Assembly: GCA_017516265.1 (NCBI GenBank) | Contig: JAFXDL010000163.1 | Location: 1-33,824 of the forward strand | DNA: 33,824 nucleotides | Reading direction: 5' to 3' | Origin: Bacteroidaceae bacterium | GTDB taxonomy: Bacteria; Bacteroidota; Bacteroidia; Bacteroidales; Bacteroidaceae | Shown: positions 1 to 33,824 of the stretch, one piece after another | Position numbering within the stretch: the stretch's first letter is position 1 | How the letters are laid out: the number at the start of each line of letters is the position of its first letter | Program-made: the position numbers and the translations under genes | The notes under the pieces: model-generated | The model's input: only the letters and a program-made list of their open reading frames with translations | The model's database searches: none | Told to the model about the DNA's origin: nothing

Positions 1-627
1 AGAGAGGATGGGTTTGCGCTTCTCGGCATCGATAGCCATACCTAAGAGAGTGTTGATGAGCGATACGCTGTCAGCTCCTGCGGCTTCTACGGCACGGGCA
101 ATCTCGGCAATGTTTGTCACATTGGGCGAAAGCTTCACAATCAGTGTCTTGTCGTATGCTTTGCGTACGGCACTTACCACTTCTGCTGCACCATCGGGAG
201 TTACTCCGAAGGCCATACCGCCTTGTTTCACATTGGGGCAAGAGATATTCAACTCGATGGCTGGTATCTTGTCCAACTCATTGATGCGTTCGGCCGTCTT
301 TACGTAAGACTCAATGTCCGAGCCAGATACGTTGACTATCATATTGGTATTGATATCCTTGATTTTCGGATAGATTTTCTCCACAAAGTAATCTACACCC
401 TTGTTTTGCAGGCCTACGGCATTCAACATACCCGAGGGGGTCTCTGCCATACGCGGATAGGGATTTCCTTCGCGATGATTGAGGGTAGTTCCCTTTACTA
501 TGATTCCGCCAATCTGTTCAAGGTCAACGAAATCTTCAAATTCCACACCATATCCGAATGTACCCGAAGCCGTCATGACGGGATTCTTCAGGTTCAGGTT
601 TCCTATGTTTACGCTTAAATCTGCCAT
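1..627 (-). CDS. pyrD: Dihydroorotate dehydrogenase, class 1B catalytic subunit (partial, C-terminus off left edge)
   Basis: The reading frame starts at the ATG complementary to 625-627 and stays open for 209 codons to base 1, so the C-terminal third is outside the window. It begins [18 protein letters not shown] and then shows the flavin-binding TASGTFGYG segment, an NxxGxP-like [12 protein letters not shown] segment, the core [11 protein letters not shown] and the VKLSPNV strand, all typical of the PyrD class 1B FMN TIM barrel. This enzyme oxidises dihydroorotate to orotate in pyrimidine synthesis and passes electrons to PyrK. The start overlaps the end of pyrK by 13 bp, so the two are translationally coupled and form the NAD-dependent PyrDK complex in the cytoplasm. 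The identification is secure; only the missing end is unknown. Confidence 0.95.
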
Positions 628-1391
628 AATAGTTTCTTTATATTAAATACGGGACCCTCTTTACATACACACACGTGCCCTTCGTCGGTGTTTTCCACAC
701 AGCAGAGGCAGGCGCCTACACCGCAAGCCATTGTGTTTTCCAGTGAAACCTCGCACTCGATGCCGCTTTGCTTGGCATAACGGGCAACAGACACCATCAT
801 AGGCTTAGGGCCGCAGGTGTGGATGCTGTCGAACTGCTTCTCGCTCAATACCGTATGTTGGGTGACAAAGCCTTTTTCACCCATCGAACCATCTTCGGTG
901 GTGCAATATACATCGCCCAGTTGCTTGAATTCATCCAGTTGCAGCAAGTCTTTGGCCGAGCGGGCACCTAACAGGAAAGTCGGACGGATTCCCATATCTT
1001 GCAACTTCTTGCCGAAATAGAGGAGCGGAGCTGTACCTACACCACCACCGATGAGCAACGGATGTTGTGTGTTGTTTGTTGGCATAGTGAAGCCGTTTCC
1101 TAATGGGAGTACCACATTTACGATATCGCCCGCGTTTACGGTTGCCAGCTTGCGTGTGCCGTCTCCTGCCAGACGTACAAGGAACCATACTTCATTCTTT
1201 TCTGTATCAACGTAATTGATGGAAATAGGGCGGCGCAGGAAAGTGGTGGGCGAATTGTCCACGCGAATCTCTGCAAATTGTCCTGGTAGCATTTCGGGCA
1301 AAGCCTTGGTGTGCGTCAGTTTCAGCAGCACATAGCTGTCGTGCAGCTTTGTGTTTTCTGTGACGGTCAGGTCTAAAATATATTTTTTCAT
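615..1391 (-). CDS. pyrK: Dihydroorotate dehydrogenase electron transfer subunit (FAD / 2Fe-2S)
   Basis: This 258-residue protein is of normal length for PyrK. The N-terminal half is a ferredoxin-reductase-type FAD domain with the flavin motif FLRRPISI (about residues 53-60). The middle is the NAD-binding fold with [12 protein letters not shown] (about 112-123). The C-terminus carries the Cys cluster CGVGACLCC followed by a downstream Cys in [11 protein letters not shown], which ligates the 2Fe-2S centre. PyrK lets class 1B PyrD use NAD+ as electron acceptor. It is the first gene of the pyrK-pyrD pair, and its stop lies inside the pyrD start region. A TATCTTTG -7-like element lies about 35 bp upstream of the start. 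Confidence 0.95.
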
Positions 1392-1424
1392 TATTTAAAA
1401 TAGGTATATTGTTTATCTTTGGTG

Positions 1425-1432
1425 CAAAGATA
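1425..1432 (-). promoter_or_regulatory. Putative -7 element for pyrKD
   Basis: On the minus strand this reads TATCTTTG, a match to the Bacteroidota -7 consensus TAnnTTTG, 33 bp before the pyrK ATG. It is half of a palindrome, since a second TATCTTTG lies on the plus strand at 1414-1421. No good -33 TTTG at 19-21 bp spacing is visible, so the assignment rests on the -7 box only. Confidence 0.5.
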
Positions 1433-1443
1433 ACTTATTTTTT

Positions 1444-1517
1444 CAACACAGAGACACAGAGGCACAGAGAATTTATAAAAAGGAGGAGAACTCTGTGTCT
1501 TTGCTTCTCTGTATTCT
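1444..1517. repeat. Dispersed inverted repeat, copy 1 (ACACAGAG-type arms)
   Basis: The left arm (from 1444, core acacagagacacagag) and right arm (about 1491-1515, core ctctgtgtctttgcttctct) are imperfect inverse complements, about 20 of 25 positions by eye, around a ~20-bp spacer. The same arm sequence recurs at 4064-4150 and 15318-15388. It lies between the XRE gene and pyrK and could act as a terminator-like hairpin or be a small mobile palindrome. Confidence 0.65.
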
Positions 1518-1536
1518 TAAGAATATGCTTATTTGT

Positions 1537-1992
1537 TTATTTTTGCGGTACAAATGTCTCATACGTACCGTCATCATAGAAAATTTTTATTTCGCGTATT
1601 TTCTTGGCTGGCTTTTCTATATATCTAATTTCTTCAATGTCAGTGGTTCTGCTGTGTTCTTGAGGGCGATATGGTGCGAAATCCTTGCGATTTTCTGAAT
1701 CATCCGTCCTTTCGGTCGCAAATTCTCGATTCTCGTCCATGTTTGAAGGGGGGATTTCTTCGGTGAAAGGCAATGTGGGTTGCTCTTTGCACATTTCTCC
1801 TTCACCAGAGATAATCCAGTCATAGCTGAGGAAGGGGAAGGCTGTACGAATCTTGGATACAACCTCCAAACTCGGATTGTTGCGTCCGTTCAGTATTTGC
1901 GAGAGAGTAGCCAACTTTATATTGGTTGCATTTGCAAATGTAGAAGGTTTCATCTGCAAGTAATTCATTATATCAATAATCCTGTCTTTCAT
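1537..1992 (-). CDS. XRE-family helix-turn-helix DNA-binding protein
   Basis: This is a 151-residue protein. Residues 1-65 are a Cro/CI-type HTH: MKDRIIDIMNYLQMKPSTFA, then the turn and recognition helix around TLSQILNGRNNPS, and the phage-repressor-like SYDWIISGEGEM. The rest is a charged, low-complexity linker and a short C-terminal strand region ending ETFVPQK. Such proteins are common in Bacteroidales, often as prophage-derived or stand-alone repressors; the target is unknown. It has its own good promoter (2037-2068) and a ~1-kb gene-free region upstream. It is followed by a dispersed inverted repeat and then pyrK. The DNA-binding role is well supported; a specific function is not. Confidence 0.8.
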   Translation of the reverse strand: MKDRIIDIMNYLQMKPSTFANATNIKLATLSQILNGRNNPSLEVVSKIRTAFPFLSYDWIISGEGEMCKEQPTLPFTEEIPPSNMDENREFATERTDDSENRKDFAPYRPQEHSRTTDIEEIRYIEKPAKKIREIKIFYDDGTYETFVPQK

Positions 1993-2036
1993 CTTTGTAG
2001 TTATTGGTTTGAAAGTTGTACGCTTCTTTTTCGATA

Positions 2037-2068
2037 CAAAAGTAAATATAATATTTTATCTTTGCAAA
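2037..2068 (-). promoter_or_regulatory. Promoter of the XRE gene (-33 TTTG / -7 TACTTTTG)
   Basis: On the minus strand, TTTG (2068-2065) and TACTTTTG (2044-2037) are separated by exactly 20 bp, matching the Bacteroidota sigma-ABfr promoter layout. The -7 box is 45 bp upstream of the XRE start codon. A plus-strand TATCTTTG at 2057-2064 overlaps it and could fire the other way. Confidence 0.7.
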
Positions 2069-2980
2069 TTTACTACTATAAAATTACATATTTACAAACA
2101 AACAATATAAACGGTTTAAGTTTATAAATGAGTGTTGTATGTTTATATACATGTAAAAAGAAGTATTTGTAAATAGATAGAATAAAAAACTATAATTAAC
2201 TGACTGAAAATAGGATTAATAATAAGAATACTTGAATATATCATCCTCTTTCAGTGAAAAAGGCAAAAAATATACAAATGGTTCATGCTTAGATTTAATA
2301 AATATTGTTATTATACTGATTTTTATACTGTTATATAATTTGTTTAAATTTGAATATTAATAAATTTATGTATGTGAAGCTTAAATATAACAATATAAAT
2401 ATTATGGATAAATATAGTGTGTATCTTTGTTAATTTGCAAATAATTTATAAATGTATATACTTTTGTTGAGTTTATGTTTATGTTTATGTAATGTTGCGT
2501 ATGCAAATAATTAAATAGCGAAGTATATTTCTTCACATTTGTAACTATTCTATTTTGCTTCCAATTTGATAAATGGTTTGTTGTTTTGAAATCTCCTTAT
2601 CAGTGAATATTGTTCAAATAGGAGTTTTCCAGAGGATTTGTTCTATTGATGCAGGTTTTAAATGTTTCATTTGAAACTATGTGCGCTTCGTATGTTGGCT
2701 GACTTTTTGGCATTAGTTTTTATGGCGGAAGAATGATACTTGATTAAGAGGGGAGGTTTGTTTCTGATCGGTTACTCTCCTGCCCTATTTTTTCTTGAAA
2801 TGCCATTTCCTTCCCTTATTCTGGACATAGATGAAGGTCGAACGATTTTAAGCGATTCTCAGGCGCTCAGGATTTGGTTAAAGTATTGATATATAAATAG
2901 TAATCACTGTTTTTCTTGTTTGTGAAAACAGTTGAAATAGAAAAAAGAGGGCTGTATTAATGTTTTTCTATGCCGAGATG
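2069..2980. other. Gene-free AT-rich intergenic region
   Basis: About 900 bp with no credible reading frame on either strand. The first 500 bp are extremely AT-rich with runs such as gtttat repeated three times near 2470-2490. From about 2540 the base composition becomes more average. I see no tRNA, no clear terminator and no transposase remnant. It may hold decayed genes or small RNAs, but nothing specific can be supported. Confidence 0.6.
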
Positions 2981-3040
2981 CTTGTTGAATCAGTAAAGTG
3001 CTTGTTGAATCAGTAAAGTGCTTTTTGAATCAGTGAAGTA
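2981..3040. repeat. 20-bp tandem repeat, three copies, running into the 3' end of holA
   Basis: Units at 2981-3000 and 3001-3020 are identical (cttgttgaatcagtaaagtg). The third, 3021-3040, is diverged (ctttttgaatcagtgaagta). The last 11 bp encode the final residues and stop of HolA. The AATCAGT word also forms the core (inverse complement) of the 23-bp array at 14501-14638. Confidence 0.85.
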
Positions 3041-4049
3041 TCTTGTAAATAAGTTCCTTCAGCAGGTCGCCGTTATCGGTTGAAGGGTTCCCTACTCCTT
3101 TCGATTTAGCGTCACATTCGCGGATGTCGCTAATGATGTACATCACTTTTACGGCTGAATATTTTCGCATGGCTGCCATGTAGTCGCGTGCTTGCCATGC
3201 GTTGCGAAGGCCCAGTTGGGCTGCTATACCCTGCTCACTTTTCTCGGGTGCATAGTAAGCTAACATCAGGTTTGAGAAGAAGCTGAAGAGTAGTGAAAGG
3301 GTCATTTGTATAGGGTTGCTTTTTGGGTTTTCTTCAAAATATTTTATTATCTGATTGGCTTTGAATACATCCTTTTCGATGAGTGCATTGCGCAATTCAA
3401 AGTTGTTGAAGTCCTTACTGATGCCAATGTGCCGTTCTACAAGTTCAGGTGTGACGCGTTTCTGTTGGGACGAAAGGCTAAGAAAAAGTTTGTCAAGTTC
3501 GCTACTGATACGGTTCAGATCAGAGCCGATGGATTCGGCTATCAGTTGGCTGGCTTGTGGTTCGATGTCGATACCTTTCCTCTTCAGGTAGGTGCTGATG
3601 AATCCTGGAAGTTGGGTATCCTTCATCCGTTTTGATTCAAAGAGTACTCCGCTTTTCTCTATCTCAAGTGTAATCTTTTTTCTTCTGTCAAGAGCTCCGT
3701 TCTTATGGCAGAAAACAAGGATGGTTGAGGGTTGTGGTTTTTGTAGATAGAAGGAGAGCTCGTCTAGGTTCTTAAAGTTCTGTGCTTCCTTCACAATGAT
3801 GACCTGGTGTTCGGCCATCATTGGGTAACGTCTGGCGGCATTGATAATTGTTGACAATTCTGTGTCTGAAGCATAGAGTACCATTTGGTTGAATTCCTTC
3901 TCTTCGTCGGTCAGGATGGTGTCGGCCATGTAGTCGGCTATGCGGTCGATGTAGTACGACTCCTCTCCCATCAGGTAATAGACGGGTTTGTATTTTTTTG
4001 CTTGCAAATCCTTGACGATGTCAACGTGTGTAATTTCCTGCTTTGCCAT
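3030..4049 (-). CDS. holA: DNA polymerase III subunit delta
   Basis: This 339-residue protein is of typical HolA length. It opens with MAKQEITHVDIVKDLQAKKYKPVYYLMGEESYYIDR, the characteristic delta N-terminus, followed by a P-loop-less AAA+ fold (about 20-210) and a C-terminal helical domain. Delta opens the beta sliding clamp and is part of the clamp-loader complex at the replication fork. The stop codon falls in the third unit of a 20-bp tandem repeat, so the C-terminal residues ILH are repeat-encoded. AMP nucleosidase is upstream on the same strand, with 137 bp and a dispersed inverted repeat between them, so the two are probably separate transcripts. Confidence 0.9.
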   Translation of the reverse strand: MAKQEITHVDIVKDLQAKKYKPVYYLMGEESYYIDRIADYMADTILTDEEKEFNQMVLYASDTELSTIINAARRYPMMAEHQVIIVKEAQNFKNLDELSFYLQKPQPSTILVFCHKNGALDRRKKITLEIEKSGVLFESKRMKDTQLPGFISTYLKRKGIDIEPQASQLIAESIGSDLNRISSELDKLFLSLSSQQKRVTPELVERHIGISKDFNNFELRNALIEKDVFKANQIIKYFEENPKSNPIQMTLSLLFSFFSNLMLAYYAPEKSEQGIAAQLGLRNAWQARDYMAAMRKYSAVKVMYIISDIRECDAKSKGVGNPSTDNGDLLKELIYKILH

Positions 4050-4063
4050 TTTTCTTGTTGTTT

Positions 4064-4150
4064 TAGAACTCAGAGATACTGAGGCGCATAGTTTTTATTG
4101 ATATAAGTAAATATTATTTAATCTCTGTATCTTTGTGTCTCTTTGTTCAA
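4064..4150. repeat. Dispersed inverted repeat, copy 2
   Basis: The left arm (gaactcagagatactgaggc) and right arm (ctctgtatctttgtgtctct) are diverged inverse complements of the same type as at 1444-1517 and 15318-15388. The AT-rich centre is longer here. It sits between AMP nucleosidase and holA. Confidence 0.5.
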
Positions 4151-4186
4151 TATGTATAATTCATACTGTGTCGTAGTTATAGATAA

Positions 4187-4963
4187 TTACCATTCAAATT
4201 TCAGATGTTTCACTGTCCTCTTTTCGTCTCGAATCATTTGTACGGCATCAATTCCTATTTTTACGTGGTCATATACATACTTCTGTGTCACGTAGTTGTC
4301 CAGTTTCTCTGTCTTTACTCCTTCGGGTATCATCGGTTGGTCGGAAACCAAGAGCAGTGCCCCTGTAGGGATGCGGTTTGCGAATCCGGTGCAGAAGAGT
4401 GTGGCTGTTTCCATATCTACTGCCATGGCACGCGTTTCTCGAAGCAGTTGTTTGAATTCTTCATCATGTTCCCAAATGCGTCGATTGGTGGTATAGACGG
4501 TGCCTGTCCAGTAGTCGCTTCCATGGTCGCGGATGGCAGATGACACTGCTCGTTGCAGCATGAACGAAGGCAGTGCCGGTACTTCAGCGGGCAGGTAGTC
4601 GTTTGATGTACCTTCGCCTCGGATGGCAGCAATGGGCAGGATAAGGTCTCCGATGAGTGTGTGTTTGCTGATGCCTCCGCATTTGCCGAGGAACAGACAA
4701 GCCTTCGGTTGGATAGCTCCCAACAGATCCATGATGATGGCCGCATTGGGGCTTCCCATACCGAAGTTGATGATGGTGATGTTGTTTGCCGTGGCTGATG
4801 TCATGTTGGCGTCTCGTCCGAGAATTTCCACGTTCATTATCTCTGCAAAAATTTCCACATACTTATTGAAGTTTGTCAGCAGAATGTATTCGCCGAACTC
4901 CTCCAACGGTCTTTTTGTGTATCGGGGCAACCAATTGGTGACGATTTCTTTCTTCGTTTTCAT
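4187..4963 (-). CDS. amn: AMP nucleosidase
   Basis: I start this at MKTKKEIVTNWLPRYTKRPL (ATG complementary to 4961-4963), giving 258 residues, the usual length of the Bacteroidota form. The frame is open for 33 more codons upstream, but those overlap the divergent promoter region and look unlike coding sequence. The body is a nucleoside-phosphorylase fold with NFGMGSPNAAIIMDLL (about 76-91), LFLGKCGGI (about 99-107) and the ribose/base-binding AVDMETATLF segment (about 180-189). It hydrolyses AMP to adenine and ribose 5-phosphate in the cytoplasm, in purine salvage and AMP-level control. A divergent HsdR-N-like gene starts 65 bp away. Confidence 0.88.
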   Translation of the reverse strand: MKTKKEIVTNWLPRYTKRPLEEFGEYILLTNFNKYVEIFAEIMNVEILGRDANMTSATANNITIINFGMGSPNAAIIMDLLGAIQPKACLFLGKCGGISKHTLIGDLILPIAAIRGEGTSNDYLPAEVPALPSFMLQRAVSSAIRDHGSDYWTGTVYTTNRRIWEHDEEFKQLLRETRAMAVDMETATLFCTGFANRIPTGALLLVSDQPMIPEGVKTEKLDNYVTQKYVYDHVKIGIDAVQMIRDEKRTVKHLKFEW

Positions 4964-5016
4964 AAAAACAATTACTTTTGCATGCGGAAACATTTCCGAC
5001 ATCCAATTTATAGTTG

Positions 5017-5024
5017 CAAAAATA
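5017..5024 (-). promoter_or_regulatory. Putative -7 element for amn
   Basis: Reads TATTTTTG on the minus strand, 53 bp upstream of the chosen amn start. No clear -33 box at the expected spacing. Its position inside the upstream-extended frame argues for the shorter amn start. Confidence 0.5.
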
Positions 5025-5028
5025 GTAA

Positions 5029-5478
5029 ATGTTATCATTAAATCTACCACCTTATGCCACAAAAATTGCGGTTCGTGATGGAAAAAATTCCATTTGGGAT
5101 ATTATTCGTCGCAAATACGTGGCTTTGACACCAGAGGAATGGGTGCGTCAGCACTTTGTCCACTTCCTTGTCGAACACAAGGGGTATCCCGTCTCTTTGT
5201 TGGCCAATGAGGTGGCTTTGACGCTGAATGGCACTTCCCGCCGGTGTGATACCGTGCTTTACGATCGCACTCTCTCCCCTTGCATGATTATTGAGTATAA
5301 GGCTCCCCATATTCCTATTACCCAGAAGGTGTTCGACCAAATCAGTCGTTACAATCTTGTCTTCCGGGTAGATTACCTTATCGTCAGCAACGGACTCTCC
5401 CACTATTGTTGCCGCATGGATTATGACCATCAGTCATATGAGTTTCTGAAGGATGTGCCGGAGTATCGGGAATTGTAG
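5029..5478 (+). CDS. Orphan HsdR N-terminal-like (PD-(D/E)XK fold) protein
   Basis: This is a 149-residue, single-domain protein. The type I restriction enzyme R N-terminal fold is suggested by EEWVRQHFVHFLVEHKGYP (36-54) and the nuclease-core pattern Asp74 (RRCDTVLYD), Glu89 and Lys91 (IIEYK), followed by Q104...Y108 (FDQISRYN). It has no helicase motor, and no HsdM or HsdS is nearby, so it is not a complete restriction system. Families of this type (HSDR_N_2) occur as short stand-alone proteins in Bacteroidota. It is divergent from amn and convergent with the zinc-ribbon gene, with a hairpin terminator between. Catalysis is plausible from the conserved acidic/Lys residues, but the role is unknown. 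Confidence 0.75.
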   Translation: MLSLNLPPYATKIAVRDGKNSIWDIIRRKYVALTPEEWVRQHFVHFLVEHKGYPVSLLANEVALTLNGTSRRCDTVLYDRTLSPCMIIEYKAPHIPITQKVFDQISRYNLVFRVDYLIVSNGLSHYCCRMDYDHQSYEFLKDVPEYREL

Positions 5479-5548
5479 GATGATTTTGTCCTCTTTTTTT
5501 GTGTGTGGTACAGAAATAAAACTTTGTATTTCTCTCGGATAAAAAATA

Positions 5549-5580
5549 CCCTACCTGAAAAAACTTTTTCTCAGGTAGGG
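5549..5580. terminator. Hairpin terminator between convergent genes
   Basis: A perfect 10-bp stem (ccctacctga / tcaggtaggg) around a 12-base loop. On the minus strand the stem is followed by TATTTTTTAT, giving a good intrinsic terminator for the zinc-ribbon/Nif3 transcript. On the plus strand the tail is A-rich, so it is weaker for the HsdR-N-like gene. A sister hairpin with compensatory changes is at 23354-23385. Confidence 0.75.
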
Positions 5581-5621
5581 GAAAATTCTAATGAACCTTA
5601 ACCCAGGGATGAAGTGGCTTC

Positions 5622-5654
5622 AGCCTTGGGATGAATGGAGTTTATCCCAAGGCT
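5622..5654. terminator. Second hairpin at the 3' end of the zinc-ribbon gene
   Basis: An 11-bp perfect stem (agccttgggat 5622-5632 / atcccaaggct 5644-5654). It carries the apparent stop codon of the zinc-ribbon frame, which is unusual and supports the idea that the frame has been extended by a frameshift. There is no U-tract directly after it, so it may only protect the 3' end. Confidence 0.45.
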
Positions 5655-6507
5655 AAGGTAAGGTCTGGCATGTATGTGTGTTACTCCTTCTCTGCTGAAG
5701 CAGCGCTCTTGCGGCACGGCGCTTGGGTGCAACCTCTTTCTCTACAGGCTTTTCGATACCTGCCAGTTCGGGGTCAATCATGATGCGGCCACAGTATTCG
5801 CACACGATGACTTTCTTACGCATGCGGATGTCGAGCTGACGCTGGGGCGGAATCTTGTTGAAGCAACCTCCGCAAGCATCGCGCTGTACATATACGATAC
5901 CGAGACCGTTGCGTGAGTTCTTGCGGATACGCTTGAAAGCCTGAAGCAAGCGGGGCTCGATGGTGAGTTCCAGATTCTTAGCCTTTTCTCTCAGTTTCTC
6001 CTCTTCCTGCTTGGTTTCCGATACGATTTCTTCCAACTCGGCTTTTTTCAGCTCCAGGTCCTTCTGGCGGTCTTCCAGCAATTCTTCGCTATGCACGCAG
6101 TCCTCGTTTTTGCTCTTTTCGGCAGAGGTGAACTCGCGGATACGCTTTTCGCAAAGCTCGATTTCCAGTGACTGGAATTCGATTTCCTTGCTCAGCATGT
6201 CATATTCGCGGTTGTTGCGCACGTTGTCCTGCTGCTCCTTATACTTGTTCATCAAAGCCTTGGCGTCCTCAATTTCGTTGCGCTTGGTGGCTATGGCTTG
6301 ACGGAGTTCGGCCATTTCGCGACGGATTTTGTCGATACGTGTGTTGAGGCCGGCCACTTCGTCCTCCAAGTCCTGCACTTCCAAAGGAAGTTCACCGCGG
6401 AGGGTCTTGATTTTGTCAATCTCTGACAACATGGTTTGCAATTGGTAGAGAGCTTTCAGCTTTTGTTCTACGCTCAAGTCTGTAGGGTCTTTCTTTTCTC
6501 TTGCCAT
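5653..6507 (-). CDS. Coiled-coil protein with C4-type zinc ribbon; tail probably frameshifted
   Basis: The frame encodes 284 residues. Residues ~15-190 are a long, charged coiled coil, and the C-terminal third has the zinc ribbon CGGC (DACGGCFNK) and CEYC (VCEYCGRIM). This matches the CT398/HP0958-type family (zf-RING_7), usually encoded next to a Nif3-family gene as here (53 bp downstream of it). Members are nucleic-acid- or protein-binding scaffolds; the role in Bacteroidota is not established. After KRRAAR the tail RALLQQRRSNTHTCQTLP looks foreign. A one-base shift at about 5703-5715 would instead give ...SAASAEKE and a stop at 5681-5683, a much more family-like acidic/Ala tail. Either a real frameshift or a sequencing error is likely. 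Confidence 0.82.
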   Translation of the reverse strand: MAREKKDPTDLSVEQKLKALYQLQTMLSEIDKIKTLRGELPLEVQDLEDEVAGLNTRIDKIRREMAELRQAIATKRNEIEDAKALMNKYKEQQDNVRNNREYDMLSKEIEFQSLEIELCEKRIREFTSAEKSKNEDCVHSEELLEDRQKDLELKKAELEEIVSETKQEEEKLREKAKNLELTIEPRLLQAFKRIRKNSRNGLGIVYVQRDACGGCFNKIPPQRQLDIRMRKKVIVCEYCGRIMIDPELAGIEKPVEKEVAPKRRAARALLQQRRSNTHTCQTLP

Positions 6508-6560
6508 ACGTTTTTATTATTGGGTTTTTATTTATAATGTCCGTTTATTTCCTTAATATA

Positions 6561-7655
6561 TTAACAATACATTATCGGATTCGTGTCCACACTCGTCAGT
6601 TTTACGTCCAGAGTGGGACACGCCTCGTGGATGATTTTCTGGAAAATCTCCATGGTGTACTGTTCACTTTCGTAATGTCCGATTTCCACCATCAGCAGGT
6701 CGTCCTCGTGTCCGAAGTAGTCGTGATACTTGATTTCGCCCGTCAGGAAAGCATCCGCTCCTTGTCCGATGGCTTTAGGGAGCAGGAAAGCACCTCCTCC
6801 ACCACACAACGCGATGGTGCGCACGGTCTTTCCGCTGAATCTGTTCGATTTCACACATCCGGCTTGGAAAGTCCTCTTCACCAGTTGCAGAAACTCGTTC
6901 ACCTCCATCTCTTCAGGCAATTCACCGATGAGTCCCGAGCCAGCCTGCATCCACGTGTTCTTCAGCGGATAGAGGTCATACGCCGGCTCTTCGTAGGGAT
7001 GTGCTTTCAGCAGTGCCCGCACGGCTTTTCCTTTCAAGTATGCCGGTAGCACTGTTTCTATGCGCACTTCCGCTTCGCGGTGCATTTCACCGATGTTTCC
7101 GCAGAAGGGGTTGCACCCCTCTCCTGCCCTGAATGTGCCTTCGCCTGTCAGGTTGTAGCTGCATTGGTCATATCCGCCGATGCATCCACATCCGGCATCA
7201 AACAAGGCTTGTCGCACCCCATCAGCTTGTGTCATGGGTACGAAAGTGACCAGTTTCAGCAGGGATTCTTCCTTGGGAGCCAGGAAGCGCAGATTCTTGA
7301 GGCCCAGTTTCTCGGCCATCTTGTAGTTCACCCCTCCCGTAGCATTATCCATGTTGGTGTGGTGCGAGCAGATGGTGATGCCGTGGCGGATAGCCTTCAG
7401 CACACAACGCTCTACGTAGTTCCGTCCCGTGATGGATTTCAGTCCGCCGAAGATGAGCGGATGGTGCGATACAATGAGGTTGTACCCGAGCGTAACAGCT
7501 TCATCTACTACAGATTCCGTTACGTCCAGACACAATAAAGCCCCTGTAACTTCCGCCTCTGTCAGTCCTACTTGCAGGCCGGCATTGTCCCATCCGTCTT
7601 GCAAGGGCAGTGGCGCGAATTGTTCAAGGGCACATACTATCTCCTTAACTTTCAT
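6561..7655 (-). CDS. Nif3-like dinuclear metal centre protein (long form)
   Basis: I start this at MKVKEIVCALEQFAPLPLQ (ATG complementary to 7653-7655), 364 residues. The frame opens 16 codons earlier, but those would include the -7 promoter box. Metal-binding motifs are present: VSHHPLIFGG (about 62-71), HTNMDNATGGVN (about 98-109) and the C-terminal GEIKYHDYF plus EIGHYESEQ. The ~100-residue insert in the middle (CGCIGGYDQCSY... AHPYEEPAYD) is the PII-like domain of long YqfO-type members. The family is widespread (GTP cyclohydrolase 1 type 2/NIF3) and forms toroidal hexamers; its biochemical function is unsettled. It forms an operon with the downstream zinc-ribbon gene. Confidence 0.88.
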   Translation of the reverse strand: MKVKEIVCALEQFAPLPLQDGWDNAGLQVGLTEAEVTGALLCLDVTESVVDEAVTLGYNLIVSHHPLIFGGLKSITGRNYVERCVLKAIRHGITICSHHTNMDNATGGVNYKMAEKLGLKNLRFLAPKEESLLKLVTFVPMTQADGVRQALFDAGCGCIGGYDQCSYNLTGEGTFRAGEGCNPFCGNIGEMHREAEVRIETVLPAYLKGKAVRALLKAHPYEEPAYDLYPLKNTWMQAGSGLIGELPEEMEVNEFLQLVKRTFQAGCVKSNRFSGKTVRTIALCGGGGAFLLPKAIGQGADAFLTGEIKYHDYFGHEDDLLMVEIGHYESEQYTMEIFQKIIHEACPTLDVKLTSVDTNPIMYC

Positions 7656-7680
7656 TCGCCTGAAAATGAGAATTTGGGTG

Positions 7681-7688
7681 CAAAGATA
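7681..7688 (-). promoter_or_regulatory. Putative -7 element for the Nif3/zinc-ribbon operon
   Basis: TATCTTTG on the minus strand, 25 bp upstream of the chosen start, giving a very short leader. The -33 box is not recognisable. Confidence 0.55.
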
Positions 7689-7809
7689 AGCATTTTCCTT
7701 CATATTCCCTCCTGTTTGCGGAGAAAAAAGTCTGTTTTATCCGAATTGGATTACAAAATCATGCAATTCGGCTCAGAATTGAGCAATCAACTTTCTAAGC
7801 TCTTTTTTG

Positions 7810-7881
7810 AGCTTTAAAGTCTTTAGGGTCTTTAAAGTCCTTAGAGTCCTTAGAGTCTTTAAAGACATTAAAGTCCTTAGG
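7810..7881. repeat. 9-bp tandem repeat, eight units
   Basis: Consecutive 9-mers in register: agctttaaa, gtctttagg, gtctttaaa, gtccttaga, gtccttaga, gtctttaaa, gacattaaa, gtccttagg. The array lies between the four-helix-bundle gene (ends 7896) and the Nif3 promoter. Several units pair with neighbours (tctttaaaga), so a transcript could fold. Confidence 0.75.
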
Positions 7882-7895
7882 AATTTCAATGGCTT

Positions 7896-8450
7896 TTACT
7901 TCCCATTATTCCTATAGTCTTTTCTCATTCTCATCATGCGTTCGCTGAATCCGCCTTCTTTTATGAAGTCTTCTGACAGGCGCTGTATTTGCCTGTGCAG
8001 CAGGTAGTCGGCTTGCTTCAGCAACACAATGGTCATGTTGGCTATTGTTTCAGGCGGACGCGTGCGGGCCAGTTCCATAAAGTAGTCGCCATCGTTGTGG
8101 GTGCTTCCTATTTTGCGCATGGCTGCAAGTTCTACCGAGTCTTCTTCCCATTGGCGGTGATTGCGGGTTTTCAGGTAGTCTTCGTAGTCTTCGCGCAGTT
8201 CGTGCAAACTGGCTTTTGCTACGTTGAGTAGTTTGAGTTCCGTTTTGGCCGATGTGCCCGATGCCATACAGCCCTCCACGATGTTTTGCTTCCCCGATCG
8301 TGCTGCCTGAACCATCTGATCTATCGTGCGGTCTCCCCGTTGCAGATAGGTGTGGCAAAAGTAGTAAGTCAGCTGAAATATCACATCAGTCTTCTGATAG
8401 CTCAGCAACTTCTTGTAATTTCCTCTTTGGGGAATCAGCTCCTCACTCAT
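7896..8450 (-). CDS. Four helix bundle suffix domain protein
   Basis: This is a 184-residue, all-helical protein. The N-terminal half matches the S23-like four-helix-bundle family (KKLLSYQKTDVIFQLTYYFCHTYL..., the helix AARSGKQNIVEG, and the pair KAELKLL-type helix plus LHELREDYEDYL). The C-terminal half has the 'suffix' extension with TRPPETIANMTIVLLKQADYLLHRQI. The S23-type bundles were first seen as insertions in 23S rRNA genes and may bind RNA or act as diversity-generating-retroelement-type partners, but no retroelement is near. The function is unknown. It is monocistronic, with a -7 box about 115 bp upstream and a 9-bp tandem repeat just downstream. Confidence 0.8.
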   Translation of the reverse strand: MSEELIPQRGNYKKLLSYQKTDVIFQLTYYFCHTYLQRGDRTIDQMVQAARSGKQNIVEGCMASGTSAKTELKLLNVAKASLHELREDYEDYLKTRNHRQWEEDSVELAAMRKIGSTHNDGDYFMELARTRPPETIANMTIVLLKQADYLLHRQIQRLSEDFIKEGGFSERMMRMRKDYRNNGK

Positions 8451-8565
8451 GTCTATATTGTTCTTATTTGTTTATAAACAAGTCTTTTATCTTTTAAAAC
8501 GCATTTCTAGGTATCTCTCCTCCTGCATTCAGATGCTGGTGGTGAGTCCGTTTTTATTCGATGTG

Positions 8566-8573
8566 CAAAAATA
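8566..8573 (-). promoter_or_regulatory. Putative -7 element for the four-helix-bundle gene
   Basis: TATTTTTG on the minus strand, 115 bp before the start codon. It implies a leader of about 105 nt. No -33 TTTG at standard spacing. Confidence 0.45.
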
Positions 8574-8890
8574 ATAATAATTTCGTGATTTTACGATACA
8601 TTCTGCATAAATGCTAATTAATCCTTCTGACACCCCTAAAAACCTTACTCCTGTATTTCCATACTCCAAGTTATACTGTACACGTGGACTTCCATAATTA
8701 TACAGCTAGTATTTTTTACAACACTAAGTTAAGTAATTTTTCTGACATGGCAAAATCCTGAGCAGTATTTTGCTGCTCAGGGAGTTATAAAAAATGTTAT
8801 TAAGGTGTTGCGGAATTAAGTACCTCCTTGCTTATTGATTTGGAACGCACCAACGAATGGGCAATATTAATAAAATGAAACATAATAATA
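8574..8890. other. Intergenic region downstream of the Tat/RiPP operon
   Basis: AT-rich, with no reading frame. It contains one hairpin (8757-8765 cctgagcag / 8773-8781 ctgctcagg, 7-base loop) that may terminate the minus-strand operon, although only a short U-rich tail (ATTTTG) follows. Nothing else is recognisable. Confidence 0.5.
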
Positions 8891-9616
8891 CTACTGCTCA
8901 TTCTTATTGTTAAACTTATCTCTGAGCAAACAGAAAAAGTGAGAAAGCCCTTCTGTCGATCTTTGCAGTTTTAAAACATTCCTTTTTGTATTTAGAGCAT
9001 AGATGGTATCATTTTGAATTATTCCGCAGTTCATGATACTTTGTACAGGCTCTAAAGCTAAAACTATATTATTCCAACTATCAGAATGTTTCCAACCTAT
9101 TGACAAAACTGTTTCTGAAGCAATATTAAGTAGCGTTATTATTTGCCTAACAAATTCTTCTTGGTTTTCCAAATCGGCATAACTTTCATTACATACATAG
9201 CTATCGGAAAGCTCTATTGTATCACAATTCATATGTTCATCATAAAAAAGAACATTATACTCAGAATTGCTATTCTCTTTGTAAAAAACTCCCCCATAAA
9301 CAGATACGACACTTCTCAGCATAACCATAGCAGAATCAGTTTCAATTCTTACTATCTTGTCTTTAACACTTTCATAACCCAATTTCCCTACATTATTATC
9401 AAATTTTGCATAATACACAATATTGTTATTAAGTGAATCTTTTTGACATATCATCGTATGGCCATCTTCTGTAATAGCTATAACATCTCTATTCTTTTTG
9501 CTAACAACAGTTATATACTGAGAAACCACTTTGATGTATTTTTCTTTCTTTTTATTAGAAGGGGCACATGAAGTAAGAAGAATCAAAGCTAAAAAAAACC
9601 AAAAATATTTTATCAT
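8891..9616 (-). CDS. Lipoprotein of unknown function at the end of the CXXX/Tat operon
   Basis: This is a 241-residue protein with a lipoprotein signal (MIKYFWFFLALILLTSC, Cys17 as lipidation site) followed by a Lys-rich linker. The body is predicted strand-rich (ITVVSKKNRDVIAITEDGHTMICQKDS; YDEHMNCDTIELSDSYVC) and shows no family I recognise. It starts 6 bp after tatC and is certainly in the same transcript, so it is a candidate partner of the exported Cys-rich peptide, for example a binder, immunity or anchoring factor. That role is an inference from position alone. Confidence 0.7.
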   Translation of the reverse strand: MIKYFWFFLALILLTSCAPSNKKKEKYIKVVSQYITVVSKKNRDVIAITEDGHTMICQKDSLNNNIVYYAKFDNNVGKLGYESVKDKIVRIETDSAMVMLRSVVSVYGGVFYKENSNSEYNVLFYDEHMNCDTIELSDSYVCNESYADLENQEEFVRQIITLLNIASETVLSIGWKHSDSWNNIVLALEPVQSIMNCGIIQNDTIYALNTKRNVLKLQRSTEGLSHFFCLLRDKFNNKNEQ

Positions 9617-9622
9617 ATACTC

Positions 9623-10447
9623 TTATTTTTCAACGATTTGTACCACTCTAATACTTACTTCATAAAGCAAATATAGTGGAATAGTAACTAGAATCAATGT
9701 CATCAAGTCGGGGGGCGTAATAATAGCAGCTATTATCATGATTACAATAAACGAATGTCTCCGATACTCCGCAAGCATGGAAGAACTTATTACACCCAAT
9801 TTACCGAGAAAAAAGGCTATAATTGGCAATTGGAATACCACCCCCATAATAAATGTCAATGTCACAAACGTAGAAATATATGAATCAAGCGTAATATTAC
9901 TCACGACCTTTACCGATACGCTATAAGTCCCGAGGAATCGAAATGAAATGGGGAATAGCACGAAATAGGACATTAACACTCCAAGAATGAACAGCAAATA
10001 AATAATGCTAGCAACCTGCACTGAATATTTTCGTTCGTTTTCATAAAGTGCAGGCGATATAAATCGGAACAACTCATATAATATATAAGGTGAAGCTCCA
10101 AGTACTCCTAGATATGCAGCAGTACTCATATGTGTCATAAACTGACTAGAAAGGTCGGTTGCTATCATATCAACATGAAATTCGTTGAAACGAAAGTCTA
10201 TACCGACAGATTGCATAACAATCTCAATCCAACGGTAAGTACAGAAATCCCATTCGCTTGGAGCAAGCAATAACTGCCATGTAAAATCCTTGAAACAGAA
10301 AACAACGATTGTAAATACCCCTACAACAGCCAATATACGAAAGAGCTTTTGGCGGAGCACTTCCAAGTGCCCACCAAAAGTCAACAATTCTAATTCCGAA
10401 TCCTTACTGCTTGGATTCACCTTCTTTGGTTTCTTCATTTTCACCAT
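9623..10447 (-). CDS. tatC: Twin-arginine translocase subunit TatC
   Basis: The frame encodes 274 residues (or 271 from the second Met at 10438). The N-terminal cytoplasmic signature TFGGHLEVLRQKLFRI corresponds to the TatC 'HLxELRxRL' motif. Six hydrophobic segments follow, including YLGVLGASPYILYELFRFISPAL and SYFVLFPISFRFL. TatC binds the twin-arginine motif of signal peptides in the inner membrane. The start overlaps tatA by 44 bp, giving tight coupling. Its place in an operon whose first product has a canonical Tat signal suggests a dedicated export route. Whether the genome has another tatC cannot be seen here. Confidence 0.92.
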   Translation of the reverse strand: MVKMKKPKKVNPSSKDSELELLTFGGHLEVLRQKLFRILAVVGVFTIVVFCFKDFTWQLLLAPSEWDFCTYRWIEIVMQSVGIDFRFNEFHVDMIATDLSSQFMTHMSTAAYLGVLGASPYILYELFRFISPALYENERKYSVQVASIIYLLFILGVLMSYFVLFPISFRFLGTYSVSVKVVSNITLDSYISTFVTLTFIMGVVFQLPIIAFFLGKLGVISSSMLAEYRRHSFIVIMIIAAIITPPDLMTLILVTIPLYLLYEVSIRVVQIVEK

Positions 10448-10634
10448 TTGCTTCCTCGCTATCTTTTTCTGTTATTTCTGCCAAAGGTTCTTTCATTCCT
10501 TTTTTAAAACTCTGCACACCTTGACCAAGACCACGCATCATTTCTGGTAGTTTTTTTCCCCCGAAAAGCAAAAGTGCAAGTCCACCGATAAGCAATAATT
10601 CCGAAGTTCCTATAAACAACAATTGTATAAGCAT
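10404..10634 (-). CDS. tatA: Twin-arginine translocase subunit TatA/E
   Basis: This 76-residue protein has the normal layout. A single N-terminal transmembrane helix (LLFIGTSELLLIGGLALLLF) is followed by the hinge and amphipathic-helix motif FGGKKLPEMMRGLGQGVQSFKKGM, then an acidic tail. TatA oligomers form the export conduit with TatC. There is no separate tatB, as is usual for Bacteroidota. It starts 4 bp after the small CXXX accessory gene and overlaps tatC, so all are one transcript. Confidence 0.93.
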   Translation of the reverse strand: MLIQLLFIGTSELLLIGGLALLLFGGKKLPEMMRGLGQGVQSFKKGMKEPLAEITEKDSEEANGENEETKEGESKQ

Positions 10635-10638
10635 AACT

Positions 10639-10920
10639 TTAATTAGTAACTAAATAAATTTCACATGTCTCAAAATTAATTTGCCAACGGCCATTTTCTG
10701 TAGATTCCCAGTTGTACTTTTCACCTTTTTTATTCCACCAATCTTGAAAAGTAACATTCGTTTCTCCTAAATCGTTTACAACTTTCTCATACAGTTCTAC
10801 ATTGTCCGTAGTTACAATTTTTGCCAAATCTGTTAATCCCAAATGGCGTCTAAATAACTTCTGTATTTCGTCACGCTCTTCTGCTGTAACAATTCCGACT
10901 TTCTTCTTTTTCATATACAA
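10639..10920 (-). CDS. CXXX repeat peptide modification system small protein
   Basis: This is a 93-residue soluble protein (or 91 from MKKKK). The N-terminal half is helical (VTAEERDEIQKLFRRHLGLTDLAKIV). The C-terminal half has a Trp-rich patch FQDWWNKKGEKYNWEST and strands ending QINFETCEIYLVTN. Its length and position between the SPASM protein and tatA fit the small accessory protein I recall being annotated with CXXX-repeat peptide systems. The family name is assigned mainly from context, since no catalytic motif is visible. It abuts the upstream gene with no gap. It could be a precursor-recognition or adaptor protein. Confidence 0.65.
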   Translation of the reverse strand: MYMKKKKVGIVTAEERDEIQKLFRRHLGLTDLAKIVTTDNVELYEKVVNDLGETNVTFQDWWNKKGEKYNWESTENGRWQINFETCEIYLVTN

Positions 10921-11883
10921 TCATATTTTATGCCAATCAATTCTAACATCAAATGGGTCTAGATAATTAATTTCTTTTATATCTTGTTCTGGATAGAACA
11001 CCTTTTCCGTCCTTGTTGCTTCAAGAACTTTACGACTGGCATTTCGTTCCAAATGTGCTAATACGCATTGTTCATGGCTAGGAGTAGTAATATCATACGT
11101 CATTTTACGATTAATCCAGACACAACGTTTACACTGATACGCATCACAAGTTCTGCATAATGGAGCATACGCTAACTTATAAAGTTTTGCAGCCTTTATG
11201 TACAAACCATTCTGCAAATCTCCGACACAAAAAGTTTCCTTATCCTCGTCGTAATAAAAAGCTGGGCAAATATAGAACTTGCCATCAGGAGCCAATGTTA
11301 TATTGCTGGAGCCTGCATTACAATTATTCATCTGGGTTAATGCAATACGGTCTGTTATTACATTCAACTGAGGAGACAAATTTTCTTTGAACAAGCCTTC
11401 AACTTCCTTTCCAAAAGTATCTAATACGGTCTGATACTTAAACATATCGTTTTCTGTAAAGGCTTCTACGTCGGTAATGACTATATTTAATCGTGCGACT
11501 TTACCTATGAAAGTTTTTATAATATCCCTTTGAGCAAACAAATCATCCATGCAAATACGCAAGACATAAGTTGCTTTTGCATCCAAGGTGTAACCAATAA
11601 TATCTTTCCAGTTATTAAATACCACCACATCAGCATCATCCACCAAAGAAGATGTTGATGGAATAATCTTAGAGTGGTCTATTGTCTCTATCACTTCTTT
11701 ATATTCCCTTGGTAAATCACTATCAGAATATACAAACTGAATCATCAAGTTTTCTTTCATGGCAAAACGGATACCAGCTTTAAGATTTACCAAATCAATA
11801 AGACGATGATTTATAGAACTGGATTTATAATGACAATACGACGTACTGGCATCATCTAATAATATTATAAGATATTGTAACAT
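10921..11883 (-). CDS. CXXX repeat peptide maturase (SPASM protein without radical SAM cluster motif)
   Basis: This is a 320-residue protein. The C-terminal half has a SPASM-like Cys set: NNCNAG, then FYICPAFYY, then CRTCDAYQCKRC, then EQCVLAHLER. In a true radical SAM enzyme the N-terminus would carry CxxxCxxC. Here YLIILLDDASTSYCHYKSSS retains only one Cys (residue 17). The middle looks like an alpha/beta barrel. It is therefore probably a catalytically different, SPASM-carrying partner of the radical SAM enzyme encoded 4 bp upstream, perhaps binding auxiliary Fe-S clusters or the peptide. I recall such proteins being named 'CXXX repeat peptide maturase' in annotation; the activity is unproven. 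Confidence 0.75.
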   Translation of the reverse strand: MLQYLIILLDDASTSYCHYKSSSINHRLIDLVNLKAGIRFAMKENLMIQFVYSDSDLPREYKEVIETIDHSKIIPSTSSLVDDADVVVFNNWKDIIGYTLDAKATYVLRICMDDLFAQRDIIKTFIGKVARLNIVITDVEAFTENDMFKYQTVLDTFGKEVEGLFKENLSPQLNVITDRIALTQMNNCNAGSSNITLAPDGKFYICPAFYYDEDKETFCVGDLQNGLYIKAAKLYKLAYAPLCRTCDAYQCKRCVWINRKMTYDITTPSHEQCVLAHLERNASRKVLEATRTEKVFYPEQDIKEINYLDPFDVRIDWHKI

Positions 11884-11887
11884 AATA

Positions 11888-13060
11888 CTAACATGTTTCT
11901 AGATTAGATACAGGACGATTTTCTTCAAACTCTTCTCGTAAACCTTCAAGTTCCAATTTACGATATAGTTTGTTCCAATAATAATTGTTGGCTCTTACTT
12001 GAGCTTTATGCATTTTACAGATAGCAGTAGCACGCTGATATAATGTAGGAATTTCTGCAGCATCATAATTTTCACCTTGACACCAAGCACATCCACTTGC
12101 GACTTCACAGTCAATACACTTTTGAGGACTTTGGGTACAACGGTCGAGTAGAAGAAATGGACGCAGTTTATTCTGATCTATACCTTCGTTTACATTACCT
12201 ATAATCCAAGCCTTTTTGTCACGTAAAGAATACTGAGCAAAACGTGTACAAGGATAGAAATTTCCAGCAGCATCAATGGAAAGCATTCTTCCTGCACCAC
12301 ACCAATTATTATTTCGTTTAATAGGATCTAACGGTTTCCCAAGACTTTCATCAAAGAATGAGCAAACATGGTCTTTATAATAACCATTATCTATTATTTC
12401 GTCGGCTAAAGCTATAACTTGTTCTTCAAAGAGTAAATCATCTCCATCCTTAAAGACATCCTCAAAGACGCAATTTATATGTACATCATGGATACCTAAT
12501 CCATATACATGCATCACGCTTTCCTTTATATAAGGAATATCTTCGCTACTAATTGTTATTTTCGTGCCAACTGTTGGAAATTGTTCCAACCAAAGAGGTA
12601 TATTTTTTACAACATCCTTATATGAACCCTTTCCACTTCCTTTGAAAATGCGGTTTAGATCATGTTTCCTTTCCGTCCCATCTATTGTAATAGCAATACT
12701 CAGATGGTCTTTGTTCTTAGAAATATATTTCTGCAACTTCTTTTGGTGATAATTTAGGCCATTCGTGGTAAAGGAGAAAGTGTAATCATTAAACCAATGA
12801 TGGTTACGAGTAAACATTTCCTCTTTCAAATAGTCACATATTTTGTCTATCAAGTCTATCTCCAAAAATGGTTCTCCACCAATAAAATCCCATATGACAC
12901 CTTCGTCTTGAAAATAGTCTTCATGGCTAAGGATATAATCAATAGCTTTCTTGGCTATATCCCACGACATTCTCTCTTTATTGTTTTTCCCAATGAGGTA
13001 ACAATATTTGCAAGCTAATTGACAATCCTTCGTAACTATAAATGTTATTGTTTTTCTCAT
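11888..13060 (-). CDS. Radical SAM/SPASM peptide maturase, CXXX-repeat target family
   Basis: This is a 390-residue protein. The radical SAM cluster motif is intact: Cys13, Cys17, Cys20 in CQLACKYCY. It is followed by the SAM-binding IGGEPFLE (about 65-72) and FTTNGLN (about 97-103). The C-terminal SPASM domain has WCGAG, FYPCTRF, then CTQSPQKCIDCEVASGCAWC and AICKMH, enough Cys for two auxiliary 4Fe-4S clusters. Enzymes of this layout install thioether or other crosslinks on Cys-rich precursor peptides (sactipeptide/ranthipeptide-type chemistry). The Cys-every-four-residues precursor immediately upstream is the evident substrate. The gap between precursor and enzyme holds a hairpin. Confidence 0.92.
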   Translation of the reverse strand: MRKTITFIVTKDCQLACKYCYLIGKNNKERMSWDIAKKAIDYILSHEDYFQDEGVIWDFIGGEPFLEIDLIDKICDYLKEEMFTRNHHWFNDYTFSFTTNGLNYHQKKLQKYISKNKDHLSIAITIDGTERKHDLNRIFKGSGKGSYKDVVKNIPLWLEQFPTVGTKITISSEDIPYIKESVMHVYGLGIHDVHINCVFEDVFKDGDDLLFEEQVIALADEIIDNGYYKDHVCSFFDESLGKPLDPIKRNNNWCGAGRMLSIDAAGNFYPCTRFAQYSLRDKKAWIIGNVNEGIDQNKLRPFLLLDRCTQSPQKCIDCEVASGCAWCQGENYDAAEIPTLYQRATAICKMHKAQVRANNYYWNKLYRKLELEGLREEFEENRPVSNLETC

Positions 13061-13077
13061 TTCTGCTGTGTTTTAAA

Positions 13078-13110
13078 AGAGGGTATGTCCCAATAATCAA
13101 CATACCCTCT
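13078..13110 (-). terminator. Intercistronic hairpin between precursor and maturase (partial terminator)
   Basis: An 11-bp perfect stem (agagggtatgt 13078-13088 / acatacccctct-type arm at 13100-13110) with an 11-base loop. It is followed on the minus strand by TTTTAAAA just before the radical SAM gene. The short U-run suggests incomplete termination or RNA-end protection, which would give more precursor mRNA than enzyme mRNA. Confidence 0.65.
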
Positions 13111-13123
13111 ACAAAATAAAAGT

Positions 13124-13402
13124 TTAACTCTTGTACTTCGATTCACAATAAGCCCAGCAGTCACCACCGCACAAACTATCACAATTGTTGGTGCAACCAC
13201 CGTCGCAATCACCAGAACATGATGATGAGCAACCACCAGTACATTTGGTTCCGCAACCTTTTTCTTTTTCGTCTTCTTCACAAGATGTTAAAAAAGAAGA
13301 GCCTAACACAGTAAACGCCAAGATAGGTAAAGCACCTTTAGCGGCATTCTTAAAGAACTCTCTTCGAGATTGGAGTTCTTCATTCTTTTTTGTCTGCTTC
13401 AT
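13124..13402 (-). CDS. CXXX-repeat radical SAM target peptide with Tat and lipoprotein signals
   Basis: This is a 92-residue precursor. Residues 12-18 are a canonical twin-arginine motif (SRREFFK). A hydrophobic stretch (KGALPILAFTVLGSSFLTSC) follows, ending in a lipobox with Cys41. After an acidic spacer, ten Cys occur at residues 50, 54, 58, 62, 66, 70, 74, 78, 82 and 86, exactly every fourth residue, with small or acidic residues between them (G, T, S, D, N). This identifies it as the CXXX-repeat substrate of the radical SAM enzyme downstream. It should be modified in the cytoplasm, folded by its crosslinks, then exported by Tat and possibly lipid-anchored. The mature function is unknown. 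Confidence 0.92.
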   Translation of the reverse strand: MKQTKKNEELQSRREFFKNAAKGALPILAFTVLGSSFLTSCEEDEKEKGCGTKCTGGCSSSCSGDCDGGCTNNCDSLCGGDCWAYCESKYKS

Positions 13403-13469
13403 AACGTTAGAAGTCTTTATGTTGCTTCCTAACTCCCCAATTCAGCATGATTACTATTAAGTTCCAGGA

Positions 13470-13870
13470 AATAAAAAAGACGCGGGAGTTGGTTCCTACG
13501 CACCTATCCCTATACTCAGGCTCTCGCATTGCCTCTTCCTAAGGATAAGCAACGCAAGCCAGCCCGCGCCGAGTTATATTATAATTCAACACAGGCCATT
13601 AACCATCAATATAAATGACAGCAACGAACTGATAGGATATAATACACCCACGCGAACGCTTCGTTGCATTACCGCTGTAGGAAGATCAAATTTGCGAGAT
13701 TTGAGTATACAGACAGTAACGTTCAGAAAACGTCCTTTCACCTTTGGCTGTCCTTACAAACGGGGTTCACAACCTCAGGATTCCATCAATGTTTATTTTG
13801 ACTCTTTCTGTCTTCATTGTCATTAGCCATTACTGACCACTAACAACTCGGACATATATAGTCAATGGCA
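13470..13870 (-). ncRNA. Candidate structured RNA or leader upstream of the CXXX operon
   Basis: There is no long reading frame on either strand, but multiple hairpins occur. An outer stem (gcgcggg / cccgcgt, 13563-13569 with 13480-13486) encloses a 10-bp hairpin (13549-13558 with 13523-13532) and is followed by TCTTTTTTAT, so the 3' end looks like an intrinsic terminator near 13473. Further stems: 13729-13733 with 13719-13723, inside 13748-13753 with 13711-13716; 13687-13703; 13655-13665. Several pairs are G-U on the minus strand but A-C on the plus strand, which fixes the orientation. A 14-codon ORF (MANDNEDRKSQNKH, 13830-13786) lies near the 5' end. It is not RNase P RNA, tmRNA or SRP RNA by their signatures. 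It could be a stand-alone sRNA or an attenuator leader, since no consensus promoter lies between its U-tract and the precursor gene. Confidence 0.6.
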
Positions 13871-14478
13871 AAATTACATAAAAACATTCAATTTACCAGT
13901 GTTTAATATAAAAAAAAGCAAATTTTATACATTTTTAGCAAATGTTTTTGATGGAAAAGTTGATTAGAGGTACATAGACACACAAAAAGAGTGAAGAATC
14001 TGAGAAGACAAACTCCCCTCTGCTCGTTTTCGTGTGTCGAATGTTGGTTATATTCAAAAAGAGAAGAGAACAAGAGCTAAAAGCTCATAATCCATATTTC
14101 AAGTTTCGGACAGACAGACGTTTCTCTTGCCTCAGTTAAGATTATAATTGTTGGGACAAAGATACAACTTAATTATGAATTATTTCACAGAATATGTTGC
14201 AAAACACAAATTCAAGTACAATTTACCTGTTCTGTGAAAAATGAAGAATGAAGTCGTTCCCTTCAATTTCCCCAGAAGGGGGGAAGAACTGTAATGAGAC
14301 GGTGAGGGGCAAAGTTTAAGAGGCATTTATGTGTCAGACGTTGAATAGTTACAATGCTTACATATGCCGTTAATTATCAAGAATATAAAAGGACTTCTAT
14401 TTGTATCTAAAAGCAATAACTTACGGCTTGGCTACTACAACTTTGCTATTTTTGTCGTGTTGTAAATGGGGGGTAGTT
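13871..14478. other. Gene-free region upstream of the structured RNA
   Basis: AT-rich, with no credible coding frame. It holds a minus-strand TATCTTTG at 14157-14164 and a short GC-rich palindromic patch around 14266-14284 (ttccccagaaggggggaa). That patch resembles dispersed CCCC...GGGG repeats, one of which appears to have entered the coding sequence near 16370. Nothing else is recognisable. Confidence 0.5.
14157..14164 (-). promoter_or_regulatory. Possible -7 element driving the leader of the CXXX operon
   Basis: TATCTTTG on the minus strand, followed by GTCCCAACAATTATAATC. If used, the transcript would run through the structured element into the precursor gene, giving a leader of about 750 nt. 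A poorer candidate, TATATATG (about 13853-13860), lies right at the 5' end of the structured element. No -33 TTTG at standard spacing for either. Confidence 0.35.
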
Positions 14479-14479
14479 T

Positions 14480-14638
14480 CAATCAGTGCTTCATAAAGGT
14501 CTAACGAAGCACTGATTGAGCACCTAACGAAGCACTGATTGAGCACCTAACGAAGCACTGATTGAGCACCTAATGAAGCACTGATTGAGAAGCTAATAAA
14601 GTACTGATTGAAAAGCTGATGAAGCACTGATTGGATAG
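14480..14638. repeat. 23-bp tandem array (six units) preceded by one inverted copy
   Basis: Units begin at 14501, 14524, 14547, 14570, 14593 and 14616, each 23 bp with core gaagcactgattga; the last three units are progressively diverged. An inverted copy of the core (caatcagtgcttc) is at 14480-14492, giving a 13-14-bp hairpin with the first unit. There are no spacers of unique sequence, so this is not a CRISPR array. Confidence 0.9.
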
Positions 14639-15000
14639 ACGGGGTTCTCTATTCTCTTCTTACAGCTCAGGTTACATACAAATATTATCGATGGACAAAC
14701 AGGTTTTGTTTGCTTTCTTCTGTTTATCCTGTAAAGAATCATGAATTTTGAACCGTTCATCAAATAGTCCAAAGTAAGTGTTTGTGCAGGTCCTTATAGA
14801 TTTGTAGATGTTTGTACTTGATTGAAAACCAGTTTTGTATAAGCGTAATGCAAGAAGTCGCGTATTTTCAATCAAACAGAAGTCTCGTCCCAAATACAGG
14901 ATTCTCAGAGGCTCTTTTTTGCATATTTATGCAGTGATTGTATATTTATACATTTTGTCTCGTCTCCCATAAGCCTGAAAAACAGACTCTTTTCACCACT

Positions 15001-15133
15001 TGTGCACAACCGCTTCCCTCCGTGTGAACAAGTGTCGCGCCGAATGTTCACAACCTATAGGAGTGGCTGTGCACAACCGCAGAAGCGAGTGTTCACACGG
15101 ACAATAGCGGTTGTGCACACGGCCGTTTGCATT
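15001..15133. repeat. 22-bp-phased TGTKMACA repeat, six units
   Basis: Eight-base cores start at 15001 (tgtgcaca), 15023 (tgtgaaca), 15045 (tgttcaca), 15068 (tgtgcaca), 15090 (tgttcaca) and 15112 (tgtgcaca): intervals of 22, 22, 23, 22, 22. Each core is a full or near palindrome, and the bases between are largely diverged. The regular spacing of about two helical turns could present protein-binding sites on one face of the DNA, or it may be an old 22-bp tandem repeat. A 93-codon minus-strand frame across it has no family features and is not annotated as a gene. Confidence 0.8.
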
Positions 15134-15266
15134 GAAAACAGGAGGAATCCCATGTTTGCATAAATAGACAGAGAATGCCCTCTTATGGGAGGGTGCAAGA
15201 TTTACGGAATGAGGAAATCTACAGATGCAGGATTTGTTACTTTGGATTGTTGTTTTTGTTGATGAT

Positions 15267-15439
15267 AGGTTCAAGGTTCAAAGTTCAAGGTTCAAAAGCC
15301 ATTCGGCACTGATTTTTAGAACACGGAGACACAGAGAATTTCTCTTCAATTAAAATTAAAACTCTGTGTCTTTGTGTCTCTGTGTTCTAATCAAATAGGA
15401 TATACACTTTAAACCTTAAACCTTGAACTTTGAACCTTT
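15267..15439. repeat. Nested inverted repeats (GGTTCAAAG outer arms, ACACAGAG inner arms)
   Basis: The outer arms are aggttcaaagttcaaggtt-like (15267-15296, itself a short tandem repeat of ggttcaa) and aaccttgaactttgaacc (about 15418-15436). The inner arms are agaacacggagacacagag (15318-15336) and its inverse complement tctttgtgtctctgtgttct (15369-15388), the third copy of the dispersed element seen at 1444 and 4064. It lies just downstream of the glycan cassette and may serve as its transcription end. Confidence 0.75.
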
Positions 15440-15458
15440 CGCCTTGCACTTGCGACTA

Positions 15459-17816
15459 TTACTTCTTGAATGTGACGCCCTCCACGTGGTTGCCTACGAA
15501 GGCGGGGACGAAGTCGGCAGTGCTGTACCAACGGGGTTTGCCGGGCATGTCATCATAGATGAGGCGACCGTTGATTTTCAGGCCTTCGAAGGTGACGTTC
15601 TTCACACAGCGCTCTTCGTTGTAGCCGTTGATGACGGACATGTAGGGCTGTGCACCACGGTAGCGGATGTTGCGGAAGGTGACATTCTCCACACCACGGC
15701 CGGGAGCGGTGCAGTACTTGGCATTGTACCCCACCTTTACTTGGAAAAGGCTTCCCTGATGGATTTGCTCGATGCGGATGTTGTCGAAGAGGACGTCCTT
15801 CACGTAGTTGTTGTCGCCGCAATTGATGGCCAGGCATCCCTGATAATCCACTTGCGGTTCGCTTTGGCACAGGATGTCGATATTTTCATAAACGAGTCCT
15901 ACGATGCTGTCCTGCACGGCAGAGTTGCCGTGTATGCCGATGAAGATGGGGTGAGCCACATCGGCCCACAGGGTGGAGTTGGTCATGCGCACATTGTGCA
16001 CCGAGCCATTGAATCCCTTGCGGGTGGCGTATGCAGTGGTGCAATCGTCGGAGGTGCGGCAGAAGACACGGTCGTAGAGCACATTGCTGGAGGCAAAGAC
16101 GTTGAGCCCGTCTCCCCACGAGGGGTGCGAGATGCTGCGTACATCGTGCAGGATCACTCCGTTGCTTTCGCCCACAGGACAGGTGTTGAGGATGAGTCCG
16201 TCGATAAGGACATTCCGGCTACGGTGCACATGGCATCCTTCGTATCCACGAGGCGGACGGGCCACTCCGCGGCCAAGGATGCTGACATTCTCGGCATCTT
16301 CGATGGCAAAGGTGCCGGTGAAGTAGCTGCCACCGGAAAGATAGACGGTGGTGTTGGAGGGTATGAGAGCCTCTCCCCCAGCCCCTTTCCCAAAGAGAGG
16401 GGGGATGCTATCGTAAAATCCTGCAGGGACATGGATAAAAGTACGTCCTTGACGCTTGGCTTCCTTGCGGGCTTCCTCCACTGTGACGGGTGGCTTGGAG
16501 GTGAAGAGCAGCAGATTGTCGGTGATGCTACCGTCGAACTCCACGCTGACATTCTCTGGTTGGAAAAGGAGGAACTGCACGGTGGAGTCGTTTTGCACGT
16601 TGGCTATCACTCCGCGGTAGTCGGGGCGGATGCGTGCTTGGGAGAACTTCTTGTTCTTGCACACCACGCGCACATAGACATCGCCCGTGAAGTCGAAGAA
16701 GGCATAGGAGATTTCGGAAATCTTGTGCTTGTTGTCTCCGATGGGGGCATTCACCTTGGCCATGTAAGTGTCTATCTGTGTCCATTCATCTACACCGCGC
16801 GGACGGATGAAGACATCGTAATCCCTTTTCAACGGTGCTTCTTCGGGGGCTGGATAGGTGAAGATGGTGTGCAGCTTGGCTCCCTCCTTCACACCCGGTG
16901 CACGGGTTTCGCGGCTCTGTCCCCGTTTCTCGGCTTTTGCCTGCAAAGCCAGTACCTTCTTGGTATATGGCATCTTCAATCCTTTGCGCTCCACATAGTG
17001 CTTGTAGGGCAGTTCGTAGATGTCCCACAGGCGGCCGCGTCCCATTTCGCCAGGAGTTGTCCAGTCGTTGTAGAGGCCGGTACAGTCAGTCCATGTTTCG
17101 AAGGGGACATCGTGCCCCAGGTTGTAGCGTGCGGTATATTCGAATCCCTTCATCAGGCGGTTGTCCAAGGCTCCCCACAGGTCATCGCCTTGCTCCCAAG
17201 CCATCTCGCAGATGTGTGCCAGGGCTTCGAGGCCCAGTTGGGCATGATTCTGGTCGCGCCCAGTCTCTTGGCATTGTCCCGTCTCGCTGATGTAGTGGGG
17301 CAAAGAGCCGTTGTCGTTAGCCTGCAGGTGGTAGTCGATGGCTGTGCGGTAGATGGTGCTATCCTCCAGATAAATGCCACATGCTATGCGCAGACGGTTG
17401 ACGATGGCTCCCCAGTTGCCGTTGGCATAGGGGCTGTCTGCCTCGAACTGCTCCATCATGGGGAGCATGGCACGGCGCACCATGTCATCCCATTGGGCGG
17501 TACGGTGAGCCTTCATCAGGGTCATGGCCCGCACAAGGTCGTAGCATTGGATGGCACATAGGGGGGCATCGTGTCCGTCGAGGCGTTGCAATGTCTTGGC
17601 ATATGCATTGATGATTTCAAGTGCCTTGTCCGTATGCCCGCTCTGTGCACATTCCAGTGCGGCCTTCATGTCACGTTCGCTTCCGCCTTTCGAGTGGCGG
17701 TACTGTCCGTCGCGGGCCACCACTTCGTAGGGGCCTGCCAAGCGGTAGTCGGCTTGTGCCAACAGGGTGTTGGCAACAAGTGACAGGCAGAGGAGTGAGA
17801 AGATTAGCTTTTTCAT
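15459..17816 (-). CDS. Lyase-like helical domain fused to GH28/GH49-like beta-helix glycosidase
   Basis: This is a 785-residue secreted protein with a Sec signal peptide (1-20, ...ANTLLAQ). Residues ~30-310 resemble the alginate-lyase-superfamily helical domain: NGNWG (132-136) and ETGRDQNHAQLG with His191, closely parallel to the neighbouring lyase-like protein. A beta-rich linker (~340-440) leads to a right-handed beta-helix (~450-785) with IPSNTTVYLSGGSYFTG, HDVRSISHPSWGDGLNVF and RTSDDCTTAYATRKG, whose D...DD pattern fits clan GH-N (GH28/GH49) enzymes. The start overlaps the stop of the upstream gene (ATGA), giving translational coupling. A repetitive palindrome seems inserted in-frame at about residues 470-483. 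The substrate is probably a uronic-acid glycan; the exact linkage is unknown. Confidence 0.78.
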   Translation of the reverse strand: MKKLIFSLLCLSLVANTLLAQADYRLAGPYEVVARDGQYRHSKGGSERDMKAALECAQSGHTDKALEIINAYAKTLQRLDGHDAPLCAIQCYDLVRAMTLMKAHRTAQWDDMVRRAMLPMMEQFEADSPYANGNWGAIVNRLRIACGIYLEDSTIYRTAIDYHLQANDNGSLPHYISETGQCQETGRDQNHAQLGLEALAHICEMAWEQGDDLWGALDNRLMKGFEYTARYNLGHDVPFETWTDCTGLYNDWTTPGEMGRGRLWDIYELPYKHYVERKGLKMPYTKKVLALQAKAEKRGQSRETRAPGVKEGAKLHTIFTYPAPEEAPLKRDYDVFIRPRGVDEWTQIDTYMAKVNAPIGDNKHKISEISYAFFDFTGDVYVRVVCKNKKFSQARIRPDYRGVIANVQNDSTVQFLLFQPENVSVEFDGSITDNLLLFTSKPPVTVEEARKEAKRQGRTFIHVPAGFYDSIPPLFGKGAGGEALIPSNTTVYLSGGSYFTGTFAIEDAENVSILGRGVARPPRGYEGCHVHRSRNVLIDGLILNTCPVGESNGVILHDVRSISHPSWGDGLNVFASSNVLYDRVFCRTSDDCTTAYATRKGFNGSVHNVRMTNSTLWADVAHPIFIGIHGNSAVQDSIVGLVYENIDILCQSEPQVDYQGCLAINCGDNNYVKDVLFDNIRIEQIHQGSLFQVKVGYNAKYCTAPGRGVENVTFRNIRYRGAQPYMSVINGYNEERCVKNVTFEGLKINGRLIYDDMPGKPRWYSTADFVPAFVGNHVEGVTFKK
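16370..16412 (-). repeat. Dispersed-palindrome insertion inside the beta-helix coding sequence
   Basis: The sequence cctctccccc...agagaggggg forms an imperfect palindrome and is translated SIPPLFGKGAGGEA, breaking an otherwise normal GFYD...LIPSNTTVYL stretch. Pro/Gly-rich translations like this are typical of intergenic repeat elements rather than beta-helix enzymes. The length preserves the frame. Confidence 0.5.
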
Positions 17817-20578
17817 TGCAGGATTACTTTTTTACCGTTTATAATATAGATACCTTTGGTGGCCTGTGAGGGGTTGATGGGGCGGCCTTGCAGGTCGTAG
17901 ATGCCGTTGTGTGCTTCGGATTTGGGAAACGATATGATTTCCTCTATGCCGAGAGCCGGGTCAACGGGGATGAGGCGGAAAGGGTATCCGGTGAACTCTG
18001 TAAGTTCTGTATTGATGCTTCCGTCCGTTTCTGCATCCCAATATCTGATGGCGTCGTTTGTGATACCCGTGCGGATGGCTATGCGGTCAGAGCCGACGGC
18101 CTGTTCGATGGTGAAGTTGTACAGCTTGAGGGCGCCCAACTTGGCATTGGTGTAGAGGTACAGGCTGTCTGACAGGCACATCATGCGGTGGCGTGTGCTG
18201 CTGTTGTCGGTCATCCACATCTGACTGGCCGATGGTTGCTGCGGGTTGCCCTCCTCCAGTGTGGCCAGTTCGTTCTTGCCGTGTCCTGTCAGCAGACGTC
18301 CGCTTGCGGTGTGGCAGATGAGGTAGCATCCGGGCGTGAGGGTGACGGGTGAAGAGGCCTTGACCATCACCTCGAAATCGATGTTCACCGTTTCGCCTTC
18401 AAAGGTGAAGGATGCGGTGTAGGTGCCGCTGGTTTGCAGGTTGCTGAGGGTAATCTTATCGCCCTTCTCACCTGTGCTCCAAGTGACGTCGTTTGCCAGT
18501 ACGGTGGGCGACAGGTTGAGGCCAAGTGTCACTTCTTCGCCGGCATTGACGATGCATTCTGAAGTTGCTTCTGTTTCACTTCCTTTCTTGATGTAGGGCG
18601 ATGCTGCAAGTACATTCACATGGAAGGTGCATGTGCTGATGGCCGAACCTTGATTCTTATAATATAAGGTATAGGTGCGTGGGGCAATGATGGGGGCGGT
18701 GGTGATGCTCTGTGTTGTCTGTCCTGTTGACCACTGGTAGGTGCCCCATCCGCAGGCGGGGATACCCGTGAGGGTGACGCTTTCGCCATAGATGACATCG
18801 ATGGTATTTTTTCCTGTAAGTGTTTCACCATTGTAGGTGAAACTGGGTGTGATGGCTGTAGGGTTGCAATCGTTCTCTACAGCAATGGAGAAGCACAGTT
18901 GGCTCTTGATGCCCTTTCCGTTGGTATAGGTCACACGGTAGATTTGGCTACGGTCGGTGGTCACGGTGATGTCGCGTGTCTGTTCGCCTGTCTCCCATAG
19001 CCAGAGGCCGGTGTCTTCCTCGCCTTCGGGTAGTTGGGGCATCAGTTTCACCGTTTCGCCACGAGGCACGCATGTCTGGTTGTTGACGGTAAAGGTGTTC
19101 ACCAATCCGCCCAGTTCGTTGTGTGCAATCTGTTTTCCATTGATGTTTCCTAACTTCTGCTCTACGCTGAGGCTGGGGATGATGTTGGCGGTGAGTGTTC
19201 CGCTGTACTCCATCTTGGGTGTCAGTTCGGTGGGTACTTGGTCGGCAGGTGCCAATTGTACGTCGCGGGTGTTCATCAGCACACTGTATCCCATGTGGTC
19301 ATATCCGCCACTGGTTGTACCCATGCCACCGGCATCAATGCCCATGTTGTTATAGGATACTTCTGCATAGGGCATCTTCACTCCCTTTACTCCCTCGTAG
19401 ATGCCGATGACGGTGCCCCAGTAGGGACGCATCTGTGCCCCCAGGGCCGGGCCTGTCATCACCCACACACGGCTATCGGTGTAGTAATATCCATTAGTGC
19501 CGTAGGCGTAGTTTGTCCAAGGCAGATTGGCTACATTTTGTGTTTGGGCGGCCACATATTCGATGCCTGCCGCCAAGCGGTGATCCATGTAGGCAAAGAG
19601 GTCGTCGCCCTGATTCCATCCCACCTTGGCTATGTCGATGGCCAAGCCCAGTGCCATGGCCGAGTGGCCGGTGTCGCGTCCGCTCTCGTTCATCTGTCCC
19701 AACTTGCCATAGGCACCAGTTTCGAGGTCGCTATCCACATGGGTGACCACCAAATTGCCAAGGAATTCGGTCAATCCGTCGTTCTTGATGGGATCATCAG
19801 TGCGTGGGGTGTGGAAGTTGCCCACCTGGTCGTACTTGAAGTATGACATACCCTGATTGTAGATGTGGACATCGTCGCACAGGATGCCGATGCTGATGAC
19901 ACACATGACATTGCAGAGTCCCCAGTTTGACCAGTAGTGACCGGGTGCCTGCCACCATTTGTCGGCATTCTCCCACGTGCCGTTACGTCCGCGCAAGAAG
20001 CCGATAGCGCTGGGATACCATACCGAGAGCATCCACTGCTTGAAGGTATTGAACTCTTCGCGGCTCCATCCCTCGTAGTCGCGCATCAGTTCGGCCGCTT
20101 GGGCAAACTGGTAGCCGTAGAGGCCTGCGGCCAGTGCATAGTTACTGTCACCTCCGATAGCTTTGGTGGTGTTTGCCCATGCCATCAGGATACGCACGGC
20201 AGCATTGGCACAGGCAGTGTTGTCCTCAATCTTCCATCGTAGGGCATTCTGATAAGCCATGGTGGCACCGCGGGCTGCATTGATGTAGTTCTCTCCCACT
20301 CCGCCACCGCGCACGATGGTTTCCACTGGCCAGGTTTGTACACCCGGTTGGGCATATTCGGCCTTCTTCAGTTTTTCATAGGCGGCTTTCACCTTGGTAT
20401 TGCCTTCAGCCAATTGACGACGCACGCGGTCAAAGTCTGCTTGGGTGTGCAATCCGCCCGGGTGGATGAATCCGCGATCGGTGTCGTAGGCTTCATTCAT
20501 ATTCACATTCTCGCTTTGTGCCCATGCTGTCCATCCGACAAGCATCAGCATCCATGTCAAAAGAGTTGTCTTTTTCAT
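17813..20578 (-). CDS. Multidomain secreted alginate-lyase-superfamily protein
   Basis: This is a 921-residue protein with a signal peptide (1-21, ...GWTAWAQ). Residues ~35-430 form the helical lyase domain: GHYWSNWGLCNVMC (213-226) and NESGRDTGHSAMALGLA with His305, plus YYYTDSRVW. These match the alginate-lyase superfamily (PL5/PL38-like clans). Three Ig-like repeats follow (LWLWETGEQTRDITV, YQWSTGQTTQSITT and VTWSTGEKGDKITL, ~440-740), then a ricin-like/CBM-like region (CYLICHTASGRLLTG) and a C-terminal GIYDLQGRPIN...KGIYIINGKKVILQ tail typical of secreted Bacteroidales enzymes. It probably cleaves a uronic-acid polymer by beta-elimination. It is the middle gene of the cassette, 15 bp after the GH88 gene and overlapping the fusion gene by 4 bp. 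Confidence 0.8.
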   Translation of the reverse strand: MKKTTLLTWMLMLVGWTAWAQSENVNMNEAYDTDRGFIHPGGLHTQADFDRVRRQLAEGNTKVKAAYEKLKKAEYAQPGVQTWPVETIVRGGGVGENYINAARGATMAYQNALRWKIEDNTACANAAVRILMAWANTTKAIGGDSNYALAAGLYGYQFAQAAELMRDYEGWSREEFNTFKQWMLSVWYPSAIGFLRGRNGTWENADKWWQAPGHYWSNWGLCNVMCVISIGILCDDVHIYNQGMSYFKYDQVGNFHTPRTDDPIKNDGLTEFLGNLVVTHVDSDLETGAYGKLGQMNESGRDTGHSAMALGLAIDIAKVGWNQGDDLFAYMDHRLAAGIEYVAAQTQNVANLPWTNYAYGTNGYYYTDSRVWVMTGPALGAQMRPYWGTVIGIYEGVKGVKMPYAEVSYNNMGIDAGGMGTTSGGYDHMGYSVLMNTRDVQLAPADQVPTELTPKMEYSGTLTANIIPSLSVEQKLGNINGKQIAHNELGGLVNTFTVNNQTCVPRGETVKLMPQLPEGEEDTGLWLWETGEQTRDITVTTDRSQIYRVTYTNGKGIKSQLCFSIAVENDCNPTAITPSFTYNGETLTGKNTIDVIYGESVTLTGIPACGWGTYQWSTGQTTQSITTAPIIAPRTYTLYYKNQGSAISTCTFHVNVLAASPYIKKGSETEATSECIVNAGEEVTLGLNLSPTVLANDVTWSTGEKGDKITLSNLQTSGTYTASFTFEGETVNIDFEVMVKASSPVTLTPGCYLICHTASGRLLTGHGKNELATLEEGNPQQPSASQMWMTDNSSTRHRMMCLSDSLYLYTNAKLGALKLYNFTIEQAVGSDRIAIRTGITNDAIRYWDAETDGSINTELTEFTGYPFRLIPVDPALGIEEIISFPKSEAHNGIYDLQGRPINPSQATKGIYIINGKKVILQ

Positions 20579-20593
20579 AATTATGGTATATTG

Positions 20594-21802
20594 TTATCCG
20601 TTTTTCAATTGTTTTTGCCATCTCAGCAAGGCTTCGATGTAGTAATAGTCGGCATAGATGATGCTGGCGTCAATTTCTGACCCTGCGGGTAAATTGCCTG
20701 TTGAGTGAAGCAGGAAAGAGGGCTTCTGTTCTCCCGAGCGGTAAGCATCGGTGCTGAGGCTATGTAGCATTTTCAAGGCTTGTTCTTTGTATTGGTTGCC
20801 CTTCTCTTCGGGCACATAGGTGTTGAGTTCGGCCAAGGCAGAGGCTACCACACAAGCGGCCGAAGCATCGCGCGGGGCATTGGGGATACGCGGGTCGTCG
20901 AAGTCCCAATAAGGGATACCATCTTCGGGCAGGTGTGCGAGATAGGCATCGGTCACCTGTTGTGCAAAGTCGAGGTACTTTTGGTCGCCTGTCTCACGGT
21001 AAACCACGGTGAAGCCGTAGATGGCCCAGGCCTGGCCGCGTGCCCACAGGCTTTCGTCGGCATAGCCTTGGTGAGTGAGGGCATTGATGCGTTCTCCTGT
21101 CAGGGTGTCATACACCGCCACGTGGTATGAGGTGTAGTCGGAGCGGAAGTGGTGGTTCATCGTCTTGTCGGCATGCGATACGGCCATGTCGTACAGATGT
21201 TTGCCGCCTCCATTCTTTGCTGCCCAGAAGAGCATTTCCAGATTCATCATATTGTCCATGATGACGTTGTGTCCGCCATAGTCCTTCACGTGGCGTGGCC
21301 ACGAGAGCAAGGCACCTACCGTAGGGTTGAACAGGGTGGCCAGGGTGTCGGCCGTGTCCAATATCACTTGCTTGTAGGATGGATTACCCGTCAGGCGGTA
21401 GCCGTTTCCGTAACTACAGAAGATGAGGAATCCGAGGTCGTGGTCATAAGCCGGTGTGTGCGAGAGGAACTCTAACGAAGCGGTAAACCGTTCGGCTTCT
21501 TGGCGGATAGCGGAGTTGTTGCCATGTTCGTATGCATACCATAGCACGCCTGGCCAAAAGCCTGCGCACCATTCCTCTTTGGTGGCTTTGCGCAAGTGCC
21601 ACACGCTTGCCGTGTCGGCAATATTGCGTGGCATCAGGGTGTAGTCGGTGCCCGATTCATGGTTTCCCAATTCAGCGAGTGTACGCTCAACTTGACGGTG
21701 ACAATAGGCCAGGGATGTTCCTACTTCATCCCAAGGCTGAGGTTGGCACGAGCCAAGGGTAAGGCAGGCAAAGGAAGTGATTGCAATGTTTTTCAGTTTC
21801 AT
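20594..21802 (-). CDS. GH88 unsaturated glucuronyl hydrolase (lipoprotein)
   Basis: This is a 402-residue protein with a lipobox (LTLGSC, Cys19). The (alpha/alpha)6-barrel family features are strong: WCAGFWPGVLWYAYE (78-92), HDLGF with Asp122 and the catalytic MDNMMNLEM with Asp183, then ADESLWARGQAWAIYGF and PRDASAACVVASAL. GH88 enzymes hydrate and remove the 4,5-unsaturated uronic acid left by polysaccharide lyases, usually in the periplasm. It heads the glycan cassette and is followed by two lyase-like enzymes, which supports a lyase-then-GH88 pathway. It starts 68 bp after fetB, so it may share a transcript with the ABC genes. Confidence 0.9.
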   Translation of the reverse strand: MKLKNIAITSFACLTLGSCQPQPWDEVGTSLAYCHRQVERTLAELGNHESGTDYTLMPRNIADTASVWHLRKATKEEWCAGFWPGVLWYAYEHGNNSAIRQEAERFTASLEFLSHTPAYDHDLGFLIFCSYGNGYRLTGNPSYKQVILDTADTLATLFNPTVGALLSWPRHVKDYGGHNVIMDNMMNLEMLFWAAKNGGGKHLYDMAVSHADKTMNHHFRSDYTSYHVAVYDTLTGERINALTHQGYADESLWARGQAWAIYGFTVVYRETGDQKYLDFAQQVTDAYLAHLPEDGIPYWDFDDPRIPNAPRDASAACVVASALAELNTYVPEEKGNQYKEQALKMLHSLSTDAYRSGEQKPSFLLHSTGNLPAGSEIDASIIYADYYYIEALLRWQKQLKNG

Positions 21803-21870
21803 GGTATGTTAGTATATGGTATTATATTTAATGTATTGTTGAGGGGGGGGAGTTTGAGGTCTGGCTATGG

Positions 21871-22659
21871 TCACTCCTTGAACACCCGACGGATGCACCC
21901 ATAGGGGTCGAATGTCTTTCGGGCGGAGAGCCAGAGGGTAATCATCAGTGAAAGGATGGATGCTGTGACGGTGATGACGATAATCATCATCTGGTACTTG
22001 ATGGCCACGTTGGGCGATGAACCGCCCAATATCTGTCCTATCATGGTGCCCGGCAGAGCCACAAGGCCCATCACCGCCATGTTGGCAATGGCAGGGCTGA
22101 AGGATTTGATGATGGACTCGCGGATGAATGGGGCAATGGCTTCGTAGCGGGTGGCACCGTTGCCCAGCAGGTAGTAGTAGAGCTGTTGTTCGCGCATCAG
22201 GTTGGTGTAGAAGGTGTTCAGGGCGATGACGTTGCTCGAAAGCATGTTGCCCATGAGGATGCCGAAGATGGGTATCATGTATTGTGCTCCGAAGATGTTG
22301 TCCAATTGGAGCACCACACCTAAGAAGTAAAGTCCCACTAGGATGGCCGAAGCCAAGAAGCCTACGGCGAGGGGAATCATGAGGATGCCGCGTTTGAGGC
22401 GTGTGCGCGAGAGAGCCGTCTCTGTGGCAACGAATACCATGATGAAGACCCACAGGAAATTGATCCATGGATTGTCCCACAGGAAGAGGTAGCGCAGATA
22501 GATGCCGATGAGGAAAAGTTGCACCACCATGCGCAATGCGCCTACGATGGTAGCCTTCACCAATCCTGTCTTGAAGCGGTGAAAGAAATATAGAGGTACG
22601 AGTAGAAGCAACATGCCGATGCCCAATCCCCAGTAGCTGATGTCAATCGTAGTGCCCAT
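21871..22659 (-). CDS. fetB: FetB-family ABC transporter permease
   Basis: I start this at MGTTIDISYWGLGIGMLLLL (ATG complementary to 22657-22659), 262 residues, 8 bp after the fetA stop. An upstream Met would add 14 residues lying inside the fetA coding region. The protein is almost entirely membrane-spanning and has the UPF0014/FetB signatures VGALRMVVQLFLIGIYL, ATETALSR, IPIFGILMGNMLS and ALPGTMIGQILGG. FetAB is linked to iron export and oxidative-stress resistance in E. coli; the substrate here is inferred. It forms an operon with the ATP-binding subunit upstream. Confidence 0.85.
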   Translation of the reverse strand: MGTTIDISYWGLGIGMLLLLVPLYFFHRFKTGLVKATIVGALRMVVQLFLIGIYLRYLFLWDNPWINFLWVFIMVFVATETALSRTRLKRGILMIPLAVGFLASAILVGLYFLGVVLQLDNIFGAQYMIPIFGILMGNMLSSNVIALNTFYTNLMREQQLYYYLLGNGATRYEAIAPFIRESIIKSFSPAIANMAVMGLVALPGTMIGQILGGSSPNVAIKYQMMIIVITVTASILSLMITLWLSARKTFDPYGCIRRVFKE

Positions 22660-22667
22660 TTTATGAG

Positions 22668-23297
22668 TTATGAGTTGTGAATTGTGATTTGCCTTCCACA
22701 TCCTTCCATGAAGTCGGGGTCGTGGCTGACGGCCAGTATGGTTTTGCCTTCAGTGGCCAGTCGTTGTACATATCGGATGGCCTTTTGGGTCGATGCCTTG
22801 TCGAGAGCAGATGTCGGCTCGTCGATGATGATGAGGGGCTTTTCCTGCATGGCTGTGATGGCGAGCAGGATGCGTTGGCGCTGGCCTCCCGAGATTTCGT
22901 GCAGGCGCTTGTCCAATAGTTCTTTATCCAACCCCAGTGCCTCAAAGTGTTCGAGTAACATCGCTTCGGAGACTGAGGAACTTCTGTTTACTCTCAAGTC
23001 GAAAGGCAGGCGCACCATCTCTCTTACCCATTCGCAGGGCAATGAGAGTCCCTGTGGCATCCATGCCGTCAGGTGGCGGATGTGGCTGACGGTGCGTGGC
23101 GAAAGTTCGATACCGTTCACGCTGATTGTGCCCTCATACGGAGTAACAAACCCCATGACGGCCTTCAGTAAAGTGGTCTTTCCACATCCCGAAGGGCCGG
23201 TGAGACAGACGGCTTCTCCCCTACCGACATGCAGATTCATGCCGGAGAAGATTTCTTTCTGTCCGAATCGTACTCCTAAGTTTTCTATCTGTAGCAT
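22668..23297 (-). CDS. fetA: FetA-family ABC transporter ATP-binding protein
   Basis: This is a 209-residue nucleotide-binding domain. Walker A is TGPSGCGKTTLL (34-45), the signature is ISGGQRQRILLA (about 134-145), Walker B is PLIIIDEPTSALD (about 153-165) and the switch His is in AVSHDPDF. It is short for an ABC ATPase, as FetA (YbbL) is. It energises FetB, encoded 8 bp downstream. The first gene of the run that continues into the GH88/lyase cassette. Confidence 0.85.
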   Translation of the reverse strand: MLQIENLGVRFGQKEIFSGMNLHVGRGEAVCLTGPSGCGKTTLLKAVMGFVTPYEGTISVNGIELSPRTVSHIRHLTAWMPQGLSLPCEWVREMVRLPFDLRVNRSSSVSEAMLLEHFEALGLDKELLDKRLHEISGGQRQRILLAITAMQEKPLIIIDEPTSALDKASTQKAIRYVQRLATEGKTILAVSHDPDFMEGCGRQITIHNS

Positions 23298-23353
23298 TTG
23301 GCTTGTTTTTCAAAAGGCTGTGCGAAGGTACAAATATTTCTCCGTTTTTACGG

Positions 23354-23385
23354 CCCTGTCTGAGAATATTTTTTTTCAGACAGGG
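23354..23385. terminator. Hairpin between sugE and fetA
   Basis: A 10-bp perfect stem (ccctgtctga / tcagacaggg) with a 12-base loop. The flanks are A-rich on the plus strand, so it lacks a good U-tract for the minus-strand sugE transcript. It is a sister of the 5549-5580 hairpin, with paired substitutions in the stem. Confidence 0.55.
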
Positions 23386-23431
23386 AAAAAAATAAAAATG
23401 GGTAATCTCTATAGAACCTAGTAGAGCCTGG

Positions 23432-23752
23432 CTATACCATTTTCAACCCGACAATGGAGGCTATCAATGTGGTGATGAAGAACAGACGCCAAAAGGTGGC
23501 CGGCTCATGAAAAAAGCAGATGCCCACCAACACGGTGCCCACTGCACCGATACCCGTCCATACGGGATAAGCCGTACCGATGGGCAGTGTTTGTGTGGCT
23601 TTGGCCAGTAGCCACATGCTGGCTATCGTGAAGGCCAGGAAGCCGCCCATCCATTCCCAATAGAGCCATCCTGTGGCATCCTTTGCCTTGCCCAGACAGA
23701 AGGTGAATCCGACTTCGCAAAGGCCGGCAATGATAAGAATAATCCAATTCAT
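23432..23752 (-). CDS. sugE: SMR-family exporter, SugE/Gdx type
   Basis: I start this at MNWIILIIAGLCEVGFTFCL (ATG complementary to 23750-23752), 106 residues, the size of the family; the frame opens 49 codons earlier without coding character. Four transmembrane helices are seen, with the conserved Glu13 in the first. LPIGTAYPVWTGIGAVGTVLVG matches the SugE/Gdx subgroup closely and ends IVGLKMV. Gdx proteins export guanidinium by proton antiport, while some SugE variants confer quaternary-ammonium tolerance. I saw no guanidine riboswitch in the 200 bp upstream. A -7-like TATTTTTG (23807-23800, minus) is 48 bp upstream. Confidence 0.88.
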   Translation of the reverse strand: MNWIILIIAGLCEVGFTFCLGKAKDATGWLYWEWMGGFLAFTIASMWLLAKATQTLPIGTAYPVWTGIGAVGTVLVGICFFHEPATFWRLFFITTLIASIVGLKMV

Positions 23753-23943
23753 GAGAATCTTGTCCTTTTTTTGTTTTTCGTTTCCTTGAATTCTGTTTGC
23801 AAAAATAGGAAATTTGATTGGATATACGATGCATCCTGCTTGCAAAATGTGCTTCGTACACCTCTTTTTCTTGATTGTAGGGTTTTCCAGACGTTGCAAG
23901 TTCTTGTTTTTGTGTATCTGGAAAGGGGATATGGCTTTTGATG

Positions 23944-23976
23944 CTTGGGAGATTCATCGGTTCCTTATTATATTTG
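23944..23976 (+). promoter_or_regulatory. Promoter of the GH10 xylanase gene
   Basis: -7 TATATTTG (23969-23976) with CTTG (23944-23947) 21 bp upstream as a partial -33 TTTG. It is 42 bp before the chosen start codon and supports starting the protein at 24019 rather than at the earlier Met at 23938. Confidence 0.6.
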
Positions 23977-24018
23977 CAAGCAAAAATTAAAAGTAATAAT
24001 CAACCGCATGATAAAACT

Positions 24019-26700
24019 ATGAATCGAGAATTGATTACCAGCCGTTGGCAACGGGCACTTTCTGCCTGCTTGTTGTCGTGCGCAGCACTCACCTTCCCCA
24101 CGGAGGCTGATGCACAGTTGTCTTCGAACCCTGACAAATTCTTGGGCAACATCACCACCAGTTACAATGTCGATTGGGGAGCCGAGAAGTTCTACACCCT
24201 TTGGAATCAGATAACCCCCGAGAATGAATCGAAGTGGTCTTCCATCGAAGGTTCGCGCGACCGTTACAATTGGGGCGGTTGCGACAATGCCTACAACTAC
24301 TCCAAGCAGCATGGTTTCCCTTTTAAATTCCATACGTTGGTGTGGGGCTCCCAATATCCTGGATGGATGGATAACCTCTCTACCGAAGAACAGTACAAGG
24401 AAATTATCGAATGGATGGATGCCGTCAAGGAGCGCTATCCCGACTTGCCGATGATTGATGTGGTGAATGAGGCTGTGCCCGGACATGCACCTGCTCCTTA
24501 CAAGAATGCTCTTGGTGGCGATGGAAAGACTGGGTACGACTGGATTATCAAAGCTTTTGAACTGGCTTACGAGCGTTGGCCGAATGCCATCCTCATCTAC
24601 AATGACTATAACACCTTCCAGTGGCAACGCACCGAGTTTATCAATCTGGTGAAAATCCTGCGTGACGCTGGTGCACCCATTGATGCCTACGGATGTCAGT
24701 CGCATGACTTGACAGACATGAATGTGACTAACTTCAAGTCGGCCATGACCGAGATTCAGAATGCCTTGAAGATGCCCATGTATAGCACAGAGTACGACAT
24801 TGGTACCTCTGATGACGCCCTCCAGCTACAACGCTACAAGGAGCAGATACCTTACATGTGGGAGGCCGACTATTGTGCCGGTATAACTCTGTGGGGATAT
24901 ATCTACGGACGTACCTGGACAACGGATGGAAACTCTGGTATCATCAAGGACGGAAAGGACCGTCCGGCCATGACCTGGTTGCGCGAATACATGCAGAGCG
25001 ACAAGGCCAAGAATGCCAAGAGTCCCTACCCCGGTATGGTGAAGGAGGCTTCTCTCTACATCAAGCCTGCCTCTATAGCTGCTACCAAAGGTGAGGCTAT
25101 GCCCATCACAGTGCGTGTCCAGATGAAGACAAAGACCATCGATCACATCGACCTTTATGTGAAGAACAAACTCCATTGTACGTTCAACGAAGCACCGTAT
25201 GAAACCACCTACACCCCTACCGTATTGGGACGTCATGACCTGAAGGCCGTAGTGGTGACTACTGATGGGGCACAGTATGAGCGTGTGGGCGGATTCACAG
25301 CTTATAATCCCCGTGTGCCCTTCAAGGGAGCCATTGCATTGCCTGGCACTATGCAAGCCGAGAACTTCGACAAGGGAGCTGAAGGAATCTCCTTCCATGA
25401 CTCTGATACCCGCAACGAAGGCACTACCGCCTATCGTACAGATGGTGGTGGTGTGGACATCGTGAACGGAAATGGAAACTACGCCATCGGCTACACCAAT
25501 GCCGGCGAGTGGTTGGAATATACGGTGAATGTCACCAAAGCTGGTTATTACACCTACGATGCCTATGCTTCGTCAGGAGTCACTACCTCATCGTTCAGCC
25601 TTTCACTGAAGAAGGATGACACGCTGATACCGTTGACCGACAATTTGGTTGTGCCTTGTGTCACATCCAACAACTGGGACAACTACCGTGCTTTGAACGG
25701 TCGTCTGTTGGTGAAGTTGGAGGAAGGCGAGCAGATTATCCGCCTGAACATTACTGGTAGCACCTGCAACATTGACAAGGTGGTATTCAAGCATCTGAAT
25801 ATTGATGACGACATCCAAGTCAACATCACTTCCGACCCTGCACCAGCCATTGTCAACACCAACACCACCATCCGTGTAGAGGCATCTTCGCCCACCAGCA
25901 CCATTGCCAGTGTGCGTCTGTATGTCAATGATGTCCTGCTGAAAACTCTCACTTCAGCACCTTTCGAAGCTGTCTATAAACCTACGGCCAAGAAGACTTA
26001 TCAGGTGACCGCCATTGCTACGGATGCCAATGGATACGAATCTGAGGTGGCCACCTATGCACTGAAGGTCAACAATCGCCGTTCGCCCTTCAAGGGGGCC
26101 ATCAGTTTGCCTGGCATCATCGAAGCCGAGAACTTCGACAAGGGTGGCGATGGTACCACTTTCCATGACAAGGATGCCCTTGACCAGGGAGCTTCTGATT
26201 ATCGCACCGATAATGAAGGAGTGGACATCTTTGCTCTAGCCAACGGTGGCTATACCGTCAGCAACACTGTGCCCAAGGAGTGGTTGGAATATACGGTGAA
26301 TGTCACCGATCCCGGTGTGTATGCCTACGAAGCTACAGTTTCGTCTATTGTTACAGGGTCGAACTTCTCCATCGGACGTGTGGAAGCCGACGGCTCCATC
26401 ACCAACCTCGGAAAGGTGACCATACCCAACACCAAGAATAAGAATACTTACACGGTGGTGACTGGGCAATTGGGAGCCGAACTCGAAGCCGGACAACAGG
26501 TGCTCCGATTTACCATCAATGCCGCCTTGTGTAATATAGATAAGGTAGAACTGAAACTCATCAAGAGCTCTGCCATCGAAGAAGTCACCTTTGACCAACA
26601 ACCCGCAGATGATGCCATATACAATCTCTATGGCATCCGCGTAAATGCCGACTACAAGGGTATTGTCATCAAGAATGGCAAGAAGATGATGAACAGATAG
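24019..26700 (+). CDS. GH10 endo-beta-1,4-xylanase with two Ig-like and two CBM6 modules
   Basis: I start this at MNRELITSRWQRALSACLLS (893 residues), which has a signal peptide ending ...TEADAQ and follows a promoter. The GH10 barrel spans ~35-345: FHTLVWG (104-110), acid/base Glu151 in DVVNEA, NDYN, and nucleophile Glu258 in STEYD. Then come an Ig-like domain (~345-430), CBM6 (~436-575, LPGTMQAENFDKG... NAGEWLEYTVNV), a second Ig-like domain, and a second CBM6 (LPGIIEAENFDKG... PKEWLEYTVNV). The two CBM6 copies are clearly duplicated. The C-terminus YNLYGIRVNADYKGIVIKNGKK resembles secreted-protein tails. It cleaves xylan outside the cell or at its surface. It stands alone, without SusC/D. 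Confidence 0.93.
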   Translation: MNRELITSRWQRALSACLLSCAALTFPTEADAQLSSNPDKFLGNITTSYNVDWGAEKFYTLWNQITPENESKWSSIEGSRDRYNWGGCDNAYNYSKQHGFPFKFHTLVWGSQYPGWMDNLSTEEQYKEIIEWMDAVKERYPDLPMIDVVNEAVPGHAPAPYKNALGGDGKTGYDWIIKAFELAYERWPNAILIYNDYNTFQWQRTEFINLVKILRDAGAPIDAYGCQSHDLTDMNVTNFKSAMTEIQNALKMPMYSTEYDIGTSDDALQLQRYKEQIPYMWEADYCAGITLWGYIYGRTWTTDGNSGIIKDGKDRPAMTWLREYMQSDKAKNAKSPYPGMVKEASLYIKPASIAATKGEAMPITVRVQMKTKTIDHIDLYVKNKLHCTFNEAPYETTYTPTVLGRHDLKAVVVTTDGAQYERVGGFTAYNPRVPFKGAIALPGTMQAENFDKGAEGISFHDSDTRNEGTTAYRTDGGGVDIVNGNGNYAIGYTNAGEWLEYTVNVTKAGYYTYDAYASSGVTTSSFSLSLKKDDTLIPLTDNLVVPCVTSNNWDNYRALNGRLLVKLEEGEQIIRLNITGSTCNIDKVVFKHLNIDDDIQVNITSDPAPAIVNTNTTIRVEASSPTSTIASVRLYVNDVLLKTLTSAPFEAVYKPTAKKTYQVTAIATDANGYESEVATYALKVNNRRSPFKGAISLPGIIEAENFDKGGDGTTFHDKDALDQGASDYRTDNEGVDIFALANGGYTVSNTVPKEWLEYTVNVTDPGVYAYEATVSSIVTGSNFSIGRVEADGSITNLGKVTIPNTKNKNTYTVVTGQLGAELEAGQQVLRFTINAALCNIDKVELKLIKSSAIEEVTFDQQPADDAIYNLYGIRVNADYKGIVIKNGKKMMNR

Positions 26701-26722
26701 TGATTGTTTCCCTGTAAAAATG

Positions 26723-26761
26723 AAGGTTCAAAGTTCGTATGAGCTTTGAACCTTTTTTTTT
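26723..26761 (+). terminator. Intrinsic terminator of the xylanase gene
   Basis: An 11-bp perfect stem (aaggttcaaag 26723-26733 / ctttgaacctt 26744-26754) followed by a run of T. The stem sequence is the same GGTTCAAAG word used in the repeats at 15267-15439. Confidence 0.9.
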
Positions 26762-26765
26762 GAAT

Positions 26766-26800
26766 TTTGTAACATATTAACGAGAAAATGCGTACTTTTG
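26766..26800 (+). promoter_or_regulatory. Promoter of cysK
   Basis: -7 TACTTTTG at 26793-26800 and TTTG at 26766-26769, 23 bp apart, slightly longer than usual. The -7 box is 34 bp before the ATG. Confidence 0.6.
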
Positions 26801-26834
26801 CGCGTTGTTTACAAAAAGGACTATTTTTTGAGGT

Positions 26835-27773
26835 ATGAAGATAGCAAAGGATTTGACAGAACTTGTCGGACGCACTCCCTTGGTAGAACTTTCGGCTTAT
26901 GGGCGGAAGTACGGACTGAAAGGACGGCTGGTGGCTAAGGTGGAGCAGTGGAACCCCAGTGGAAGTGTGAAGGCACGGGCTGCACTGGCCATGATTGAGG
27001 CGGCTGAACGCCGTGGGGAGTTGTCGCCAGGAGGTACCATCATTGAACCGACGAGTGGAAACACTGGTATCGGTTTGGCTATGGTGTCGGCCATCAAAGG
27101 CTACCGCCTGATATTGACCATGCCGGAGACCATGAGTGTGGAAAGGCGTAACCTGTTGCGGGCATACGGTGCCGAGGTGATTCTGACAGAAGGCTCACGA
27201 GGGATGGCCGGAAGCATTGCCCGGGCCGAAGAACTGAAGCGCGAGATAGCGGGAAGCATTATCCCCCAACAATTTGAAAATGATGAAAACCCGGCAGTGC
27301 ACGAACGGACTACGGGTGAAGAAATATGGGCTGATACGGATGGTGAGGTGGCCGCCTTTGTGGCATGTGTAGGTACGGGAGGTACGGTGACGGGCACAGG
27401 ACGTGCCTTGAAGCGACACGATGCAGGAGTGCACATTGTGGCTGTGGAGCCACAGGCATCGCCCTTGCTACAAGGTGGAGTGGCTGCTCCGCACAAGATA
27501 CAGGGCATAGGGGCCAACTTCATCCCAGGCATTTACGACCCGTCGGTAGTGGACGAAGTGGTGGGCATAAGTGATGACGAAGCCTTCAGTACTACCCGTG
27601 AACTGGCTGTGACGGAGGGACTTCTGGTAGGAATCAGTAGCGGAGCTGCCCTATGTGCAGCCCGACGACTGGCAGAACGGAAGGAGTTTGAAGGAAAAAT
27701 CATCGTGGTGCTGCTTCCCGATGGAGGAGAGAGGTATCTGTCAACAGAAGGGCTGTTTGGAGATATCTCTTGA
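26835..27773 (+). CDS. cysK: Cysteine synthase A (O-acetylserine sulfhydrylase)
   Basis: This 312-residue protein is of typical length. PLP-binding Lys is in NPSGSVKARAAL (about residue 46). The substrate-binding loop is TSGNTGIGLA (about 74-83). The phosphate-binding GTGGTVTGTG is at about 180-189, and the C-terminal Ser-containing GISSGAAL is at about 266-273. It makes cysteine from O-acetylserine and sulfide in the cytoplasm. It is the first gene of a likely pair with the downstream outer-membrane protein (46-bp gap, no terminator between). Confidence 0.95.
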   Translation: MKIAKDLTELVGRTPLVELSAYGRKYGLKGRLVAKVEQWNPSGSVKARAALAMIEAAERRGELSPGGTIIEPTSGNTGIGLAMVSAIKGYRLILTMPETMSVERRNLLRAYGAEVILTEGSRGMAGSIARAEELKREIAGSIIPQQFENDENPAVHERTTGEEIWADTDGEVAAFVACVGTGGTVTGTGRALKRHDAGVHIVAVEPQASPLLQGGVAAPHKIQGIGANFIPGIYDPSVVDEVVGISDDEAFSTTRELAVTEGLLVGISSGAALCAARRLAERKEFEGKIIVVLLPDGGERYLSTEGLFGDIS

Positions 27774-27819
27774 ACTGGATAAAACAGAAAAAACTAATAA
27801 TCGAATAATAGAGAAGAAA

Positions 27820-28530
27820 ATGAAAATCAAGAAAATGATGATGGCCGCATTGGCGGCTTTGATGGTGCCTGCTGCCGTGTGGGCACAAGAGAGTGACGAT
27901 AATGGAGTGTATGCAGAACTGAATGCTGATTTGGTGAGCAGCTACATCTGGCACGGACAGGACCTAGGAGGCATCAGTGTGCAACCGTCGTTGACCGTCG
28001 GATGGAAAGACCTCTCGCTGAATGTGTGGGGCTCGGCTGGCATTGGCAACGAAAGTCATCGTGAGATGGACCTCACACTGGCGTATGAGTTGGGAGGATT
28101 CACCTTCTCGGTGTGTGACTATTGGTTCCTTGGCTCGGGCGAGACAGGAAAGTTCTTTGACTATGCGGCCCACTCTACCCTGCATACGCTGGAAGGAAGC
28201 ATCGGATGCGACTTTGACCTCTTTGCTCTGACATGGAGTACCTATTTTGCCGGGGCAGACTATAACGATGAGGGCAAGCGCGAGTACACTTCGTACATTC
28301 AGGCTGATGTTCCCTTCACTCTTGCCGGATTTGAAGGTATGGCTACGGTGGGTGCCACACCTTGGGGCAGTGCTACATACGATGCCAACCGCTTCATGGT
28401 GTGCGAGGCAAGTGTGGCGCTGAGCAAGGAAATCAAGGTGACGCCCACTTTCTCGCTGAACGCTATGGGCAAGGTGGTGGTGAATCCTGCAACGGAGAGC
28501 ACCTTCTTTGTCTTCGGATTGGGTTTCTGA
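27820..28530 (+). CDS. Outer-membrane beta-barrel protein, TorF-like putative porin
   Basis: I start this at MKIKKMMMAALAALMVPAAVWAQES, 236 residues with a clear signal peptide; an earlier in-frame opening overlaps cysK and is rejected. The mature part has alternating amphipathic strands (VYAELNADLVSSYIWHGQDLGG; LSLNVWGSAGIGN; FTFSVCDYWFLGSG; AMGKVVVNPATESTFFVFGLGF) and a terminal Phe, the usual signal for outer-membrane barrel assembly. The opening strand 'LVSSYIWHGQDLGG' resembles the TorF/Gcw_chp-type putative porin family. The cargo is unknown. Its position after cysK hints at sulfur-compound uptake, but this is inference. Confidence 0.75.
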   Translation: MKIKKMMMAALAALMVPAAVWAQESDDNGVYAELNADLVSSYIWHGQDLGGISVQPSLTVGWKDLSLNVWGSAGIGNESHREMDLTLAYELGGFTFSVCDYWFLGSGETGKFFDYAAHSTLHTLEGSIGCDFDLFALTWSTYFAGADYNDEGKREYTSYIQADVPFTLAGFEGMATVGATPWGSATYDANRFMVCEASVALSKEIKVTPTFSLNAMGKVVVNPATESTFFVFGLGF

Positions 28531-28548
28531 GAATAATGAGAATAAGAG

Positions 28549-28585
28549 GGCGTGTCAAAAAATAAATTTTGGCACACCTTTTTTT
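28549..28585 (+). terminator. Intrinsic terminator of the cysK/porin transcript
   Basis: Stem ggcgtgtcaaaa (28549-28560) with ttttggcacacc (28567-28578), followed by a T-run to 28585. One mismatch and one G-U pair. It separates this transcript from the convergent TrmH-type gene. Confidence 0.85.
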
Positions 28586-28616
28586 ATATACTTAAATGGC
28601 GTGTGACACAGTATCC

Positions 28617-29381
28617 TCATCTCATGCGTCGGCGGAACTCGGCACAGATGATAGCCGTGGCGGTGGCTACGTTCAATGATTCGGATGTGGCGGCTCCGAC
28701 CGGATAGTTGGGGATGAGCAGCCGTTCGTTGACGTAGGCGCCCACTTGGGGCGATATGCCGTTGCCCTCGTTTCCCATGATGATGAGGCCGTTGGGAGTG
28801 AGGGATTTGGTGTAGAGGTCTTCCCCATCGAGGAAAGTGCCGTAGATGGGGATGGCTTGCCGTTGCATCTCCTCCATCAGTGGGACGAGTGGTGTGTAGT
28901 GGAGGCTGACGCGTGCCAAAGCTCCCATGGTGGCCTGTACTACCTTGGGGTTGTAGGCATCGGCCGTAGCGGGTGAGCAGAAGATGTGGCGGATGCCAAA
29001 CCAGTCGGCCAAGCGGATGATGGTACCTAGATTGCCGGGGTCTTGCACATCGTCGAGAGCCAAACAGAGTTGTGAAGAGGCAATGGAGGTTCCTTCCTCA
29101 TCAGCTTCGGCACCAAGGGCAAAGACGGCCAATACCTCTTGTGGGGTTTTCAGGAAACTGGCACGGGTGAGTTCGTCAAGGGTGACGGTTATCTTTTCAT
29201 CGGCCAGGGCATCAGGATGAAGCTGGTGCCACTCTTCAGTAGCCACTAGCAGGCGGCAGGTGAAATGAGGCAACATGTCTCCTACAACTTTGGGACCTTC
29301 GGCTACGAAAGCTTGCTCGGTTCGTCGGTTTTTCTTCAGCTCCAACGAGCGAATGTATTTCAATTTGGCTTTGCTAAGCAT
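28617..29381 (-). CDS. TrmH-family RNA 2'-O-methyltransferase
   Basis: This is a 254-residue protein. The N-terminal substrate-binding domain (MLSKAKLKYIRSLELKKNRRTEQAFVAEGPKVV) is followed by the SPOUT knot. Motif 1 is DDVQDPGNLGTIIRLADWFG (about 125-144), motif 2 is LIMGNEGNGISPQV (about 208-221) and motif 3 is IPNYPVGAATSESLNVATAT (about 230-247). These enzymes methylate ribose 2'-OH of rRNA or tRNA using SAM; which nucleotide is not predictable. It is divergent from tamL, with both -7 boxes in the 90 bp between them. Confidence 0.9.
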   Translation of the reverse strand: MLSKAKLKYIRSLELKKNRRTEQAFVAEGPKVVGDMLPHFTCRLLVATEEWHQLHPDALADEKITVTLDELTRASFLKTPQEVLAVFALGAEADEEGTSIASSQLCLALDDVQDPGNLGTIIRLADWFGIRHIFCSPATADAYNPKVVQATMGALARVSLHYTPLVPLMEEMQRQAIPIYGTFLDGEDLYTKSLTPNGLIIMGNEGNGISPQVGAYVNERLLIPNYPVGAATSESLNVATATAIICAEFRRRMR

Positions 29382-29412
29382 AAAAAATGGTTTTCTGATT
29401 ATAAAAGTAGGA

Positions 29413-29450
29413 CAAAGCTACGAATATTTTTTTTATTTGAGCTATATTTG
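29413..29450. promoter_or_regulatory. Divergent promoters for trmH-type gene and tamL
   Basis: Minus strand TAGCTTTG at 29420-29413 is 32 bp before the methyltransferase start. Plus strand TATATTTG at 29443-29450 is 21 bp before the upstream tamL Met codon. The -33 elements are not clear for either. Confidence 0.55.
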
Positions 29451-29471
29451 CGGAGATTTTCATTTGGAAGG

Positions 29472-31799
29472 ATGAGAAAATATAGTCAGTGTATGAAAAA
29501 AATAGAGTGGATTCTGCTTCTTCTTGTACTGGTGGGGATGTTTGCCTCGTGTTCATCGGCCAAGTTTTTGGAAGAGGGTGAATATCTGTTGAACAAGAAT
29601 AAGGTGGAATGTGCGGACGATCGGGTGGATGACTCGATGCTCTCGGAATATATCAAGCAGAAACCGAACACAAGATGGGTGTGGCTGTTCAAGGTCCCCC
29701 TCGGTTTTCATTTGCTTTCGGGCAAAGAAGGCTCGTCGTGGGTGAGCCGTACGTTGCGCAAGATGGGTGAGGAACCTGTGGTGTATGACCGCAAGATGGC
29801 TGAGCGTTCGTGTGACGAACTGAGGCTGGTCTTGCAGAATATGGGCTATCTGGGGGCTTCGGTGGAGGTGGATGAGAAATTCAAGAAGCACAAGGTGGCG
29901 CTGATCTATCGGTTGAATCCCGGCAAGGTATATCGGGTGGACAGTGTGAGGATGGATATAGCAGACACGGTCATTGCACGCAAATTGCAACCTGTCATGG
30001 AGGCTTCGCTGTTGAAACCGGATATGGTGTTTGACATCAATGTGCTGGACAAAGAGCGCGAACGGATAACGGAGTATCTGAAAGAGTCGGGCTATTATAA
30101 ATTCAATAAGAATTACATCAACTATACGGCTGACACTATACAGGGAGGTAAAGGGGTGGTACTGACTATGCATCTGGACCTCTATCAAGCCGACAAGCAT
30201 ACGGAGCCTACGGTGCATCCGGTTTATACGATAGATAGTGTGTCGGTGGTGACGGAGTATGATGCCAGCTATGTGAGTGAACATCGTTTGGGCGAGTTTC
30301 AAAAAGATTCATACGGTGGACTGGACATCTATTTCCAGGAAAGTTCAATCCTGAGACCTTCCGTCTATGCAGAGAACAATTATCTGCGTGAAGGTGAACT
30401 TTATCGGGCTTCGGATATGCAACGGACTTACTCATCCCTAGGACGGTTGGGGGCCTTGAAGTACACGAATGTACATTTGGTAGAGGTTCCGGACTCGAAC
30501 AAACTGAACGCTTACCTGATGGTGTCTCCATCGCAATTGCAGGCGCTGACATTGGAGGTGGACGGAACCAGTACGATGGGTGATTTCGGTTGTGCCGGGT
30601 CTGTGGCTTACCAACATAAGAATCTGTTCAAGGGAAGTGAAACATTTACGGCTAAGGTGCGTCTGGCATACGAGGCTCTCAGTGGTATACAAGAGTACGA
30701 AACGAACAGCTATACCGACTTGGGCTTCGAGTTGACTCTGAACTTTCCCCGTCTGTTGTTTCCACGCCTCTCTTCGGAATTCAAGCGTCGGGTACGTGCT
30801 TCGTCTGAGGTAGGTATGAACTATAACATTCAGGATCGTCCTGAGTTCTCGCGTCGTGCGCTTTCTGCTTCATGGCGCTATCGGTGGAATTCGCGCCAGA
30901 ATCTACAAAGCCGTTTGGATTTGTTGGATGTCAACTATGTATATATGCCTTCCATCTCGCCTACTTTCCGGGATGAGTATCTCAATAGTGTTGTCAGCAA
31001 CTCAATTCTGAAGTACAACTATGATGACCTCTTTATCGTGAGAACGGGATATTCATTCTCATACGCTTCAGCGGATGCGATGGAAAGACGGAGCCGGAGC
31101 AACTATTCAATAAGTGCCAATGTGGAATCGGCCGGACTTTTGTGCAGCCTTCTTTCACACGTCTTTTTTCCTGGTGAACATTCGCCCAACGGACAATACT
31201 CATTGTGGAACATTGCTTATGCCCAATATCTGAAGGGAGATTTGAACTACGTCCGTAATTTGGTGGTAAACGAGCGTACGAGTTTTGCTTTCCACGTTGG
31301 TTTTGGTATAGCTTGGCCTTATGGAAACTCTTCAGTCCTGCCATTTGAAAAACGCTATTTCGCAGGAGGAGCCAACAGTGTGCGCGGATGGTCAGTACGT
31401 TCATTAGGGCCTGGTAGTTTCTCGGGAGGTGACAGGCGGATTGACTTCATCAATCAGACGGGCGACTTGAAACTGGATATGAGCGCAGAGTGGCGTACGG
31501 TGTTGGGAGGAATTTTCTGTGGTGCCTTCTTTGTGGACGCGGGTAATATATGGACCTTGCGCGAGTACGAAGAGCAGCCGGGAGGTGCATTCCATTTCGA
31601 TTCCTTCTGGAAAGAGATCGCAGTGGCTTATGGCATTGGTTTCCGTTTGGACCTTAATTTCATCGTTGCCCGTTTGGACCTTGGTATGAAGGCTGTCAAT
31701 CCGGCATATTCGATAGACGACAAACGGCATTATCCTATTATCCGTCCTCGTTGGAAGAGGGACCGTTCGTTCCATCTTGCTGTAGGTTATCCGTTCTGA
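29472..31799 (+). CDS. tamL: Translocation and assembly module lipoprotein TamL (BamA/TamA family)
   Basis: I start this at MRKYSQCMKKIEWILLLL (775 residues; the Met at 29493 is equally possible and gives the more standard signal peptide). The lipoprotein signal ends LVGMFASC. POTRA-like domains follow (~30-380; e.g. VYRVDSVRMDIADTVI, YTIDSVSVVTEYD), then an Omp85 16-strand barrel (~400-775) with RYFAGGANSVRGWSVRSLGPG, the conserved lid-lock RGW motif region, and a C-terminal LAVGYPF. TamL is the lipidated Bacteroidota counterpart of TamA, working in the outer membrane with TamB. No tamB is in the window. Confidence 0.88.
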   Translation: MRKYSQCMKKIEWILLLLVLVGMFASCSSAKFLEEGEYLLNKNKVECADDRVDDSMLSEYIKQKPNTRWVWLFKVPLGFHLLSGKEGSSWVSRTLRKMGEEPVVYDRKMAERSCDELRLVLQNMGYLGASVEVDEKFKKHKVALIYRLNPGKVYRVDSVRMDIADTVIARKLQPVMEASLLKPDMVFDINVLDKERERITEYLKESGYYKFNKNYINYTADTIQGGKGVVLTMHLDLYQADKHTEPTVHPVYTIDSVSVVTEYDASYVSEHRLGEFQKDSYGGLDIYFQESSILRPSVYAENNYLREGELYRASDMQRTYSSLGRLGALKYTNVHLVEVPDSNKLNAYLMVSPSQLQALTLEVDGTSTMGDFGCAGSVAYQHKNLFKGSETFTAKVRLAYEALSGIQEYETNSYTDLGFELTLNFPRLLFPRLSSEFKRRVRASSEVGMNYNIQDRPEFSRRALSASWRYRWNSRQNLQSRLDLLDVNYVYMPSISPTFRDEYLNSVVSNSILKYNYDDLFIVRTGYSFSYASADAMERRSRSNYSISANVESAGLLCSLLSHVFFPGEHSPNGQYSLWNIAYAQYLKGDLNYVRNLVVNERTSFAFHVGFGIAWPYGNSSVLPFEKRYFAGGANSVRGWSVRSLGPGSFSGGDRRIDFINQTGDLKLDMSAEWRTVLGGIFCGAFFVDAGNIWTLREYEEQPGGAFHFDSFWKEIAVAYGIGFRLDLNFIVARLDLGMKAVNPAYSIDDKRHYPIIRPRWKRDRSFHLAVGYPF

Positions 31800-31858
31800 T
31801 TTTTGTGGATTATGGGATAATCCTGTACGGATTTCTCATTATCCTTAAAGGCGCTTCG

Positions 31859-31912
31859 CAGATTAGCGCGGATTCATATAGCCCAATAGGTTGTGTTTAT
31901 CCGCGTAATCTG
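31859..31912. repeat. Inverted repeat CAGATTAGCGCGGAT / ATCCGCGTAATCTG
   Basis: The two arms (31859-31873 and 31899-31912) differ by one inserted base. The arm sequence resembles the CAGATTACGCGGAT-type dispersed intergenic repeats common in Bacteroidales. A separate small hairpin (31807-31823) follows tamL directly. Together they fill the tamL/lipoprotein gap. Confidence 0.55.
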
Positions 31913-31960
31913 TGTCTGAACCTAATGATGGCTTTCCTCCTAAATTGGTATCCCGTGCCA

Positions 31961-32392
31961 TCACACGGGATGTTTGATTCTCCATACGTTGTCAATTTCT
32001 TTGGTCAGTACCAGTTCGATTGTGTCGCGTGGTTCAATGTATATTGAATCGGTCATATAGTTGGCGCATAAAATGTTGTTGATGGCAATCTTGACATAGG
32101 CAATTTCATTTTCCACGTTCACATCGCAAGATAAGATTTCTACCGTGGCTTTTCCTACCTTTTCCCGTAGTTTTCGGTCTCTTTCCTGAATGTTGGCATT
32201 TCGGAAGTCCATGATGGTGTGGATATCGCGGGTACAATAGTATTTTGCCTTTCTGATGTCCAGATTATAATACAGTTCGGCAAAATTTTGTGAGATTTCA
32301 CGTACTTTCTCCTCTTCAGATGGTTGGCATGAATTGGCAATCAGAAGTGTGGCCAATGATAGCGCGATGTGGCTAAATCTGCATTTTTTCAT
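31961..32392 (-). CDS. Small lipoprotein, DUF4878-like
   Basis: This is a 143-residue protein with signal MKKCRFSHIALSLATLLIANSC (Cys22 lipidated). The mature part reads as an alpha+beta, NTF2-like fold: EKVREISQNFAELYYNLDIRKAKYYCT, then AYVKIAINNILC and the C-terminal ELVLTKEIDNVWRIKHPV. This is the layout of small DUF4878-type lipoproteins, although the family assignment is tentative. It is convergent with tamL and divergent from the MBL hydrolase, and is probably monocistronic. The function is unknown. Confidence 0.72.
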   Translation of the reverse strand: MKKCRFSHIALSLATLLIANSCQPSEEEKVREISQNFAELYYNLDIRKAKYYCTRDIHTIMDFRNANIQERDRKLREKVGKATVEILSCDVNVENEIAYVKIAINNILCANYMTDSIYIEPRDTIELVLTKEIDNVWRIKHPV

Positions 32393-32609
32393 AATTAAGA
32401 TTACTTTTTTCTTTATTCTTTTTCTTTAGGTTATATACTGAATCGGGCGCTGTATTTCTCTCCATACAGCACCGCTCAGGTATCCTTTATAACGTGTGGT
32501 TTCCGGAATTGTTCACGAAAAAAGTGTTTTTTTTGAAAAAAATCTGTTTTTCTTTATCAGTCACTTATTTTGTGCTATCTTCGCTCGTGAAAAGATAACG
32601 GAATCCTTG

Positions 32610-33467
32610 ATGAATTTGAAATTTATAAGTCTGGCAAGCGGAAGTAGTGGTAACTGCTTTTATTTGGGAATGTCCTCGTATGGCATCCTCATCGATAGCG
32701 GTATAGGCATCCGCATGGTGCGCAAAATCTTGCGCGAACGAGGAATTGCCATAGAGTCTATCATGGGCATATTTGTCACCCATGACCATGCCGATCATGT
32801 GCGTAGTGTGGGAAACTTGAGCGAGCAGTTCAATATTCCTGTCTATGCCACCGAAATGGTTCATCGGGGGATGCAGAAGTGCTATTGTATGACCAAGAAA
32901 GTTTCTCCCGCAAACCGGAGAATCATACAGAAGGGAGAGTCTGTCAGTATCAAAGATTTCAGTGTCACCCCTTTTGAAATTCCTCATGACGGGACGGACA
33001 ATGTGGGATACAGCATTCAGTGTGGCGATGTCAACTTCTGCTTCATTACAGATATAGGACACATCACCCCGACGGTGTGTGAGTATGTGTCCCTGAGCCA
33101 CTACTTGATATTGGAGGCCAATTATGATGAGCGCATGTTGGCCGAGGGACCCTACCCTCCCCACTTGCAGGCACGTATCAGTGGAGCGTGTGGTCATCTG
33201 TCCAATCGCGAGGCTGGAGAATTTCTGGCAACTCACTATCCGCCACAGGTGCGACAGATATGGCTATGTCACCTGAGCAAGGAGAACAACAAACCCCATT
33301 TGGCTTACCACGCCGTGTCTGCAGCATTGGAATCGATAGGCAAGAAGGTGGACAGGGATGTCCGGCTGATGGCATTGCCGCGAACATCGCCTACGCAGAT
33401 ATTTGAAATAGGTAAGGACGAAAACTCCCTCTATGGCTCGTATGTGCAAGGGCGCTTGTTTGATTGA
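32610..33467 (+). CDS. MBL-fold metallo-hydrolase, YycJ/WalJ type
   Basis: I start this at MNLKFISLASGSSGNCFYLG (285 residues), the family's usual N-terminus; the frame opens 38 codons earlier with no coding character. The metal site is HDHADH in FVTHDHADHVRSVGNLS (about 60-65), with further ligands in EIPHDGTDNVGY, FITDIGHITPTV and LCHLSKENN. It belongs to the subgroup annotated YycJ/WalJ, often regarded as a nuclease or exonuclease-like enzyme linked to DNA/cell-wall regulation in Firmicutes. The substrate in Bacteroidota is unproven. The tRNA-Lys genes follow, with their own promoter. Confidence 0.85.
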   Translation: MNLKFISLASGSSGNCFYLGMSSYGILIDSGIGIRMVRKILRERGIAIESIMGIFVTHDHADHVRSVGNLSEQFNIPVYATEMVHRGMQKCYCMTKKVSPANRRIIQKGESVSIKDFSVTPFEIPHDGTDNVGYSIQCGDVNFCFITDIGHITPTVCEYVSLSHYLILEANYDERMLAEGPYPPHLQARISGACGHLSNREAGEFLATHYPPQVRQIWLCHLSKENNKPHLAYHAVSAALESIGKKVDRDVRLMALPRTSPTQIFEIGKDENSLYGSYVQGRLFD

Positions 33468-33542
33468 TGCAAAAAAAGTGTTTTGGGAAAGTGTTATAAA
33501 CCAGCCATGTAGAAAAAATGCAAAAAAAGAATTAAAGAAATG

Positions 33543-33574
33543 TTTGGTAGGTTCAGAAATAATGCCTACCTTTG
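33543..33574 (+). promoter_or_regulatory. Promoter of the tRNA-Lys pair
   Basis: -33 TTTG (33543-33546) and -7 TACCTTTG (33567-33574) are separated by 20 bp, an excellent Bacteroidota match, 24 bp upstream of the first tRNA. Confidence 0.8.
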
Positions 33575-33598
33575 CACCGCATTTGAGAAATGAACCAT

Positions 33599-33674
33599 GC
33601 GTTCTTAGCTCAGCTGGTAGAGCAACTGACTCTTAATCAGTGGGTCCAGGGTTCGAATCCCTGAGAGCGTACCA
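33599..33674 (+). tRNA. tRNA-Lys (anticodon CTT), copy 1
   Basis: A 76-nt cloverleaf with encoded CCA. Acceptor gcgttct pairs with agagcgt (two G-U pairs). The D arm is gctc...gagc. The anticodon stem actga/tcagt encloses ctcttaa, giving anticodon CTT for Lys. The T arm is cagggttcgaatccctg. Confidence 0.97.
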
Positions 33675-33699
33675 CAAACAGAAAAGCTCAAATGCACAT

Positions 33700-33775
33700 G
33701 CGTTCTTAGCTCAGCTGGTAGAGCAACTGACTCTTAATCAGTGGGTCCAGGGTTCGAATCCCTGAGAGCGTACCA
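33700..33775 (+). tRNA. tRNA-Lys (anticodon CTT), copy 2
   Basis: Identical in all 76 positions to the first copy, 25 bp downstream and in the same transcript. Same CTT anticodon and encoded CCA. The intergenic 25 bp differs from the flanks, so this is a gene duplication rather than a longer tandem unit. Confidence 0.97.
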
Positions 33776-33780
33776 CAGGA

Positions 33781-33820
33781 AAGGATGTTTCGATCAAATC
33801 GGGGCATCCTTTTTTTCTTT
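33781..33820 (+). terminator. Intrinsic terminator after the tRNA-Lys pair
   Basis: The stem aaggatg (33781-33787) pairs with catcctt (33805-33811), with an inner cgat/atcg extension, and is followed by a T-run with one C. A textbook rho-independent terminator. Confidence 0.9.
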
Positions 33821-33824
33821 TAAC

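Follow-up and report, generated by a model that had tools for sequence, protein, structure and literature searches.

In the window, the whole 33,824-nucleotide stretch of Bacteroidaceae DNA analysed here, seven minus-strand open reading frames lie between positions 8891 and 13402 (Table 1). An earlier note had described them as closely packed genes, separated by 4, 0, 4, -44 and 6 bp past the first maturase. All seven were found where it had placed them and the gaps were reproduced, the one between the SPASM protein and the accessory protein being 0 bp with a TTG start and 6 bp with an ATG start. Five of the genes score above the curated cut-offs of NCBIfam models (TIGR04115, TIGR04119, TIGR04116, TatA/E and TatC); the precursor falls slightly below that of TIGR04117, and its CXXX repeat is clear, with ten cysteines at a spacing of four. 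As the note had said, these families are known by name with no characterised product: TIGR04117, TIGR04115, TIGR04119 and TIGR04116 are uncharacterised, and a literature search for the four found no paper mentioning them.

Table 1. Features of the operon, with positions in the window
Feature	Position	Strand	Evidence
CXXX-repeat precursor P0001, 92 aa	13124..13402	-	TIGR04117 45.1 bits, cut-off 50; translation
Twin-arginine codons R13 R14, Tat-type leader SRREFFK	13361..13366	-	read from sequence and translation
Lipobox cysteine C41 (LTSC), predicted lipidation site	13280..13282	-	sequence and translation
Core, ten Cys at every fourth residue, C50 to C86	13127..13255	-	translation
Radical SAM/SPASM peptide maturase P0002	11888..13060	-	TIGR04115 614.1 bits, cut-off 350
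Pseudo-radical-SAM/SPASM partner P0003, without SAM-cluster motif	10921..11883	-	TIGR04119 226.5 bits, cut-off 150
Small accessory protein P0004	10639..10914 (ATG), or TTG start 10920	-	TIGR04116 93.2 bits, cut-off 50
TatA P0005	10404..10634	-	TIGR01411 57.0 bits, PF02416 49.1 bits
TatC P0006, cassette-linked lineage	9623..10447	-	TIGR00945 165.1 bits; tree
Lipoprotein P0007, probably a passenger	8891..9616	-	no family, sub-threshold matches only

The gene order recurs in most relatives, and the operon is therefore more than a chance arrangement. The seventh gene, which the note had counted as part of the system, does not belong to the conserved cassette, as among the 91 loci surveyed just two, L026 and L028, contain a relative of the lipoprotein P0007, and both are nearest kin. 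A role for P0007 as a machinery component was accordingly rejected, and its gene is probably a passenger, judging from this distribution. No flanking immunity, regulator or protease gene conserved across the loci was found. A minority of cassettes are preceded by an outer-membrane-barrel-like gene or a Big_2 lipoprotein gene, and plasmid carriage was seen in one PLSDB record, from Anaerococcus, without Tat.

Leader type and exporter across related cassettes

The precursor P0001 is a predicted Tat lipoprotein (SRREFFK...LTSC/EEDEKE) with the features of a Tat substrate as recognized by sequence patterns: a twin-arginine motif, a hydrophobic stretch and a signal peptidase site, the lipobox ending at C41 and being followed by EEDEKE. 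The lipobox adds to what the earlier note had seen. The TIGR01409 model gave no match to the window precursor among those listed at E <= 1, and was rejected as a precursor detector for being too insensitive. Among 148 reading frames of near relatives, picked by their cysteine repeats alone and not by leader, the twin arginines (RR) precede the repeat in 141; each frame was opened at the earliest start codon following a stop, which makes some N-termini too long and truncates others. The note had named export without the twin-arginine motif as evidence against its reading, and this count did not refute it. In most precursors of the relatives the RR is followed by a hydrophobic stretch together with a lipobox or AxA, a strict lipobox pattern being present in 36 of 140 RR precursors, and a cysteine spacing of four dominates.

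Likewise, the absence of tatAC from most homologous loci, the other observation that the note had held to count against it, was not encountered: tatC lies inside the cassette in 69 of 88 distinct loci, or 69 of the 81 determinable ones, with 12 lacking tatC and seven set aside as the contig ends too soon or leaves no room. Three duplicates (L016, L019, L049) were dropped, and the relatives sampled were the best 80 of 404 in genome contigs, so these frequencies concern near relatives. As 11 of the 12 loci without tatC also have RR precursors, ordinary Tat presumably suffices for them and the linkage is not obligatory; in every one of the 12 searched genomes with a Tat-less cassette, a TatC is encoded elsewhere.

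The CXXX precursors without RR are accompanied by a different exporter. All five cellular loci of this kind (L025, L306-L308, L312), which have the same maturase families, possess an ABC exporter and no tatC, and L025 in addition has a QhpE-like protease (111 bits against a QhpE cut-off of 165). This set leaves out three RR-less loci with tatC that are contig starts (L063, L075, L259) and three that score below the cut-off for TIGR04115 and lack a recognisable CXXX precursor (L309-L311). Such an ABC gene occurs within 4 kb in 1 of 91 RR-precursor loci, and two loci with RR precursors (L304, L305) have neither tatC nor an ABC gene nearby. Judged by gene content, exporter type follows leader type.

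The RR region could be a maturase recognition site, since the leader is highly conserved around it, in the manner of such sites. It is highly improbable, however, that this is its only function, with the peptide leaving by Sec or another route and tatAC being a chance neighbour: the five RR-less loci have the same maturase families but no tatC, in most relatives a hydrophobic stretch and a processing site come after the RR, and tatC linkage is also seen with a distant TatC, in L024. On this comparative sequence evidence, the link between Tat and the cassette is not due to chance.

Two TatC lineages and their clients

The note had proposed checking this genome for a second tatC, and one is present, within a phylogenetically separate tatAC. 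In the TatC tree the cassette-linked proteins require four label changes, against a mean of 46.6 after shuffling with 0 of 500 shuffles as low, and the window TatC lies apart from the other TatC of its genome. Both trees were quick ones without bootstrap, with long branches for L024, L025, L312 and L247, and inspection of contigs led to six TatC rows being relabelled as linked: five adjoin CXXX genes, and the sixth (L251), at a contig edge, was inferred to continue L033. A second full-length TatC is found in 6 of 12 cassette genomes versus 10 of 381 others, two-TatC genomes being read by eye from the table and TatC fragments in seven genomes (G045, G047, G105, G181, G190, G327, G353) being left out as second copies.

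In 15 of the 38 genomes that carry a Tat-linked cassette, the linked TatC is the only one. Ordinary Tat signals above cut-off appear in 4 of these 15, as against 31 of the 35 cassette genomes that possess an ordinary TatC. The TatC and Tat-signal counts cover 50 genomes, namely the 12 cassette genomes and the genomes behind 38 of the 80 loci, which were hand-picked and non-random with Tat-less loci deliberately included; genome classes were assigned by hand, the genomes are related, and many are draft assemblies. Furthermore, ordinary TatC genes and their clients can adjoin, so that one lost contig removes both, and TIGR01409 exceeded its cut-off in one of four TatC-less control genomes, in a frame containing a stop, which indicates that the model is noisy. 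In three genomes (G151, G173, G349) an ordinary tatAC is located near genes for aldo/keto reductases with RR signals.

These data bear on the possibility that the peptide is exported by Tat but that tatAC is just inherited along with the cassette and works for every client, ordinary Tat being able to serve the peptide as well. The Tat-less cassettes with RR precursors, the TatC encoded elsewhere in their genomes, and the ordinary Tat signals in 4 of the 15 genomes with only the linked TatC are all consistent with such sharing. However, the linked TatC forms a lineage of its own, a second TatC is in excess among cassette genomes, and ordinary Tat clients are scarce where the linked TatC is the only one, and a non-dedicated Tat therefore appears unlikely.

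Maturation of the peptide and a proposed pathway

In the maturase P0002, the CX3CX2C motif and seven cysteines of the SPASM region are invariant among 12 homologues. The confident model of P0003 is nearest to 5why/5wgg, and both this model and the P0002 profile are nearest to a thioether-forming maturase. As TIGR04115 and TIGR04119 are fused in a single polypeptide in two relatives (L025 and L312), the radical SAM enzyme and its pseudo-enzyme partner are probably one maturase. The accessory protein P0004 was modelled confidently (pLDDT 94.7) as a strand, two helices and two strands; a comparison of this model with the PDB returned no match at E <= 0.001, leaving a RiPP recognition element as its fold without support.

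Judging from these distant enzyme kin, cysteine thioether crosslinks are the most likely modification of the core. Disulfide pairing was rejected, as cysteine numbers show no even bias (64 even, 76 odd, p 0.35). Tat frequently exports proteins that carry cofactors, and the repeats might bind metal or Fe-S clusters rather than form carbon crosslinks, with the peptide folding round the metal in the cytoplasm and the radical SAM enzyme making some other modification. Copper-binding cysteine-rich RiPP families, such as the bufferins (PMC12452194), are known, and the lack of parity bias is as compatible with metal as with thioethers. On the other hand, the resemblance of P0002 and P0003 to a thioether-forming maturase argues against metal binding and no metal-handling gene conserved beside the cassette was found, which makes this explanation quite unlikely.

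The locus is probably a radical-SAM RiPP cassette with its own dedicated Tat export, the gene content suggesting a peptide that is membrane-anchored here and may be soluble elsewhere. The earlier note's reading as a whole, in which the peptide would be modified in the cytoplasm, folded by crosslinks and exported by Tat, is supported by the tatAC linkage, the prevalence of RR leaders and the second tatC. The enzyme and its partner would probably act together as one maturase, helped by the small accessory protein, to modify the core in the cytoplasm, most likely through thioethers at every fourth residue; the compact crosslinked chain would be unsuited to Sec. The twin-arginine leader would then route the finished peptide to the co-encoded TatA and TatC, a step with strong comparative support, bypassing the ordinary TatAC, which is encoded separately in this genome and would have Fe-S clients of its own. 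Signal peptidase II, as the lipobox suggests, may leave the peptide lipidated and membrane-bound, perhaps with display at the surface, and in relatives with an AxA-type end signal peptidase I would release the product. With a Tat leader route, a leader protease and ABC exporter would be unnecessary, unlike in the relatives without twin arginines. From these comparisons we infer the crosslink chemistry (with 2-Da losses), export, exclusive use of the linked Tat and surface display. To judge from the paralogous cores and long arrays, the product is more likely to be a structural or interaction peptide, either displayed or secreted, than an enzyme.

There is perhaps an even chance that the cassettes represent a natural class of RiPPs that are modified first and then exported through a dedicated Tat translocon, in which a private TatAC takes the place of the leader protease and ABC exporter found in sister cassettes, the window product being a radical-SAM-made lipopeptide, possibly on the outer surface of Bacteroidales.

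Comparison with known systems

For the Sec channel a crosslinked peptide is a bulky load, and comparable known systems use ABC exporters. Preliminary attempts to use Tat for lanthipeptide display failed, according to PMC5686179. If the proposal is true, a natural radical-SAM maturase with a private Tat cassette would be a ready-made solution for exporting such peptides, a way to ask how Tat judges a small substrate to be finished, and a case of one cell with two specialised Tat systems; it also draws attention to a class of lipidated cysteine-repeat peptides, so far unexplored, in gut Bacteroidales.

All four families of the CXXX-repeat radical SAM system of NCBIfam occur in one operon here, three above their curated cut-offs; to that system the locus adds TatAC, a lipobox and a TatC lineage of its own. 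The ordinary TatAC of Bacteroidales belongs to the same protein families and is also found in this genome (L001, L254), but it forms a separate lineage and has no adjoining CXXX genes. In the maturation of the QHNDH gamma subunit (QhpC, QhpD, QhpE, QhpF) a polypeptide crosslinked by a radical SAM enzyme likewise leaves the cytoplasm; there, as described in PMC7876137, removal of the leader falls to a protease and export to an ABC transporter. The sister cassette L025 resembles that system in its QhpE-like protease and ABC exporter. Neither is among the seven operon genes, Tat being used here and a signal peptidase presumably removing the leader, and P0002 matches TIGR03906 with 105.8 bits against a cut-off of 453.

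Repeated cysteine motifs are shared with the PapB ranthipeptides of the freyrasin type, in which Cys is joined to Asp or Glu in CX3D/E (PMC9413430). Such CX3D chemistry is unsupported here: P0002 lies below the PapB cut-off (NF047865, 197.5 bits against 340), XXX is followed directly by the next Cys, and Asp accounts for 4.5, 5.4 and 3.8% at X1, X2 and X3 in 2277 CXXXC repeats. DAG-RiPPs, which are RiPP-lipoprotein hybrids, also have a lipobox precursor that is modified in the cytosol before its predicted lipidation (PMC12636315), much as an LTSC pattern ending at C41 lies beside a maturase gene here. According to that text, in which the word Tat does not occur, DAG-RiPPs are made by MNIO enzymes; the maturase of this operon belongs to the radical SAM family, and the present cassette would represent a radical-SAM, Tat-routed kind.

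Genes of the cassette and their distribution in relatives

The sequence evidence supports a conserved radical-SAM peptide cassette to which a separately evolving TatAC is linked, and it upholds and sharpens the logic of cytoplasmic modification followed by Tat export set out in the earlier note. All seven ORFs were recovered from the window sequence at the claimed places and spacings. Five genes scored above NCBIfam cut-offs (TIGR04115, TIGR04119, TIGR04116, TatA/E and TatC), the precursor reached 45.1 bits with TIGR04117 (cut-off 50), and no family among the NCBIfam profiles was assigned to the last ORF. The G+C content of the operon (34.9%) lies below that of both the left (43.6%) and right (51.0%) flanks, and hints at acquisition by transfer but proves nothing.

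Coordinates and assignments of cassette features (L numbers are loci of relatives; RR, twin arginines)
Feature	Location	Assignment or description	Basis
Operon	window 8891-13402, minus strand		
TIGR04115		radical SAM maturase	NCBIfam, above cut-off
TIGR04119		CXXX maturase	NCBIfam, above cut-off
TIGR04116		modification-system protein	NCBIfam, above cut-off
Region of ~2 kb 5' of operon	window 13403-15458	no convincing gene; G+C 38.5% (13403-15400)	
Sister cassette	L025:5076-10588	fused rSAM-SPASM, ABC exporter, QhpE-like protease, RR-less precursor	
Very long precursor	L047:8908-9948	73 Cys in 346 aa	
Very long precursor	L029:8675-9925	globular stretch without a Pfam family separates two CXXX stretches	

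TIGR04115 was present in 12 of 393 genomes of the order sample and, at E <= 1e-40, in 9 of 395 genomes of the phylum sample, six of the nine being over cut-off. A scan of GTDB representatives gave 404 relatives, of which the best 80 loci were analysed; with 11 order-sample loci outside the window's genome and after removal of 3 duplicates, 88 distinct loci were available. Their prevailing gene order is precursor(s)-rSAM-SPASM-accessory-tatA-tatC. The co-occurrence with neighbouring tatAC expected in the earlier note was borne out, as tatC was found in 69 of the 88 loci, was missing from 12 despite room, and could not be sought in 7 whose contigs end early. No conserved flanking genes were detected across cassette loci. 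Two minority types carry, 5' of the precursors, either a small outer-membrane-barrel-like gene (L044, L052, L060, L078, L090, L093, L102; in L090 PF13505 scored 28.4 bits, just below cut-off) or a large lipoprotein gene (L056, L081, L092, L097, L099; with Big_2 domains in L099), and these genes are possible partners of the cassettes.

For phage-labelled contigs (IMG/VR viral contigs), 42 family loci (L106-L147) were collected; tatC was found in none of them, and an ABC gene in none of the 41 with a recovered maturase. TIGR04115-like maturases occur there, e.g. in L111, L113, L114 and L118, and several of these phage-labelled maturases neighbour CXXX-repeat ORFs that have no Tat-type leader. 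Distant maturase relatives are also present in large Erwinia phages. A GenBank 'Bacteriophage sp.' entry (L314, MT837480.1; UNVERIFIED, human faeces) contains a complete Tat-linked cassette with 74% maturase identity, and is probably a mislabelled bacterial fragment.

Lineages and predicted clients of TatC

The window's genome indeed encodes a second full-length TatC, located together with tatA on contig C25. Contig C130 of this genome carries genes for RR-signal ferredoxin and aldo/keto reductase in an order that by eye resembles the surroundings of the ordinary TatC (that is, outside a cassette) in genome G173, suggesting that C130 adjoins C25. On a tree of 140 TatCs, the 75 rows labelled as cassette-linked, including six that had been relabelled (five of them neighbours of CXXX genes and the sixth on a contig edge), required 4 label changes versus 46.6 when shuffled, with 0 of 500 shuffles as low. 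The starred sets that contain the window TatC (10, 14 and 44 rows) consist entirely of linked rows, and the other TatC of its genome is placed elsewhere. Linked TatCs are not a single clade: the L024 TatC is distant, on a long branch of unsure position, and cassettes may therefore have recruited TatC more than once. The L027 TatC stands apart from the TatCs of its maturase relatives. One large group of the maturase tree holds most Tat-linked loci, and inside it tatC was apparently lost on several occasions, although rooting is uncertain.

Two full-length TatCs occurred in 6 of 12 cassette genomes versus 10 of 381 others in the order sample (p 1.3e-6). Any TatC was found in all 50 cassette genomes searched and in 329 of the 393 genomes of the order sample. 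Among the 50, both kinds of TatC were present in 23, a Tat-less cassette with ordinary TatC in 12, and linked TatC only in 15; generic Tat signals (TIGR01409, over cut-off) were detected in 20, 11 and 4 of these, respectively. Genomes with ordinary TatC thus had such signals in 31 of 35 cases versus 4 of 15 linked-only genomes (p 3.3e-5), counts that come from related genomes and draft assemblies, in which a single missing contig can remove both ordinary TatC and clients, as these can be neighbours. Both same-family control genomes with TatC were matched, and 1 of 4 controls without TatC had a match over cut-off, in a frame containing a stop. CXXX precursors themselves account for some of the weak matches (G427:C22:62278 lies within the L260 precursor). 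Tat-less cassettes with RR precursors exist, so peptides of this kind can presumably be handled by ordinary Tat.

Precursor leaders and neighbouring exporters

The window precursor leader reads MKQTKKNEELQSRREFFKNAAKGALPILAFTVLGSSFLTSC, followed by EEDEKE; besides the twin arginines and a hydrophobic stretch, it has a lipobox with acidic residues behind it, features overlooked in the earlier note, and the product is probably a lipidated peptide. Among 140 RR precursors of relatives, a loose pattern gave 53 lipobox-like, 71 AxA-like and 16 with neither, and a strict pattern gave 36 lipoproteins, 28 of which carry two or more acidic residues between +2 and +6. The optimum of the Capnocytophaga lipoprotein export signal, C-X-K-(D/E)2 (PMC5080379), is matched by 11 of the 36; the nearest kin L026 and L027 fit it, and the acidic window stretch does not. 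Surface display is plausible.

Twin arginines precede the repeat in 141 of 148 ORFs picked by Cys repeats alone, in agreement with the proposed Tat signal. Among the seven others, the L025 leader is truly different, L076 has arginines out of register, and the remainder look like cut or internal ORFs. RR-less CXXX precursors were found in five cellular relatives (L025, L306, L307, L308 and the Anaerococcus plasmid L312), each without tatC and with an ABC exporter <=1.2 kb from the maturase. The short L312 peptide, with four Cys in CXXX spacing, is below the automated length limit and was identified by separate reading of the locus. For 91 loci with RR precursors, tatC was present in 71 and an ABC gene within 4 kb in one (3.7 kb away). 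Exceptions to this correspondence of leader and exporter are L304 and L305, with RR precursors and neither exporter nearby.

Maturation enzymes and comparison with known systems

For the radical SAM/SPASM maturase, CX3CX2C and seven SPASM-region Cys are invariant across 12 homologues, and its profile matches structure 5wgg (E 1.5e-31), the thioether-forming maturase CteB, whose entry title mentions thioether bond formation. Its partner lacks the SAM-cluster motif; the confident model (pLDDT 90.7) is a degenerate radical-SAM barrel with SPASM, nearest to 5wgg (E 2.1e-9, TM 0.66), and seven SPASM Cys are invariant in 61 homologues. The fusion of TIGR04115 and TIGR04119 in one polypeptide in L025 and L312 is good evidence that the two proteins act together. 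No known fold matched the accessory protein model.

The cores contain 7 to 73 Cys, with several precursors at many loci and no even-number bias of Cys counts in the precursors. In 2277 CXXXC repeats, X1 is mostly Ser/Lys/Thr, X2 Gly and X3 Ser/Gly/Thr. As Asp is low at X1, X2 and X3 (4.5, 5.4 and 3.8%), the Cys-Asp linkage rule of PapB (PMC9413430) is not transferable to CXXX cores.

In a search of mostly open-access literature, no paper was found that names the CXXX families or pairs 'CXXX repeat' with 'radical SAM', and no such system was among the matches listed for RiPP or radical SAM with Tat; NCBI family notes may hold a remark on Tat. A Bacteroidales RiPP survey (PMC10352776) does not contain TatC, twin-arginine, CXXX, TIGR04115 or lipoprotein. 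MNIO enzymes make lipoprotein-RiPPs (PMC12636315), and lanthipeptide export via Tat was proposed earlier, with preliminary attempts unsuccessful (PMC5686179). On the conjugative plasmid pAPRE01 of Anaerococcus prevotii (L312, NC_013164.1), the CXXX maturase gene and ABC exporter adjoin class III lanthipeptide genes. In the quinohemoprotein amine dehydrogenase pathway the leader is removed by QhpE and the crosslinked chain is moved by an ABC transporter (PMC7876137). The L025 cassette has the same layout, with an ABC exporter and a QhpE-like protease (111 bits, cut-off 165), and is a possible evolutionary bridge toward quinohemoprotein-type maturation.
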